A stretch of DNA of 64,000 nt from assembly GCF_011058255.1 (NCBI RefSeq), contig NZ_JAALFH010000065.1, positions 81,735 to 145,734 on the forward strand, given 5' to 3'. The DNA comes from Thioalkalivibrio sp. XN8. Its GTDB lineage: Bacteria > Pseudomonadota > Gammaproteobacteria > Steroidobacterales > XN24. Positions within the stretch are counted from its first letter, which is position 1. The number at the start of each line of letters is the position of its first letter. Under the pieces are notes generated by a model. That model ran no database searches. It worked only from the letters and a program-made list of their open reading frames with translations, and was not told where the DNA came from. A program made the position numbers and the translations under genes. Shown one piece after another: positions 1-64,000 of the stretch.

Positions 1-1
1 C

Positions 2-1012
<1,011 letters not shown>

Positions 1013-1022
1013 AGGCAGGCTC

Positions 1023-1847
1023 ATGGCCGACAACGTCTTGCTGGAACTGGACCGTCGCGGCATCGCGACCCTGACCCTCAACCGGCCCGAGGTGCATAAC
1101 GCCTTCGATGCCGCCCTGGTGCAGCGACTGACCGAGCTGCTGGTGGCGGTCAAGGAACGCGGCGCTGCGCGCGCCGTCGTCCTGACGGGCGCCGGCCGCT
1201 CCTTCTCCGCCGGCGCGGACCTGAACTGGATGCGCGCGATGGCCGCCTGCACCGAGGAGGAGAATTTCGAGGACGCGCTGCAGCTGGCCGACCTCATGGC
1301 GCTGCTGAACTCCATGCCCCTGCCCACGGTGGCGCGGGTGAACGGCCATGCCTACGGCGGCGGCGTCGGCCTGCTGGCCTGTTGCGACCTGGTCCTGGCC
1401 AGCAACGAAGCGAGGTTCGCCCTGTCGGAGGTTCGCCTCGGCCTGGTGCCCGCGGTCATCAGTCCCTACGTCATCGCCGCCATCGGCGAGCGCAATGCCC
1501 GCCGCCTGTTCCTCAGCGGCGAGGCCATGAACGCCAAGCTGGCCCGTCGGGTGGGGCTGGTGCACGAGATCGCCAAGCCGAACCGGCTCGACGCCGCGCT
1601 CGAGGACCAGCTCGGCATGCTGCTCAGGGGCGGCCCGGTGGCGCTGCGCGAGAGCAAGCAGCTGATCGCCACGGTCACCGGCCACCAGCTGTCGGCCGAC
1701 GACGCGCTCAAGCGCCGCACGGCGGAGATCATCGCGCAGCTCCGCGGCTCGGCCGAGGGGCAGGAAGGGCTGGCCGCCTTCCTCGAGAAGCGCGAGCCTG
1801 CCTGGATCGGGCAGCCGGCCGGCGGAGACGCCGGGGGAGAGGCGTGA
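1023..1847 (+). CDS. 3-methylglutaconyl-CoA hydratase (crotonase family)
   Basis: Crotonase-fold hydratase of 274 aa, expected to convert 3-methylglutaconyl-CoA to HMG-CoA. Seen: the N-terminal TLNRPEVHNAF segment, the CoA/oxyanion-hole motif FSAGADLNWM, GHAYGGGVGLLACCDL (second oxyanion strand) and SEVRLGLVPAVIS, where the catalytic Glu is expected. The ATG at 1023 follows a purine-rich stretch (gaggcag); the same frame stays open far upstream but overlaps mccB, so the internal ATG is preferred. Its TGA overlaps the GTG of the next gene by 4 bp, implying translational coupling. The position between the two carboxylase subunits fits the LiuC role better than a general enoyl-CoA hydratase. Confidence 0.9.
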   Translation: MADNVLLELDRRGIATLTLNRPEVHNAFDAALVQRLTELLVAVKERGAARAVVLTGAGRSFSAGADLNWMRAMAACTEEENFEDALQLADLMALLNSMPLPTVARVNGHAYGGGVGLLACCDLVLASNEARFALSEVRLGLVPAVISPYVIAAIGERNARRLFLSGEAMNAKLARRVGLVHEIAKPNRLDAALEDQLGMLLRGGPVALRESKQLIATVTGHQLSADDALKRRTAEIIAQLRGSAEGQEGLAAFLEKREPAWIGQPAGGDAGGEA

Positions 1848-3850
1848 GGGAATCGTTCCCCATCCGGCGGCTGCTGATCGCCAACCGCGGGGAGATCGCC
1901 TGCCGGGTGATCCGGACCTGCCGCCGGCTCGGCATCGAGACGGTCGCCGTTCACTCCAGCGCGGACGCGCGCGCCCGCCACGTCCGCGAGGCGGACACGG
2001 CCGTGGCCATCGGCGGGGCGGCGCCGGCCGAGAGTTACCTGGACGGCGCGCGCATCATCGACGCGGCGCTGGCGGCGGGGGTCGATGCGGTCCACCCCGG
2101 CTACGGCTTCCTGTCGGAGAACGAGGACTTCGCGCGCGCCTGCGGCGCCGCCGGGCTGGTGTTCGTCGGGCCGAAGGCCGAGACCATCCGCCGCATGGGC
2201 TCGAAGAGCGAGGCCAAGGCGATCATGGAGGATGCCGGCGTCCCCGTCGTACCCGGCTACCACGGCGCGGACCAGTCCGATGACACGCTTGAACGCCAGG
2301 CCGGCCAGGTCGGTTATCCGCTGCTGATCAAGGCCTCGGCTGGCGGCGGCGGCAAGGGGATGCGCGTGGTCCGCTCGGCGGCCGAGTTCGCCGACGCGCT
2401 GGCCGCGGCCCGGCGCGAAGCGCAGAAGGCCTTCGGCGACGACCGGGTGATCCTCGAGCGCTACCTCGAGCGGCCGCGCCATATCGAGTTCCAGGTCTTC
2501 GGCGACCGCCACGGCAACGTGGTCCATCTCTGGGAGCGCGAGTGCTCGACCCAGCGCCGCTACCAGAAGGTCATCGAGGAAAGCCCCTCGCCGCTGCTCG
2601 ACGACGCCACGCGCCAGCGCATGGCCGCGGCGGCGGTCGAGGCTGCGCGGGCGGTCGACTACCTGAACGCCGGCACGGTGGAGTTCATCGTCAGCCCGGA
2701 GCGCGAGTTCTGGTTCATGGAAATGAACACGCGCCTGCAGGTCGAGCACCCCGTGACCGAGATGGTCACCGGCCTCGACCTGGTGGAGTGGCAGCTGCGC
2801 GTCGCCATGGGCGAGCCGCTGCCGCTGGCCCAGGCCGAGATCCCGCAGCGCGGCCACGCCGTCGAGGCGCGCATCTACGCCGAGAACCCGGCGGCCAGCT
2901 TCATGCCCTCGACCGGGCGAATCCGCTGCCTGCGGGCGCCCGACCGGCACCCGGCCGTGCGGCTCGACTCGGGGGTGGACGAGGACGACGTGGTCAGTCA
3001 CCACTACGACCCGATGCTGGCCAAGCTGGTGGTACATGGTATCGACCGCGCGGAATGCATCTCGCGCCTGCGCCAGGCGCTGGCGCACACCGCCGTGGCA
3101 GGGGTCGCCACCAACCTGCCGCTGCTGCGCGCCATGGCGGCCCATCCCCTGTTCGCGGCGGGCGAGGTCGACACCGGCTTCCTCGACCGCGCCCTGGAGG
3201 AAGTGCTGTGGGATGTCCCGACGCCGCCGCTGACCGCGCTGGCTGCTGCCGCCTGGCGGCTCGCCGGCGAGCTCGAGCGGCCGGCACCGGCCGACGATCC
3301 CTGGTCGCCCTGGGCCGCCGGTGACGGGTGGCGCGCCGGCGGCAGCGGCGGTCTCCCGCTCCGCCTGCTCGACGCCGCCGGCCGGCGCCACGAGCTGCGG
3401 CTGGAACTCCGGCCGGAGGGCGTGCGCGTGCACGCCGGCTCGCATCATCTCGAGGCCGAGCTGCAGGAAATCGGGCCGGACCGGCTGCACGTCCGCTGCC
3501 AGGGGCTCGACGAGGAGGCGCTGGTCGTGACCGACGGCGACCGGGTCTACGTGGGCCTCGGCGACCATGGCTGGGATTTCGTGGTCGAGCCGCTGTACGC
3601 GGGGGACAGCGCGCTCGCCGAACAGGACACGCATCCGGTGGCGCCCATGCCCGGCACCATCGTGGCCGTGAAGGTGGCAGCCGGCGATCGCGTCGAAGCA
3701 GGCCAGGCGCTCCTCATCATGGAGGGCATGAAGATGGAGCTCACCCTGGCGGCGCCCGTCGCCGGCATCGTCGAGCGCGTGCTGTGCGCGGCAGGCGACA
3801 CCGTCGAGGCCGAGACGGTGCTGGTCGACATCCGGCCGGAGGACGACTGA
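1844..3850 (+). CDS. mccA: Methylcrotonyl-CoA carboxylase, biotin carboxylase/BCCP (alpha) subunit
   Basis: ATP-dependent biotin-carboxylating subunit, 668 aa, the usual length for MccA. Domain order seen: biotin carboxylase N-terminal domain (RRLLIANRGEIACRV), ATP-grasp with the glycine loop KASAGGGGKGM, the EMNTRLQVEHPVTE active-site block, a biotin carboxylase C-terminal domain, a linker, and a C-terminal biotinyl domain whose acceptor motif reads EGMKM (Lys is the biotin site; EGMKM replaces the commoner AMKM). The GTG start at 1844 lies in a GTGA overlap with the hydratase and follows GGGGGAGAGGC. HMG-CoA lyase starts 1 bp after its stop. Confidence 0.95.
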   Translation: MRESFPIRRLLIANRGEIACRVIRTCRRLGIETVAVHSSADARARHVREADTAVAIGGAAPAESYLDGARIIDAALAAGVDAVHPGYGFLSENEDFARACGAAGLVFVGPKAETIRRMGSKSEAKAIMEDAGVPVVPGYHGADQSDDTLERQAGQVGYPLLIKASAGGGGKGMRVVRSAAEFADALAAARREAQKAFGDDRVILERYLERPRHIEFQVFGDRHGNVVHLWERECSTQRRYQKVIEESPSPLLDDATRQRMAAAAVEAARAVDYLNAGTVEFIVSPEREFWFMEMNTRLQVEHPVTEMVTGLDLVEWQLRVAMGEPLPLAQAEIPQRGHAVEARIYAENPAASFMPSTGRIRCLRAPDRHPAVRLDSGVDEDDVVSHHYDPMLAKLVVHGIDRAECISRLRQALAHTAVAGVATNLPLLRAMAAHPLFAAGEVDTGFLDRALEEVLWDVPTPPLTALAAAAWRLAGELERPAPADDPWSPWAAGDGWRAGGSGGLPLRLLDAAGRRHELRLELRPEGVRVHAGSHHLEAELQEIGPDRLHVRCQGLDEEALVVTDGDRVYVGLGDHGWDFVVEPLYAGDSALAEQDTHPVAPMPGTIVAVKVAAGDRVEAGQALLIMEGMKMELTLAAPVAGIVERVLCAAGDTVEAETVLVDIRPEDD

Positions 3851-3851
3851 G

Positions 3852-4757
3852 GTGTCCCTGCCCACCCGCGTTCGCATCGTCGAGGTCGGCCCGCGCGACG
3901 GGCTGCAGAACGAGCCGGCGACCGTCCCTGCCGCCGTGAAGATCGAATTCATCCAGCGGCTGGCGGCCGCCGGGCTGCCGGCCGTGGAGGCGACCAGCTT
4001 CGTCAGCCCGCGCTGGATCCCGCAGCTCGCCGATGCCGAGGAGGTGTACCGCGGCCTCGAGCGCCGGCCCGGCGTGGCGTATCCGGTGCTGGTGCCCAAC
4101 CTGCAGGGACTGGAGCGCGCCATGGCGGCCGGCGCCGAGGAGATCGCGGTCTTCACCGCCGCTTCCGAGGCCTTCAACCAGAAGAACATCAACGCCTCCA
4201 TCAGCGAGAGCCTGGACCGCATCCGCCGGCTGGCCGATCCGGCGCTGGAGCGCGGCCTGCGCATCCGCGGCTACATCTCCTGCGTCCTCGGCTGTCCCTA
4301 CGAGGGACCGGTGCGGGAGGAGAAAGTGGTGGCAGTCGCCGCGGCCCTGTTCGGGCTCGGCTGCTACGAGGTATCCCTGGGCGACACCATCGGCGTCGGC
4401 ACGCCGGTCGCCGCCCGCCGCATGCTCTGGGCCGTCGCGGGCGAGTGCGGCATGGAACGGCTGGCGGTGCATTTTCACGACACCCGCGGCCAGGCGCTCG
4501 CTAACATCTTCGCCTGCCTCGAGGCCGGCGTGACCACGGTGGACGCCTCGGTGGCCGGCCTCGGGGGCTGCCCCTACGCCCGGGGCGCTTCGGGCAATGT
4601 CGCCACGGAAGACCTGGCGTACCTGCTGCAGGGCCTCGGCATCGAGACCGGCGTCGACCTGCCGCGACTGGTTGCGGCCGGGCGCTGGATCTGCGCCCGG
4701 CTCGGCCGCGAGCCGCGCAGCCGGCTGGCGCTGCTGCCCGAATACCAGGACGACTAG
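3852..4757 (+). CDS. Hydroxymethylglutaryl-CoA lyase
   Basis: Cleaves HMG-CoA to acetyl-CoA and acetoacetate, the final leucine-degradation step. The protein has 301 aa, normal for bacterial HMG-CoA lyase. Seen: the N-terminal VEVGPRDGLQNE block (metal and CoA side), VSLGDTIGVG, the metal-binding HFHDTRGQ, and GLGGCPYARGASGN, which holds the family's reactive Cys loop. The start is GTG, one base after the mccA stop, so it is certainly in the same operon. Acetoacetate made here can be activated by the acetoacetyl-CoA synthetase at 9055. Confidence 0.95.
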   Translation: MSLPTRVRIVEVGPRDGLQNEPATVPAAVKIEFIQRLAAAGLPAVEATSFVSPRWIPQLADAEEVYRGLERRPGVAYPVLVPNLQGLERAMAAGAEEIAVFTAASEAFNQKNINASISESLDRIRRLADPALERGLRIRGYISCVLGCPYEGPVREEKVVAVAAALFGLGCYEVSLGDTIGVGTPVAARRMLWAVAGECGMERLAVHFHDTRGQALANIFACLEAGVTTVDASVAGLGGCPYARGASGNVATEDLAYLLQGLGIETGVDLPRLVAAGRWICARLGREPRSRLALLPEYQDD

Positions 4758-4814
4758 CATCATCCCGCGCCCGGCGCGGGCCATCTGCCGCAAGCAAGGA
4801 CCAAGGAACGAAGT

Positions 4815-5582
4815 ATGCAACTGTCACAACTCAAGGCCGTCGTCACCGGCGGCGCCTCCGGCCTGGGCCACGCCGTCGCCAGGCGCATCGCCAGCGAGGG
4901 CGGCCGGGTCGCCATCCTCGACGTCAACGAGAGCCAGGGCCGGGAGGCCGCCCAGGCGCTCGGCAGCCAGGCCATGTTCGTGCGCACCGACGTGAGCAAC
5001 GAAGGCGAGGTCAACGCCGCCGTGGACGCGGCGGCCGAGGCCTTCGGCGGGATCAACCTGGCGGTCAGCTGCGCCGGCATCCTCGGCGCCGGCCGCGTGC
5101 TCGGGCGCGACGGGCCGATGGCCGGCGACTATTTCGCCAAGGTGATCACGGTGAACCTGGTCGGCACCTTCCTGCTGGCCAAGGCGGCGGCGGCGAAGAT
5201 GCAGGCCAACGAGCCCAACGTGGAAGGCGAGCGCGGCGTAATCGTCAACACGGCCTCGGTCGCGGCCTTCGAAGGCCAGGTCGGCCAGGCCGCCTACTCC
5301 GCCTCCAAGGGCGGCGTGGCCGCCATGGCGCTGCCGCTGGCGCGCGAGTTTGCGCGCCTCGGCATCCGGGTCAACACCATTGCGCCGGGGATTTTCCTGA
5401 CGCCCATGATGGAAGGCATGCCCGAGCATATCCAGCAGTCGCTGGCCGCCCAGGTCCCCTTCCCCTCGCGGCTCGGCCGCCCCGACGAATTTGCCGACCT
5501 GGTGGCCTACATCTGCACCAACAGCATGCTCAACGCCGAGACCATCCGGCTCGACGGCGCCATCCGCATGCAGCCCAAATAG
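4815..5582 (+). CDS. 3-hydroxyacyl-CoA dehydrogenase, short-chain dehydrogenase type (HSD17B10-like)
   Basis: Classical SDR of 255 aa. Seen: the N-terminal NAD-binding TGGASGLG loop, an Asp ending the second strand (AILDVNE) that suggests NAD rather than NADP, the NxAG-like SCAGI motif, and the catalytic Ser and YSASK. The C-terminal third matches type 2 3-hydroxyacyl-CoA dehydrogenases, which oxidise 2-methyl-3-hydroxybutyryl-CoA (isoleucine) and short 3-hydroxyacyl-CoAs. The substrate is inferred from family and context. The ATG at 4815 follows AAGGAAC at good spacing. The gene lies 57 bp after HMG-CoA lyase on the same strand. Confidence 0.85.
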   Translation: MQLSQLKAVVTGGASGLGHAVARRIASEGGRVAILDVNESQGREAAQALGSQAMFVRTDVSNEGEVNAAVDAAAEAFGGINLAVSCAGILGAGRVLGRDGPMAGDYFAKVITVNLVGTFLLAKAAAAKMQANEPNVEGERGVIVNTASVAAFEGQVGQAAYSASKGGVAAMALPLAREFARLGIRVNTIAPGIFLTPMMEGMPEHIQQSLAAQVPFPSRLGRPDEFADLVAYICTNSMLNAETIRLDGAIRMQPK

Positions 5583-5595
5583 CGGCATGCCTCGG

Positions 5596-5601
5596 GTAAA
5601 A
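5596..5601 (+). promoter_or_regulatory. Candidate -10 box (TAAAAT) ahead of ETF-QO
   Basis: TAAAAT stands 35 bp before the ETF-QO ATG in a 54-bp gap, an AT-rich patch in otherwise GC-rich sequence. No convincing -35 is visible, so this is only a possible internal promoter for the ETF genes. Confidence 0.3.
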
Positions 5602-5636
5602 TCACGGGTTCAGCCGCGCACCAGGACGAGTCGCCG

Positions 5637-7298
5637 ATGAGCGCACATGACGAAGGCATCGAGCGCGATGTCATGGAATACGACTACGCGATCGTCGGCG
5701 GCGGGCCGGCCGGTCTCGCCTGCGCGATCCGCCTGAAGGCGAAACTCCCGGAGGCGAACATCTGCCTGCTGGAAAAGGGCTCGGAGATCGGCGCCCACAT
5801 CCTTTCCGGCTGCGTCATGGAGCCGGGGCCGCTGGACGAGCTGATGCCGTCCTGGCGCGACAACCCGCCGGCCATCTGCGTCCCGGCCGGCACGGACGAG
5901 TTCCGTTTCTACACCCGCCAGCGCTCCTACAAGCTGCCGACGCCGCCACAGATGCACAACGCGGGCAACTTCATCGTCTCGCTGGGCGAACTGTGCAAGC
6001 AGATGGCGGCCCAGGCCGAGTCGCTCGGCGTGGAGGTCTTCCCCGGCTTCCCGGGCCGGCATCCCCTCATTGACGGCGAGGGTGACGCGGCGCGCGTGAT
6101 CGGCGTGCGCTGCGGCGACATGGGCCGCGAAGCGGACGGCACGCCCGACGGCCGTCCCGGCGACAACTTCGCCCCCGGCGTCGACATCCACGCGAACGTC
6201 ACCCTGTTCGCCGAAGGCTGCCGCGGCAGCCTCTCCAAGCAGCTCATCAGGCGCTTCGAGCTCGACCGCGACGCCATGCCGCAGACCTACGGCCTCGGCT
6301 TCAAGGAACTGTGGCAGCTCCCGGAGGGACGCACGACGCCGGGGCTGATCCAGCACAGCGTGGGCTGGCCCCTGGACAATGCCACCTACGGCGGCAGTTT
6401 CGTCTACCACCTCGACCAGGATCGCGTGTATGTCGGCTACGTGGTCGGCCTCGACTACGCCGACCCGCGCTTCTCGCCCTTCGAGGCTTTCCAGCAGTTC
6501 AAGCACCATCCCGACATGCGCGCCCTGCTGGCGGGCGGCGAGATCATCGCCACCGGCGCCCGCACCATCATCGAGGGCGGCTGGCAGGCGCTGCCGAAGA
6601 TGGACATGCCCGGCGCGCTGCTCATCGGCGACGGCGCCGGCACGCTCAACGTGCCGAAGATCAAGGGCGTGCACCAGGCCATCCGCTCGGGGATGCTCGC
6701 TGCCGACCACCTCGCGGCGGCCGGTGAGCCCGCAGGCTACGACGCCGCCTTTCGCGCCTCGGCGGCGGGAGAGGAACTGCGCAAGGTGCGCAATATCCGG
6801 CCCGGCTTCAACCGCGGCCTGTGGTTCGGCATGGCCAACGCCGCGCTGGAGACCGTGCTGGGCGGCCGCAGCCCCTGGACGCTGAAGACGCACTCCGACT
6901 GGGACAGCCTCAACTCGCTCGCTGCCGCGCGGGCGCACGACGGCCAGGCGGCGATGGCCGCGAACTGGGAAGCCGAGCGCAGCCTGCCGCCGCGCGACCG
7001 CCTCGCCAGCGTGTATTTCGCCAACACCGCGCACGAGGAAGCCCAGCCGGTGCACCTGCGCGTGGCCGACACCTCCATCTGCGCCACCCGCTGTGCCGAG
7101 GAATACGGCAACCCCTGCACCCGCTTCTGCCCCGTCGGCGTCTACGAGATGGTCGACGACGGCCAGGGCGGGCGGCAGCTGCAGATCAACGCCTCGAACT
7201 GCGTGCACTGCAAGGCCTGCGATATCAAGGACCCCTACCAGGTGATCGACTGGGTGACGCCGGAAGGCGGCAGCGGACCGAACTACCAGACAATGTGA
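5637..7298 (+). CDS. Electron transfer flavoprotein-ubiquinone oxidoreductase
   Basis: Inner-membrane FAD and 4Fe-4S enzyme that passes electrons from reduced ETF to quinone. 553 aa, normal for the family. Seen: the FAD-binding YAIVGGGPAGLACAIRL near the N-terminus, the LLEKGSEIGAHILSG block, GDGAGTLNVPKIKGVH (second FAD motif), and C-terminal cluster cysteines in CATRC...CTRFCP and NCVHCKACDIKDP. The window's acyl-CoA dehydrogenase (51552) would feed it through EtfAB, encoded immediately downstream. The presence of all three ETF components next to the leucine operon suggests a common catabolic cluster. Confidence 0.96.
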   Translation: MSAHDEGIERDVMEYDYAIVGGGPAGLACAIRLKAKLPEANICLLEKGSEIGAHILSGCVMEPGPLDELMPSWRDNPPAICVPAGTDEFRFYTRQRSYKLPTPPQMHNAGNFIVSLGELCKQMAAQAESLGVEVFPGFPGRHPLIDGEGDAARVIGVRCGDMGREADGTPDGRPGDNFAPGVDIHANVTLFAEGCRGSLSKQLIRRFELDRDAMPQTYGLGFKELWQLPEGRTTPGLIQHSVGWPLDNATYGGSFVYHLDQDRVYVGYVVGLDYADPRFSPFEAFQQFKHHPDMRALLAGGEIIATGARTIIEGGWQALPKMDMPGALLIGDGAGTLNVPKIKGVHQAIRSGMLAADHLAAAGEPAGYDAAFRASAAGEELRKVRNIRPGFNRGLWFGMANAALETVLGGRSPWTLKTHSDWDSLNSLAAARAHDGQAAMAANWEAERSLPPRDRLASVYFANTAHEEAQPVHLRVADTSICATRCAEEYGNPCTRFCPVGVYEMVDDGQGGRQLQINASNCVHCKACDIKDPYQVIDWVTPEGGSGPNYQTM

Positions 7299-7338
7299 TC
7301 GCCGCGCCGGGGACGGCGCAGCACCTCAAGGAGAAGCC

Positions 7339-8085
7339 ATGAAAATCCTGGTCGGCATCAAGCGCGTCATCGACTACAACGTGCGCGTGCAGGTGAACCG
7401 CGAGGGCACCGGCGTGGTCAAGGACGGCGTCAAGATGAGCATCAACCCCTTCGACGAAATCGCCGTCGAGGAAGCCTTGCGCATGAAGGAGCGCGGCGAA
7501 GCCGAGGAAGTGGTCGTGGTGTCCGTCGGCCCGGAGGCCGCGCAGCAGCAGTTGCGCACCGCGCTCGCCATGGGCGCCGACCGCGCGGTGCTCTACCAGG
7601 CCGAGGAAGAGATCCAGCCGCTGGCCGCCGCGCGCGCCCTGCTGCAGATCGTGCAGGCCGAGGATGCCGGACTGGTGCTGCTCGGCAAGCAGGCCATCGA
7701 CGACGACGCCAACCAGGTGGGCCAGATGCTGGCGGCGCTGTGGGACCGGCCGCAGGCGACTTTCGTTTCCAAGCTCGAACGCAGCGGCGACACGCTCAAG
7801 GCCATGCGCGAGGTCGACGCCGGCCTGGAGAACATCGAGGTCGACCTGCCCGCCGTAGTGACCGTCGACCTGCGCCTCAATGAGCCGCGCTTCGTCAAGA
7901 TGCCCGACATCATGAAGGCCAAGCGCAAGCCGCTGGACATCAAGCCGTTCGCCGAGCTGGGCGTGGAGATGCCGCCGCAACTGGAAGTGGGCGCGCACGA
8001 GCCGCCGCCGAAACGGCAGGGCGGGACCAAGGTCGAGTCGGTAGCAGCGCTGGTCCAGGCGCTCAAGGACAAGGGGGTACTGTGA
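7339..8085 (+). CDS. etfB: Electron transfer flavoprotein, beta subunit
   Basis: AMP-binding subunit of the soluble ETF heterodimer, 248 aa. Seen: N-terminal MKILVGIKRVIDYNV, the ETF-beta signature region around VDLPAVVTVDLRLNEPR, and the C-terminal arm that wraps the alpha subunit. The ATG at 7339 follows AAGGAGAAGCC, a strong ribosome-binding site. Its TGA overlaps the etfA ATG (TGATG), so the two subunits are translationally coupled, as expected for equimolar partners. Confidence 0.96.
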   Translation: MKILVGIKRVIDYNVRVQVNREGTGVVKDGVKMSINPFDEIAVEEALRMKERGEAEEVVVVSVGPEAAQQQLRTALAMGADRAVLYQAEEEIQPLAAARALLQIVQAEDAGLVLLGKQAIDDDANQVGQMLAALWDRPQATFVSKLERSGDTLKAMREVDAGLENIEVDLPAVVTVDLRLNEPRFVKMPDIMKAKRKPLDIKPFAELGVEMPPQLEVGAHEPPPKRQGGTKVESVAALVQALKDKGVL

Positions 8086-9047
8086 TGAGCCGTGTACTGT
8101 TGATCGCCGACCACGACGGCAAGACCCTGAACACCGGCATCGCCCGCACGGTGGCCTGCGCGCGCCAGCTGGGCAACGTGCACGTGGCCGTGTTCCATGC
8201 GCCCGACGGCGACGCGCCCTGCGCTGCCGCCGCCAAGCTCGACGGCGTGTCGCGCGTGCTGTCTGTCCGCCACGAGGCCAACGGGGCGCCGCTGGCCGCG
8301 GTGCTGGCGCCGCAGATCGCCAGGCTGGCCGCCGAGCACGAGGGCGGCTATGACTACGTGCTCGCGCCCTCCACCACCTTCGGCAAGGACGTGCTGCCGC
8401 GCGTGGCGGCGCTGCTCGGCGTGCCGCAGGTATCCGACCTGATGGAGGTGATCGACGCGCGCACCTTCAAGCGGCCCATCTACGCCGGCAACGTCATCAC
8501 CACGGTCAAGGTGCCGGAAGGCATCCCGGTCCTGGCGACCGTGCGCATCGCCTCCTTCCAGGCGGTCGGCGAAGCCGGCGAGGCGCCCATCGTCGCGGCG
8601 CAGGCCGAGGCAGAGCTGCCGACGCACAGCCGCTACCTGGGCCTCGCGGAGTCCGGCGGCAGCGACCGTCCCGACCTGCAGAGTGCGCCGCGCGTGGTCG
8701 CCGGGGGCCGAGGCGTGGGGAGCAAGGAGAACTTCGAGATCATCTTCAAGCTGGCCGACAGGATCGGCGCCGCGGTAGGCGCCAGCCGCGCGGCGGTGGA
8801 CGCCGGCTACGTGCCGAACGACATGCAGGTCGGCCAGACCGGGAAGATCATCGCCCCGGACCTGTACATCGCGATCGGCATCTCCGGCGCCATCCAGCAC
8901 ATGACCGGCATCAAGGACGCCGGCTGCATCGTGGCCATCAACAAGGACGGCGACGCGCCGATTTTCGAGGCCGCGGACTTCGGGCTGGTGGGGGATTTGT
9001 TCACGCTCCTGCCGGAGCTGGAGAAGGCGCTCGACGCGGCGGGCTGA
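8085..9047 (+). CDS. etfA: Electron transfer flavoprotein, alpha subunit
   Basis: FAD-binding subunit of ETF, 320 aa. Seen: the C-terminal FAD domain with [34 protein letters not shown] and [16 protein letters not shown]. The ATG at 8085, overlapping the etfB stop, is preferred over the GTG three bases earlier because of the classical TGATG coupling arrangement. It receives electrons from acyl-CoA and branched-chain acyl-CoA dehydrogenases and delivers them to ETF-QO. Confidence 0.96.
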
Positions 9048-9054
9048 GTGCGGC

Positions 9055-11024
<1,970 letters not shown>

Positions 11025-11025
<1 letters not shown>

Positions 11026-12134
11026 TGGGTACGGCCGGGGACTTGCCCGCCGCGCAGACGCCGCTGAAGCGTTACCGGAGTGAAGTCGCGCGGCTCGGCT
11101 GGGCGCAGGACCCGGCCCAGGAAGCGATCGCGGCACGCCTCGACCGGCTGCACGCGGAACTCGTGGCCTGGCGCGCCCCGCGGCGGCGCCTGTTCGGGCG
11201 GGCGCCGGCGGTCGAGCCCGTGCGCGGCCTCTACCTGTGGGGCGACACGGGCCGCGGCAAGACCTGGCTGGTCGACCTCTTCTACCAGTGCCTGCCCTTC
11301 CGCGAGAAAACGCGGCGCCACTTCCACCGCTTCATGGCCGACGTGCACGAGGCGCTCGGGGAGTATCGCGACCAGCCCGACCCGCTGGCACGCGTCGCCG
11401 ACGACCTGGCGGCCCGGGCCCGCGTGATCTGCTTCGACGAGTTCTTCGTCTCGGACATTGCCGACGCCATGATCCTCGGCACCCTGTTCACGCAGCTGTT
11501 CGCGCGCGGCGTCACCCTGGTCGCCACCTCGAACGTGCCCCCGCACGACCTCTATCGCGACGGCCTGCAGCGGGCCCGCTTCCTGCCGGCAATCGAGGAA
11601 CTGGAGCGCCATACCGAGATCGTCCACCTGGCGGGCGGGACGGACTACCGCTTCCGCCTGCTCGAGCGGGCCGGGACCTATCACGTGCCCAGCGACGCGG
11701 CGGCCGAGGCCGCGCTGCAGGCGTTTTTCGCGGACGCCGCGCCGGTCGACACCCGCAACCGGGGCCCGTTGCGCATCCTCGGGCGCGAGATCCCGGTGCG
11801 CTGCCGCGCCGACGGCGTGGCGTGGTTCGACTTCGGCGACCTCTGCGGCGGCCCGCGCAGCCAGGCCGACTACATCGAGATCGCCCGCAGCTTCCACACC
11901 GTGCTGGTCAGCGACGTGCCGCAGTTCACCCCGGAGCTGGAGAACGAGGCGCGCCGCTTCATCGCCCTGGTGGACGAGTTCTACGACCGCAGCGTGAAGC
12001 TGGTTCTGGCCGCCGCCGTGCCCCCCGCCGGGCTTTATCGCGGCCGGCGGCTGGAGTTCGAGTTTCGCCGGGCCGTCAGTCGCCTCGAGGAAATGCGCTC
12101 GACCGCCTACCTGGCGCTGCCCCACCGGCCCTGA
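11025..12134 (+). CDS. zapE: Cell division protein ZapE (AFG1-like ATPase)
   Basis: 369-aa AAA-type P-loop ATPase of the AFG1/ZapE family. Seen: Walker A GDTGRGKTWL, the family's FHRFMADVHE block, Walker B ICFDEFFVSDIADA, VATSNVPPHDLY (sensor 1) and the C-terminal DEFYDRSVKL. ZapE is reported in E. coli to act on FtsZ at the division ring; mitochondrial AFG1 acts in protein quality control. The ATG overlaps the AacS stop (TGATG). The 3' end overlaps the convergent crcB gene by 28 bp, so no terminator separates them. Confidence 0.93.
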
Positions 12135-12529
12135 GCGCCGAGGCGGTAACCCGCCCAGGCCGCAGCCAGCCACAACGGGACCGAGGTGGCGACATAGGCC
12201 AGGGCGAGCCCGACGCGGCCGGCCTGCAGCTGCGCCAGGACCTCGAGGGCGAAGGCCGAAAACGTGGTGAAGCCACCGCAGAAACCGGTCATCAGCAGCA
12301 ACTGGCCGGGCAGGCCCGCCAGCGGACCGCGCCGGCGCGCCACCAGGCCCGCCAGCCAGCCAACCAGGGCGGAGCCCGCGACGTTGGCGACGAAGGTCCC
12401 CCATGGCCAGGCGGCCGCGCCGCCGTCACCCGCCGCCAGCATCACGGCCCAGCGCGCCAGCGCGCCCAGGGCGCTGCCCGCGGCAACAAGGGCATAGAGC
12501 TCCGTCCGACGCAGGCCGGCGCCGGTCAT
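12107..12529 (-). CDS. crcB: Fluoride channel CrcB/Fluc, subunit with intact Phe box
   Basis: 140-aa, four-helix membrane protein exporting fluoride. Seen: GTFVANVAGS (conserved pore Asn, about residue 49) and GGFTTFSAF, giving both Phe-box residues (F90 and F93) and the TTFS break that holds the central sodium. It is coupled to the upstream crcB at 12526 by an ATGA overlap. Two adjacent small crcB genes usually encode heterodimeric Fluc channels; this copy carries the canonical fluoride-coordinating residues. No crcB-type fluoride riboswitch can precede it, because the upstream sequence is coding. Confidence 0.93.
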   Translation of the reverse strand: MTGAGLRRTELYALVAAGSALGALARWAVMLAAGDGGAAAWPWGTFVANVAGSALVGWLAGLVARRRGPLAGLPGQLLLMTGFCGGFTTFSAFALEVLAQLQAGRVGLALAYVATSVPLWLAAAWAGYRLGAQGRWGSAR

Positions 12530-12915
12530 GCCAGCCCCCCGGCAAGGCCGCGCGCCAGGGTCCAGCCGAGGCCGGCGCCGCCGAGAGTGCCAAGCAGGGA
12601 GATGGTCGTCTCCGCCGCGGCCCGGCCGGCCCGGCCGTCGTGCAGCAAGGCGAGCGTCTGCAGGCTGAACGACGACACGGTGGTGTAGCTGCCGAGAAAC
12701 CCGACCACCGCCAGCTGCCAGGCCATGGAGCCCGCGCCGGTCCCGGTCGCCAGCCCGGCCGCCAGGCCGGCGACGAGGGCGCCGCTGACGTTCACGGCCA
12801 GGATGCCCGCGGCGGGCGAGGTGCCGCGGAGCCGGCCAATCCGCTCGGCCAGCCAGAACCGCGCCATGCCGCCGAGCGCGCCGCCGGCGAGCACGGCCGC
12901 CGCGTCAGCGAGCAT
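12526..12915 (-). CDS. crcB: Fluoride channel CrcB/Fluc, second (divergent) subunit
   Basis: 129-aa four-helix CrcB homologue. Seen: VNVSGALVAG (pore Asn, about residue 42) and GSYTTVSSF, in which the first Phe-box position is Val (V80) while the second is kept (F83). It is therefore probably the asymmetric partner of the downstream copy. The frame continues upstream as an open frame, but MLADAAAV is preferred: it starts the first helix and follows AGGGCGG in the 14-bp gap after the M14 peptidase gene. Its stop overlaps the next crcB start. Confidence 0.88.
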   Translation of the reverse strand: MLADAAAVLAGGALGGMARFWLAERIGRLRGTSPAAGILAVNVSGALVAGLAAGLATGTGAGSMAWQLAVVGFLGSYTTVSSFSLQTLALLHDGRAGRAAAETTISLLGTLGGAGLGWTLARGLAGGLA

Positions 12916-12929
12916 GGCGCCGCCCTGGC

Positions 12930-15836
12930 TCAGGGCAGCGGAATCGGCTGGCTCGTACCCATGCCCGGGCCCAGCACCAGCGCATTCTCGAGCACCCGCA
13001 TGGCGCCCAGCTGCGCGGCGCGGAAAGCCGGCGCATGGGCGAACAGGATCACCTGGCCGCGGCCGATACGCTCGCGCGTCACCCAGGCCGAGGAGGAGAT
13101 CCGGGTCCGGGCCTCCGGCCACAGCAGGCCCGACATGCGGACCCTGAGCTCCTGTCCCGCCGGCACCGGCGCCCAGTTCAGCGTGGCCGCCTCGGTGTCG
13201 GCCGGGTTATAGACGCCGATGCGGAACGGGGCATCCACCGGGAACGCCGCCATCAGCACCGGTGACCTGGAGAACAGCACGGGCAGCACTTCGCCCGTGC
13301 CGGCCGCCAGCCAGTGCTTCGTGTCCACGCGCGTGGCCACGATCGCCCCCGAGGGCATCAGCATCGACTGCCACTCGTCGTTGCGCTTGCGGGCTTCGGG
13401 CTCGGGCAGCTCCCCGGCCTCGAGCCACGGGTAGTCGAGTTCCGCCGTGGCTGCATGGCCCCAGGTCGCGGGCCCGTCGGGCACCGGCTGGGCTGCCAGC
13501 CACTCGCGGTGCAGGGTGTCCTGGTACTCCGCCAGCTCCTCGTCGATCACCGCCTCGAGCGGGCGCGTTTCGACCAGCGGGTCGTCGCCGTCCATCAGCG
13601 CCCGCGCCGAGTTGCCGACCGCCACCAGCGTCCCGCCGGCCCGCACCCAGTCCTCCAGCGCGGCACTCAGCCCGGCCGGCAGGGCGCTGCGGCCCCAGCG
13701 CTCCGGCAGGTAGATGACGTTGTAGCGGCGCAGGTCGAAGGCGCCGATACGGCTCTCGTCGAGATGGCTGTGGCGGATGCCGAGGCGATGGTCGAGCGCA
13801 TACCAGGTGGCGCCGAAGTCCAGCATGTTGGTCATGCCGCGCGACACCAGCGCGATGTTGGGCTTGACCAGCAGCTCCCATTCGCGTCCGCCGAGGTCGG
13901 CCAGGTCGCCGGGCGCCAGGCCGTGGCCGAGCGCCAGCAGCGGCAGGCCGAGCTCGGCTGCGACGGTGTGGGCGTCGGCCTGCCAGTCGGGCCGGTCGCG
14001 GTTGTCGTCCAGCGTCACGGCGATGGACCCGAGCGGGAGCGGCTGGCCGTCGAGCTGCGAGGCCTTGCGGCTCGCGCGCACGAAATAACCGCGCTCCATC
14101 ATGCGGCCGGCGAAGGCCAGCGAGCGATCGTCGGCGCCGGACACCGCCACCGCGATGGTCGCCGGGCCCATGGCCGGCGCAGCAGGTGTGGCTACCGGCG
14201 CGGCCAGCTCGACCGGCTCCAGGCCGCTGTCGAGGTGCTGCGGCACGGTCAGCGCCTCCAGCCCGAACATCATGGTGATGTTCCAGCCGGTCGTGTCGTA
14301 GATGGTGCTGCGCCCTTGCTTGAGCACGCGCTCGCGCTCGTTGGCCAGCGCGGTATCGGACATGCGCGGATCGAACTCGAACATCGCGGCCAGCAGCCGC
14401 CCCTCGGGCTGGCGGTTACGCAGCACCAGGCTGCCGGCCGGCAGGTCCACGCCGCGCAGCTCCCGCCCGAGCTGGTCGGTGGCGCTGCCGACCCGGAGCT
14501 GGCGCGTCAGCCGGTGCACTTCGAACCCCTGGATGCGGGCCAGGTCGAGCAGGTTGTCGAGCCGGCCCTGGTTATCGGTCGGCAGGATGACGAAGCTGCG
14601 GCTGCCGTAAGGACCGCGGGCCGAGCTGACCTCGGCACGGTCCGTGGCGAAGGCCTCGAGCAGGTTCCCGCGCTCGCGGCGCAGGGTCTCGAGGTTGGCG
14701 AAGGTCGAGATCACCTGGTGGTGGACAGACTGCCGGTAACTGATCAGCAGCGAGTGCCGCTGCACGCCGTCCTCGGCCAGGCGCGCCTGTTCATACAGGA
14801 TGCCCTGCGAGCCGCGCAGGGCGGCCCACGCGTCGGTGTAGCCCGGGTACCAGTCCTCGTGCCACTCGCCGGTGTAATAGGGATAGCCGTAGCGGTCGAA
14901 AGCCCGCGCCTGGTCCGCGGCAAAGACCTGGCCCATGGGACGCCGATACGGCGGCAGGTGCGGGTTGTGCGGTTCGCGCGCCGGCGAGAACAGGTAGGTA
15001 TCCTGCGCGCCCATTTCGTGGGCATCGACCAACAGCAGCGGCCGCCACTTGGCGATCTCGGGGATGCGGCCGCGGGTCTCGGGATGGCGCGCGTAAATCC
15101 AGTCGCGGTTCAGGTCGAACAGGTAATGGTTGCCGCGGCCGAAGGGCCAGTAGCCGGTGTGCAGCACCGACTGGTCGTCGACATTTGGCTGGGTGCCGCG
15201 CGACTCGGCCAGGCCCTTGATGAAGCGGGCGCGACCGTCCGGGTTCATGTTCGGGTCGACGATGACCACCAACTCTTCCAGCAGCTCCCGAGTCGCTGCC
15301 GAGCGGTCCGCCGCGAGATGGTGGATCACGGCCAGCGCGGCGTCCGAGCCGGAGCTCTCGTTGCCGTGGATGGAATAGGCGAGCCAGGCCACGCCGGGCA
15401 GGCTGTCGATCAGCCGCGCGCGCTCGGCGGCGCTGGTGTTGCGCGGGTCGGCCAGCGCCTGCATGCCGGCCTGGACCTCCTGCGCCCGGGCCAGGTTGGC
15501 CGGCGTCGAGATGACGAGGTAAAGGAGCGGCCGGTCCCCGTAGCTGCGGCCGTATTCGACCAGCTCGACCCGCGGCGAGGCGTCCGCCACCGCCCGCGCA
15601 TAGGCCACCACCTGCTCCGACGTGGCCGTGCGCTGCCCCACGGGAAAGCCGAGCAGCTCGTCCGGCGAGGGCACGGCCGGGTCATGGTCGGCGCCGGCCG
15701 GGTAGATGTCGCGGCCGTATTCAAGGCCGGGCAGCGGCGACGGCGCCAGGCCGGGATAGGGGGTCTGCGCCGCAGCGGGCAGGCCGGCAAGCAGCGCACA
15801 TCCCGCCAGCACGAACAGGGTTCTGGCTCGGCTCAT
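12930..15836 (-). CDS. Secreted M14-family zinc carboxypeptidase-like protein
   Basis: 968 aa with a Sec signal peptide (residues 1-23, ending AAAQ) and an N-terminal M14 domain. Zinc ligands seen: HGNE (H157, E160) and the later His in DAHEMG (H273). DLNRDW (241-246) gives substrate-binding residues, and the expected catalytic Glu is in GILYEQA (about 349). The remaining 600 residues include a possible glutamine-amidotransferase-like or beta-rich region (YNVIYLPERWG, GGTLVAVGNSA) that I cannot assign firmly. Such long M14 proteins are common in protein-degrading gammaproteobacteria. A TAAAAT box lies 34 bp before the ATG. crcB follows after 14 bp. Confidence 0.87.
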   Translation of the reverse strand: MSRARTLFVLAGCALLAGLPAAAQTPYPGLAPSPLPGLEYGRDIYPAGADHDPAVPSPDELLGFPVGQRTATSEQVVAYARAVADASPRVELVEYGRSYGDRPLLYLVISTPANLARAQEVQAGMQALADPRNTSAAERARLIDSLPGVAWLAYSIHGNESSGSDAALAVIHHLAADRSAATRELLEELVVIVDPNMNPDGRARFIKGLAESRGTQPNVDDQSVLHTGYWPFGRGNHYLFDLNRDWIYARHPETRGRIPEIAKWRPLLLVDAHEMGAQDTYLFSPAREPHNPHLPPYRRPMGQVFAADQARAFDRYGYPYYTGEWHEDWYPGYTDAWAALRGSQGILYEQARLAEDGVQRHSLLISYRQSVHHQVISTFANLETLRRERGNLLEAFATDRAEVSSARGPYGSRSFVILPTDNQGRLDNLLDLARIQGFEVHRLTRQLRVGSATDQLGRELRGVDLPAGSLVLRNRQPEGRLLAAMFEFDPRMSDTALANERERVLKQGRSTIYDTTGWNITMMFGLEALTVPQHLDSGLEPVELAAPVATPAAPAMGPATIAVAVSGADDRSLAFAGRMMERGYFVRASRKASQLDGQPLPLGSIAVTLDDNRDRPDWQADAHTVAAELGLPLLALGHGLAPGDLADLGGREWELLVKPNIALVSRGMTNMLDFGATWYALDHRLGIRHSHLDESRIGAFDLRRYNVIYLPERWGRSALPAGLSAALEDWVRAGGTLVAVGNSARALMDGDDPLVETRPLEAVIDEELAEYQDTLHREWLAAQPVPDGPATWGHAATAELDYPWLEAGELPEPEARKRNDEWQSMLMPSGAIVATRVDTKHWLAAGTGEVLPVLFSRSPVLMAAFPVDAPFRIGVYNPADTEAATLNWAPVPAGQELRVRMSGLLWPEARTRISSSAWVTRERIGRGQVILFAHAPAFRAAQLGAMRVLENALVLGPGMGTSQPIPLP

Positions 15837-15869
15837 GGATTCGTCATCCTTGGGTCCGGTAAACCGTCG

Positions 15870-15875
15870 ATTTTA
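15870..15875 (-). promoter_or_regulatory. Candidate -10 box for the M14 peptidase gene
   Basis: Read on the minus strand the sequence is TAAAAT, 34 bp before the peptidase ATG, inside the 59-bp gap after the FGGY kinase. No recognisable -35 element is present. Confidence 0.3.
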
Positions 15876-15895
15876 GCCGGCAATGGCGGGCACAG

Positions 15896-17326
15896 CTAAC
15901 CCAGCAGGCGGCGCCAGGCAGCGTATCGCGCTTCGAACGCGGCGGCCGGCTGCGGCTGGAAGCGCGCATCAGCTGACCGTCGCGGCCGCGGCGCGCCGAG
16001 GAGCCGCGCCACGCCCGACGCGGTGGCCTCCTGGTTATCCTGCGGCCGGACCACGGGCAGGCCGGAGAGATTGGCCAGGCGCTGGCACAGGCCGTCCAGC
16101 TGCGACAGGCCCCCGCTCGCCCGGATCTGCTGCGGCCGCGATTCTCCGTCAGCCGCCAGCATGGCCTCGAGGTTCGCCTGCAGCAGGAAGACGATGCTCT
16201 CGATCACCGCCACCGCCTCGTCCTCGAGTCCCGCCTCGGCGCTGAACCGCACCGGGCAGTCCGGCCGCCAGAAAGGCGAGCCCAGCCCGCCGACGCCATT
16301 GACGAACAGCGGCGGCGTCGGCGCCTCGGCCAGCCAGCGCGGCAATCCCTGCAGCAGCGACTCCACGGAAGTGGCGCGCGCGTCGGCCAGCCATTGCAGC
16401 GCTGACCCCGCGCCGTTCACCGTGCCTTCGAGCACGCGCAACTCGCGCCCCGGCTCGGCCCAGGCGATGCCGCGCAGCAGGCGCGGGTCAGCCGCCGCCG
16501 GATCGGCCACGATGCGCTGCACGAAGGCGCCGGTGCCGAGGTTCACGAACAGCGTGCCGGGACCGGGTTCGTCATGGGCGAACAGCGCCGCGGGCTGGTC
16601 GCCCGCCAGCACCTGCAGCTCGGCGCGCAGCTGGCCCCGCCGCAATGCGCCGAAGCGGCCGCGCCCCGGCACGACGCGCGGCAGGCAGGCGCGCGGCACC
16701 CCGAAGGCGGCGAGCAGTTCCTCCGACCAGTCACCGCCCTCCAGGTCGTACAGCAGGGTGCGAGCGGCGTTGGCCGGGTCCACGACACAGGGGCCCTCCT
16801 CCAGCAGCCGGCAGGCCAGGAAGCTCGCCAGCGGCCCGCAGCACAGCCGTCCCTCGCGCGCGGCCGTCGCCACGGCCGGGAGGTTGTCCAGGCACCAGCG
16901 CAGCTTGCTGGCGCCGTAATGCGGCGAGATCACTAGCCCGGTGAGCCGGTGGACGCGCGCGGGCTCCAGGCCGAGTCCTTGCAGCCAGCCGGCATGGCGC
17001 CGGTCGCGCCAGGACAGCACCGGCGCCAGGGCCGCCCCGCTCGCCCGGTCCCAGCAGGCAATGCTGGAGCGCTGCACCGCCAGGCCCGCGACGACGCCGT
17101 CGGCGGCCCGCACGCCGGCCGCGGCGACGACCTCGTCCACGGCAGTGCAAACCGACTCGACCAGCGCCTCGGCATCGTGCTCCACCCAGCCCGGCCGCGG
17201 CTCGCGCGTGTCCAGCGGCGCCTCGGCGTTCGCAGCCAGTTCCCCCCCGGCGTCGAACAGCAGCGCCTTGCTGGCATGACTGCCCTGGTCCAGGGCGAGG
17301 AAAAAACTCGGGGTCGGGTCCGGCAT
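15896..17326 (-). CDS. FGGY-family carbohydrate kinase, glycerol-kinase-like
   Basis: 476 aa from the chosen ATG (MPDPTPSFF). Actin-fold sugar kinase with ALDQGSHASKALLFD (phosphate-1 loop), SWRDRR, VNLGTGAFVQ (phosphate-2 loop), GLGSPFW and an adenosine-site block beginning RASGGLSQ. These resemble glycerol kinase more than xylulokinase. The catalytic Asp is probably that of AGDQPAALF. The substrate is not certain: glycerol kinases normally read CxYGTG where this protein has VNLGTG, and no glycerol facilitator or regulator is nearby. A longer frame (to 17365) is open, but the ATG at 17326 lies directly before the conserved N-terminal strand. Confidence 0.8.
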   Translation of the reverse strand: MPDPTPSFFLALDQGSHASKALLFDAGGELAANAEAPLDTREPRPGWVEHDAEALVESVCTAVDEVVAAAGVRAADGVVAGLAVQRSSIACWDRASGAALAPVLSWRDRRHAGWLQGLGLEPARVHRLTGLVISPHYGASKLRWCLDNLPAVATAAREGRLCCGPLASFLACRLLEEGPCVVDPANAARTLLYDLEGGDWSEELLAAFGVPRACLPRVVPGRGRFGALRRGQLRAELQVLAGDQPAALFAHDEPGPGTLFVNLGTGAFVQRIVADPAAADPRLLRGIAWAEPGRELRVLEGTVNGAGSALQWLADARATSVESLLQGLPRWLAEAPTPPLFVNGVGGLGSPFWRPDCPVRFSAEAGLEDEAVAVIESIVFLLQANLEAMLAADGESRPQQIRASGGLSQLDGLCQRLANLSGLPVVRPQDNQEATASGVARLLGAPRPRRSADARFQPQPAAAFEARYAAWRRLLG

Positions 17327-17375
17327 CTTTGCATGATGCCAGAGCCCGACCCCGCGCAGTTGCAAGCCTCCTGGC

Positions 17376-20039
17376 TTACTCGGTGATGGTGATTTCCTCC
17401 ACCAGGTTGGCCGCGATGTCGGCCTCGGTGAACCAGAGCTGGCGGAAATCCTTGTTGGAGTACCGCAGGTTCTGGTCGTTGAAGTACGGCGAGTCGGGGT
17501 CCACCGACTGCGAGTAGCTCACGAGGCCGAAGCCGCGCGGACCCGTGTCCGTGAACTCCAGGCCGAAGTGCCAGCTGGTGCCGCGGGCCATGTTCCACCC
17601 GCCGCCCGGCGTGGCCGACAGGCCGGCCGTCTGCGGGATGGTGACCGACGGGATGCGCGGCAGCAGCGTGTCCTCGGCCACCGGCGAAGTCACCACGCCG
17701 ATGGCGTTGAAGGCGCCGTCGAGGCTGCCGTCCCCGCCATGCCAGGGGAACGACGGCCCCAGGTTCACCGGCGTGCCGCCCGGCGGCACCCCGCCGGAGG
17801 GCTGGTAGTACTGGACCGTGCCCAGCGGAGCGTCGTAGGCGATGCCGCCCTGGTCCAGGCGCTCCAGCCCGTCGGCCAGCGACACCAGCATCGGGTCGTT
17901 CGCCAGGTCGACGGGATCGGCCGGCGCCGGTACGCCCGGCGTGGCGACCGGGTCGGCCGGGTCGAAGGGCGCGGTCAGGTGGCTGCCGAACTTGCTGCGG
18001 TAGTCGACGATGAACACGCGGAACACGTGCGCGCCGACGCTGTCCTGCTCGTACACGCCGTCCCAGTTGGCCAGCACGGTACAGGCCGGAGCCACGCTGC
18101 GGCTGCCGCCCGCGCTGAGGTTGACCGGATCGGCGCCCACGGCCGCGCAGCGCGCCCGCAGCTCGTCGAGGAACTCCTCGGCGTACCAGCTGCGGTTGTT
18201 GTGGATGACGCTGATCAGGTCTTCCGCCCCGAACAGCCCGTCCTGGCCCGCCGGCGGGCTGTCGGCGAAGCCGGGGTCGGTCGGGTTCAGCAGCATGTAG
18301 GTGCCGATGCGGGTACGCGGGTTGAGCGCGGTCCGCTCCGGGCCGAACAGCGGCGAGAAGCCTTCCAGCGGCGCATTCACATTGGTGGACCAGAAGCTGT
18401 CGTTGGAGTTCTGGGTGAAGTCGCTGCGCACCAGCTTGGGCCGGTCGTCGTAGGGCACCAGGCCCTTGCAGCGGCCGGGACCGGGGATCCAGTCGTCGCG
18501 CACGCTGTTGCCGTCCAGCAAGGTCAGGCCGGCTTCGAACAGGGCGTTGAAGGCCGGGCTGGCCGCCCGCTTGGCTTCGATCACGCCCAGCGCGATCGGC
18601 GACAGGTTGGGCACCGAGCTGCTGTCGGTGTAGTAGGCGTTGCCCTGGTCGTCGGCGTAGGTCGTGTTGACCCACAGCGTGCCGCGGCACTCGCGGAAGA
18701 CCTGCTCGAACTCGGCGAGGTCGCGCGCCTGGCCCATGCGCAGCCAGGTGTCGAGCAGGCCGTTGGTGTCGGCGTTGGCGTCGCGGTAGGTGTAGGCCGC
18801 CGGCTGCCCCAGGGAACCGGGGCCGCCCCAGGGCGCCAGGCCGCCCTGGGTGACGGCGTCGGCCGCCAGCATCGGGCCGTACTCGGAGAAGTACATGGTC
18901 CGCGCCACCCGGATCGGGTCGGGCGCGCCCACGTTCACCTCGATCTCGAAGGTCTCGGCGGTGATGGGCTTCTCCTCGCCGCCCTTGATGTAGGTCAGCG
19001 GGTCGCCGTCCTTCAGGGTGAGCTCGTAGAGCGTGAAGCGGCGGCTGGTGCTGACGGTGTGGGACCAGCCGAGGTTCTCGTTGAAGCCGATCAGCGGGAT
19101 CGGCGTCGCATGCAGGCCGGCGCCGCGGTAGTTGAGGTAATCCGGCACGGTGATCTGGCTCTCCCAGAAACGCCGCACGCCGGTGTAGGGGAAGTGCGGG
19201 TTGCCCAGCAGGGCCCCGCGCCCGTTCTCGCTCAGCTCCGCGCCGACGCCCCAGGCGTTACTGGCCAGGCCGGTGTCGACATAGTCTTCCCGCGCGCCCG
19301 CATGCCGGCGGGCCAGCAGCGGGGTCTGCTCGAAGATGTCCATCACGGCCGGGTCCTGGACGGCGGCGACCGGGACCGGCGTCGGGTCCTCGCCCGGCGG
19401 CACGGCGATGAAGACCGCGCCGGTGGCGAAGAGGTCGCCGCTGGCGAACTGCGCCACGATGCGATAGTGCGCCACCAGGTCCTCCGGCTCGATCTCCTGC
19501 ACCCACGGCCCGTTGCGGCACTCGGGGGGCAGGTCGGCGGGATCGGTCTCGCGCACGTACTTGTTGTAGCCGGCGGTGAACCCCAGCACCATCGCCCGCG
19601 CCTCGTCCGACATCGCGGCGAATTCCTCGGCGGCGCCGCTGCGGATGCGCTGCGCCAGGTAGCTGAAGTCGTTGATGATGTGCAGGTTGCCGGGGCCCGG
19701 GCCGAAGTACTTGGCCCGCTCGCTGCGCGCCTTGACGAAGGCGTCGGCCAGGTAGCAGACCAGGTCCTGCGCCTGCGCGTAGCCGCTGCCGAAGGCGGCC
19801 GACTCGAGGTTCTCGGCCCGAATGTGCGCCACCCCGTTGGTGGTCCGGCGAATCGTGGCCACCGGGCCGTCGGGGCCGGCATTGACGCGGTCCGGCGGCG
19901 GGTTCAGGTTGACGGTCGGATCCCTGGGGATATCCACGCCGTCGCAGCCGGCGACCAGCAGCGCAGCAGCTGCCAGGTGCGCCATGCCGAGCAAACGGAC
20001 GCGACGACGCGCAGGAGTGCGCGAGTTAGGTGAGTTCAT
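17376..20039 (-). CDS. Penicillin-acylase-family (S45) N-terminal-nucleophile lipoprotein
   Basis: 887 aa with a lipobox (LLVAGC, Cys32), so probably anchored in the outer membrane or periplasm. The family is synthesised as a precursor, cleaved autocatalytically, and hydrolyses amide bonds of acyl compounds. Seen: alpha-chain block NGVAHIRAEN, then the nucleophile Ser260 in LASNAWGVG where the beta chain would begin, NPHFPYTG, and the beta-chain VNTTYADDQGN region. Members include penicillin G acylase and the acyl-homoserine-lactone acylases PvdQ and QuiP; the substrate here is unknown. The ATG is preceded by AGAAGAGGCG and by a good promoter at 20103-20131. Confidence 0.88.
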   Translation of the reverse strand: MNSPNSRTPARRRVRLLGMAHLAAAALLVAGCDGVDIPRDPTVNLNPPPDRVNAGPDGPVATIRRTTNGVAHIRAENLESAAFGSGYAQAQDLVCYLADAFVKARSERAKYFGPGPGNLHIINDFSYLAQRIRSGAAEEFAAMSDEARAMVLGFTAGYNKYVRETDPADLPPECRNGPWVQEIEPEDLVAHYRIVAQFASGDLFATGAVFIAVPPGEDPTPVPVAAVQDPAVMDIFEQTPLLARRHAGAREDYVDTGLASNAWGVGAELSENGRGALLGNPHFPYTGVRRFWESQITVPDYLNYRGAGLHATPIPLIGFNENLGWSHTVSTSRRFTLYELTLKDGDPLTYIKGGEEKPITAETFEIEVNVGAPDPIRVARTMYFSEYGPMLAADAVTQGGLAPWGGPGSLGQPAAYTYRDANADTNGLLDTWLRMGQARDLAEFEQVFRECRGTLWVNTTYADDQGNAYYTDSSSVPNLSPIALGVIEAKRAASPAFNALFEAGLTLLDGNSVRDDWIPGPGRCKGLVPYDDRPKLVRSDFTQNSNDSFWSTNVNAPLEGFSPLFGPERTALNPRTRIGTYMLLNPTDPGFADSPPAGQDGLFGAEDLISVIHNNRSWYAEEFLDELRARCAAVGADPVNLSAGGSRSVAPACTVLANWDGVYEQDSVGAHVFRVFIVDYRSKFGSHLTAPFDPADPVATPGVPAPADPVDLANDPMLVSLADGLERLDQGGIAYDAPLGTVQYYQPSGGVPPGGTPVNLGPSFPWHGGDGSLDGAFNAIGVVTSPVAEDTLLPRIPSVTIPQTAGLSATPGGGWNMARGTSWHFGLEFTDTGPRGFGLVSYSQSVDPDSPYFNDQNLRYSNKDFRQLWFTEADIAANLVEEITITE

Positions 20040-20102
20040 GAAACGACGCCTCTTCTAATATTTGTTGCAACGCGGCGAGAAAGGGTTCCCGCCGAGCCGC
20101 TG

Positions 20103-20131
20103 AACATAGCGGAGGCAGGGAGCGCGGTCAA
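20103..20131 (-). promoter_or_regulatory. Sigma-70-like promoter of the S45 acylase gene
   Basis: On the minus strand TTGACC (20131-20126) and TATGTT (20108-20103) are separated by exactly 17 bp. The acylase ATG lies 63 bp downstream of the -10. This is one of the clearest -35/-10 pairs in the window. Confidence 0.55.
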
Positions 20132-20164
20132 AAGCCCCCGGATGCCAGGAGCGCGAGGGCGGGT

Positions 20165-20839
20165 TCAGGGCAGCTCGAACAACCCGGCCGCGCTGCGGAC
20201 GCCATCGGAAATCGCGACCTCGAGCTTGCCCCCGGGCGCCGCCACGATCACTTCGCCGTCGCGGTCGAGGGCCAGCACCGAACCCGTCGCCGGGTCGCGC
20301 AACCGCAGCACGACGATCGGGCCGACATCCCAGCGGACCCTGACGCGCTCACCCGGCATGGCGGCGATCCGGACCGCCTCGCCACCGGTCAGCGCCGCGA
20401 GCAGGTCCGCCTTCGAGATGGTCGCCGCGCGCGTGACCATCAGGCCGTCGCCGCCATCGAGTTCCAGGGCCGCCAGGCCGGCGGCACCGGCGCTGCCGGC
20501 AGAGACCGGGAGCAGGAAACGTCGCAGCGGCTGGCCCGGGACGGCCGCGAGCGACGCCTCGCCGAACCCCAGCTCGAAGAGCGGCTGGCCATTGTCGTCC
20601 AGGCCGCGCAACCGGTACTGGGCGGGCTCCCCGTGGCCGCCGGCGGCGGCTCCCGCCCCCGGCAAGACCGCCTCCAGCGCCGCGTCCGCATCGCTGAACC
20701 AGCCACCGACGAGCACCGTCTCCTGGTGGACGACCTGGACCGTCGGCCCCGGACCGTCGGGCGTCGGCTGCGGGGCGCAGGCAACCATCGCCAGCACCGC
20801 GGCCAGGCCTGCGCCCAGCCTCCGGGCCCCGCGTCTCAT
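20165..20839 (-). CDS. Small lipoprotein homologous to the C-terminal domain of the adjacent metzincin
   Basis: 224-aa protein with a signal peptide and lipobox-like LAMVAC (Cys21). After a Pro-rich linker, residues 40-224 align by eye with residues 597-788 of the upstream metalloprotease. Shared landmarks: YRLRGLDDNGQPLFEL against NRLRGVTADGEALFDL; RVRWDVGPIVVLRLRD against RLSWDVASSPVALVRD; DGEVIV against SGELRF; ISDGVRSA against LSDGLRTR. It lacks any protease motif. Its ATG overlaps the protease stop (ATGA), so the pair is translationally coupled. I do not recognise the domain. A role as partner, substrate-binding module or inhibitor of the protease is inference only. Confidence 0.8.
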   Translation of the reverse strand: MRRGARRLGAGLAAVLAMVACAPQPTPDGPGPTVQVVHQETVLVGGWFSDADAALEAVLPGAGAAAGGHGEPAQYRLRGLDDNGQPLFELGFGEASLAAVPGQPLRRFLLPVSAGSAGAAGLAALELDGGDGLMVTRAATISKADLLAALTGGEAVRIAAMPGERVRVRWDVGPIVVLRLRDPATGSVLALDRDGEVIVAAPGGKLEVAISDGVRSAAGLFELP

Positions 20840-23202
20840 CGGACCTCCTCGAAAACCTGGAGCCGCGTACGCAGACCGTCGGACAGCACCAGCTCCGGCT
20901 CGATAGCGGCCGCCGTGGCGGCATCGAAGCGCAGCTCGCCGCTGCGCCCGATGCCCACGACCTGGCCGGAGCGGCGATCGCGCACCAGCGCCACCGGGCT
21001 GCTCGCCACGTCCCAGCTCAGGCGCAGGCCGCCGCCCGGCAGGCGCTCGCCGCCGGCCCGGCTGCCCGGGGCTTCTGCCGCCAGGCCGGGCTCGCCTGCC
21101 GGCAGCCCCCCGCGCGCGCCTTGCAGCGCCACGCCCTGCGGCGTGATCAGCTCGATGCGGTCCAGGGTCGCCGCCTGCGCGGGCGACAGGGGCACGAACC
21201 AGGCGAACTGGCGCTCGGCCGGGTCGGCCGCGTGGGGCACGGCATCGCCGTCGAAGGACAGGTCGAACAGCGCCTCGCCGTCTGCTGTTACGCCGCGGAG
21301 CCGGTTCGGGCCGCCGGCTGCCGGCAGCACCGGCCGCGCCTCCAGCTGGAAAGCGGGATTCAGCTCGACGCCCTGGCTGTCGATCCGCCCCCACACCAGC
21401 AGGCCGGCGGTCTCCGTGCCGCGGTCCGCCAGGGTCTCCCCGCCGTCGCCGCCGACGGCGAGCGGATCGTTGCGGCGCCATTCGAGGATGCCGCGATAGG
21501 TGTAATCGCTGGTCCAGCGCGGGCGACAGTAACCCATGTAATCGAAGTAGCCGGACGGGCCGCGCAGCGAATCGTCGTCGATGTGGTAGCCCGCCTCGCC
21601 GACACCGCCGTCGGCATAGGGATAGGACGCGTCCACGCCGGTGATGTCGTCGCCGCAGGGACTGTGGCTGCGGCCGAGGTTGTGCGCCAGCTCGTGGGCC
21701 ACGGTTTCCGAGGCCCGCGGCAGGTTGTCGTAGGACAGGCCCGTGCGGAACGAGCTGGACGGCGAATTCGGCCGGTAGGCGATGCCGGCCACGGGGATGC
21801 CCGGCACGTCCGGCACGATGCCGTGATAGTAGCGGTCGCCGGCGTTCTCCGCGGTGCGAACGGCCTGCAGGTCGCTCAGCAGTCCCTCGATGTCGTCGAT
21901 GTCGCTCAGGTCACGGTCGGTGACGAAAGGCGTGTCGCGCAACTCCCGCTCGATGGTGTTCACCGGCAGCCACAACCGCGTGTTGGCCAGGAAATCGTCG
22001 ATGTTGTCCGGGAAGATCTGCCCGGTCGCGCTGTGGCGGGTCGCCTGCACCGGGATGAACAGGACCCGCAGCGGCGCCAGTGCCTCGACCGCGATGGGCG
22101 CCTGGCCCGAATCGCGGGGGAAGCGGGTGTTCTCGCGCGAGGCCAGGTTGAGCTCGCCGTCCGGGTCGACCAGGGCCTCCACGGCCAGGCCCGGCTGGAC
22201 CTCGTCGGGCGTCAGCTCGATGTTCCAGGTGAAGTTCTGCGCCGACAGGAAGGGCTCCAGGGGCACGCTGCCCGTGCGGGCCGGCAAGGTCCGCTCCCAC
22301 AGCTGCGTGCCGTCCCGGAACAGCCGCACGCGGACATCGGGTGTCAGCGTGTTGGTCCGCGAGGCGGTCACGATGACCCGCAACAGGCCTTCCCGGCCGG
22401 CCACCGCAGGAATATCGCCCGCTTCCGTCTGGCTGGCCTGGTTGAGCTGCACGCTCTCGATCGACAGCTCGAGCGCCGGGAGCGCCTCGGCCGAGAAGCT
22501 CACGGTCCCGACCCCGGCCAGGCTGGCGCGGACCTCGTTCAGGCCCTCCTGGTCGCCGAGGGTCCAGGCGTCCAGCTGGGCGATGCCGTTGGCACCGCTG
22601 GTGGCGAAGCCGCCGGTGACGGAGCCGCCGCCCTGCACGACCGAGAACTCGACCGTAGCCCCTGCCACCGGGTTGTCGAAGCTGTCGGTGACCAGCACGG
22701 CGGGCGGCTGGGTCACCGGCAGGCCGGCGTCGCCGGCCTGCTGCTGCACGCTCGCCGGAGCGAGCGCCGCGGCGGGACCTGCCGCCGCGGTGGCGGTGAA
22801 ACGCACCTCCCCGGAGGCGCCCTGCGCGGTGGCGACGAGCGAATACTGGCCGGCCTGCGTGCCCAGCACCCAGGAATTCGGGCGTGCCCGGCCGTCCGCG
22901 CCGGTGGTCACCGTGGCGGGCGACACCGAGGCGCCGGCCTGCTCCGGCTGGAAACTGACGCTGACGCCGGCCGCGCCCGCGCCGTTGCCGTCGACGACTC
23001 TGACACCGGGGACCTGCCCGACCGGCTGGCCGACGACGCCGGTGTTGCTGCTACTGCCGTCCGCAACAAGCTGGAGTACCGGCGTGCTGCTGCTGCCGCC
23101 GCCACCGCCGCCGCCGCAAGCCGCCAGCACCAGGGCCGCGGCCAGGGCCGCCAGTCGCGCCGCCAGGCGCCCTCGGGAACGGAACATCGTCGCCTCAGTC
23201 AT
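20836..23202 (-). CDS. Metzincin-type zinc metalloprotease lipoprotein with Ig-like repeats
   Basis: 788 aa. Lipobox LAAC (Cys29) followed by a run of seven glycines (residues 30-36). Residues 40-140 and 145-240 are two Ig-like (bacterial Big-type) repeats, each with a conserved G-A-(D/N)-G turn. Residues 245-375 look like a third beta-sandwich. The protease core runs from about 375 to 580, with the zinc motif HELAHNLGRSH (503-513) and a Met-turn candidate in FDYMGYC (M556). A C-terminal domain (597-788) recurs as the separate lipoprotein encoded next. The ATG at 23202 is preceded by AGAGGTGA. Predicted to be a surface- or periplasm-anchored endopeptidase; the substrate is unknown. Confidence 0.85.
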   Translation of the reverse strand: MTEATMFRSRGRLAARLAALAAALVLAACGGGGGGGSSSTPVLQLVADGSSSNTGVVGQPVGQVPGVRVVDGNGAGAAGVSVSFQPEQAGASVSPATVTTGADGRARPNSWVLGTQAGQYSLVATAQGASGEVRFTATAAAGPAAALAPASVQQQAGDAGLPVTQPPAVLVTDSFDNPVAGATVEFSVVQGGGSVTGGFATSGANGIAQLDAWTLGDQEGLNEVRASLAGVGTVSFSAEALPALELSIESVQLNQASQTEAGDIPAVAGREGLLRVIVTASRTNTLTPDVRVRLFRDGTQLWERTLPARTGSVPLEPFLSAQNFTWNIELTPDEVQPGLAVEALVDPDGELNLASRENTRFPRDSGQAPIAVEALAPLRVLFIPVQATRHSATGQIFPDNIDDFLANTRLWLPVNTIERELRDTPFVTDRDLSDIDDIEGLLSDLQAVRTAENAGDRYYHGIVPDVPGIPVAGIAYRPNSPSSSFRTGLSYDNLPRASETVAHELAHNLGRSHSPCGDDITGVDASYPYADGGVGEAGYHIDDDSLRGPSGYFDYMGYCRPRWTSDYTYRGILEWRRNDPLAVGGDGGETLADRGTETAGLLVWGRIDSQGVELNPAFQLEARPVLPAAGGPNRLRGVTADGEALFDLSFDGDAVPHAADPAERQFAWFVPLSPAQAATLDRIELITPQGVALQGARGGLPAGEPGLAAEAPGSRAGGERLPGGGLRLSWDVASSPVALVRDRRSGQVVGIGRSGELRFDAATAAAIEPELVLSDGLRTRLQVFEEVR

Positions 23203-23292
23203 CCAGTCTCACCTCTTGCTGCGCGCCTCGCCCTGCGGGAATGAGACACGGGCGCGTCCATTTTGGTTCGTTTGGCGGGCACACGGGGATTC

Positions 23293-23319
23293 ATCCCCGG
23301 GGCGCCCGGCCCCGGGGAT
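23293..23319. repeat. Perfect 11-bp inverted repeat in intergenic region
   Basis: Arms 23293-23303 and 23309-23319 are perfectly complementary (ATCCCCGGGGC and its complement) around a 5-nt loop. The preceding GGGGAT (23285-23290) can pair alternatively with the first arm. It lies between the phosphoribosyltransferase stop and the metzincin start. There is no T-tract on either strand, so it is not a typical intrinsic terminator. Confidence 0.6.
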
Positions 23320-23356
23320 TATATCGGCAGCAGGCGGCAGGACCTGACCGCCGCGG

Positions 23357-24007
23357 TCAGGCCGGCTCGGCCACCCCGCGCAGCTGGCGGCGGACCTCCT
23401 CGTCCGAGACCTCGCCGAAGTCCTGGTACCAGGCGCCGACGGCGAAGAAGGGCTCCGGGGTCGCCAGGCAGACGACCTCGTCGGCGGCAGCCTCGAGCCG
23501 CTCGACGACTTCCGGCGGCGCGACGGCTATCGCAGCCACCACTCGCTCCGGGCCCAGCTGCCGGACCGCTTCGATGGCCGCTTCCATGCTGGCGCCCGTG
23601 GCGACACCGTCATCGACCAGCACCACGGTGCGGTGCGCCAGGGAGGGGCGGGCGCGGTCACCGCGATACAGCCGCTCGCGGCGCTCCAGTTCCCTGGTTG
23701 CCATCGACACCACTTCCTCCAGCGCGTCACGCCCGATCGCCGCGCGGCGCAGCACGTCGGGGTTCAGCACGCGGATGCCGCCGCTGGCGATCGCACCCAT
23801 GGCCAGCTCGGGATTGAACGGCACGCCCAGCTTGCGAATGTTGAGCACGTCCAGCGGCGCCTCGAGCGCCCGGGCGATCTCGGCGGCGACCGGCACGCCG
23901 CCCCGCGGCAGGCCCAGCACGATGACGTCGCGACCCTGGTATTCGTCCACCAGCAGCGCGGCCAGCGCGCGACCGGCGGTCCTGCGATCCGGGATGGGGA
24001 GTCTCAC
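23357..24007 (-). CDS. Phosphoribosyltransferase-family protein (type I PRTase fold)
   Basis: 216 aa. Seen: VLGLPRGGVPVAAEIA at the N-terminus and the PRPP-binding loop VVLVDDGVATGASM. The family is annotated as predicted phosphoribosyltransferase; its substrate is generally unknown, and homologues are often fused to or adjacent to an alpha/beta hydrolase. Here a hydrolase gene lies divergently 111 bp away. The GTG at 24007 is chosen because GGAGGTG precedes it by 5 nt; the open frame continues 1 kb upstream but runs antisense through the hydrolase gene. The upstream gap holds the short palindrome CCAAGCTTGG (24036-24045). Confidence 0.85.
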   Translation of the reverse strand: MRLPIPDRRTAGRALAALLVDEYQGRDVIVLGLPRGGVPVAAEIARALEAPLDVLNIRKLGVPFNPELAMGAIASGGIRVLNPDVLRRAAIGRDALEEVVSMATRELERRERLYRGDRARPSLAHRTVVLVDDGVATGASMEAAIEAVRQLGPERVVAAIAVAPPEVVERLEAAADEVVCLATPEPFFAVGAWYQDFGEVSDEEVRRQLRGVAEPA

Positions 24008-24118
24008 GGCACACCTCCGGTGTAGAGGGCTCATCCCAAGCTTGGACCCTCCGGCACCAAAAAGACAGGTCGCCGGGGCGCAATCGGCCGGCGCGGCGCC
24101 TGATGCCATAATCGCGGC

Positions 24119-25045
24119 ATGGCGAAGCGCATCCTGGTCCTGGCCCTGGTCGCAACAGCACTGCTTGCCGCGGGTGGCGCGTGGTGGGTCGCCGACCTCT
24201 CGCGTCCCCGCCACGAGGCCTTCGTGGAGCGCCGCGGCACCCTGGTCTCGGCCGTGAGCGAGCCGGCGGAAATGCATCCCGGCGGGTACCTCAGCCAGGG
24301 TTACACGCTGCGCGCCGATTCCGGCCTGGCGGTGGATATCCGCGTGTTGCGGCCGGCAACGGCGCCAGGGCCGCTGCCGGTGCTCGTGCTGCTGGGCGGG
24401 CACCGCACCGGCCGCGATGCCGTCCGGGTCCTGGGTGACCCGGGCGACGCGGTGATGGTGGCGCTCGATTACCCCTATCGCGGGCCCAACCCGGTCCGGT
24501 CGGTCGCAAGCTTCCTGGGCAGCCTCGAGGACGTGCAGCGGGCGCTGCTCGACACGCCGCCGGCCGCGTCCCTGGTGCTCGACTGGCTGGCCGACACGGC
24601 GTGGGCGGACACCGGCCGCGCGGAGCTCGTCGGGGTCAGCTTCGGGGTGCCGTTCGCGGCGGTCGCCGGGGGGCTGGACCCGCGATTCCGCCGCGTCTGG
24701 CTGATCCATGGCGGCGCCAACAACCGCGGCTGGATCGAGCACAACCTCCGCCGGCGCATCGAGCCTGCGTGGCTGGGAAGCGTGAGCGCGACGCTGGTGC
24801 ACCTGCTGGTCTACGGCAGCTCCTTCGAGACCGAGGAGTGGGTGGCGCGCATTGCGCCGCGGCCGGTAGTCGTCATCGGCGCGCGCGACGACGAGCTGCT
24901 GCCCGAACACAAAGTGCAGGCTCTCTATGAGGCCGCCGGCCAGCCCAAGGAGCTGCTCTGGACCGCGGGCGGGCACATCGATACGGACCGCCCGGAACTG
25001 GTGCAGGCGCTGCTGGCAATCGTGCGGGCGCGGCTGGCGCAATAG
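24119..25045 (+). CDS. Membrane-anchored alpha/beta hydrolase
   Basis: 308 aa with an N-terminal hydrophobic anchor or uncleaved signal (residues 5-24). Triad candidates: Ser in GVSFG, Asp in IGARDDE, His in AGGHID. The dienelactone-hydrolase/acetyl-esterase-like fold can be assigned, but the substrate cannot. CATAAT (24107-24112) lies 6 nt before the ATG and no ribosome-binding site is visible between them, so the transcript may be leaderless. It is divergent from the phosphoribosyltransferase gene, a partner this hydrolase class often has. Confidence 0.75.
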   Translation: MAKRILVLALVATALLAAGGAWWVADLSRPRHEAFVERRGTLVSAVSEPAEMHPGGYLSQGYTLRADSGLAVDIRVLRPATAPGPLPVLVLLGGHRTGRDAVRVLGDPGDAVMVALDYPYRGPNPVRSVASFLGSLEDVQRALLDTPPAASLVLDWLADTAWADTGRAELVGVSFGVPFAAVAGGLDPRFRRVWLIHGGANNRGWIEHNLRRRIEPAWLGSVSATLVHLLVYGSSFETEEWVARIAPRPVVVIGARDDELLPEHKVQALYEAAGQPKELLWTAGGHIDTDRPELVQALLAIVRARLAQ

Positions 25046-25083
25046 CGCTGCCGCACGCGGCCCGGACCTGCGGAAACTCCCTA

Positions 25084-25112
25084 GCGACAAGGGCGCCGGC
25101 AGGACCTATCTT
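25084..25112 (+). promoter_or_regulatory. Promoter-like element of the candidate ncRNA
   Basis: GCGACA (25084-25089) and TATCTT (25107-25112) are separated by exactly 17 bp. Transcription would begin near 25118-25121, at the 5' edge of the first long helix of the structured region. Confidence 0.45.
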
Positions 25113-25117
25113 GAGGC

Positions 25118-25394
25118 TGCACACGGACGAGCCCGAAGGCAGTGCGCAGCCCGGCAAGGCGCCGGCAGCAAGGTTCCAGTCGAACCCGTCGCGCATGGAA
25201 GACCTGGGGCGCCCAGCGCCGGCTCGTCCGCGGCAACGGTGCACGGCCATGCGCCCGGAACCGCGCCGAGGAAAGCCGCGAAGCGGCCTCTGGCGCACCG
25301 CGGAACAGTCCGCGACAAGGTATCCAGGTGTGCTGCATGGGGACCGCACACCGCGAGCGAAAGGGGTCGGTCTGCCGGCCCCTTTCTTTTTGCG
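25118..25394 (+). ncRNA. Candidate structured non-coding RNA upstream of slyX
   Basis: The gap between the hydrolase and slyX (25046-25435, 390 bp) has no convincing coding frame but strong secondary structure. 25124-25133 pairs perfectly over 10 bp with 25221-25230, extended by TGCAC/GTGCA (25118-25122 with 25239-25243). Enclosed hairpins include GGTTC/GAACC and CTGGG/CCCAG. Downstream, TGCGCC (25250-25255) pairs with GGCGCA (25292-25297) around a GCCGC-GAA-GCGGC hairpin (25275-25287); then come CGCGGA/TCCGCG and GGTGTGC/GCACACC hairpins and finally a terminator. Nine GGA triplets occur. I could not match it to RNase P RNA, tmRNA, 6S, SRP RNA or the cobalamin riboswitch. A slyX leader or attenuator is an alternative. 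Confidence 0.45.
25361..25394 (+). terminator. Intrinsic terminator before slyX
   Basis: A 10-bp stem (AAGGGGTCGG with CCGGCCCCTT, one G-U pair, loop TCTG) is followed by TCTTTTT. It ends whatever is transcribed from 25046-25360; slyX starts 41 bp later. Confidence 0.8.
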
Positions 25395-25435
25395 GCTGCG
25401 GTACGCTGGCGGCCACTTTGCCGGAGCTTCAGCCC

Positions 25436-25657
25436 ATGCAGGACAGCGACCGCCACGCCGCGCGCCTCGAGGACATCGAACTCAAGCTCGCCTACCTGGA
25501 GCGCAGCAACCAGGAACTCAGCGACGTGATGTACGCGCAGCAACAGGTCATCGACCGCTTGCAGTCCCGGCTCGCGCGCCTGGCCGACCGGCTCGAGGCC
25601 CTCGAGCAGCGGCCGCGCGACTACGCCTCAGAAGACGAGACGCCGCCGCACTACTGA
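25436..25657 (+). CDS. slyX: SlyX family coiled-coil protein
   Basis: 73-aa, highly charged coiled-coil protein of the SlyX family (function unknown). Seen: heptad-rich LEDIELKLAYLERSNQELSD and a C-terminus ending PPHY, the family hallmark. The frame is open upstream, but the ATG at 25436 opens the conserved part and falls after the terminator. The last 7 bp overlap the convergent ABC-F gene. Confidence 0.9.
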   Translation: MQDSDRHAARLEDIELKLAYLERSNQELSDVMYAQQQVIDRLQSRLARLADRLEALEQRPRDYASEDETPPHY

Positions 25658-27573
25658 GCCTGCTGCGCCTGCCCGCCGGCCAGCTGCTCCTGGAGCGCCT
25701 CCAGTTCCAGCCAGCGCTCGGCCAGCCGGTCGTGTTCCGCCTGGCGCTCGGCCAGCCGGTCGAGCACCGGCTGGGTCCGCTCCCAGGCCTGGGCATAGAA
25801 GTCCGGCGCCGCCAGCGCCGCTTCGAGGGCGGCGATCTCCGCCTCCAGCGTCTCGATGCGGTCCGGCAGGCCGTCGAGTTCGCGCTGGTCCTTGTAGCTC
25901 AGCTTGCGCGCCCGCGGCTCCATTCTCGCGGCAGCGGGCGGCGCGTCGCCGGCGGCCCGGGCCGCCTTCGGCGCATCCATCTGCGCCAGCTCGCGCCCGC
26001 GGCGCAGCCAGTCGCTGTACCCGCCCGCATACTCTACGATCCGCCCGCCCGGCTCGAACACCAGGATCTTGTCCACCACGTTGTCGAGGAACTCGCGGTC
26101 GTGGCTGACCACGATCAGGGTGCCGCGGTACTGCGCCAGACGGTCCTCCAGCACCTCCAGCGTCTCCACGTCGAGATCGTTGGTGGGCTCGTCCAGCACC
26201 AGCAGGTTGCTGGGCCGGGTGAACAGTTTCGCCAGCACCACGCGGTTGCGCTCGCCGCCGGAGAGCGAGGCGACCGGCGTCAGCGCGCGCTTGGCGGTGA
26301 ACAGGAAGCCGCGCAGGTAGCCGACGACGTGCTGGGACTTGCCGTTGATGGTCACGTAATCGCGGCCGTCGCCGACGTTCTCGGCCACGCTCCTGGCCGG
26401 GTCCAGCACGCCGCGCATCTGGTCGAACCAGGCCAGCTCGAGGTTGGTGCCGTGTTTCACCGTCCCCGCCTGCGGCTCCAGCTCGCCCAGCAGGAGCCGC
26501 AGCAGTGTGCTCTTGCCGACGCCGTTGTTGCCGACCAGGCCGATGCGCTCGCCGCGCATGATCTTCAGGTCCAGGCCCTCGATGATGGGCGTCGGGCCGA
26601 AGCCGAAACACAGGTTCTTCGCCTGGACGACCTTGCGGCCCGAGAGCTCGGCCTCGCCGATGCTGATGCGGGCCGTGCCGGGCCGCCGGATGCGCTGCCC
26701 CGCCACCTCCCGCATGGACTCGAGCGCGCGGACCCGGCCCTCGTTGCGGGTGCGCCGGGCCTTGATGCCCTGGCGGATCCAGGCCTCCTCCTCGGCCAGC
26801 TTCTTGTCGAACTCGCTGTTGCGCCGGTCCTCCTCCTCGATCGCCTCGGCCTTGCGCCGCAGGTACTGGCGGTAGTCTCCCGGCCAGCTCACCAGCTTGC
26901 CCCGGTCGATCTCGACGATGCGGGTGGCGAGGCGCTGCAGGAAAGCGCGATCGTGGGTGATGAACAGCACGGCGCCGGGCCAGCTGGCGATGCGCTGCTC
27001 CAGCCACTGGATCGACGAGAGGTCGAGATGATTGGTGGGCTCGTCGAGCAGCAGCAGCTCTGGGTTGCTGACCAGGGCCCGGGCCAGCGACACCCGCCGG
27101 CGCCAGCCGCCGGACAGCTCGCCGAGCCGCTGCTCGCCCGGCAGCTGCAGGTCGCTGAGCACCGTGTCCACGCGCCGCTCCAGGTGCCAGCCGTCGATGG
27201 CGTCGATGCGCCGATGCAGGGTTTCCAAAGCCTGCAGGCCGTGGGGGTCGAGTTCGGCCGCCGCCAGGCGCTGGTATTCCTCCACCAGCGCGCGCACCGT
27301 GGCCAGTCCCGCCGTCACCGCTTCGCGGACCGTCAGGTGGAGCTCGTCCGGCAGGGCCTGCTCCAGGCGGCTGACGCGCAGGTCCGAGCGCGCCAGGATC
27401 TCGCCCTCGTCAGGCTGCAGGGCGCCCGAAACCAGCTTCAGCAGGGAAGTCTTGCCGGCGCCGTTGCGCCCGATCAGGCAGACTCGCTCGCCTGGCTCGA
27501 TCACGAAATCGGCGCCGGCCAGGATCACCTGGTCGCCGAAGCGGAGCGAGAGCTGGTCGAAGCGAAGGAGCAT
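25651..27573 (-). CDS. uup: ABC-F family ATP-binding protein (Uup-like)
   Basis: 640-aa soluble protein with two ABC cassettes and no membrane segments. First cassette: Walker A GRNGAGKTS, signature LSGGWRRRVSLA, Walker B LLLDEPTNHLD. Second cassette: GNNGVGKST, LSGGERNRVVLA, LVLDEPTNDLD. Between them is the charged inter-cassette linker; a C-terminal coiled coil (residues 570-640) is the Uup hallmark. ABC-F proteins act on ribosomes or, for Uup, have been linked to DNA structure maintenance. A TAGAAT box lies 37 bp upstream in the gap shared with yceH. Confidence 0.92.
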   Translation of the reverse strand: MLLRFDQLSLRFGDQVILAGADFVIEPGERVCLIGRNGAGKTSLLKLVSGALQPDEGEILARSDLRVSRLEQALPDELHLTVREAVTAGLATVRALVEEYQRLAAAELDPHGLQALETLHRRIDAIDGWHLERRVDTVLSDLQLPGEQRLGELSGGWRRRVSLARALVSNPELLLLDEPTNHLDLSSIQWLEQRIASWPGAVLFITHDRAFLQRLATRIVEIDRGKLVSWPGDYRQYLRRKAEAIEEEDRRNSEFDKKLAEEEAWIRQGIKARRTRNEGRVRALESMREVAGQRIRRPGTARISIGEAELSGRKVVQAKNLCFGFGPTPIIEGLDLKIMRGERIGLVGNNGVGKSTLLRLLLGELEPQAGTVKHGTNLELAWFDQMRGVLDPARSVAENVGDGRDYVTINGKSQHVVGYLRGFLFTAKRALTPVASLSGGERNRVVLAKLFTRPSNLLVLDEPTNDLDVETLEVLEDRLAQYRGTLIVVSHDREFLDNVVDKILVFEPGGRIVEYAGGYSDWLRRGRELAQMDAPKAARAAGDAPPAAARMEPRARKLSYKDQRELDGLPDRIETLEAEIAALEAALAAPDFYAQAWERTQPVLDRLAERQAEHDRLAERWLELEALQEQLAGGQAQQAQ

Positions 27574-27608
27574 CGGGACGGCACACGGATGTAGCGGAAC
27601 GGACCGTG

Positions 27609-27615
27609 TATTCTA
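27609..27615. promoter_or_regulatory. Divergent -10 element between the ABC-F gene and yceH
   Basis: TATTCTA reads as TATTCT on the plus strand (toward yceH) and TAGAAT on the minus strand (toward the ABC-F gene). The same 7-mer recurs ahead of pdxH (29768) and the 158-aa protein gene (32579). No good -35 is seen. Confidence 0.35.
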
Positions 27616-27695
27616 ACGTGCCGGGCTGCCGGCCACCGCTGGGAATGGCGCCGCCGGTACCCGGCGCCGACCGCCACAGACCTTGGAGCCGAATC

Positions 27696-28349
27696 GTGAG
27701 AACAGAGCTTACGCCGCTGGAAGCGCGAGTCATCGGGTGCCTGATCGAAAAGGAGATCACCACCCCGGACCAGTACCCCCTGACGCTGAATGCCCTTCTC
27801 GCCGCCTGCAACCAGAAGAGCAATCGCGATCCCGTGCTGGAACTCGACGCCGCCACCGTCCAGGACGTGGTGGACGGCCTGATGAAAAAACACCTGGTAA
27901 CAGATCGCAGCGGCGGCATGGGCGGCCGGGTCACGCGTTACCGGCAGCGTTTCTGCAACTCCCATTTCGGCCAACTGCAGCTCAGCCCCGCCGAGGTCGC
28001 CATCGTGTGCGAGCTGCTGCTGCGCGGCCCGCAGACGCCCGGCGAGCTGCGCACCCGCGGCGCGCGCCTGGCGCCCCTGCGCGACGTTGCGGAGGTCGAG
28101 ACCGCGCTGGAACACCTGGCGGCGCGCGAGGAGCCGCTGGTCGCCTCGCTGCCCCGCCAGCCCGGCAAGCGTGAGCATCGCTGGCAGCAACTGTTCACCG
28201 GGGCGACGGAACCGCCCCGGGAAGAGCCAGCCGTGCGAGCGCCCGACCGCGGCGAGACCGGCCTGGAAGCGCGTCTCGCCGCGCTCGAGACGGAAGTGGC
28301 CCGCCTGCGTGCCCGCCTCGACGCGGTGCTGCCGGGAGACGGGTCTTGA
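27696..28349 (+). CDS. yceH: YceH family protein (DUF480)
   Basis: 217 aa. The N-terminal two-thirds is the DUF480 tandem winged-helix unit: LEARVIGCLIEKEITTPDQYPLT, the ALLAACNQKSNR block and the CNSHFGQLQL second repeat. The C-terminal 35 residues form a coiled coil (LAALETEVARLRARL). Function unknown. The GTG start at 27696 follows TGGAGC and directly precedes the conserved RTELTPLE; the 30 open codons upstream are not conserved-looking. The stop overlaps the TTG of the following gene (TTGA). Confidence 0.9.
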   Translation: MRTELTPLEARVIGCLIEKEITTPDQYPLTLNALLAACNQKSNRDPVLELDAATVQDVVDGLMKKHLVTDRSGGMGGRVTRYRQRFCNSHFGQLQLSPAEVAIVCELLLRGPQTPGELRTRGARLAPLRDVAEVETALEHLAAREEPLVASLPRQPGKREHRWQQLFTGATEPPREEPAVRAPDRGETGLEARLAALETEVARLRARLDAVLPGDGS

Positions 28350-29086
28350 ACCCGGCCGGGACCCAGCCACGGCAGGTCAGCATCGCGCGTCGTTTTTGCG
28401 GCCCGCCGGAATCCGGCAACGGGGGCTACACCTGCGGCCTGGTTGCGGCGGCGCTGCCCGGCATCGTCGCCGTCACATTGCGCCGGCCGCCGCCGCTCGA
28501 CACCGAGTTGCAGCTCGTCCGCACGCCGGAGGGCGTCGCGCTGCTGGACGGGGAAGCCACCATCGCCGAGGGGCGCCGCGCGCAGCTGTCGCTCGAACCG
28601 CCGCCATGTCCCGGCCTTGCCGTCGCCGCCGAGGCCGCCGCCCGCTATCACGGGCTCGAGGCGCACGCCTTCCCGAGCTGCTTCGTCTGCGGCACCGGCC
28701 GGGCGCCGGGCGACGGCCTCCGGATTTTCGCCGGCGACACCGGGGAGGCGGGCATGGTGGCTGCGCCGTGGAAGCCGGGCCTGGAACTGGCGGACGCTGA
28801 CGGCCGGGTCCGGCCCGAGTTCGTCTGGGCCGCGCTGGACTGTCCGGGCGCCTGGGCCTGGCTGGCGGAGCTGGACCGCCCGTTGGTCCTCGGGCGCCTC
28901 ACCGCGTCGCTGGAGTGCCCGGTGCTGGCCGGCCGGCCGCACATCGTGGGCGGCTGGCAGCTGGGGCGCGAGGGCCGCAAGCACGAGTCCGGCACCGCGA
29001 TCTGGACGGCGGACGGCACGGTCTGCGCGCGGGCCCGGGCCACCTGGATCGAAATCGACCCGGCCCGCTTTGCGGCGCCGGCGTAG
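28346..29086 (+). CDS. Hotdog-fold (thioesterase-like) protein, probable double hotdog
   Basis: 246 aa beginning at a TTG in a 4-bp TTGA overlap with yceH. Seen: an N-terminal FCGPPESGNGGYTCGLVA segment and a central PSCFVCG with DGLRI, both typical of acyl-CoA thioesterase-like double-hotdog proteins, and the EFVWAALDCPGAW helix segment. No activity is proven; substrate and partner are unknown. The coupling to yceH may simply reflect compact organisation. Confidence 0.6.
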   Translation: MNPAGTQPRQVSIARRFCGPPESGNGGYTCGLVAAALPGIVAVTLRRPPPLDTELQLVRTPEGVALLDGEATIAEGRRAQLSLEPPPCPGLAVAAEAAARYHGLEAHAFPSCFVCGTGRAPGDGLRIFAGDTGEAGMVAAPWKPGLELADADGRVRPEFVWAALDCPGAWAWLAELDRPLVLGRLTASLECPVLAGRPHIVGGWQLGREGRKHESGTAIWTADGTVCARARATWIEIDPARFAAPA

Positions 29087-29095
29087 CGGCCCGGC

Positions 29096-29731
29096 TCAGG
29101 GCGCCAGGCGCTCGACGACCCAGGCCTCGTCGATGCGCCGGTAGCGCAGGCGGTCGTGCAGGCGCGACGGCCGCCCCTGCCAGAACTCGATCTCGTCGGG
29201 GCGGATCCGGTAGCCGCCCCAGAAGGACGGCAGCGGGACGTCGCCGGAGGAGAACTTCCGCTTCATCTCGTCCAGCTTCATCTCCAGCACGGAGCGGTTG
29301 GTAATGACGCTGCTCTGCTCCGAGACCCAGGCGCCGAGCTGGCTGCCGCGCGGCCGCCGCGCGAAGTAGCGCAGCGCCTCGGTGGTGCTGATCTTTTCCG
29401 CCCGGCCCCGGATGCCGACCTGGCGCTCCAGGGTCTGCCAGAAGAACAGCAGCGCCACGGCGCTGTTTTCCTCGATCTCCCTGGCCTTGCGGCTCTGGGT
29501 GTTGGTGAAGAATACGAAGCCGTCGGTATCGAAATACTTCAGCAGCACCGTGCGCGCGCTCGGGCGCCCGTCGATGCCGGCCGTCGCCAGGGTGCCGGCG
29601 TTGACCTCGGGCTGCCGGACCTCGCGCGCCTGGTCGAACCAGTGCGCGAACTGCCGGACCGGGTCGGGGTCGAGATCACGGCGCCGGAACGGCTCCCCGC
29701 TGTACTCGCTTCTCAGGTCTCCGATGTCCAC
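29096..29731 (-). CDS. pdxH: Pyridoxamine 5'-phosphate oxidase
   Basis: 211 aa, FMN-dependent oxidation of pyridoxine and pyridoxamine 5'-phosphate to PLP. Seen: RTVLLKYFDTDGFVFFTN (FMN and PLP binding), the SQLGAWVSEQS block and C-terminal WQGRPSRLHDRLRYRR, which contains the conserved Arg-x-His. The start GTG at 29731 is chosen because AGGAAGGAG precedes it by about 7 nt; the frame remains open upstream but antisense to the solute-binding gene. TAGAAT (29774-29769) is a likely -10. Confidence 0.95.
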   Translation of the reverse strand: MDIGDLRSEYSGEPFRRRDLDPDPVRQFAHWFDQAREVRQPEVNAGTLATAGIDGRPSARTVLLKYFDTDGFVFFTNTQSRKAREIEENSAVALLFFWQTLERQVGIRGRAEKISTTEALRYFARRPRGSQLGAWVSEQSSVITNRSVLEMKLDEMKRKFSSGDVPLPSFWGGYRIRPDEIEFWQGRPSRLHDRLRYRRIDEAWVVERLAP

Positions 29732-29767
29732 GCGCCGCTCCTTCCTGCCGGATTTGGCCCAGGCCGT

Positions 29768-29774
29768 TATTCTA
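29768..29774. promoter_or_regulatory. Divergent -10 element between pdxH and the solute-binding protein gene
   Basis: TATTCTA: TATTCT toward the plus-strand gene at 29804 and TAGAAT toward pdxH. It is the same 7-mer as at 27609 and 32579. Confidence 0.35.
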
Positions 29775-29803
29775 GGCCCTGAACCGATCGAAGGGAGGCG
29801 TTG

Positions 29804-31378
29804 ATGCCCCGGAGCCTGATCCCGCTCGTCCTGCTGCTGGCCGGCAGCCCCGCCACGGCGATCGCCGCCGACATCCTGCGCGTCGCCAATCCCGGCCACC
29901 CCGCCTCGCTCGACCCTCATCGCATCACCGGCGTCTGGGAGAACCGGATCGTCGGCGACATGCTCATCGGCCTCACCACCGAAGGGCCCGACGGCTCGGT
30001 CGTCCCGGGCGCGGCCGAGTCCTGGACCGTTTCCGCGGACGGCCTCCGCTACGTCTTCCGGCTCCGCGCGCACGACTGGTCCGACGGCGAGCCGGTGACG
30101 GCCGACGACTTCGTCTACGCCTTCCGCCGCATGATGTCCGGCCGGACCACCTCGCCCTACGCCCAGTTCTTCTGGGTGATCGAGAACGGCCGCGCGGTGA
30201 CGGCCGGCGAGCTGCCGCCTGCGGCCCTCGGCGTGACCGCCCCGGCGCCGGACCGGCTCGAGATCCGCCTGGCGCGCCCGACGCCGTATTTTCTCGGGCT
30301 GCTGATGCATTTCGCGGCTTTCCCGGTGCCGCGCCACGCCGTCGAAGCCCACGGCGAAGACTGGACCAGGCCGGGGCTGATGCCCGCCAACGGCGCCTTC
30401 CGCCTCGCTGCGCGGGTCCCCAACGATCACGTCCGGCTGGCAAAGAATCCGCGCTTCTGGGACGCCGCGGCCGTCCGCCTGGACGGCGTGCGCTATGCCG
30501 GGCTGGAGGACCGGGACGCCGCGCTGCTGCGCTTTCGCGCCGGCGAGCTCGATGTCCTGCGCGACTTCCCGGCCAGCCGCACGGCCTGGCTGCGCGAGGA
30601 AATGCCCCGGGCCGTGCATACGGCGCCGTACCTGGGCCTGTCCTTCCTCGCCGTGAACCACCAGCAGGCGGCGCTGCAGGACGCCCGCGTGCGCCGGGCG
30701 CTGGCCCTGGCGATCGACCGGCGGACGATCACCGACAAGGTGCTCGGCAGCGGCGAGCGCCCGGCCTGGAGCCTGGTCCCGCCCGGCACGGCCGCTTACC
30801 CGGAACCGGCGCAGGCCGACTGGCGCGACCAGCCCATGGCACAACGCCGGGCCCGCGCCCGCGAGCTCATGCAGGAGGCGGGCTTCGGCCCGGGACAGGC
30901 GCTGGAGCTCCGGCTCCGCTACCCGCAATCCGAGAACGAGCGCCGCGTGGCCATCGCCCTGCAGTCGATGTGGCGGGCCATCGGCGTCGGCGTCGAGCTG
31001 CAGCGCGCCGAAACGGCGATCCACTACGCGGCGCTCCAGCAAGGTGACTTCGATCTCGGCCTGGCCAGCTGGCTGGCGGTCTACGACGATGCCCAGACTT
31101 TCACGCTGCTGCTCGAAACCGACAGCGGCCCGAACAACCTCGGCGGCTACTCCGACCCGGAATACGACCGGCTGACGGCCGCCGCCGCGCGGGCGACGGA
31201 TCCCGCGGCACGGGCGGAGCGGCTGCGGGCGGCCGAGGCCATCGCGGTGCGCGAACAGGCGCTCATTCCGCTGTATCACCACGTGTCGCGCAACCTGGTG
31301 AGCCCCCGCGTCACCGGCTGGCAGGACAACATGCTCGATGTGAACCGCAGCCGGTACCTGGGCCTGCAGCCCGAGTGA
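29804..31378 (+). CDS. Periplasmic peptide/solute-binding protein, family 5 (OppA-like)
   Basis: 524 aa with a Sec signal peptide (residues 1-22, ending AIAA). Seen: DILRVANPGHPASLDPH, GLTTEGPDGSVVPGAAESW and FRLRAHDWSDGEPVTADDFVYA, the standard SBP_bac_5 signature region. It would bind oligopeptides for an ABC importer. No permease or ATPase gene adjoins it, so it is either an orphan binding protein serving a distant transporter or a periplasmic chaperone-like member. The ATG at 29804 is preferred to the TTG at 29801 because AGGGAGG lies 6 nt before it. Confidence 0.9.
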   Translation: MPRSLIPLVLLLAGSPATAIAADILRVANPGHPASLDPHRITGVWENRIVGDMLIGLTTEGPDGSVVPGAAESWTVSADGLRYVFRLRAHDWSDGEPVTADDFVYAFRRMMSGRTTSPYAQFFWVIENGRAVTAGELPPAALGVTAPAPDRLEIRLARPTPYFLGLLMHFAAFPVPRHAVEAHGEDWTRPGLMPANGAFRLAARVPNDHVRLAKNPRFWDAAAVRLDGVRYAGLEDRDAALLRFRAGELDVLRDFPASRTAWLREEMPRAVHTAPYLGLSFLAVNHQQAALQDARVRRALALAIDRRTITDKVLGSGERPAWSLVPPGTAAYPEPAQADWRDQPMAQRRARARELMQEAGFGPGQALELRLRYPQSENERRVAIALQSMWRAIGVGVELQRAETAIHYAALQQGDFDLGLASWLAVYDDAQTFTLLLETDSGPNNLGGYSDPEYDRLTAAAARATDPAARAERLRAAEAIAVREQALIPLYHHVSRNLVSPRVTGWQDNMLDVNRSRYLGLQPE

Positions 31379-31424
31379 GCGGGTGCGCTATGCTTGGCCG
31401 CGAGCCAGGCGAAGGAGACCGTCC

Positions 31425-32054
31425 GTGAAGCTGTACGACATGCGCGTCGCACCCAATCCGCGCCGGGTGCGCATCTTTCTCGCGGAAAAAGGCATCGAGG
31501 TGCCCAGGGTGGAAATCAACATCCGCGCCGGGGAGAACCTGGAACCCGGCTTTCTCGCCGTCAACCCGCGCGGCGTCCTGCCGACGCTGCAACTCGACGA
31601 CGGCACGGTCATCGACGAGTCGACCGCCATCTGCCGCTACTTCGAAGCGCTGCAGCCCGACCCGCCGCTGCTGGGCACCACGCCCCTGGACATCGCGCTG
31701 ATCGAGTGCTGGAACCGGCGGATCGAGTTCGACGGCGGCCAGCCGCTGGTGGACGCCTTCCGCAACAGTTACCCGCCCTATGCGGACCGTGCCGTGCCGG
31801 GGCGCAGCGGGGTCGCGGCGATCCCGGCGCTGGTGGAGCGCGGCCGGGCACGGCTGGGAGAGTTCTTCACCGTGATCGACGCCCGGCTGCGCGACTCCGA
31901 GTTCGTGGCCGGCCCGACGTTCTCGCTGGCCGACATCACGCTGCTGTGCATCGCGGACTTTGCCCGGGCGCTGAAGCTGACCGTGCCCGAAGGCATCCCC
32001 GACTTCCTGCGCTGGCACGCCACCGTCTCGGCGCGTCCCAGCGCCCAGGCCTGA
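31425..32054 (+). CDS. Glutathione S-transferase family protein
   Basis: 209 aa. N-terminal thioredoxin-like domain (KLYDMRVAPNPRRVRIFLAEKG, then the cis-Pro loop GVLPTLQL and ESTAICRY glutathione site) and an all-alpha C-terminal domain with FSLADITLLC. The catalytic residue appears to be in the VAPNPRR turn, as in beta/theta-like bacterial GSTs; the substrate is unknown. The GTG start at 31425 is supported by GAAGGAGA 7 nt upstream. Confidence 0.88.
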   Translation: MKLYDMRVAPNPRRVRIFLAEKGIEVPRVEINIRAGENLEPGFLAVNPRGVLPTLQLDDGTVIDESTAICRYFEALQPDPPLLGTTPLDIALIECWNRRIEFDGGQPLVDAFRNSYPPYADRAVPGRSGVAAIPALVERGRARLGEFFTVIDARLRDSEFVAGPTFSLADITLLCIADFARALKLTVPEGIPDFLRWHATVSARPSAQA

Positions 32055-32073
32055 GGCCGCGGGGCGGCGCCGT

Positions 32074-32550
32074 TCAGTCCTTGGTGGCGAGCCGCCGTTC
32101 CAGCTCGGCGACCTTCTCCTTGAGCTCGTAGACGCTCCGGGCCAGCGCGTCGAGCGTCTGCGGCACGAAGCTGGCCGCCGGCGGCCCGTGGAACAGCTGG
32201 TTCATCGACTTCACGAACTCGGGGTCCTGCAACGCGGCCTCGCCCACTTTCGAGAGGCTGAAGCGCGGCCGGACGTGGGGCGACAGCACCTCGATAGCAA
32301 CCCAGCGGGCTGCCTGGCGCTGGCCCTCGTCCGCGAAGGCGGGGTGCTGCCACCAGGAGATCTCGGTGACGCGCTCGGGATGGGGGACGAACTCCTGCAG
32401 ATCCGCGCTGGGGCCATCGGCGGCGAACAGGTGCTCTTCCGCCAGCTGCCTCAGGTTGGGGGCGGCGCCCACGGCCAGTGCCCGGCCGTGCTCGTAGAGC
32501 GCGTAGACGCCCGGTCCGTCAGGGAACTTGTTCAGGCTGAAGCGGCTCAT
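32074..32550 (-). CDS. Uncharacterised protein with degenerate GIY-YIG-like N-terminus
   Basis: 158 aa. The first 45 residues (GPGVYALYEHGRALAVGAAPNLR) resemble the GIY-YIG nuclease strand-turn-strand, but the expected YVGxxxNLRxR-type Arg/Tyr set and downstream Glu are not clearly kept, so catalysis is doubtful. The middle is globular (HPAFADEGQRQAARWVAIE) and the last 35 residues form a coiled coil (YELKEKVAELERRL). Function unknown. The ATG is preceded by AAGAGAG and, 30 bp upstream, TAGAAT. Confidence 0.7.
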   Translation of the reverse strand: MSRFSLNKFPDGPGVYALYEHGRALAVGAAPNLRQLAEEHLFAADGPSADLQEFVPHPERVTEISWWQHPAFADEGQRQAARWVAIEVLSPHVRPRFSLSKVGEAALQDPEFVKSMNQLFHGPPAASFVPQTLDALARSVYELKEKVAELERRLATKD

Positions 32551-32578
32551 GGTTCTCTCTTCCCGGTGTGCCTGCCCC

Positions 32579-32585
32579 TATTCTA
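32579..32585 (-). promoter_or_regulatory. Candidate -10 box (TAGAAT) for the 158-aa protein gene
   Basis: Minus-strand TAGAATA, 30 bp before the ATG. It lies in the 72-bp gap after maiA. Third copy of the TATTCTA 7-mer. Confidence 0.35.
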
Positions 32586-32622
32586 GTCCGCCCGGCGGCG
32601 GCGGCATCCGGATCGAACGCAG

Positions 32623-33306
32623 TCAGCGGGCCGGCCCGGCGTCGGGCTGGCGCTCGGGGCTCGACGCCGCGAAGGCGTCCAGCGCCAGGCAGGCGGACTC
32701 GATGCGCAGCAGGGTCGGAAAGTCGTCGAGCCGGCAGTCGTAGCGCCGGGCGTTGTAGAGCTGCGGCACCAGGCAGCAGTCGGCCAGCCCCGGCGCATTG
32801 CCGTGGCAGAACCGCCCCGTGTCCGGCTCGCCGGCCAGCCGGGCCTCCAGCGCCGCCAGGCCGGTCGCCACCCAGTGGCGATACCAGGCATTGCGCTGCT
32901 CCTCGCCGAGCTGCAGCGGGCCGCCGAGGTACTGCAGCACCCGCAGGTTGTTGAGAGGATGCAAGTCGCTGGCGACCAGCTGGGCGAGGCTGCGCACCCG
33001 CGCCCGGCCGGCCGGATCGCGGGGCAGCAGCGCCGGCTGCGGCCGGGTCTCCTCCAGGTACTCGATGATGGCGAGCGACTGCGTGAGCACCCGCCCGTCG
33101 ATGGCCAGCGCCGGCACCAGTCCCTGGGGGTTGAGGCGGAGGAACTCCGGCTGGCGCTGCTCGCCGCCGTCGCGGAGCAGGTGCACCGGGCAGTACTGCC
33201 ACGCGAGGCCTTTCAGGCCGAGCGCGAGGCGGACGCGCCAGGCCGCCGTGCTGCGCCAGTAGCCGTACAGCCGGACCGGCTCAGCGCTGGTAGCGTTCGT
33301 AGACAT
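32623..33306 (-). CDS. maiA: Maleylacetoacetate isomerase
   Basis: 227-aa zeta-class GST-fold enzyme isomerising maleylacetoacetate to fumarylacetoacetate with glutathione. Seen: RLYGYWRSTAAWRVRLAL, where the zeta signature SSCxxRVRIAL is replaced by STAAWRVRLAL (catalytic Ser kept), the NPQGLVPAL cis-Pro loop, TQSLAIIEYLEE and DLHPLNNLRVLQYL. It overlaps the 3' end of the fumarylacetoacetase gene by 26 bp. It is the last gene of the tyrosine-catabolic operon headed by hppD. Confidence 0.93.
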   Translation of the reverse strand: MSTNATSAEPVRLYGYWRSTAAWRVRLALGLKGLAWQYCPVHLLRDGGEQRQPEFLRLNPQGLVPALAIDGRVLTQSLAIIEYLEETRPQPALLPRDPAGRARVRSLAQLVASDLHPLNNLRVLQYLGGPLQLGEEQRNAWYRHWVATGLAALEARLAGEPDTGRFCHGNAPGLADCCLVPQLYNARRYDCRLDDFPTLLRIESACLALDAFAASSPERQPDAGPAR

Positions 33307-34267
33307 GCTCGATGGCGCCGAAAATGGAGTGCCCCGCGCGATCGAACATCTCGACCCGCACCCGCGCGCCGAAAGACAGGAAGGGGGTCGAGGGCTTGCC
33401 GTCGCGGATGATCTCCAGCATGCGCTTTTCCGCCATGCAGGAAGCGCCGAGCGATTCGTCCTGGTTCGCCACCGTGCCGGAGCCGACGATGGTGCCGGCG
33501 GCCAGCGGGCGGGTCCGCGCGGCATGAGCGATGAGCTCGAAGAAGGAGAACTGCATGTCCACGCCGGCTTCCGGTGCGCCGAACTGCTCCCCGTCGAGGG
33601 TGGTGACGAGCGGCAGGTGGACCTTGCCGTCGCGCCAGGCCTCGCCCAGCTCTGCCGGCGTCACCATCACCGGCGACAGGGCGGAGCGCGGCTTGCTCTG
33701 CAGGAAGCCGAAGCCCTTGGCCAGCTCGGCCGGGATCAGGTTGCGCAGCGAGACGTCGTTGACCAGGCAGACCAGCTGCACGTAGTCGGCGGCCTCGGCA
33801 GCGCTGACGCCCATCGGGACGTCGGAGGTGACCACGCAGACCTCGGACTCGAAGTCGATGCCGTAGTCCTCGCTGGGCACCGGGATCGCGCCCACCGGCG
33901 GCAGGAATCCGTCGGAGACCGCCTGGTACATCAGCGGGTCGGTCAGGAAGCTCGGCGGCATCTCGGCGCCGCGGGCGCGGCGCACGCGTTCCACGTGCGC
34001 CAGGTAGGCGCTGCCGTCGAGAAACTGGTAGGCCCGCGGCAGGGGCGCCGCCAGGTCGCCGACGGCCAGGTCGAAAGCGTCCTGCGCCGCGCCGCGCTCC
34101 AGCTCCGCGGCCAGGCCTTCGAGCAGCGGGCGACAGCGCTGCCAGTCGTCCAGGGCCGCCTGCAGCGTCGGCGCGACCGCGGCCGCCGGGACGGCGCGCG
34201 CCAGGTCGCGGCTGGCGACCACCAGGGTGCCGTCGCGCCCGCCCTGCTTCAGCGTGGCCAGCTTCAT
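33281..34267 (-). CDS. Fumarylacetoacetase (fumarylacetoacetate hydrolase family)
   Basis: 328 aa, hydrolysing fumarylacetoacetate to fumarate and acetoacetate. Seen: the metal-binding FESEVCVVTSDVPMG (acidic ligands), LVNDVSLRNLIPAELAKGFGFLQSKP and the late AGTIVGSGTVANQ substrate loop. It is the shorter bacterial FAH type rather than the 420-aa eukaryote-like form. The ATG (MKLATLKQGG) overlaps the homogentisate dioxygenase stop (ATGA); an upstream in-frame extension is ignored because it lies inside that gene. The acetoacetate formed can be used by AacS (9055). Confidence 0.93.
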   Translation of the reverse strand: MKLATLKQGGRDGTLVVASRDLARAVPAAAVAPTLQAALDDWQRCRPLLEGLAAELERGAAQDAFDLAVGDLAAPLPRAYQFLDGSAYLAHVERVRRARGAEMPPSFLTDPLMYQAVSDGFLPPVGAIPVPSEDYGIDFESEVCVVTSDVPMGVSAAEAADYVQLVCLVNDVSLRNLIPAELAKGFGFLQSKPRSALSPVMVTPAELGEAWRDGKVHLPLVTTLDGEQFGAPEAGVDMQFSFFELIAHAARTRPLAAGTIVGSGTVANQDESLGASCMAEKRMLEIIRDGKPSTPFLSFGARVRVEMFDRAGHSIFGAIEHVYERYQR

Positions 34268-35394
34268 GCGCCGCCTCCCTGCCAGCTGTCGACGTAGCCG
34301 TCCCACTCGACGTCGCTCGCCGCCGCGGCGACTTCCAGGGCATCGCGCGTGTCGAGCATCACCGCCACTTCGTTGGTGCCGGGCGCCTTCTGCTCCAACA
34401 TGTTCTTCAGTGCTTTCGGGTGCGGCCCGTGGGTGAAGCCGCAGGGATGCATGGTGACCATCCCGGGATGAATGTTGTCGCGCGAGAAGAACTCGCCGGC
34501 ATGGTAGAAGATGACCTCGTCGAAGTCGTCGTTGTTGTGGAAAAAAGGCACCTTCAGGGCGCCTGGATCACTCTCGAAGGGGCGCGGCACGAAGGTGCAG
34601 ACCACGAAGCGGCCGGCGATGAAAGTGGTGTGCACCGAGGGCGGCAAGTGGTACCGGTGCGACATCAGCGGCCGGATGGCGCGCCAGTTGATGCGCACCG
34701 GCGCCAGGTCGCCCTTCCAGCCGACAGCGTCCAGCGGGCTGTAGGGATAAGTGATCACGGAGACCTGGTCGCGGCGCTTCACCTCGACCCGCCACTCGCG
34801 CTCGTCCTGCTGGGCGCGGAACGCCTCGTCGATGGCCGGGGTGTCGAGCATGGCCTCGTCGAAAATGGCATGCGGCCCGAGCATGCCCTTGTCGGGCAGC
34901 CGGAAGCTGTCGTTGGTGGCCTCGATCAGCAGGGCCTCGACCGGCTGCTCGAGTTCCAGGCGCCACATGGTGCCGCGCGGCAGCAGCAGGTAATCGCCCT
35001 CGACCAGTTCCAGCCGGCCGTAGTCGCAGAACAGGACGGCGTCGCCCTGGTGCAGGAACAGCAGCTCGTCGCCATCCGAGTTGCGGGCCAGCGCGGGCAT
35101 GCTGCGCTCCAGCCGCCAGTGCCGGAACTTCACGGCGGCGTTATGCAGCAGCAGCGAGGCCTGCCAGGGCGAGTCGGCGGCGACCCCCAGCCGGGTGGTA
35201 TCGAAAGCCCGCGGCTGCAGCGGGCCCTCGAAACGCGTCCAGCCGGTCGGCGGCCGCCGGTGGTACATGTGGGTGGCGGGCCCGAAGAAGCCCTCCTTGC
35301 CCAGCTCGCGCTCGTAAGTGCCGGGCGGCAGGTCCGCATGCGCCTGCCGCGAGGCGGTCCCCTCGACGCGCGGGAACGAAATCCACTTCTTCAT
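34264..35394 (-). CDS. hmgA: Homogentisate 1,2-dioxygenase, short type
   Basis: 376 aa cupin-fold iron dioxygenase opening the homogentisate ring. It is shorter than the well-known 430-445-aa HmgA/HGD proteins. Seen: LLLPRGTMWRLE (first cupin), and in the second cupin FFHNNDDFDEVIFYHAGEF and TMHPCGFTHGPHP, which supply the His/Glu iron ligands in a spacing slightly different from classical HGD. Position in an hppD-hmgA-fah-maiA series makes the assignment secure. The ATG at 35394 follows GGAGCGC. Confidence 0.9.
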   Translation of the reverse strand: MKKWISFPRVEGTASRQAHADLPPGTYERELGKEGFFGPATHMYHRRPPTGWTRFEGPLQPRAFDTTRLGVAADSPWQASLLLHNAAVKFRHWRLERSMPALARNSDGDELLFLHQGDAVLFCDYGRLELVEGDYLLLPRGTMWRLELEQPVEALLIEATNDSFRLPDKGMLGPHAIFDEAMLDTPAIDEAFRAQQDEREWRVEVKRRDQVSVITYPYSPLDAVGWKGDLAPVRINWRAIRPLMSHRYHLPPSVHTTFIAGRFVVCTFVPRPFESDPGALKVPFFHNNDDFDEVIFYHAGEFFSRDNIHPGMVTMHPCGFTHGPHPKALKNMLEQKAPGTNEVAVMLDTRDALEVAAAASDVEWDGYVDSWQGGGA

Positions 35395-35410
35395 CTGTGC
35401 GCTCCGTGCC

Positions 35411-36469
35411 TCAGATCACGCCCCGCCGCATCTGGTCCCGCTCGATGGACTCGAACAGGGCCTGGAAGTTGCCCTCGCCGAAGCCCTCGTTGCCCTTGCG
35501 CTGGATGATCTCGAAGAAGATCGGGCCGATATTGGTCTGGGTGAAGATCTGCAGCAGCAGGCGCTTGCCGCTCTCCCGGTCGGCATCGATGAGGATGCGG
35601 TTCCGGCACATGCGCTCGAGGTCCTCGCCGTGCTCCGGGACCCGGCCCTCCACCATCTCGTAATAGGTGTCGGGCACGTCGAGGAACTCGATGCCCTCGC
35701 CCCGCAGCGCCTCGACCGAGCCATAAATGTCGTCGGTAAAGAGCGCGATGTGCTGGATGCCCTCGCCGTTGTACTGCTCGAGGTATTCGGCGATCTGCGA
35801 CTTGTCGTCGGTGGCCTCGTTGATCGGGATCCGCACCATGCCGTCGGGAGCCGTCATGGCGCGCGAGACCAGGCCGGTCTGCCGCCCCTTGATGTCGAAA
35901 TACCTGATCTCGCGGAAATTGAAGATCCGCTCGTAGAAGCCGGCCCACTTGTCCATGTTGCCCTGGTAGACGTTGTGGGTCAGGTGGTCGATGAAGGTCA
36001 GGCCAAAGCCGGCGGGATGACGGTCGACGCCGTCGAAGTACTCGAAGTCGGGATCGTAGCTCGAGCCGTGGTCGCCGTAGCGGTCGACCAGGTACAGCGC
36101 CGCGCCGCCGATGCCCTCGATCACGGGGGCGCGGACCGCCAGGGTACCCGGCTTGTTGGTGATCGCGGCGGCGCCGCGGTCGATGGCGCAGGCGCGCGCC
36201 TGTGCGGCGTCCGCCACGCGGATGGCGAAACCGCAGGCGCTCGGCCCGTGGGCCCGGGCGAAGTCGGCGGCGAAGCTGTCGGGCTCCTCGTTGACCAGGA
36301 AATTGACGTCTCCCTGGCGGTACAGCGTGACCTTGCGCTGGCGGTGGCGGCCGATGGCGGTGAAGCCCATGTGGCGGAACAGGCTGTGCAGCAACGCTGC
36401 GTCGGGCGCTGCGAATTCGACGAATTCGAAGCCGTCGATGCCCAGGGGATTGTCCTGAACTTCGGTCAT
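35411..36469 (-). CDS. hppD: 4-hydroxyphenylpyruvate dioxygenase
   Basis: 352 aa, non-haem iron enzyme making homogentisate from 4-hydroxyphenylpyruvate. Two vicinal-oxygen-chelate halves are seen. Iron ligands: His in FIDHLTHNVY, His in GIQHIALFTDDIY and Glu in GPIFFEIIQRKG, with the GFGEGNF C-terminal gate. The ATG at 36469 is chosen because GGAGAAAGAC precedes it; the longer frame from 36490 lacks a ribosome-binding site. First gene of the tyrosine operon; its promoter overlaps the palindrome at 36506-36527. Confidence 0.96.
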   Translation of the reverse strand: MTEVQDNPLGIDGFEFVEFAAPDAALLHSLFRHMGFTAIGRHRQRKVTLYRQGDVNFLVNEEPDSFAADFARAHGPSACGFAIRVADAAQARACAIDRGAAAITNKPGTLAVRAPVIEGIGGAALYLVDRYGDHGSSYDPDFEYFDGVDRHPAGFGLTFIDHLTHNVYQGNMDKWAGFYERIFNFREIRYFDIKGRQTGLVSRAMTAPDGMVRIPINEATDDKSQIAEYLEQYNGEGIQHIALFTDDIYGSVEALRGEGIEFLDVPDTYYEMVEGRVPEHGEDLERMCRNRILIDADRESGKRLLLQIFTQTNIGPIFFEIIQRKGNEGFGEGNFQALFESIERDQMRRGVI

Positions 36470-36502
36470 GTCTTTCTCCGGAACAAGCAACTGGAGGGCG
36501 GG

Positions 36503-36532
36503 TTGAATAGTTACAACTGAAACTATTATAGT
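36503..36532. promoter_or_regulatory. Divergent hppD/marR promoters with a MarR-type operator
   Basis: A 22-bp palindrome (36506-36527) has perfect 7-bp arms AATAGTT and AACTATT plus two further matching pairs (CA/TG) inside. On the minus strand TATAAT (36530-36525), a -10 for hppD, overlaps it. On the plus strand TTGAAT (36503-36508) and TATAGT (36527-36532) are 18 bp apart and would drive marR. The AT-rich site sits in GC-rich DNA directly between a MarR gene and the tyrosine operon, so autoregulation plus hppD control by the MarR protein is the natural reading. Confidence 0.7.
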
Positions 36533-36567
36533 CCGGGGCAGCGCCGGCCAACAAGCTGCAATGCATC

Positions 36568-37029
36568 ATGAACGACCAGCCCCTGATCCTCGACGAGTTC
36601 CTGCCCTACCGGCTGTCGGTCCTGTCCAACCGCCTGAGCGCGGCGATCGCCCAGGCCTATTCCCGCCGCTACGGGCTCTCCATCCCGGAGTGGCGCGTGA
36701 TCGCGGTGCTCGCCGTCGCCCCCGGCGCCTCCGCCGCGGAGGTGGCGGAGCGCACGGCGATGGACAAGGTCGCAGTGAGCCGGGCCGTCCGCCGCCTGGC
36801 GCAGACGGGCCGGCTGTCCCGCCGCACCGCGGCCGGCGACCGGCGCCGCAGCATCCTCGAACTCACGGCCGAGGGCCGTCGGATCTACCAGCGGGTCACG
36901 CCGGCGCTGCGCCGCTACGAGGCGGAACTGCTGGCCGCACTGGGCGCCCGCGAGCGCCGCGCGCTGGACGTGCTGCTGGGCCGGCTCGAACGGCGCGCCG
37001 GCGAGCTCGCCGCGCCGGTGATCGACTGA
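36568..37029 (+). CDS. MarR family transcriptional regulator, probable tyrosine-catabolism regulator
   Basis: 153-aa winged-helix dimer. Seen: helical N-terminus, RYGLSIPEWRVIAVL, the recognition region AEVAERTAMDKVAVSRAVRRL, and the wing GDRRRSILELTAEG. Divergent from hppD with a palindromic operator between them. A MarR-family regulator controlling homogentisate-pathway genes fits; the effector (tyrosine, hydroxyphenylpyruvate or homogentisate) cannot be read from sequence. The ATG at 36568 begins MNDQPLIL; an ATG at 36561 is out of frame. Confidence 0.92.
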   Translation: MNDQPLILDEFLPYRLSVLSNRLSAAIAQAYSRRYGLSIPEWRVIAVLAVAPGASAAEVAERTAMDKVAVSRAVRRLAQTGRLSRRTAAGDRRRSILELTAEGRRIYQRVTPALRRYEAELLAALGARERRALDVLLGRLERRAGELAAPVID

Positions 37030-37043
37030 GCGCCGCCGTCCGG

Positions 37044-37883
37044 CTACTCGATCTCGGTGCGGACGTCGATCAGCTCGGGGAACAGGCGGATGTCGATAGC
37101 CTCGCGCAGGAACTTGACGCCCGAGGAGCCGCCGGTGCCGCGCTTGAAGCCGATGATGCGCTCCACGGTTTTCAGGTGGCGGAACCGCCACAGCTGGAAG
37201 TTGGTCTCCAGGTCCACCAGCTTCTCGCACATGTCGTAGGCGTCCCAGTGTCCGCGGGGATCCTCGTAGATGGTCTTGAACACCGCCACGACGCCGGGGT
37301 GCGACTCGCAGCCCTGGACCCAGTCACGCTCGACCCGCTCCGCCGGCACCGGCATTCCCCGCCGGGCGAGCAGGCGCAGGAACTCGTCATAGATCGAGGG
37401 CGCCTCCAGGGCCGCGCGCAGCCGCGCCGTCGCCGCCTCGTCGTGGGCGAATACCGCCAGGTAGCTCGACTCCTTGTTGCCGAGCAGGAACTCGAGCAGC
37501 CGGAACTGCACCGACTGGAAGCCCGAGGCCTGGCCGAAGACGTGGCGGAAGCGGGCGTACTCCGCGGGCGTGAGCGTCTCCAGCACGCCCCACTGGTGAA
37601 ACATCTGCTGCTGCACCTGTTTCACGCGCGCCAGCACCTTGAAGCAGGGCTCGAGCTGGTCGGCCCGGATCGAGGCGATGGCGGCCTCGAGTTCGTGGAT
37701 GATCAGTTTCAGCCACAGCTCGGTGACCTGGTGCTGCACGATGAACAGCATTTCGTCGTGGTGCGGCGGCTCCGACAGGGGATGCTGCGCGGCCAGCACC
37801 TGGTCGAGCCCGAGGTAGCCCGAGTAGGTCAGCCGGTCGCGCAGGTCGCGGTGAATCCCGGCCTCCATTTCCCTCTTCGCCAT
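37044..37883 (-). CDS. kynA: Tryptophan 2,3-dioxygenase
   Basis: 279 aa, haem dioxygenase converting tryptophan to N-formylkynurenine. Seen: [11 protein letters not shown] at the N-terminus, [17 protein letters not shown] (substrate side), [13 protein letters not shown], and the proximal haem His in [14 protein letters not shown]. The ATG at 37883 follows GGGAGAAACG; a longer in-frame ATG at 37928 lacks one. It is convergent with marR, 14 bp apart. No kynurenine formamidase or kynureninase is in the window. Confidence 0.95.
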
Positions 37884-37954
37884 TCGTTTCTCCCGCTGCG
37901 GCGGCGCAGCATCGACTGGTGGGGACACGCCCGTAGGCGGCCGCAGCGGCAGTG

Positions 37955-37960
37955 TATAAT
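37955..37960 (+). promoter_or_regulatory. Consensus -10 box (TATAAT) for the pyruvate dehydrogenase operon
   Basis: TATAAT lies 61 bp before the E1 alpha start codon in the 137-bp divergent gap with the tryptophan dioxygenase gene. The -35 region is poor. GCGCC and GGCGC arms flank GCTATTTA just downstream and could form a short hairpin or operator. Confidence 0.5.
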
Positions 37961-38020
37961 GCGCCGCTATTTAGGGCGCGGCCGTCCGGCCCGCGACCAG
38001 AATATCAGGAGGATCACCTG

Positions 38021-39103
38021 GTGAAGACCATCGCCGAATTCCGGATCCCGTACCGCCAGGTGCTGGATCCCGCGGGCAAGCTCGTGGCCGAGCTGCCTGA
38101 ATTCGCCAAGGACCCGGAACAGTTGCTGCGGCTATACCGCCTCATGGCGCTGACCCGCAGTTTCGACACCAAGGCCGTCAACCTGCAGCGCACCGGCAAG
38201 CTCGGCACGTACGCGTCGAGCCTGGGCCACGAGGCGGCGCACGTGGGCGTCGGCGCCGCCATGCGGCCGGAAGACTGCTTTGCGCCGATGTACCGCGAGT
38301 ACGGCGCCCAGTTCTGGCGCGGCGTGCGGATGGAGGAGGTGCTGCTCTACTGGGGCGGTGACGAGCGCGGCAATGATTTCGCCGGCCCGCGCCATGATTT
38401 CCCCTGGTGCGTGCCCATCGCCACCCAGTACCTGCACGCGGCCGGCGCCGCGCTGGCCTTCAAGCTGCGCAACGAGCCGCGTTGCGCGGTCAGCGTGATC
38501 GGTGACGGCGGCACCTCGCAGGGCGATTTCTACGAGGCGCTGAACCTGGCGGCGGTGCGCGACCTGCCGGTGGTGTTCGTGGTGGTGAACAACAAGTGGG
38601 CGATCAGCGTGCCGCTGGCGCTGCAGACCGCGTCGCGCACGCTGGCCCAGAAGGCCATCGCAGCGGGCATGCCGGGCATCCAGGTCGATGGCAACGACGT
38701 CATTGCCGTGCGCCAGACCATGGAGGAGGCGCTGGAGCGGGCGCGCGCGGGCGAAGGCCCGACGCTGATCGAGGCCGTCACCTACCGGCTGTCCGATCAC
38801 ACCACCGCCGACGACGCCAGCCGTTACCGCGACAAGAGCGAGGTGGAGGACGCCTGGCAGATCGAGCCGATGATCCGCATCCGCAAGTACCTGATGGACA
38901 CCGGCGCCTGGAGCGAGGCCGACGAGGAGGCGCTCAAGGCCGACTGCGCGCAGCAGGTCGACGCGGCGGTGGCCGCCTACCTCGACACCGAGGTGCAGCC
39001 GGTGCAGTCGATGTTCGACACCATGTTCGCCCGGCTGCCCGAGGCCATGGAGGAGCAGCGCGAGACCGCGGTCCGCTTCCGCAACTCGGGGGGGCACCAC
39101 TGA
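38021..39103 (+). CDS. pdhA: Pyruvate dehydrogenase E1 component, alpha subunit
   Basis: 360 aa, thiamine-diphosphate subunit of the heterotetrameric E1. Seen: RTGKLGTYASSLGHEA, the ThDP motif GDGGTSQGDFYEALN...NNKWAIS, and LAQKAIAAGMPGIQVDGND, followed by the phosphorylation-loop equivalent YRLSDHTTADDASRYR. These resemble PdhA of the Gram-positive/Xanthomonas type more than BkdA1, so pyruvate is favoured, though branched-chain 2-oxoacids cannot be excluded given the leucine genes. The GTG at 38021 follows AGGAGGA, the best Shine-Dalgarno in the window. Its stop overlaps the next ATG (TGATG). Confidence 0.87.
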   Translation: MKTIAEFRIPYRQVLDPAGKLVAELPEFAKDPEQLLRLYRLMALTRSFDTKAVNLQRTGKLGTYASSLGHEAAHVGVGAAMRPEDCFAPMYREYGAQFWRGVRMEEVLLYWGGDERGNDFAGPRHDFPWCVPIATQYLHAAGAALAFKLRNEPRCAVSVIGDGGTSQGDFYEALNLAAVRDLPVVFVVVNNKWAISVPLALQTASRTLAQKAIAAGMPGIQVDGNDVIAVRQTMEEALERARAGEGPTLIEAVTYRLSDHTTADDASRYRDKSEVEDAWQIEPMIRIRKYLMDTGAWSEADEEALKADCAQQVDAAVAAYLDTEVQPVQSMFDTMFARLPEAMEEQRETAVRFRNSGGHH

Positions 39104-40080
39104 TGCCGCGCATCACCCTGATCGAGGCGGTCACCATGGCGCTGGCCTGGGAGATGGAGCAGGACGACAGCGTCATCGTGCTGGGCGAGGACGTCGGCGT
39201 GAATGGGGGCGTGTTCCGCGCCACCGCCGGCCTGCAGCAGCGCTTCGGGCCGGACCGCGTCATGGATACTCCGCTGGCGGAATCGATGATCGCCGGCATG
39301 TCCATCGGCATGGCCGCGCAGGGCATGAAGCCGGTCGCGGAAATCCAGTTCATGGGGTTCATCTACCCGACCGTCGACCAGATGATCAATCATGCCGGCC
39401 GGCTCAGGAACCGCACCCGCGGGCGCCTGCAGGTGCCGATGGTGCTGCGCGCGCCCTTCGGCGGCGGCATCCACGCCCCCGAGCACCACTCCGAGAGCAC
39501 GGAAGCGCTCTTCGCCCACATGCCCGGCGTGCGCGTCGTCATCCCCTCCTCGCCCCGGCGCGCCTACGGCCTGCTGCTCGCCGCCATTCGCGACCCGGAC
39601 CCGGTGGTGTTTCTCGAGCCGAAGCGCATCTACCGGCTGCAGAAGCAGGAAGTGGAGGACAACGGCGAGGCCCTGCCGCTCGACACCTGCTACATCCTGC
39701 GCGAGGGCGACGACGTCACCATCGTGACCTGGGGCGCCATGACCTTCGAGACCTTGAAGGCGGCCGAGGAACTGCAGAAGGAAGGCATCGACGCCGAGGT
39801 GATCGATCTCGCCACCATCAGCCCGCTGGACCTGGACACCATCCTCGAGTCGGTGGAGAAGACCGGCCGGCTGGTGATCGTGCACGAAGCGGCGCGGAGT
39901 TGCGGGGTCGGCGCCGAGGTGGCGGCCGGCGTTGCGGAAAAGGGCATCTGGGACCTGAAGGCGCCGATCGTGCGCGTGACCGGCTACGATACGGTGATGC
40001 CCCTGTTCCGGCTCGAGTACGAGTACCTGCCCAGCGTCGCGCGCATCATCGACGGCGTGAAGAAGACCTTCGAGGACTAG
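39103..40080 (+). CDS. pdhB: Pyruvate dehydrogenase E1 component, beta subunit
   Basis: 325 aa. Seen: ALAWEMEQDDSVIVLGEDVG at the N-terminus, the acidic ThDP-activating region, FGGGIHAPEHHSES, the conserved VIPSSPRRAYGLL, and the C-terminal transketolase domain with EVIDLATISPLD and RVTGYDTVMP. It forms the alpha2-beta2 E1 with the preceding gene, to which it is translationally coupled. The E2 gene starts 4 bp after its stop. Confidence 0.92.
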   Translation: MPRITLIEAVTMALAWEMEQDDSVIVLGEDVGVNGGVFRATAGLQQRFGPDRVMDTPLAESMIAGMSIGMAAQGMKPVAEIQFMGFIYPTVDQMINHAGRLRNRTRGRLQVPMVLRAPFGGGIHAPEHHSESTEALFAHMPGVRVVIPSSPRRAYGLLLAAIRDPDPVVFLEPKRIYRLQKQEVEDNGEALPLDTCYILREGDDVTIVTWGAMTFETLKAAEELQKEGIDAEVIDLATISPLDLDTILESVEKTGRLVIVHEAARSCGVGAEVAAGVAEKGIWDLKAPIVRVTGYDTVMPLFRLEYEYLPSVARIIDGVKKTFED

Positions 40081-40084
40081 CCGA

Positions 40085-41293
40085 ATGACCGTCAAGACCT
40101 TCAACCTGCCCGACCTCGGCGAGGGACTGCCGGAGGCCGAGATCGTCAACTGGCTGGTGGCCGAGGGCGACATGGTCGAAGTCGACCAGCCGATGCTGTC
40201 GGTGGAGACGGCCAAGGCCGTGGTCGAGGTGCCGGCGCCCTATGCCGGGCGCATCAGCAGGATCCACGCGCCGGACGGCACGATCCTGCCGACGCATTCG
40301 CCGCTGGTGGATATCGACACCGCGGGCGGGGCGGCAGGCGCCGCGTCCGGGGCCGCGGCCGAAGCCGCGGCCGAAGAAGGCGCGCGCGAAGACTCCGGCA
40401 CGGTCGTCGGCAAGATGATGAGCAGCGACGAGGTGCTGCAGGACGCCGACATCGCCGGGCGGAGCCGCCGGCGCAAGGCCGGCAAGATCAAGGCCGCGCC
40501 CGCCGTGCGCGCGCTCGCGAAGGAACTCGACGTGGCCCTCGAGGACTGCCGGGCGACGGGTCGTCATGGCCGGATCGTGGCCGACGACGTGCGCGCCGCG
40601 GCCGGCAGCCGGGCGACCGCGAGCGCCCGCCATACGCCGCGCCTGCAGCTGCCGCCGGGACAGCCGGAGCCGCTGCGCGGGCCGCGCCGGGCCATGGCGC
40701 AGAGCATGAGCGCCTCGCGCGACCATGTCTCCCAGTGCACCCTGTTCGACGACGCCGACATCCACTACTGGGTGCCCGGCCAGGACATCACGGCCCGCCT
40801 GCTGCGGTCCATCGCCGCGGGCTGCCAGGCCGAGCCGGCGCTGAACGGCTTCTTCGACGGCGGCAGCATGAGCCGCCAGCTCGAGGAGCGCGTCGACGTG
40901 GCCATCGCGGTGGACACGCCCGAGGGCCTCATCGTGCCGGTGATCCGCGACGTGGGCCGCAAGTCGGCGCGCGAGCTGCGGGACGGCCTCAACGCCATCA
41001 AGCAGGCCACGCGGGACCGCAGCGTGAAGCCGGAGGACATGCGCGACTTCACCATCACGCTGTCCAATTTCGGCATGATGGCGGGCCGCTACGCCACGCC
41101 GGTCATCGTGCCGCCGACCATCGCCATCCTCGGCGCCGGGGGTTTGCGGCACGACGTCGTGCCGGTGATGGGCGGCATCGAGACGCACCGGCGGATCCCG
41201 CTGTCGCTGACCTTCGACCACCGCTGCGTCACCGGCGGCGAGGCCTGCCGCTTCCTCGCGGCGGTCATCAAGGACCTGCAACGCCACGACTGA
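40085..41293 (+). CDS. Dihydrolipoamide acyltransferase (E2) of the 2-oxoacid dehydrogenase complex
   Basis: 402 aa. Domain order: one lipoyl domain (residues 1-80; lipoylated Lys in SVETAKAVVEV), an Ala/Glu-rich flexible linker (about 82-105), a peripheral-subunit-binding domain (APAVRALAKELDV...GRHGRIVADDV), and the catalytic core. The core's active-site motif reads DHRCVTGGEA: the catalytic His is kept, but the usual HRxxDG Asp position holds Thr. This may be a feature of this E2 subfamily. No E3 gene follows, so the complex must use a lipoamide dehydrogenase encoded elsewhere. Confidence 0.9.
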   Translation: MTVKTFNLPDLGEGLPEAEIVNWLVAEGDMVEVDQPMLSVETAKAVVEVPAPYAGRISRIHAPDGTILPTHSPLVDIDTAGGAAGAASGAAAEAAAEEGAREDSGTVVGKMMSSDEVLQDADIAGRSRRRKAGKIKAAPAVRALAKELDVALEDCRATGRHGRIVADDVRAAAGSRATASARHTPRLQLPPGQPEPLRGPRRAMAQSMSASRDHVSQCTLFDDADIHYWVPGQDITARLLRSIAAGCQAEPALNGFFDGGSMSRQLEERVDVAIAVDTPEGLIVPVIRDVGRKSARELRDGLNAIKQATRDRSVKPEDMRDFTITLSNFGMMAGRYATPVIVPPTIAILGAGGLRHDVVPVMGGIETHRRIPLSLTFDHRCVTGGEACRFLAAVIKDLQRHD

Positions 41294-41305
41294 CGGATTG
41301 CCCGC

Positions 41306-44300
41306 ATGCACCCACGCACCGCCGACGCCCGAGTTCGCTTCCTGGCCAGGGTGGCGGAGTGTGCTGCGGCAGCGGGCGGCAAGGAATTCGACCTCGATCT
41401 CGAGGCCTACATCGGGCAGTACTACCGCAACACCGCCCTCGACGACCTGAAGGACCGGGCGGTCGAGGACCTGGCCGGCGCCGCTCTGGCCCACCTCCGG
41501 CTCGGCCAGCGCCGCGAGCCCGGCAGGCCCCGCATCCGGGTCTGCAACCCCACTGCGGACCGCGACGGCTGGACGTCGCCGCACACCATCGTCCAGGTCG
41601 TGAACGACGACATGCCCTTCCTGGTCGACTCCACCAGCATGGTGCTCAACCGCCACGGGAGTTACATCCATCTTACGGTCCACCCCGTGCTGCAGGTCCG
41701 GCGCGACGACCACGGCCGCCTGCTCGAAGTGCCGCCGCCGGACCACGCGGGCCCGGCAGCGCGACTCGAGTCCTTCATGCACCTGGAGATCGATCGCGTC
41801 ACGGCACCGGACGTGCTGGCGGAGATCAGCGCCGAGCTGGAGCGCGCCCTCGGCGACGTGCGCGCGGCCTGCCTGGACTGGGGCGCGATGCGCGCCCGGG
41901 CGCGCGAGATCTGCGCCGAACTCGAGACCGATCCGCCACCGCTGGACCGGGATATCGTGCGGGAGAGCCGGGAGCTGCTCGAATGGATGGCGGACGACCA
42001 CTTCACCTTCCTCGGCTACCGTGAGTACGAGCTGGTCCAGGGCGAGGAGGCGGACCAGCTGCGCCCGCTCCCGCACACGGCCCTCGGCATCCTGCGCCGC
42101 CCGCCGCCGAAAGACGACGGCGAGTGCACCACCCTGGTCGGCCGCGAGATTCGCCGCCAGGCCCGCTCCAGGGACCTGCTGGTCATCACCAAGGCCAACT
42201 CGCGCGCGACGGTCCATCGCAACAGTTACCTCGACTATGTCAGCGTGAAGTGCTTCGACGCCGGCGGCCACGTCACCGGCGAGCGCCGCTTCCTGGGCCT
42301 GTGGACCTCGGCGGCCTACAGCCGCAACCCGCGCGAGATCCCGTTGCTGCGGGACAAGCTGCGGCGGGTGCTCGCCAACTCCGGCCTGCGGCCGGACAGC
42401 CATGGCGGCAAGGCGCTGGTGCACATCCTCGACACCTACCCGCGCGACGAACTGTTCCAGAGCTCGCTCGAGGAACTGATCCGCATCAGTACCGGCATCT
42501 ACTCCCTGCAGGAGCGCCAGCGCACCAAGCTGTTCGTCCGCCGCGACGCCTTCCGCCGCTTTTTCTCCTGCCTGGTGTTCGTGCCGCGCGACCGCTACAA
42601 CACGCAGGTCCGCGAGCGCATCCAGGACATCCTGCTGGAGGCCTTCAACGGCGTCGGCATCGAGTCCTCGGTGGAGATGTCGGAATCCAAGCTCGCCCGG
42701 GTGCACTTCATCGTCCGCACGCCGCAGGGGACGGTGCCCAGGGTCCAGGTCGGGGCCGTCGAGCGACGCATCGCCGAATCGGTGCGCACCTGGGGCGACC
42801 ACCTGCGCGACGAGCTGGTGGAGCGCTTCGGCGAAGAGGAAGGCCTGGCGCTGCTGCAGGAATATGCGGAGGTCTTCCCGGCGGCCTACGTCGAGGACGT
42901 GAAGCCGCGGGAGGCCACCTTCGACATCGAGCGGCTGGAGGCGACCAAGGCCGCGCCGCGCCGGCTGCAGATGAGCCTGTATCGTCCCGATGGCTTCGCC
43001 GCCGACCAGGTCCGCTTCAAGCTGTTCCGCGTCGGCGCACCGCTGCCGCTGTCGGACGTGCTGCCGATGCTCGAGAACATGGGCCTGAAGGTCATCAGCG
43101 AGCGGCCCTACCGGTTGCGCGGCGAAGAGGAGAAAGCGGGCGTCTGGATCCAGGACTTCGAGATGCGGACGGCCGACGGGGCGGCCATCAGCCCCGGCAA
43201 GGTCAAGGACCTGTTCCAGGAAGCTTTCGAGCAGGTGTGGCTGCAGCGGGTCGAGAACGACGGTTTCAACCGCCTGATCCTTAAGGCCGGCCTGAGCTGG
43301 CGCCAGGCGGCGCTGCTGCGCGCCCTGTGCCGCTACCTGCTGCAGACCGGCCTGCCCTATTCCCAGGCCTACATGGAGCAGGTCCTGGCGGAACACGCCC
43401 TGGTGGCCCAGATGCTGGTCGAGCTCTTCGAGGGCTACAACAACCCGGAGCTGCCGGAGAAGCGCCGCGAGCGGGTCGCCCTGACGGTCAACCAGGCCAT
43501 CGGCCATGCGCTGGACGAGGTCGCGAGCCTCGACGCCGACCGCATGCTGAACGCGTTCCGGGCATTGATCACCGCCACCCTGCGCACCAACTACTTCCAG
43601 TTCGAGGAGCACGGCCGCCCGAAGCCCTACCTGGCGCTGAAATTCGATCCGCGGCGCATCCCCGACCTGCCCCTGCCGCGGCCGATGTTCGAGATTTTCG
43701 TCTACTCGCCCCGGGTGGAGGGCGTGCACCTGCGCGGCGGGCTGGTGGCCCGCGGCGGCCTGCGCTGGTCGGACCGGCGCGAGGACTTCCGCACCGAGAT
43801 CCTCGGCCTGATGAAAGCCCAGGCGGTCAAGAACGTGCTCATCGTGCCGGTCGGCGCCAAGGGCGGCTTCGTGCCCAAGCGGCTGCCCGCGGGCGATCGC
43901 GAAACGGTGATGCGCGAAGTCGTGAGCTGCTACAAGACCTTCATCAACGGCCTGCTGGACCTTACGGACAACCTCGCCGACGGCATGCTGGTGCCGCCCC
44001 GCGACGTGGTCCGACACGACGGCGACGACAGCTACCTGGTGGTCGCGGCCGACAAGGGCACCGCCACCTTCTCCGACCTCGCCAACGGCGTGGCGGAGGA
44101 GCACGGCTTCTGGCTGGGCGACGCCTTCGCTTCCGGCGGCTCGATGGGCTACGACCACAAGAAGATGGGGATCACGGCGCGCGGCGGCTGGGAGGCCGTG
44201 AAGCGCCATTTCCGCGAGGTCGGCATCGACTGCCAGAGCGACGCTTTCACCGCCGCCGGGATCGGCGACATGAGCGGCGATGTCTTCGGCAACGGCATGC

Positions 44301-46144
44301 TGCTGTCCCCAAGCATGCGCCTGGTGGCCGCCTTCAACCACCAGCACATCTTCCTCGATCCCGATCCCGACCCGGCCCGGGCCTATGCCGAGCGCGAGCG
44401 CCTCTTCGGCCTGCCCCGGTCGAGCTGGAGCGACTATGACCCGGCCTGCATCTCGGCCGGCGGGGGCGTCTGGTCGCGCTCGGAGAAGCTGATCCAGCTG
44501 AGCACGGAAGCCCGCGCCCTGCTCGATCTCGACCAGGCGGGCGTGACACCCGACGAACTGATCCGGGCCATCCTGCGCATGCGGGTCGACCTGTTGTGGA
44601 ACGGCGGCATCGGCACCTACGTCAAGGCCACGACGGAGTCCCACGCCGAGGTCGGCGACCGCGCCAACGATGCCGTCCGCATCAACGGCGGCGAACTCCG
44701 TTGCCGGGTGGTGGGCGAAGGCGGCAACCTCGGCTGCACCCAGCTCGGCCGGGTCGAGTACGCGCTCCAGGGCGGCCGGATCAACACCGACTTCATCGAC
44801 AATTCCGGCGGCGTCGACTGCTCCGACCACGAGGTCAACATCAAGATCCTGATCAGCGTCGCCAACCGCCACCGGGCGCTCACGCCCGCCCGCCGGGCCA
44901 AACTGCTCGCCGGCATGACCGAGGAGGTCGCCGGCCTGGTGCTGCGGAACAACTACCTGCAGACCCAGGCGATCTCCATCGCCGAGGCCACGGCGGCAGA
45001 GCGGATCAACGAGCACGCCTGGTTCATCCGCCAGCTGGAGAAGCGCGCCGGCCTGAACCGTTCGCTCGAGTTCCTGCCGGACGAGGAAGGCATCGAGCAG
45101 CGCCGCAAGACGGGCAAGGGCCTGACGCGCCCGGAACTCGCCGTGGTGACGAGCTACGCCAAGATGGCCCTGTACTCGGAGATGGTCCAGTCGAACGTGC
45201 CCGAGGACGAGTACCTGTCGAAGGAGCTCGGGCGGTATTTCCCCGGGCCGCTGCAGAAACGCTACGACACCTACCTGCGCGAACATCCGCTGGCGCGCGA
45301 GATCATCGCCACCATGATCACCAACAGCCTGGTGAACCGCATGGGCTCGGTGTTCGCCTTCCGCATGCAGGACGAGACCGGCGCCGACATCGCCGCGGTG
45401 GCCCGGGCCTTCACCATCGCCCGCGAGGTATTCGAGATCCGCAATACCTGGGAGGCCATCGAGGCGCTCGACAACCAGGTGGCAGCCAAGGTCCAGTACG
45501 GCATGCTCCGCTCCAGCCAGGCCCTGCTGATGCAGGCCACGCGCTGGCTGCTGGACCGGCGCGACGAGCTGCCGGACATCGCCGCGGCCGTGGCCCGCCT
45601 CAACCCGGGCATCCGCGAGCTGGCGGACTGCTTCCCCGAGGTGCTGCGCGGCAGCCGCCTCGAGCGCTACGAGGGCGCCGTGCAGCTGTACTCGGAGACA
45701 GGGCTGCCGGCTGCGCTGGCGCGCAGGATCGCGGCGCTCGCGCCCCTGCACACCGCGCTCGACATCGTCGCGCTGGCCGAGAACTGCGGCGTGGGCGTGC
45801 GGCACGCAGCGGACGTGTACTGCCGCGTCGGCGACGGCCTCCAGCTGGACTGGGTCGCCGACCAGGTCGAGAACCTGCGCGTCGAGGGCCTGTGGCAGTC
45901 CAAGGCGCGCGGCAGCCTGCGCGACAACCTCTTCTCCCTGCACCGCACGCTGTGCGCCAACATCATCCGCTGCGGGGCCTCCGGCCAGGACGCAGAGGCC
46001 GCCGTAGCGGCCTGGATGGAGGGCGCCGCCGAGCGCACGGCGCACTTCGGCCAGATTCTGACCGAGATGCGTGACGCAGCGCAGATAGATTTTGCTACTC
46101 TCTCTGTTGCGCTGCAGGAAATCCGGCGCCTGGCGCAGGACTGA
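41306..46144 (+). CDS. NAD-specific glutamate dehydrogenase, large (about 180 kDa) type
   Basis: 1612 aa, oxidatively deaminating glutamate to 2-oxoglutarate. The N-terminal 700 residues hold regulatory ACT-like segments (VVNDDMPFLVDSTSMVL). The catalytic region begins near residue 760: HLRGGLVARGGLRWSDRREDFRTEI, VPVGAKGGFVPKR (substrate Lys region), GGSMGYDHKKMGIT and IGDMSGDVFGNGML. A long helical C-terminal part follows. This enzyme class is common in proteobacteria that grow on amino acids. The gene starts 12 bp after the E2 stop and may share its transcript. It links amino-acid nitrogen removal to the surrounding carbon catabolism. Confidence 0.95.
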   Translation: MHPRTADARVRFLARVAECAAAAGGKEFDLDLEAYIGQYYRNTALDDLKDRAVEDLAGAALAHLRLGQRREPGRPRIRVCNPTADRDGWTSPHTIVQVVNDDMPFLVDSTSMVLNRHGSYIHLTVHPVLQVRRDDHGRLLEVPPPDHAGPAARLESFMHLEIDRVTAPDVLAEISAELERALGDVRAACLDWGAMRARAREICAELETDPPPLDRDIVRESRELLEWMADDHFTFLGYREYELVQGEEADQLRPLPHTALGILRRPPPKDDGECTTLVGREIRRQARSRDLLVITKANSRATVHRNSYLDYVSVKCFDAGGHVTGERRFLGLWTSAAYSRNPREIPLLRDKLRRVLANSGLRPDSHGGKALVHILDTYPRDELFQSSLEELIRISTGIYSLQERQRTKLFVRRDAFRRFFSCLVFVPRDRYNTQVRERIQDILLEAFNGVGIESSVEMSESKLARVHFIVRTPQGTVPRVQVGAVERRIAESVRTWGDHLRDELVERFGEEEGLALLQEYAEVFPAAYVEDVKPREATFDIERLEATKAAPRRLQMSLYRPDGFAADQVRFKLFRVGAPLPLSDVLPMLENMGLKVISERPYRLRGEEEKAGVWIQDFEMRTADGAAISPGKVKDLFQEAFEQVWLQRVENDGFNRLILKAGLSWRQAALLRALCRYLLQTGLPYSQAYMEQVLAEHALVAQMLVELFEGYNNPELPEKRRERVALTVNQAIGHALDEVASLDADRMLNAFRALITATLRTNYFQFEEHGRPKPYLALKFDPRRIPDLPLPRPMFEIFVYSPRVEGVHLRGGLVARGGLRWSDRREDFRTEILGLMKAQAVKNVLIVPVGAKGGFVPKRLPAGDRETVMREVVSCYKTFINGLLDLTDNLADGMLVPPRDVVRHDGDDSYLVVAADKGTATFSDLANGVAEEHGFWLGDAFASGGSMGYDHKKMGITARGGWEAVKRHFREVGIDCQSDAFTAAGIGDMSGDVFGNGMLLSPSMRLVAAFNHQHIFLDPDPDPARAYAERERLFGLPRSSWSDYDPACISAGGGVWSRSEKLIQLSTEARALLDLDQAGVTPDELIRAILRMRVDLLWNGGIGTYVKATTESHAEVGDRANDAVRINGGELRCRVVGEGGNLGCTQLGRVEYALQGGRINTDFIDNSGGVDCSDHEVNIKILISVANRHRALTPARRAKLLAGMTEEVAGLVLRNNYLQTQAISIAEATAAERINEHAWFIRQLEKRAGLNRSLEFLPDEEGIEQRRKTGKGLTRPELAVVTSYAKMALYSEMVQSNVPEDEYLSKELGRYFPGPLQKRYDTYLREHPLAREIIATMITNSLVNRMGSVFAFRMQDETGADIAAVARAFTIAREVFEIRNTWEAIEALDNQVAAKVQYGMLRSSQALLMQATRWLLDRRDELPDIAAAVARLNPGIRELADCFPEVLRGSRLERYEGAVQLYSETGLPAALARRIAALAPLHTALDIVALAENCGVGVRHAADVYCRVGDGLQLDWVADQVENLRVEGLWQSKARGSLRDNLFSLHRTLCANIIRCGASGQDAEAAVAAWMEGAAERTAHFGQILTEMRDAAQIDFATLSVALQEIRRLAQD

Positions 46145-46175
46145 GCCCGCACCAGCCCCCTGGAGGAACGGACCC

Positions 46176-46931
46176 ATGGCCACAGAACCGCTGATCGCGG
46201 TCTTCATCGATTTCGAGAACCTCGCGCTCGGCGTGCGCGACATGAAGGGCGACAACAAGTTTCACGTCGAGCTGGTGATCAAGCGCCTGCTCGAGAAAGG
46301 GCGACTGGTGTTCAAGCGCGCCTACTGCGACTGGAGCGGCTACCGGGAATACACCCGCGAGTTCCACGCCAACGGCATCGAGATGGTCGACATCCCGCAG
46401 AGCCGCCACAGCGGCAAGAACAGCGCCGACATCCACATGGTGGTGGACGCCCTCGACCTCTGTTACGCCAAGCAGCACATCGACATCTTCGCCCTGCTCT
46501 CCGGCGACAGCGACTTCTCGCCGCTGGTCTCGAAGCTGAAAGAGAACAACAAGCGCGTCATCGGCTGCGGCGTGAAGAGCTCCACTTCCGACCTGCTGAT
46601 CCACGGCTGCGACGAGTTCATTTACTACGACGACCTGGCGCGCGCCGCCGCCAAGCCCAAGCGCACCCGGGTCAAGGCCGACAAGCCCGACAAGAAGACC
46701 GAGGCGATGGACCGGCTGGTCGAAATCGTGGATTCGCTGGATACCGACTACGACCAGCTCTGGGGCTCGATGGTAAAGCAGACCATCAAGCGCGTTCATC
46801 CCGGCTTCAGCGAGAGTTATTACGGCTACAAGAGCTTCTCGGACCTGCTCAAGGACGCCGAGTCACGGGGGCTGATCCGGCTCGAGTTCGACGAAACCCG
46901 CGGCAATTACCTGGTGAGCGCGGCCGGCTGA
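46176..46931 (+). CDS. NYN-domain (LabA/DUF88-like) RNase-fold protein with C-terminal OST-HTH/LOTUS domain
   Basis: 251 aa. The N-terminal PIN-like NYN domain shows conserved acidic residues: VFIDFENLALG, DIHMVVDAL and LLSGDSDFSPLVSKL, the pattern of a metal-dependent nuclease centre. A Lys-rich linker (KPKRTRVKADKPDKK) is followed by a LOTUS/OST-HTH domain, residues 178-250 (YDQLWGSMVKQTIKRVHPGFSES). This architecture suggests RNA binding and cleavage; the target is unknown. The ATG at 46176 follows TGGAGGA. Confidence 0.9.
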   Translation: MATEPLIAVFIDFENLALGVRDMKGDNKFHVELVIKRLLEKGRLVFKRAYCDWSGYREYTREFHANGIEMVDIPQSRHSGKNSADIHMVVDALDLCYAKQHIDIFALLSGDSDFSPLVSKLKENNKRVIGCGVKSSTSDLLIHGCDEFIYYDDLARAAAKPKRTRVKADKPDKKTEAMDRLVEIVDSLDTDYDQLWGSMVKQTIKRVHPGFSESYYGYKSFSDLLKDAESRGLIRLEFDETRGNYLVSAAG

Positions 46932-46968
46932 GCCGGTGCCGGACCGCCACACTTCCGGAGCCTGAAAC

Positions 46969-47715
46969 ATGGGACATACGCTGATCCTCCTGCGCCACGG
47001 CCAGAGCGAGTGGAACCTGAAGAACCTGTTCACCGGCTGGGTGGACGTGGACCTGACCGAGCAGGGCCTGGCCGAAGCCAGGGAAGCCGCACGGCTGATC
47101 AAGGCCGAGGGCCTGGACTTCGACCTGGCCTTCACCTCCAAGCTGAAGCGCGCGATCCGCACGCTGTGGATCGTGATGGACGAGACGGACCGGATGTGGG
47201 TGCCGGTGACCCGGGCCTGGGAGCTGAACGAGCGCCATTACGGCGCCCTGCAGGGCCTGGACAAGGCCGAGACGGTCCGGCGTCACGGCGAGGAGCAGGT
47301 CTTGATCTGGCGCCGGAGCTACGATGTCCCGCCGCCCCCCATGCCGGAGGACGACCCGGGCCATCCACGTCTCGATCCCCGTTATGCCGATGTCGATCCC
47401 GGGCTCCTGCCGGTCGCGGAATCGCTCAAGGACACGCTGGCCCGGGTCCGGCCCTACTGGGAAGAGCGCATCGCGCCGCTGATCCGGGCGGGCCGCCGGG
47501 TCATCATCGCCGCGCACGGCAACAGCCTGCGGGCCCTGGTGAAGATGCTCGACGGCCTCGACGAGGACGAAGTGCTCAAGCTCAACATCCCGACCGGCAT
47601 CCCGCTGGTCTACGAGCTGGACGAAGAGCTCGCGGCCGTCAGCAGCCGCTACCTCGGGGACCCGGAGGCGGCGAAGCGCGCGGCCGAGGCGGTCGCGAAC
47701 CAGGCCAAGGGCTGA
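46969..47715 (+). CDS. gpmA: 2,3-bisphosphoglycerate-dependent phosphoglycerate mutase
   Basis: 248 aa, interconverting 3- and 2-phosphoglycerate. Seen: the phosphohistidine motif [35 protein letters not shown] and the second His in [13 protein letters not shown]. Length and motifs are those of the cofactor-dependent GpmA rather than a general histidine phosphatase. The 13-bp hairpin at 47719-47747 immediately follows the stop. Confidence 0.96.
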
Positions 47716-47718
47716 ACT

Positions 47719-47747
47719 CCGTAAGCGCGCCTCAGGCGCGCTTACGG
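47719..47747. terminator. Bidirectional hairpin between gpmA and the patatin gene
   Basis: A perfect 13-bp inverted repeat (arms 47719-47731 and 47735-47747) with loop TCA. The loop supplies the patatin stop codon, and one arm encodes its last four residues. No T-tract follows on either strand. A convergent transcription-blocking stem is the likely role. Confidence 0.55.
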
Positions 47748-48637
47748 CCCATGGCTTCGTCGGCGCGCTCGTAGCCGAGAGCGATCATTTCCTCCGCCCG
47801 GTAGAACTCGTAAAAGAGGCAGGCGTCCCGCGGCACGTCGATGACGATGTCCGGCGTGTAGGAGGCCAGCTTCATCCGGGCGATGGAGTTCTGCATCACG
47901 TCCAGGGACATGGTGACCACGTCCAGGATGCCCGGGACTTCGGCGGCCCCTTCGGACGCCGCCTTGTCCCCGTCCTTGCCCGACGGTTCCCGGGCCGGCG
48001 TGGCGCCCAGCTCCGCCGCCCGCTGGCGCGACTGCCGGGAGTGCGCGTTCAGGTTGACGGCGACGATCATGTCCGCGTCCTGGTTCAGGGCCGGCGCGAT
48101 CGGGATCGGGTTCAGCAGGCCGCCGTCCACCAGGATGCGGCCCTGGTAGGGATGCGGTGTGAAAACCGTGGGAATGGCGATGGAGGCGCGGATGGCGTCG
48201 AACAGCGGCCCCCGGTTGAGCCAGATCTCCCGCTGCTCGTTCAGGTCGGTGGCCACCGCGGTGAAGCCGATCGGCAGGTCCTCGATGACGTGGTCGCCGA
48301 CCAGCTCCTTGAGCACGCCCATCAGGCGGTCGCCCTTGAACAGGCCCTTCCAGCCGAAGGCCAGGTCCAGCAGGCTGAACATGTCGCGCCGCTCCAGCTT
48401 GCGCGCCCACTCGGCATAGGCGGGCAGCTGGCCGGCGGCGTAGATGCCGCCTACCAGCGCGCCCATGGAGCAGCCCGAGATGTACACCACCTCGTGGCCG
48501 AGCTCCTCCAGGCGCTGGATCACGCCGATGTGCGCCAGGCCCCGCGCGCCGCCGCTGCCCAGCACCAGCGCAATGCGCTTACCGCCACGGCCGCCGTCGG
48601 GCCGGGCCGGCTGGAGAGGCGCCGCGGACTCGCTCAT
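47732..48637 (-). CDS. Patatin-like phospholipase family protein (RssA-like)
   Basis: 301 aa. Seen: oxyanion loop GSGGARGLAHIGV, nucleophile Ser in ISGCSMGALVGG (GxSxG), and the dyad Asp in LVDGGLLNP. Predicted cytosolic or membrane-associated lipid acyl hydrolase. It is the last gene of the acyl-CoA degradation operon, overlapping the crotonase stop (ATGA), which suggests it may supply fatty acids or turn over acyl lipids. The protein ends inside the bidirectional hairpin. Confidence 0.92.
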   Translation of the reverse strand: MSESAAPLQPARPDGGRGGKRIALVLGSGGARGLAHIGVIQRLEELGHEVVYISGCSMGALVGGIYAAGQLPAYAEWARKLERRDMFSLLDLAFGWKGLFKGDRLMGVLKELVGDHVIEDLPIGFTAVATDLNEQREIWLNRGPLFDAIRASIAIPTVFTPHPYQGRILVDGGLLNPIPIAPALNQDADMIVAVNLNAHSRQSRQRAAELGATPAREPSGKDGDKAASEGAAEVPGILDVVTMSLDVMQNSIARMKLASYTPDIVIDVPRDACLFYEFYRAEEMIALGYERADEAMGRKRA

Positions 48638-49440
48638 GCCAGCTCGCGCGCCGGCCCGAACCGCGGGGCCTCGCCCGCCATCCCGGCCCGCACGGCCTCC
48701 ATCTGGTTGGGCCGGCCGATGATCTGCAGCTGGAGCGACTCTTCGAGCCGCAGCGCCGCTTCTTCCGGCGCCTGCCACGCCTGGTTGAACAGGCGCTTGA
48801 CCCCGCGCACGGCGTCCGGCGAATGGCCGGCAATGGTCCCGGCCAGCGCCAGGGCCTCGGCCAGCGGGTCCTCCGCCAGGCGCGTCACCAGCCCCAGCGC
48901 GGCGGCCTCCTCGCCCGGCACCACCCGGCCGGTCCAGGCCAGCTCCAGCGCCACGTCGCGCCGCAGCAGGTGGCGCAAGGTCTGGCTGCCCGACATGTCC
49001 GGGATCAGTCCCCAGCGCACCTCCATCACCGACAGGCGCGTATCCGGGGCGGCGATGCGCAGGTCGGCGCCCAGCGCGACCTGCAGGCCGCCGCCGAAGA
49101 CCTCGCCGTGCAGCGCTGCGATCACCGGCACCGGGCACTGGCGCCAGCCCCAGGCGACCCGTTGCGCCAGGTTGCCCGCCTCGCCTTCCGGCCGGTCCAG
49201 CAGCTTCTGCATCTCGCTGGCGCCGCTGGCGAAGGCGGCCAGGTCGAGCCCGGCACAGAAGCTCTTGCCCTCGCCCGCCAGCACCACCGCCCGCAGCTCC
49301 GGGTCGGCCGACAGGCGCTTCGCCGCATCGTCCAGCGCCTCGAACATGGCGATGTCCAGCGCATTGCGCTTGTCGGGCCGGGCCAGGGTCACCACGGCCA
49401 CGTGGCCGCGGCGCTCGATGTTCACACGTGTTGCGGTCAT
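48634..49440 (-). CDS. Crotonase/enoyl-CoA hydratase family protein
   Basis: 268 aa. Seen: [10 protein letters not shown], the CoA loop [30 protein letters not shown] and [13 protein letters not shown]. The catalytic Glu of hydratases is not obvious at the first site, while the VRWGLIPDM Asp recalls dienoyl-CoA isomerase-type members, so either hydration or double-bond shifting is possible. Coupled by ATGA overlaps on both sides (racemase-like gene upstream, patatin downstream). Confidence 0.87.
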
Positions 49441-50615
49441 GACTGATTCTCCTTGGGCGAATCCTCCAGGGCCGGGATAACGCCCGCCCGGGCCAGCGCC
49501 GCCAACGCCGGCGCATCGTAGCCTGCCGCGGCCAGCACGGCCCGGGTATCCGCGCCCGGGCGTGGCGGCGCCGCCGGCTGGTCCGCGGCGCTGCGGCTGA
49601 AGCGCGGCGCCGGCGCATTCTGCATCACGCCGCCGACCTCCAGGAAGGCGCCGCGGGCGACATTGTGGGGGTGCTGCGGCGCCTCGGACAACCCCAGCAC
49701 CGGGGTCACGCAGGCGTCGCTGTCGGCGAACACCCCGGTCCACTCCTCGCGCGTGCGGGTCCGGAACACGTGCGCGAGTTCCTGCTTGAGCGCGACCCAC
49801 TGCGAGGTGTCCATGCGCCCCAGCCTGAACCCGTGCGGCAGGAAACGCTCGCGATCAACACCCAGCTTGTCGAGGAACTCCGCGTAGAACTCGGGCTCGA
49901 TGGGCGCGACCGCAAGGAAGCGTCCGTCCGCGGTCTCGTAGGTGTCGTAGAAGTGCGCGGCGCCGCCCAGCAGGTTGGTGCCGGGGTCGTCCTCGAACAG
50001 CCCCATGGCACGGAAGCCGCAGAACATGGCCAGCATCGACACCGCCCCGTCGAGCATCGCCGCGTCCACCACCTGGCCCTGCCCGGAGCGCTCGCGCTCC
50101 AGCAGCGCGCACACCATCCCGAAAGCCAGCAGCAGGCCCCCGCCGCCGAAGTCGCCCACCAGGTTCAGCGGCGGCACCGGCTTGCCGCCCTTGACGCCGA
50201 TGCTGTGCAGGGCGCCGGAGAGCGCGATGTAGTTCAGGTCGTGGCCGGCGCGCGGCGCCAGCGGCCCGTCCTGGCCCCAGCCCGTCATGCGGCCGTAGAC
50301 CAGCCGCGGGTTGCGCTCCAGGCAGGTCTCCGGGCCGAAGCCGAGCCGTTCGGCCACGCCGGGCCGGAAGCCCTCGAACAGCGCGTCCGCGTCTTCGACC
50401 AGCCGCAGCAGGGCCGAGAGGCCCTCCGGCTGCTTCAGGTCCAGCGCAATCGAGCGCCGGCTGCGCGCCAGCGGATCCGGGATGCGCGGCGGCGGCGGCA
50501 TGCGCTCGACGCGGATCACCTCGGCGCCCATGTCCGCCAGCATCATGCCGCAGTAGGGCGCGGCGCCGAGCCCGGCGACCTCGATGATCTTCAGGCCGGC
50601 CAGCGGTCCCGCCAT
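49437..50615 (-). CDS. CaiB/BaiF family III CoA transferase, alpha-methylacyl-CoA racemase-like
   Basis: 392 aa. Seen: [30 protein letters not shown], the catalytic [14 protein letters not shown] (His and Asp of AMACR) and [10 protein letters not shown] (second catalytic Asp). These favour alpha-methylacyl-CoA racemase over a true transferase. It would epimerise 2-methyl-branched acyl-CoAs so that an S-specific acyl-CoA dehydrogenase, encoded two genes upstream, can act. TGATG coupling with the preceding gene. Confidence 0.87.
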
Positions 50616-51565
50616 CAGCCGCGCTCCGGCCAGGGCACCCCGGCGGCACAGGCCGCGTCGAACTCGCTCTTCAGGCGCGCGCACAACTCGGCGGCGCCTG
50701 GCACGTCCTGCACCCCGCCCACGCCCTGCCCCGCCGACCAGATGGTCTTCCAGGCCTTGGCCTCGTCGCCGAGGTCCTTGAGCTTGCCGCTGCCGAGGCC
50801 GCGCCTGAGCAGCTCGACCACGTCGAAGTCGTTGGCCTCGAGGCTTTCGCGCAGGAAGTTGGCCGGCACGCCGGAGACCGCATCGGTGTAGACGATGTCC
50901 TTGGCCGAGGCGCGCAGCATCATCTGCTTGTATTCCTCCGGCGCCAGGCTCTCGCGGGTCGCGATGAAGCGGCTGCCCATCCACGCCAGGTCGGCGCCCA
51001 TCATCAGCGCGGCCGCCACCTGGCGGCCATCGTTGATCGCGCCGGCGAGCAGCAGCGTGCCGTCGAAGAACTGCCGGATCTCGCTGGTGAGAGCGAACGG
51101 ACTGGTGGCGCCGGAATGGCCGCCGGCCCCGGCGCACACCGCGATCAACCCGTCCACGCCGGCCTCCGCGGCCTTGTGGGCGTGACGGATGGAGATCACG
51201 TCGTGGAACACCACGCCGCCGTAGCCGTGCACGGCCTTGACCAGGTCCGGCACCGCGCCCAGCGAGGTGACGATGAACGGCACCTGGTGCTCGACGCAGG
51301 CGGCGAGGTCGGCCTCGAGGCGCGGGTTGGAGCGGTGCACGATCAGGTTCACGCCCCAGGGCGCATGGGTCGCGTCCAGCGCCCCGCCGACCGCGTCCAG
51401 CCACTCGACGAACTCCGCCGTGCTGCGCTGGTTGAGCGCCGGGAAGGCCGCCGGGATGCCCGCCTTGCAGGTCTCGATGATCAGCTCCGGCCCGGAGACC
51501 AGGAACATCGGCGCCGCCACCGCCGGCACCGCGATGCGGCCGCGGAAGGACTCAGGCAGAGCCAC
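50615..51565 (-). CDS. Nitronate monooxygenase/2-nitropropane dioxygenase-like flavoprotein
   Basis: 316-aa TIM-barrel FMN protein. Seen: [14 protein letters not shown] at the N-terminus, [10 protein letters not shown], the phosphate-binding GAGGHSG and [17 protein letters not shown]. Many members placed in beta-oxidation operons are not real nitronate oxidases but enoyl-reductase-like or of unknown role; the operon suggests an acyl-CoA-linked substrate. GTG start at 51565, overlapping the acyl-CoA dehydrogenase 3' end by 14 bp, with only a weak ribosome-binding site. Confidence 0.83.
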
Positions 51566-52712
51566 GGCGCGGATCCAGGCCCATGGAGCGGGCGACGATT
51601 TCTTTCATGATCTCGCTGCTGCCGGCATAGATGCGCGACACGCGGGCGTTGGCGTACAGGCGGGAGATGGGGTACTCGTCCATGTAGCCGGCGCCGCCGT
51701 GCAGCTGCAGGCACTCGTCGGTGACCCAGCCCTCCAGTTCGCTGGTGAACAGCTTCGCCTCGGCCGCCACCTCGGCGGTGAGCTTGCCCTCGTTGTGGTC
51801 CATGACGCAGCGATCGACGAAGGCCTGGGCCGCGTCGATCCTGGTGCGCATCTCGGCCAGCTTGAAGCGCGTGTTCTGGAACTCCGCGATCGCCTTGCCG
51901 AAGGCGCGGCGCTCCTTGACGTAGTCGATGGTGATCCGCAGCGCCGCCTCGGCCGCGGCGACGCAGCCGCAGGCCACGATCAGCCGCTCCTCGGCGAGGA
52001 ACTGCATCAGGTAGTAGAAGCCCTTGCGCGGGTCGCCGAGCACATTGGCCTTCGGCACCTTGACGCTGTCGAAGAACAGCTCGGCGGTGTCCTGCGCCTT
52101 GAGGCCCAGCTTCTTCAGGTTGCGGCCGCGGGTGAAGCCCGCCATGCCGCGCTCGACCAGGAACAGGCCGACGCCGTGCGGATGGTCCGGCACGGTGCGC
52201 GCGGCAACGATGAACACGTCGCCGTTGATGCCGTTGGAGATGTAGATCTTGGAGCCGTTCAGCACCCAGTGGTCGTCCTGCTCCACGGCCATGGTGCGGA
52301 TGCCGGCGACGTCGCTGCCGGCGCCCGGCTCCGTCATGGCGATGCCGAGGATGGTTTCGCCGCTGATGCAGCCCGGCAGGAAGCGCTGCTTCTGCTCCTC
52401 GCTGCCGAGCTGGCCGATGTAGGGTGCGCACAGGCGGCTGTGCAGCGACAGGCCGAAGCCGGCGTCGCCATGGAACGCGTTCTCCTCGATCAGGATCTGC
52501 TCGAAGCGGAAGTCGTGCACGCCCATGCCGCCGTAGGCCTCGTCGGCCCACATCAGGCAGTAGCCCTGCTCGCCGGCCTTCTGGAACAACTCGCGGTCGA
52601 TGATGCCGGCTTCCAGCCAGCGGTCGAGGTGCGGCTGCACCTCGGCCTGCAGGAATTTCGTCACGGAGTCCCGAAAGATCTCGTGGTCTTCCTCGAAAAT
52701 ATTGCGGTGCAT
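51552..52712 (-). CDS. Acyl-CoA dehydrogenase
   Basis: 386 aa, FAD-dependent alpha,beta-dehydrogenation of acyl-CoA, passing electrons to EtfAB. Seen: GIAMTEPGAGSDVAGI and WVLNGSKIYISNG (FAD/acyl binding), ERLIVACGCVAAAEAAL, RRAFGKAIAEFQNTRF, QLHGGAGYMDEYP and the catalytic Glu in IYAGSSEIMKEI (MCAD-type position). The ATG at 52712 is preferred to the GTG at 52718 because GGGGAAG sits 6 nt before it. Long-chain or methyl-branched specificity is inferred from the racemase-like neighbour. Confidence 0.94.
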   Translation of the reverse strand: MHRNIFEEDHEIFRDSVTKFLQAEVQPHLDRWLEAGIIDRELFQKAGEQGYCLMWADEAYGGMGVHDFRFEQILIEENAFHGDAGFGLSLHSRLCAPYIGQLGSEEQKQRFLPGCISGETILGIAMTEPGAGSDVAGIRTMAVEQDDHWVLNGSKIYISNGINGDVFIVAARTVPDHPHGVGLFLVERGMAGFTRGRNLKKLGLKAQDTAELFFDSVKVPKANVLGDPRKGFYYLMQFLAEERLIVACGCVAAAEAALRITIDYVKERRAFGKAIAEFQNTRFKLAEMRTRIDAAQAFVDRCVMDHNEGKLTAEVAAEAKLFTSELEGWVTDECLQLHGGAGYMDEYPISRLYANARVSRIYAGSSEIMKEIVARSMGLDPRRGSA

Positions 52713-52714
52713 AG

Positions 52715-53509
52715 TCACTTCCCCTTGAACTCCGCCTTGCGCTTGGCGAGAAAGGCTGCCACGCCCTCCTTCGCGTCCTCGCTCTCAACGCACACGTTCT
52801 GCAGCTGCGCCTCGTAAGCCACGGCCTCGCTGAAGCTGAGCGTCATGGCCGCCCGCATGGCGAGCTTGGTGCGCGCCAGGGCGAGCGGCGCCCGCTCCGC
52901 CAGGCTCTCCACCCAGGCCAGGCTTTCCGCCTCCAGGGCCGCGGCCGGCACCACGCGGTTGGCCAGCCCCAGCTCGAGGCAGCGCGCCGCCGGGACGCGC
53001 TCGCATTCCACGCACAGCTGGTAAGCGCGGTGATAGCCCAGCGTCCGCGCCAGCAGCCAGGTGGCCCCGCCGTCAGGGATCAGCCCGATGGCGGCGAAGG
53101 GCGAGAGGAAATACGCGTCCTCGGCCATCATCACCAGGTCGCAGGCCAGCGCGAAAGACAGCCCGATCCCCGCCGCCGGGCCCGCCACCGCGGCCAGCAC
53201 CGGCTTCTCCATGCCCGCGATCATGTCCAGCACGGGCCGGAAGTCGGTGTTGAGCAGGTCCTCGACCCGCCGGTCGGTGGGGAAGCCCTGCTTGAGGTCC
53301 GCGCCGGCGCTGAACTTGCCCTCTGCGCCGCGCAGCACCACGGCCCGCACCGACTTGTCCGCGGCCGCGCGCATCAGGGCGTCGCGCAGGTCGTGGGCCA
53401 GCTGGCGGTTGAAGGCGTTGAGGACCTCGGGCCGGTTGAGCGTGACGATCGCGACGCGGCCGCGCTGCTCGTACTGCACGGTCCCGCCGCCTTCCTCTCC
53501 GGCCGCCAT
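52715..53509 (-). CDS. Enoyl-CoA hydratase/isomerase family protein
   Basis: 264 aa. Seen: TLNRPEVLNAFN, KFSAGADLKQGF, GPAAGIGLSFALACDLVM and SPFAAIGLIPDGGATWLLAR, which resembles PaaG/PaaB-like and 2-(1,2-epoxy-phenylacetyl)-type isomerases as well as hydratases (Asp in IPDGG rather than two Glu). The ATG at 53509 overlaps the FadB-like stop (TGATG). The operon thus has three crotonase modules including the FadB-like N-terminus. Confidence 0.88.
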   Translation of the reverse strand: MAAGEEGGGTVQYEQRGRVAIVTLNRPEVLNAFNRQLAHDLRDALMRAAADKSVRAVVLRGAEGKFSAGADLKQGFPTDRRVEDLLNTDFRPVLDMIAGMEKPVLAAVAGPAAGIGLSFALACDLVMMAEDAYFLSPFAAIGLIPDGGATWLLARTLGYHRAYQLCVECERVPAARCLELGLANRVVPAAALEAESLAWVESLAERAPLALARTKLAMRAAMTLSFSEAVAYEAQLQNVCVESEDAKEGVAAFLAKRKAEFKGK

Positions 53510-55641
53510 CAGCGCATCCGCTCGCGGCCGCGCAGCCACTCCGAGGGCCGGTAGTGCTCGCCGACCTCATCCGCCATCCGGTCGCAGGCAGCGAGGAAGT
53601 CACGCATGCCCACGGTGTCGATGTAGCTGGCGGTACCGCCGGTCCACGGCGGGAAGCCCCAGCCGAAGATGGAGCCGACGTCGGCGTCCGCCGGGTCGGT
53701 GACCACGCCCTCCTCCAGGCAGCGCGCCGTCTCCAGCGACTGGATGTACAACAGCCGCCGCTTGACCGCCCCCACGTCGGGCTGCTCCGCCGCCACCGGA
53801 TAGACCTCGGCCAGGCCCGGCCAGAGATACTTCTTGCCGCCCTCCGGGTACTCGTAGAAGCCGGCGCCGTAGCGCTTGCCGAGCCGCTTCAGCTCGTCGT
53901 GGAACTTGATGATCACCGCGTCCGCCGGGTGCTCGCGGTAATCGTCCCCGAGGTCCTTCCGGGTCTGCTTCATGATCTTGTACTGCAGGTCCAGCGTGAC
54001 CTCGTCGGACACCGCCAGCGGGCCGACCGGCATGCCGGCCATCTTCGCCGCGTTCTCGATCAGCGCCGGCTTCACGCCCTCGGCCAGCATGGCCAGGCCT
54101 TCCTTGACGTAGGTGCTGAACACCCGGCTGGTGTAGAAGCCGCGGCTGTCGTTGACCACGATCGGCGTCTTGCGGATCTGCTGCACGTAGTCGAGCGCGC
54201 GCGCCACCGCCACGTCGCCGGTCTTCCCGCCGACGATGATCTCGACCAGGGGCATCTTGTCCACCGGCGAGAAGAAATGGATGCCGATGAACTGCTCGGG
54301 CCGCTGCGAGGCCTCGGCCAGGCCCGTGATGGGCAGCGTGGAGGTGTTGGAGGCGAAGATCGAGCCCGCGGGGATCACGGCCTCGGTCGCCTCGGTCACC
54401 TTGCGCTTGATGTCGCGGTCCTCGAACACCGCCTCGATGACCAGGTCGCAACCGGCGAGATCGGCATAGTCGGTGGTCGGCTTGATGCGCGCCAGCACGT
54501 CTGCGGCCTTGTCCGCGGCCATCTTGCCGCGCGACACGCGCTTCTCCAGCAGCCCCTTGGAGTAACCCTTGCCCTTCTCCGCGCTCGCCAGCTCCGTGTC
54601 GAGCAGCACCACTTCCATGCCGGCGAAGGCCGAGACGTAGGCGATGCCCGCGCCCATCATGCCGGCGCCGAGGATGCCGAGCTTCTGTACCGGGATCTTG
54701 TCGACGCCCTTGGGCCGGCGCACCAGCTTGTCGGCCGCGCCCTTGTCGAGGAACAGGGTGCGGATCATGTTGCGCGCCACCGGGCCGGTCAAAAGCTCGG
54801 TGAAATACTGCGACTCGATCTCGAGGCCCTTGTCGATCGGGACGATGCTGCCCTCGTAGACGCAGGACAGGATCGCCAGCGGCGCCGGGTAGTTGCGCTG
54901 GGTCTTCTGCGCCACCAACGCCGTGCCCACCATGAAGGTCTGGGCCGTGCCGGGGCGGCTGGCGCCGGCGCCGCCGGGGAACTTGAAGCCCTTCTTGTCC
55001 CACGGCTGCACGGGGTCGCCGTGCTCGAGGATCCAGGCGCGCGCCTGCGCGATCATCTCCTCCGGCGTGTCGGCCAGTTCCTCGATGAATCCGGTCTCGT
55101 GCGCCTTGACCGGGTCGAGGTGCGTGCCCTCGACCATCAGCATCAGCGCCTTCTCGCTGCCGATCATGCGCGGCAGCCGCTGGGTGCCGCCGGCGCCGGG
55201 CAGCAGGCCCACCTGCACTTCCGGCAGCCCGATCTTGGCCTTCGGGTTCTTCAGCGCGACCCGGTGGTGGCAGGCCAGGCAGAGCTCGAGCCCGCCGCCG
55301 AGCGCGGTGCCGTTGATCGCGGCGACCAGCGGCTTGCCGCAGGTCTCGAGCTTGCGGAACAGCAGGCTGAAGCTGCGGGCGAAGCCGTAGATCTCGGCCG
55401 GGTCCCGCATCCGCTCGAACACGCCGACCAGGTCCTTGAGGTCGGCGCCGGCGATGAAGCTGTCCTTGCCCGAGGTGATGACCGCGCCCTTGACCTTGTC
55501 GTCGGCCGCCAGCGCGTCGACGGTCTGCTCGAGCTCCTGCATGAACTCCGGCGTCAGCACGTTCATCGGCCGGCCGGGGATGTCGATGACCAGCAGCGCG
55601 ACGCCGTCCTGGTCCACGGAATACTTGATGGTGTCAGTCAT
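53509..55641 (-). CDS. Bifunctional enoyl-CoA hydratase/3-hydroxyacyl-CoA dehydrogenase (FadB/FadJ-like)
   Basis: 710 aa. N-terminal crotonase domain (residues 1-190) with [17 protein letters not shown] and [21 protein letters not shown], both catalytic Glu regions present. A linker helix follows, then an NAD-binding domain from about 310 ([15 protein letters not shown]) and two C-terminal helical domains with [15 protein letters not shown] (catalytic His region). This is the beta-oxidation trifunctional alpha subunit type. The thiolase gene precedes it by 13 bp, giving the order thiolase-alpha seen in many fad operons. Confidence 0.94.
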
Positions 55642-55654
55642 GGTCGGCGTCCCC

Positions 55655-56863
55655 TCAGTCGCGCTCGAGAATCGTGGCGGTGCCCATGCCGGCGCCTACG
55701 CAGAGGTTCACCAGCCCGGTCGCCAGGTCGCGCCGCTCCATCTCGTCGAGCAGCGTGCCCATCACCATCGCGCCGGTGGCCCCGAGCGGATGGCCGAGTG
55801 CGATCGCGCCCCCGTTGACGTTGATCTGCTCGTGCGGCACCTCGAGCTGCTGCATGTAGCGCAGCACCACGGAGGCGAAGGCCTCGTTCAGCTCGAACAG
55901 GTCGATGTCGCTGCGCTTCATCTTCGCCCGCTCCAGCGCCTTCAGCGCCGAGGGCGCCGGACCCGTCAGCATGATGGTCGGCTCGCTGCCCACCGAGGCG
56001 AAGGCCCGCACCCGGGCGCGCGGCTCCAGGCCGAGGTGCTCGGCCATCGGCTTGCTGGCGACCAGCACGGCGGCGGCGCCGTCCACGATGCCGCTGGAGT
56101 TGCCGCCGGTGTGCACATGATTGATCCGCTCCACGTCCGGGTAGCGCTGCAGCGCCACGGCGTCGAAGCCGGCCTGCTGGCCGGGAATCTCGAAGGCAGC
56201 CTTCAGCCCGGCCAGGCCCTCGAGCGTGGTGTCGGGCCGCATGTGCTCGTCGTGGTCCAGCACCACCTGGCCGAGGCGATCGCGCACCGGCATGACGGAC
56301 TGGGCGAAGCGGCCGCCCTGCCAGGCCGCGGCGGCCCGGCGCTGGCTCTCCAGCGCGTAGGCGTCGCAATCCTCGCGGCTGATGCCGTAGCGCGTGGCGA
56401 TCAGGTCGGCGCTGATGCCCTGCGGCACGAAGTGGGTATGCCACGCCACCTGCGGGTCGGTGGCCATGGCGCCGCCGTCCGAGCCCATCGGGATGCGCGA
56501 CATCGACTCCACGCCGCCGGCGACCACCAGGTCGGCCTGGCCCGACATGACCAGCGCGGCCGCGGTGTTCACGGCCTCCAGCCCCGAGGCGCAGAAGCGG
56601 TTGATCTGCTTGCCCGGCACGCCCTCGTCGTAGCCGGCGTTGAGCGCCGCCACGCGGGCGATGTTTGCGCCCTGCTCGCCGACCGGGGCGACGCAGCCCA
56701 TGATGACGTCCTCGACGAAGGCGGTGTCGAGCTGGTTGCGGTCCCGCAGGGCCTGCAGGACCTGGGTGAGCAATTCGATCGGCGTGATCCCGTGCAGGGC
56801 GCCGCTGGGCTTGCCGCGGCCGCGCGGCGTGCGCACGTGGTCGAGGATGTAGGCGTCGGTCAT
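55655..56863 (-). CDS. Acetyl-CoA C-acyltransferase (thiolase)
   Basis: 402 aa, thiolytic cleavage of 3-ketoacyl-CoA. Seen: nucleophilic Cys in [12 protein letters not shown], the adenine loop region, HPLGATGA with its catalytic His ([14 protein letters not shown]), and the second Cys in [11 protein letters not shown]. It is the first gene of the eight-gene minus-strand operon. The ATG at 56863 begins [15 protein letters not shown]; the open frame upstream runs through the promoter region and is ignored. Confidence 0.94.
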
Positions 56864-56954
56864 GACTCGCTGTCCCGTGTGGTGGGCGCCGACGCACGCG
56901 ACCTCGGGATCGCGCCGCAGGCGACTGGGCGATGGGCTGAGCCGCAGACCCATG

Positions 56955-56976
56955 GAGTCATACGGCCGTTTGACTC
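56955..56976. promoter_or_regulatory. Near-perfect 22-bp palindrome upstream of the acyl-CoA degradation operon
   Basis: Arms GAGTCA and TGACTC flank TACGGCCGTT; only one of the eleven pairs mismatches. It lies directly downstream of a minus-strand TATAAT, where a repressor would block transcription. Its core, CATAC-N4-GTTTG, is one base from the CAAAC-N4-GTTTG-type sites of PsrA/FadR TetR-family fatty-acid regulators. Confidence 0.6.
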
Positions 56977-56990
56977 GCCCATTATAGACA

Positions 56991-56996
56991 CGGAGG
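56991..56996 (-). promoter_or_regulatory. Consensus -10 box (TATAAT) for the thiolase operon
   Basis: Minus-strand TATAAT, 127 bp before the thiolase ATG and 14 bp upstream of the palindrome. The expected -35 region (57014-57019) is GC-rich and unconvincing. The remaining 56864-57088 gap holds no gene. Confidence 0.5.
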
Positions 56997-57088
56997 CCGC
57001 CGGCCCGCAGGCCCCTTGCCGGCGCCTGCCCGAGGTTGCCCGGCCTCGACGCGAAGGGTAACTTTGAGTGTTTCGGCGGGAGGTCATC

Positions 57089-57886
57089 TTGCGGATCGGC
57101 GTCTTCGATTCCGGCCTCGGCGGGCTGTCGGTGTTGCGCGAGATCCGGCGTGAAATGCCCGCCGCCTCGCTTCATTACGTCGCCGACTCGGCCTGGGTCC
57201 CCTACGGCCCGCGCGGCGAGGCGTTCATCCAGCGCCGCTCCCTGGCGCTGGCGGGGTTCCTCGTCGAGCACGGCGCCGACGTCGTCGTGGTGGCCTGCAA
57301 CACGGCGACGGCGGCTGCGGTGCCGTTGTTGCGGCAGTCGCTCGGCCTGCCCATCGTCGGCATGGAGCCCGCGGTCAAACCGGCCACGGCCGCCTCCCGG
57401 AACGGCCGGGTCGGCGTGCTGGCCACCGTCGGGACGCTGCAGAGCGCCCGCTTCGCGGCCCTGCTCGACCAGTTCAGCAGCAATATCGAGGTGCTCACCC
57501 GGGCCTGCCCCGGGCTGGTCGAGCAGGTCGAGGCCGCCGCGCTGGACACGCCGCGCACCCGCGCGCTGGTGGAGCAGTACACCGCGCCCCTGCTGCGGGC
57601 CGGCATCGACACGCTGGTGCTCGGCTGCACGCACTTCGTCTTCCTCCGGCCCCTGATCGAGGCCGTGGCCGGGCCGGAGGTCACGGTGATCGACACCGGC
57701 GCCGCCGTGGCGCGCCAGGTGCGGCTGGTGGCCGGCTGCCTGGAGGGGGCCGGCGACCGGGCCGGCGGCGTCGAGTTCTGGACCAGCGGCGACGCCGAAC
57801 ACCTGGCCGCACCGCTGAACGCATTGTGGGGCGAGCGCGTCGCGCTCAACAGCCTCCCCGGCGAGTACGTCGGGCAGAGCGCCTGA
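57089..57886 (+). CDS. murI: Glutamate racemase
   Basis: 265 aa from TTG at 57089, supplying D-glutamate for peptidoglycan. Seen: [15 protein letters not shown] (catalytic Asp), ADSAWVPYG, the first catalytic Cys in [11 protein letters not shown], and the second in [11 protein letters not shown]. The TTG is preferred because GGGAGG stands 5 nt before it and the conserved IGVFDSG begins two residues later; an alternative GTG at 57068 adds seven residues. The stop is 10 bp from the convergent HerA-like gene. Confidence 0.93.
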
Positions 57887-57896
57887 GCCGGAGCCC

Positions 57897-59396
57897 TCAG
57901 CGGCCCTTGCTGAGCGAGCCGAGCAGCCCCCGCAGCAGCGAGCGGCCGAGGCTGCGGCCCAGCTGGCTGCTCATGCTGCGCACCGCACTCTTGGTCGCCG
58001 CTTCCACGTAACCCTGGCGGCTGCTCCGCCGGGGCTGCCGGGCCTTTTCCGCCTTCGCCGCGGCCTCGGCCGCGGCCCGCTCGGCGGCCGCCTGCTCCGC
58101 TGCCGCCGCTGCCTGCTCGGCCCGCGCCGACAGGATCTCGTAGGCCGACTCGCGATTCACCGCCTGGTCATAGAGCCCGCCGACCGGGCTCCGGCTGCGG
58201 ACCACCGCCCGCTCCTCCTCGGTGATCGGCCCGATGCGGGAGCAGGGCGGACGGACCAGGCAGCGCTGGACCACGCCCGGCACGCCCTTCGCTTCCAGCA
58301 CCGAGACCAGCGCCTCGCCCACGCCCAGCTGGGTGATGGCCGTCTCAGTATCCAGCGCCGGGTTCTGGCGGAAAGTCGTTGCCGCCGCGCGCACCGCCTT
58401 CTGGTCGCGCGGCGTAAAGGCGCGCAGGGCATGCTGGACGCGATTACCCAGCTGGCCCAGCACCGGGTCGGGCAGGTCGAGCGGGCTCTGGGTGACGAAC
58501 CAGACCCCGACGCCCTTGGAGCGGACCAGCCGCACCACCTGCTCGACCTTGTCGACCAGGGCCGGCGGCGCGTGATCGAACAGCAGGTGGGCCTCGTCGA
58601 AGAAGAACACCAGCTTCGGCAGCGGCGGGTCGCCCACCTCCGGCAGCTGCTCGAACAGCTCGGCCAGCAGCCACAGCAGGCAGGTGGCGTAGACCCGCGG
58701 CGAGTGGAACAGCTCGCGCGCGTCCAGCACGTTGATGATCCCCCGGCCCGACAGGTCGGTCCGCATCAGGTCCTCGAGCTTGAGCGCCGGCTCGCCGAAG
58801 AAGGCGTCGCCGCCCTGGGACTCCAGCGCCAGCAGGCGGCGCTGGATGGCGCCGATGGACGCACCGGTGATACGGCCAAAGCGCGTCGAGATTTCTTTCT
58901 GGTGTTCGGCCGCGTAATTCAGCAGCGCGCGCAGGTCCGGGATGTCGAGCAGCAGCAGCCCCTCCTCGTCCGCCAGGCGGAACACCACCTGCAACACGCC
59001 CTCCTGGGTGTCGTTCAGCTCCAGCAGACGGCCCAGCAGCATCGGCCCCATCTCGGAGACGGTGGTGCGCAGGTGATGGCCGCCCTTGCCGAACACGTCC
59101 CAGAACACGACCGGCGAGGCGGCCAGCACCGGCGGCGCCATGCCGATGGTCGCCACGCGCTCGTCGATTTTCGGGTGCGGCTTGCCGGCCTGCGACAGTC
59201 CCGCCAGGTCGCCCTTGACGTCGGCCAGGAACACCGGCACGCCGCGGGCCGAGAAGGCCTCGGCCAGCACCTGGAGGGAAACCGTCTTGCCGGTGCCGGT
59301 GGCGCCGGCGATCAGGCCGTGGCGGTTCGCGTAACGGGGGTCCAGCGCGACCTGCGTGCCGCCGCCGCCCCCGATCAGGATGTGCTCGATAGTCAA
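57897..59396 (-). CDS. HerA/DUF853-like P-loop ATPase (YjgR type)
   Basis: 499 aa. Seen: Walker [27 protein letters not shown], Walker [15 protein letters not shown] and the arginine/sensor segment [13 protein letters not shown]. The C-terminus has an Ala/Glu/Lys-rich coiled coil (residues 420-460) and a basic tail. The family is related to the HerA-FtsK DNA-translocating ATPases; its cellular role is unclear. The start is TTG at 59396 in a TTGA overlap with the MFS gene, with GAGGAG 8 nt upstream. Confidence 0.87.
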
Positions 59397-60718
59397 CTCG
59401 CTGGCTCCTCTCGCGTCACTTCATCCAGGCGGCCGGCGCCCGCGGCGCCGGCCAGGGCAACCAGGCCCAGCAGGCCGATGGTCGGGGCGATGCCGATCAC
59501 GCCGGCAACGATACCGAACACGCCGCCGGCCAGCAGCACCGCGCCGATGGCCGTGTTGCTCACCGCCACGTAGGTGGCCCGGGTCTCCATCGTCGCCATG
59601 TCCACCAGGTAGGTCTTGCGGCCGATGCGCACGCCGGCGTGCGCGATGCCGATCAGGAAAAAGGCCCCGACCACGACGATGCCGGCGGGCAGGATGGGGG
59701 CCCCGGCCATGTGCCAACCCGCCACCGCCAGGCTCAGCACGCCGGCGAACACGGCGGCGAGGCGCAGCACGTCGCGGCTCGAGCGGTCGGCCATCCGGCC
59801 CCAGAACCCGGAGCTGACCGTGGCCGCGACCCCCGCGGCGACCAGCAGGGCGCCCAGCCCGCCGAGGCCCGTATCGGACGCTTCGCGGGCCAGGGCGGCG
59901 TAGAACGGCACCAGCAGGGCGGTGGACACCAGCAGGGCCCGGGTGATGACGAAACGCCGGAACGGCGCGTCCGTGCGCAGGATCGCCAGGCTGCGCAGGG
60001 CATCGCGCCCGGCGTTCCCGCCGCCGGCGGTAGCGCCGGGCGCCTCCCGCAGGCCGGCAAAGAAGGCAGCCGCCAGCAGCCAGAGGCCGGCGGCGAGCAG
60101 CAGCAGCCCGGCCGCCCCGGCCGCGCCGCCGGCGCCGCCCCGCCACTGCAGCCAGGCGCCCACCGCCACCGTGACGAGGCCGGCCGCCGCGGTGGCGTAG
60201 CCCGTGAGCGTGCCCCGGCGCGTTTTCGACACCGTCTTGCCCATCACGTCCTTGGCCGCGACGGAGCCGACGCCGCGCGCCAGGCTGAACACCGCCAGCA
60301 GGCCGACCACCGCCCAGCCGGCCGCAGCACCTTCGAGCAGCAGCGCGGCTGCCGCCATCGCGGCGACGCACAGGGCCTGCGCCACCGCGCCGCCGACCCA
60401 GAACCACTTGCGCACCGCGCGGGCGCGGATCGCCGCCGCCACGAACAGCTGCGGCAACAACACCAGCGACTCGCGCAGCGGCACCAGCAGGCCGATAAAG
60501 AACGCCGGTGCGCCCGCCGCCGCCAGCAACCAGGGCAATACCAGCTTGGCGCTCGCCAGCTCGTCGCCGATCTTGTTGCACACGTAGGCGCCGAGCTGCA
60601 GGAAAAAATTCACCGGCTGGTCGTTGCAGGCCGCGTCCGGGATGTCCCGGCAGACCCGTGCGTCCTCGTCGCCGGTGACGAGGTCGTACAGTGAGCCGGC
60701 GAGTTCCGCTCGCCTCAC
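59393..60718 (-). CDS. Major facilitator superfamily transporter
   Basis: 441-aa integral membrane protein with about 12 hydrophobic segments; residues 70-430 are almost continuously Ala/Leu/Val/Gly-rich with short basic loops ([28 protein letters not shown]). The first 60 residues are soluble and include a Cys-containing stretch ([17 protein letters not shown]). The substrate is unknown. The GTG at 60718 overlaps the tyrA stop (GTGA) and follows GAGGGG; an upstream ATG at 60742 lacks a ribosome-binding site. Confidence 0.85.
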
Positions 60719-61821
60719 CCGGACCCCTCGGCCAGGTAACATGCGCCCGTCCGCATCAGGGCCGTGAAGCCGGCCGCGTCACCCGCGGCCACGGCCTGCT
60801 CCACCCGGGCCGCCGCCGCCGCCAGGGCCGCCACCGGCTCGTGGCCGTGGGGATTGAGCGACTGGATTTCGAAGTAGAGCTCCGGGTTTTCCGCCGCCAC
60901 CCGCGTAGCCACCTTGAGCTGCGCGCCGAAGGTCGTGCTGGCGAAGCCCGCCAGCTCGTCGATCGGCCGCCCGCTGGCCGCCAGGGCGGTGAAGAAGGCG
61001 ATGTTCGCCGCGTGCGACAGGCCGAGCACCCAGGCCACCAGCCGGTCGTGCTGCTCTAGCGTCATCTCGGCCAGGCTCGCCGAGGTCTGTTCGAACAGGG
61101 CCCGCGCCTGGCCGAGCGCCGCGGGCGCGCCGATGTCGACCAGGATCACGTGCCGCCCGGCGAGCAGCCGGACGTCGGGCCCGAACATCGGGTGGATCGA
61201 GGCGACGGCGATCCCGGCCTCGCGCAGGCGGTGCAGGGCCGCGGCCACCGGCGCCTTGATGGAGCCGATCTCGATGACCAGGCCGCTCGGCTGCAGCACC
61301 GCGAGCTCCTCCAGGATGGCGGCCGTGGCCGCCAGCGGCGCCGCGACGACCACCAGTTCGGCAGTGCGCGCGGGCCCGCGCCAGTCTTCGTGCCAGGGAA
61401 GTCCCGCGACCTCGCCCGCGGGGTCGGACACGCCTACGTCCCAGCCCTGCGTGGCGAGGAAGGAAGTGAACCAGCGTCCCATGCGGCCGGCGCCGCCGAT
61501 GACCAGCGCGCTGCGCCCGGCGCCGGCGCCCAGCGCGACCAGCCGGTCCCGCTCCTGGGTGGTGAGCGAGGCTTCGATCATGGCGCCCACCAGGCGTTCC
61601 CCCAGGTCCGGGTCCAGCCCGCGGCCGGCGGCTCGGGCGCGCGCCTGCTGGCGCACCTCGTGCTCGCGGGTGAAATCGCGCGTCGGCTGGCGCGAGCGTC
61701 GCTTCAGGCGACCGATCTCCGCCACGATCTCCTGGCGCCGCGCCGCCATGTCGATCAGCTCGCCGTCGATGCCGTCCAGTTCGGCCCGAAGCCGGGCCAG
61801 CGTGGCCTGCGGATCGTCCAA
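60715..61821 (-). CDS. tyrA: Chorismate mutase-prephenate dehydrogenase (T-protein)
   Basis: 368 aa. The N-terminal AroQ chorismate mutase (residues 1-90: LRAELDGIDGELIDMAARRQEIVAEIG) is fused to a prephenate dehydrogenase with the NAD loop VIGGAGRMGRWF, the IHPMFGPDV active-site block and HAANIAFF. Typical length for the enteric-type TyrA, which makes 4-hydroxyphenylpyruvate for tyrosine. TTG at 61821 is chosen: GGGGAGGG lies upstream, and starting further up would run into the divergent CoA-transferase gene. An ATG at 61932 is the alternative. Confidence 0.9.
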   Translation of the reverse strand: MDDPQATLARLRAELDGIDGELIDMAARRQEIVAEIGRLKRRSRQPTRDFTREHEVRQQARARAAGRGLDPDLGERLVGAMIEASLTTQERDRLVALGAGAGRSALVIGGAGRMGRWFTSFLATQGWDVGVSDPAGEVAGLPWHEDWRGPARTAELVVVAAPLAATAAILEELAVLQPSGLVIEIGSIKAPVAAALHRLREAGIAVASIHPMFGPDVRLLAGRHVILVDIGAPAALGQARALFEQTSASLAEMTLEQHDRLVAWVLGLSHAANIAFFTALAASGRPIDELAGFASTTFGAQLKVATRVAAENPELYFEIQSLNPHGHEPVAALAAAAARVEQAVAAGDAAGFTALMRTGACYLAEGSG

Positions 61822-61894
61822 AGCCCCTGCCCTCCCCGATATCGTGGTTCGCCAGCATAGCCCAGCCTGCCGGCGTGAGGCATTATCCGGGTTT

Positions 61895-63604
61895 ATGCGC
61901 GTCAGCGAACGTATCGGGCTGGTCGGCCGCATCCTCTGGTGGCGGCTGAACTGGGAGCGGCGGGACCTCGATTACCGTCCGCCGGGTACGCTCGACCCGC
62001 GCTTCATGACCGCCCGGGAGGCGGCGGCCCTGGTGCCGGACGGCGCCTGCTGCCTGTCATCGGGCATGGCCGGCAACGCACGCTGCTCCACGCTGCTGTG
62101 GGCGATCCGCGAGCGCTTCGAGCGCGAGGGCCATCCCCGCGGCCTGACCTGGATCGCGGTCGGCGGCCAGGGGGGGCGCGGGCGGGCGCCGGGCTCGGTG
62201 GAGGAAGTGGGCCTGCCGGGCCTGCTCGAGCGCTTCGTCTCCGGCCATGTCGAAACCACCAAGGCGATGCTGGCCATGGCCGACGCCGGCCGGCTCGAGC
62301 TGCACGTGATGCCGCAGGGAGAAATGTGCTTCGCGCTCGAGGCGCAGGGCCAGGGCGGCGACGCGATCGAGAGCCGCACCGGCGTCGGCACTTTCCTCGA
62401 TCCGCGCTGCGGGCGCGGCTCGCCGGTCACGCCGGGCGCGCAGCTGCAGCTGATCGAGCCGGCGGGCGACAAACTGCGCTACCGGCTGCCGAAGCTGCAG
62501 GTGGCCGTGCTGGCCGCGCCCTGGGCCGATGCCGAGGGGAACGTCTACTTCCACGATGCCGCCACCATCACGGAGATGCGGGAGGCGGCGCGGGCGGCGC
62601 GCGCCAACGGCGGGCGCGTGCTGGTCACGGTGGCCGGCATCATTCCCGCAGACCCGGCGCGCATCAGCCTGCCGGCCGAACTGGTGGACGCGATCGCCGT
62701 CAATCCCCGCCAGGAGCAGACCATCCTTTCGCCGCAGCAAGGCTTCCTGCCGCTGTTCACGCCGGACGGCGACGGCGACGACGCGGCCGCGATCGAGAAG
62801 CTGCGCTTCATCAACCGCTTCCTCAAGCTGACCCCGGTGCGCGGCCCGATCGAATGCGCGCTGGCCCGGCTCGGCGCGCACGTGTTCGCGCAGGCGGTAC
62901 AGCCCCCCGCCGGCGTCAACATCGGCGTCGGCTTCGGCGAGGAGGTCTGTCGCGAGCTCTACCAGAGCCCGCTCCGGCCCGACCTGACCTTCACTACCGA
63001 GACCGGCGTCTACGGCGGCCTGCCGGCGCCCGGCATCTACTTCGGCGCCGCGGTGCACCCCGAGCGGCTGGAGAGCTCGGCCTGGGTCTTCCGCCACTAC
63101 CAGGACCATCTCGACGCGACGGTACTCGGCTTCCTCGAGGTCGACGCCACCGGCAACGTCAACGTGTCGCGCCGGGGACCGCGCTTCATGGACTACGTCG
63201 GGCCCGGCGGCCTGCCCAGCATCACGGCCAGCGCCCGGACCTGCCTGTTCGTCGGCACCTTCATGCAGGGTGCGAAGTGGGCGCTCGAGGACGGCCGCAT
63301 GGTGCTGCAGCAGGCCGGCCGGCCGAAGCTCGTCGACACGGTGTCCGAAGTCACCTTCAGCGGCCGCGAGGCGCTCAAGGCCGGCAAGCAGGTCTGGTAC
63401 GTGACCACCGTGGGCGCCTTCCGGCTCGGCGCCGACGGGCTGGTGCTGGAGATCGTCATGCCCGGCCTGGACGTGGAGCGGGACATTCGCCCGCATTGCG
63501 GGCTCCGTTTTGCCTTGCCCGAGGACGGTCCGCAGGTTGCGCCGGCGTCGGTGCTGACTGGAGAGAACTACCGGCTCACATGGGGCACGGGCGCCGGGGG
63601 CTGA
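61895..63604 (+). CDS. Family I CoA transferase (propionate CoA-transferase/YdiF-like)
   Basis: 569-aa single-chain protein carrying both CoA-transferase halves. Seen: [21 protein letters not shown] and [10 protein letters not shown] in the N-half, and the C-half active-site Glu in [14 protein letters not shown], which matches the ExGxxGG signature of propionate/acetoacetate CoA transferases. An N-terminal basic amphipathic extension (about 30 residues) precedes the domain. It would move CoA between acyl-CoA and an organic acid. The ribosome-binding site is weak. A ThDP-enzyme gene begins 13 bp downstream, suggesting a two-gene unit. Confidence 0.87.
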
Positions 63605-63617
63605 GGGGGAAAAGCAG

Positions 63618-64000
63618 ATGAACGGTGGCGCAAGAATCGCGCGGGTGCTGCACGATCGGGGCGTGCGGGAGATTTTCACCCTGTGCGGGGGCCATATTTC
63701 CCCCATCCTGGTCGAGGCCAAGCGCATCGGCATCCGAATCACGGACGTGCGCGACGAGGCCACCGCGGTATTCGCCGCCGACGCCCACGCGCGGCTCACC
63801 GGCACCCCCGGCGTGGCGGCCGTCACCGCCGGTCCGGGCCTGACCAACACCATCACGCCGCTGAAGAACGCCCAGCTGGCCCAATCGCCCGTACTCGTGT
63901 TCGGCGGGGCCACGGCGACGGCGCTGAAAAAGCGCGGCGCGCTGCAGGACATCGAGCAGATGCCGCTGATGGCCCCGCATGTGAAATATGCCCGCGCCGT
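63618..64000 (+). CDS. Thiamine-diphosphate enzyme, acetolactate-synthase/2-hydroxyacyl-CoA-lyase-like, 3' truncated
   Basis: 127 codons visible before the window ends. Seen: [21 protein letters not shown], the activating Glu in [30 protein letters not shown] and [12 protein letters not shown]. The GGH motif and overall pattern suit the ILVBL/2-hydroxyacyl-CoA lyase or oxalyl-CoA decarboxylase side of the family at least as well as acetolactate synthase. Being directly behind a CoA transferase favours an acyl-CoA substrate (inference). The ATG at 63618 follows GAGGGGGAAA. Confidence 0.85.

Follow-up and report, generated by a model that had tools for sequence, protein, structure and literature searches.

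Spi and the staphostatins are co-encoded inhibitors of cysteine proteases (SpeB and staphopain, respectively), and Spi resembles a propeptide. HagA is a free protein composed of the C-terminal adhesin domains of gingipains. To our knowledge, neither Spi nor a staphostatin nor any Bti or Bfi protein is a copy of the C-terminal domain of its protease. In Bacteroides thetaiotaomicron, three C10 proteases that are predicted lipoproteins are described as transcriptionally coupled to staphostatin-like proteins, and some of these staphostatin-like Bti proteins are predicted lipoproteins themselves (PMC3462683). For StcE, the M66 mucinase of E. coli, PMC8249670 describes a C-terminal module, X409, that binds mucin and is dispensable for catalysis.

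The locus reported here lies in the window, i.e. the whole 64,000-nucleotide stretch of Thioalkalivibrio sp. XN8 DNA that was analysed. A 788-residue M66-like (StcE-like) metzincin lipoprotein, encoded at 20836–23202, is directly followed by the gene of a 224-residue lipoprotein (20165–20839) that is homologous end to end to the C-terminal domain (CTD) of the protease; all features given below are on the reverse strand. In StcE and in the window protease alike, an Ig-like domain is followed by the metzincin catalytic domain and then by C-terminal domains. The window protease differs in being a lipoprotein, in standing on Big_1 stalks and in having a second gene behind its own that encodes a free CTD protein; we know of no such partner for StcE. 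The likeness of the CTD to X409 is positional at best, as the aligned StcE range ends at residue 791 and X409 spans 797–898. With Bti/Bfi, SpeB/Spi and staphopain/staphostatin the locus shares a small protein encoded beside a secreted or lipoprotein protease, whereas the targets in those systems are cysteine proteases and the window protease is a metzincin. HagA offers a likeness in being a free form of protease C-terminal domains, but its gene is unlinked, is not known to be translationally coupled and belongs to an unrelated family. In the literature searched, no account of an M66-like protease whose CTD also exists as a coupled free protein was found among the matches listed.

The two lipoproteins

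The basic anatomy is as originally predicted: two open reading frames of 788 and 224 residues, a zinc-binding motif at residues 503–513 of the larger product, a lipobox signal peptide on each and an ATGA stop/start overlap at 20836–20839. The protease, assigned from its reading frame, its sequence and its profile and structure matches, begins with a signal peptide to Cys29 (23116–23202). Behind it come a tether rich in Gly and Ser, a stalk of two Ig-like domains of the Big_1 family (PF02369, E = 2.5e-13; of the two matching stretches, residues 67–132 at 22807–23004 score highest), a further Ig-like domain, the metzincin catalytic domain and the CTD of about 190 residues. We take both signal peptides of the locus to be of the lipoprotein type, as each follows the lipobox pattern. 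The metzincin consensus HExxHxxGxxH is present as HELAHNLGRSH (21664–21696), with its three His and the Glu invariant in an alignment of 24 sequences, and DYMGYC downstream holds Met556 (21535–21537), a candidate Met-turn by sequence match and likewise invariant. In some relatives of the protease, Ser replaces the Gly of the zinc motif.

An AlphaFold model of residues 238–788, built on the same 24 sequences, covers the core and the CTD with a pLDDT of 88.9 and a pTM of 0.90; model residues 463–477, the inter-sandwich linker, fall below a pLDDT of 50. StcE (3ujz) was the first Foldseek match (E = 1.7e-10), and the two domain arrangements agree loosely (VIA Z 11.7, rmsd 7.8 over 346 residues). 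The catalytic part has a metzincin fold, superposing on ADAM-8 (4dd8) with Z 12.2 and rmsd 3.0 over 178 residues, and matched snake venom metzincins as well. Against the Pfam M66 family (PF10462) the window protease scored 12.3–13.8 bits, below the cut-off of 20.6, while all 24 rows of the protease alignment, the window included, matched at E ≤ 0.1 (best 2.1e-10); it is hence filed as M66-like only. The CTD itself (residues 597–788, 20839–21414) is modelled as two Ig-like sandwiches, A at about 598–695 and B at about 717–783. The impression that it belongs to no named family holds up in Pfam, where none of 38 CTD-family rows had a convincing match (best 0.0097), and a CTD-family profile found no solved structure in the PDB (best 0.12).

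The small lipoprotein, identified from its reading frame and by BLASTP, tblastn and profile comparisons, consists of a signal peptide to Cys21 (20777–20839), a tether of about 20 residues and the domain. It had been read as essentially the domain alone; end-to-end homology to the CTD upholds this, with the refinement that the protein adds the tether and a linker helix of its own. As its frame is open further upstream (a 438-residue ORF), the start at ATGA is inferred from the overlap, from an AGGAGGT Shine–Dalgarno-like site within the last protease codons (20843–20849) and from the signal peptide. A frameshifted or split gene was rejected on the grounds that a separate signal peptide, start and Shine–Dalgarno-like site belong to the small protein and that five genomes retain it (see below). 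Its AlphaFold model (pLDDT 80.8, pTM 0.70) likewise predicts two Ig-like sandwiches, A at residues ~40–137 (20429–20722) and B at ~156–222 (20174–20374), joined by a helix at ~143–151 (20387–20413). This helix is predicted in the free protein of the window, not in the CTD of the window protease, and the stretch aligned to it holds residues that are invariant in five free proteins. Searched against the PDB, the free-domain fold gave generic Ig/Fn3-like matches, none at E ≤ 0.001; a viral library returned one match (2.2e-5), an uncharacterised archaeal virus protein.

Homology, linkage and history of the gene pair

The resemblance between the small protein and the CTD, on which the original prediction was built, proved solid. 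BLASTP of the protease against the small protein gave 2e-8 (31% identity over 152 columns), and tblastn of the small protein in its own genome recovered the CTD at 8e-9, with no third match at E ≤ 0.001. The Smith–Waterman score against the CTD was 150. Shuffles had a mean of 44 (sd 8, maximum 103 of 2000), and 196-residue stretches taken elsewhere in the protease, seven in all, scored 31–68, although the last two reach into the start of the CTD. Built from 44 CTDs and none of the window genus, a profile found the small protein at E = 1.3e-28, while the best value among 2000 shuffles was 6.3 (for a database size of 100000). Similarity by chance through Ala/Gly-rich composition is ruled out by these shuffle comparisons. 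Finally, hhalign of the small-protein profile against a CTD profile free of any window-genus CTD gave 99.9% (E = 5e-33, 179 columns), so that a profile check for membership in unrelated families ends with the two segments matching each other. The structure check suggested at the outset agrees as far as it goes: both AlphaFold models have the same strand order, seven strands in sandwich A and seven in B, the comparison being one of strand order and not of superposed coordinates. On these comparisons the free protein is homologous to the two-sandwich CTD of the protease.

The searches for the free lipoprotein took in every genome of each sample. Among 97 relatives of the window organism, four matched, namely the three members of the window genus and one weak, unconfirmed case (G066, 7e-4). 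The search of 369 genomes of the class (E ≤ 0.01) gave two matches, the organism's own and a weak one (G350); in 296 genomes of the order eight matched, with the free gene present only in the three genus members, and in 299 genomes of the phylum only the own genome did. No plasmid copy of the free lipoprotein was found. A single-protein search of the contigs of named genomes gave no match, whereas a profile search yielded at least 68 loci with a protease relative, at least 31 of them titled Gemmatimonad-. CTD-type matches were present in at least 126 of 298 Gemmatimonadota genomes and, at E ≤ 1e-10, in 95 of 295 and 28 of 96 genomes of two further samples (the three samples overlap), with up to 32 matches in one genome. 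The free lipoprotein clade was found in at least two Gemmatimonadota genomes, G561 and G763. As the best 10 candidates per genome were scored in the wider searches (32 in the 96-genome sample) and some of the short frames were retrieved, more free genes may exist.

Genomes were to be searched for further pairs of protease and free domain, and five intact pairs in two phyla resulted. Three belong to the window genus, i.e. the window and both other searched species (G001, G002); the others are L157 in Gemmatimonadetes bacterium T3Sed10_83R1m (G561) and L196 in G763, of the same phylum. In G561 a second pair, L165, has a broken or misassembled small gene. The five intact free proteins form one clade (support 100/98) in a CTD tree of 53 rows, 52 of them different, for which an HMM coverage cut of 120 positions was used and the broken gene of L165 was left out. 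Correspondingly, a tree of the protease core calculated without the CTD (46 rows, 45 different, truncated proteases left out) places all six partnered proteases, and no others, in a single clade (100/96). A partner lies downstream of all six proteases of that clade, one of these partners being the broken one. Outside the clade, 39 of the 40 other rows had at least 700 nt of downstream sequence (38 different proteases, as L054 equals L192), and in 0 of these 39 did the same strand show a free CTD in the 1.5 kb behind the protease. Members of the free clade are thus seen only directly after a protease of one clade, in two phyla.

The junction is conserved along with the order. All five intact pairs have a start codon for the small gene in a 4-nt overlap with the protease stop, as ATGA once and as GTGA four times; in G763 the GTG is directly followed by an ATG that could serve as the start instead. 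Upstream of the overlap, three of the five small frames (window, G002 and G561) continue open, so that their start there is a predicted one. Inspection by eye showed a Shine–Dalgarno-like stretch close upstream in the window, G001, G002 and G763, and none close in G561. The pair is also intact in G002, though a neighbouring kinase/acylase block is missing beside it. The anatomy and linkage of the two-gene cassette we regard as close to certain, and the observation is stronger than first thought, in that the pair is a conserved cassette.

The history of the pair turned out differently from the first description. A "duplicate of the protease's own domain" does not fit as worded: the free protein belongs to an older clade that also includes Gemmatimonadota proteins, and the AU test, at a borderline p = 0.049 and with lnL lower by 46.7, disfavours a recent duplication inside the genus of the window. 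It does not reject a topology in which free proteins and partnered CTDs group together (p = 0.131). Most simply, the cassette has a single origin, in one duplication followed by specialisation and by transfer of both genes between phyla, in either direction; alternatively, the pair may be old, with many losses. Among the three genus members, most change in the small gene falls at third codon positions, and pairwise dN/dS is 0.54–0.56 versus 0.39–0.50 for the protease, the method being simple, the divergence high and the GC content 71%. The third-position bias together with this ratio indicates that the small gene is kept as a protein; judged by these figures it appears maintained yet fast-evolving, faster than the protease. 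In place of the CTD residue W604, which is kept in 85% of 47 CTDs (one duplicate, L192, left out), the five free proteins have R, S, R, R and G; the absence of this tryptophan from all five argues for a specialised protein and not an idle copy.

Free CTDs of other kinds were encountered as well. In an uncultured Pseudohongiella (L065), a second free CTD, of the other subtype, follows a protease on the same strand, at a distance of about 116 nt if the ATG at 8620 is the start. It has a signal-like N-terminus, no cysteine for a lipobox, and 64% identity to the CTD of the adjoining protease. Four metagenome-assembled genomes (L153, L158, L202, L203) carry free CTDs with N-termini that look signal-like by eye, and no second match to the protease or CTD profile was found within a few kilobases around them. 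The domain can therefore be useful away from a protease, and free CTDs probably have more than one origin, of which not all gave rise to a coupled pair. Short or partial CTD frames were noted at L154, L155, L156, L162, L197, L199 and L200. Tandem protease copies occur in relatives at L101, L064, L068 and L163.

Possible roles of the small lipoprotein

The evolutionary linkage suggests a dedicated partner. Regulator, decoy and co-receptor, the roles proposed originally, cannot be told apart from sequence. The reading that we tentatively favour, though we would put it somewhat below an even chance, is that of a dedicated accessory subunit of a surface protease, probably concerned with docking or substrate capture. 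Terminating ribosomes would re-initiate at the overlap, by which both proteins would be made in step, and both lipoproteins would be anchored at the outer membrane, where we presume them to be placed on the basis of the +2 rule. The partner would then act with the protease physically, its CTD-like module and linker helix docking to the protease or presenting the same ligand, and might in this way bring the protease, on its stalk, to its substrate. We put docking before inhibition on account of StcE, whose C-terminal module binds mucin without being required for catalysis. Still, the protease stands on a multi-domain stalk and the partner on a short tether, so contact between the two is not obvious.

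Inhibition is a strong rival to the accessory subunit, even if we consider it unlikely in absolute terms. A dedicated inhibitor or immunity protein would bind the protease, either in the periplasm or on the cell surface, and so spare the cell's own proteins. The small gene has the adjacency and overlapping start of a co-encoded inhibitor and is exclusively linked to its protease, and the coupling of B. thetaiotaomicron C10 lipoprotein proteases to staphostatin-like proteins is a precedent (PMC3462683). However, related proteases outside the clade do without a partner (0 of 39 testable rows), the protein resembles a non-catalytic domain and not a propeptide or a known inhibitor, and with the protease gene first the inhibitor would not be made first.

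A lectin- or adhesin-like surface binder, which would recognise the same ligand as the protease CTD and work beside the protease with no contact to it, would suit those free CTDs whose N-termini look signal-like and around which no protease was found, as well as the binding of mucin by the X409 module of StcE alone (PMC8249670). The gene order and the start overlap common to all intact pairs fit a partner better, and with the CTD tryptophan lost, ligand binding may differ; we hold this reading to be less probable still than inhibition. SusE/SusF and HagA provide the model for such a surface binder beside a protease.

Very unlikely, in our judgement, is an export or assembly helper, a pilot or chaperone that takes the protease to the outer surface. 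The gene overlap and the lipoboxes are compatible with it, and sandwich B has middling matches to C-terminal domains of type IX secretion (RgpB CTD 5ag8, Z 7.6, 2.6 Å over 65 residues, tied with many Ig folds; 8gl6, Z 6.7, 2.6 Å over 68 residues), but middling Z values are common among Ig-like folds. Sequence-family searches gave no hit. Moreover, related proteases outside the clade lack the partner, and none of the six neighbouring window ORFs scanned was named a secretion gene. That the small gene is a leftover of tandem duplication with no present role, as the tandem protease copies in relatives and the broken partner in G561 (L165) might suggest, is scarcely credible for a gene that is intact in five genomes of two phyla, forms one clade, and has a lipobox, an overlapping start and third-position-biased change.

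Beyond the accessory-subunit reading, a further proposal is that targeting or activity of the protease is set by a heteromer with an evolved, membrane-anchored CTD paralogue, in a coupled cassette passed between phyla. We consider this doubtful, if less so than inhibition; if true, the protease would be controlled in a way that differs from both propeptides and unrelated inhibitors. In Gemmatimonadota, M66-like proteases with a CTD are common, yet their post-catalytic region has no convincing Pfam family. The branch in which the CTD is also made as a coupled lipoprotein is a natural handle on the role of this domain, and it offers a clean case in which a protein has apparently acquired its partner through the copying of a domain of the kind that it carries itself.

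Further free CTD genes

Free copies of the protease C-terminal region (CTD) were also found at other loci. In an uncultured Pseudohongiella (L065, 1988-9168), a gene for a 2171-aa LRR protease is followed downstream by a free CTD with a signal-like N-terminus. The genome titled Gemmatimonadetes bacterium T3Sed10_83R1m (G561) holds a second pair (L165, 5796-6490), in which the free gene is broken and continues into another gene-like stretch, which we take to be an AMP nucleosidase-like gene. The break is attributed to either a deletion or an assembly joint.

Protease arrays and CTD expansions

Very large expansions are exemplified by G577, G569 and G574, with 32, 31 and 21 CTD matches per genome, respectively, many of which fall inside long M66-like protease frames. 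Isolate names (RHO, SB) of genomes with large expansions suggest that these are sponge symbionts. The record of locus L062 (G569) is titled Gammaproteobacteria bacterium RHO2_bin_50, whereas the genome was sampled within a phylum defined by G561, titled Gemmatimonadetes; title and taxonomy are thus in conflict. Separately, M66-like protease genes stand in tandem at L101, L068, L064 and L163, two to four per array, and the fourth protease gene of L163 is divided between two frames.

Neighbours of the window pair

Two genes lie downstream of the pair, at window positions 15896-20039. One encodes a glycerol kinase-like carbohydrate kinase of the FGGY family, the other a member of the penicillin amidase family in which a lipobox was recognised by eye. 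Both genes adjoin the pair in one further species of the genus (G001) and are absent from that position in the other (G002). Window 12930-15836 encodes a protein of 968 aa that contains an M14 zinc carboxypeptidase domain and is kept in all three genus members searched.
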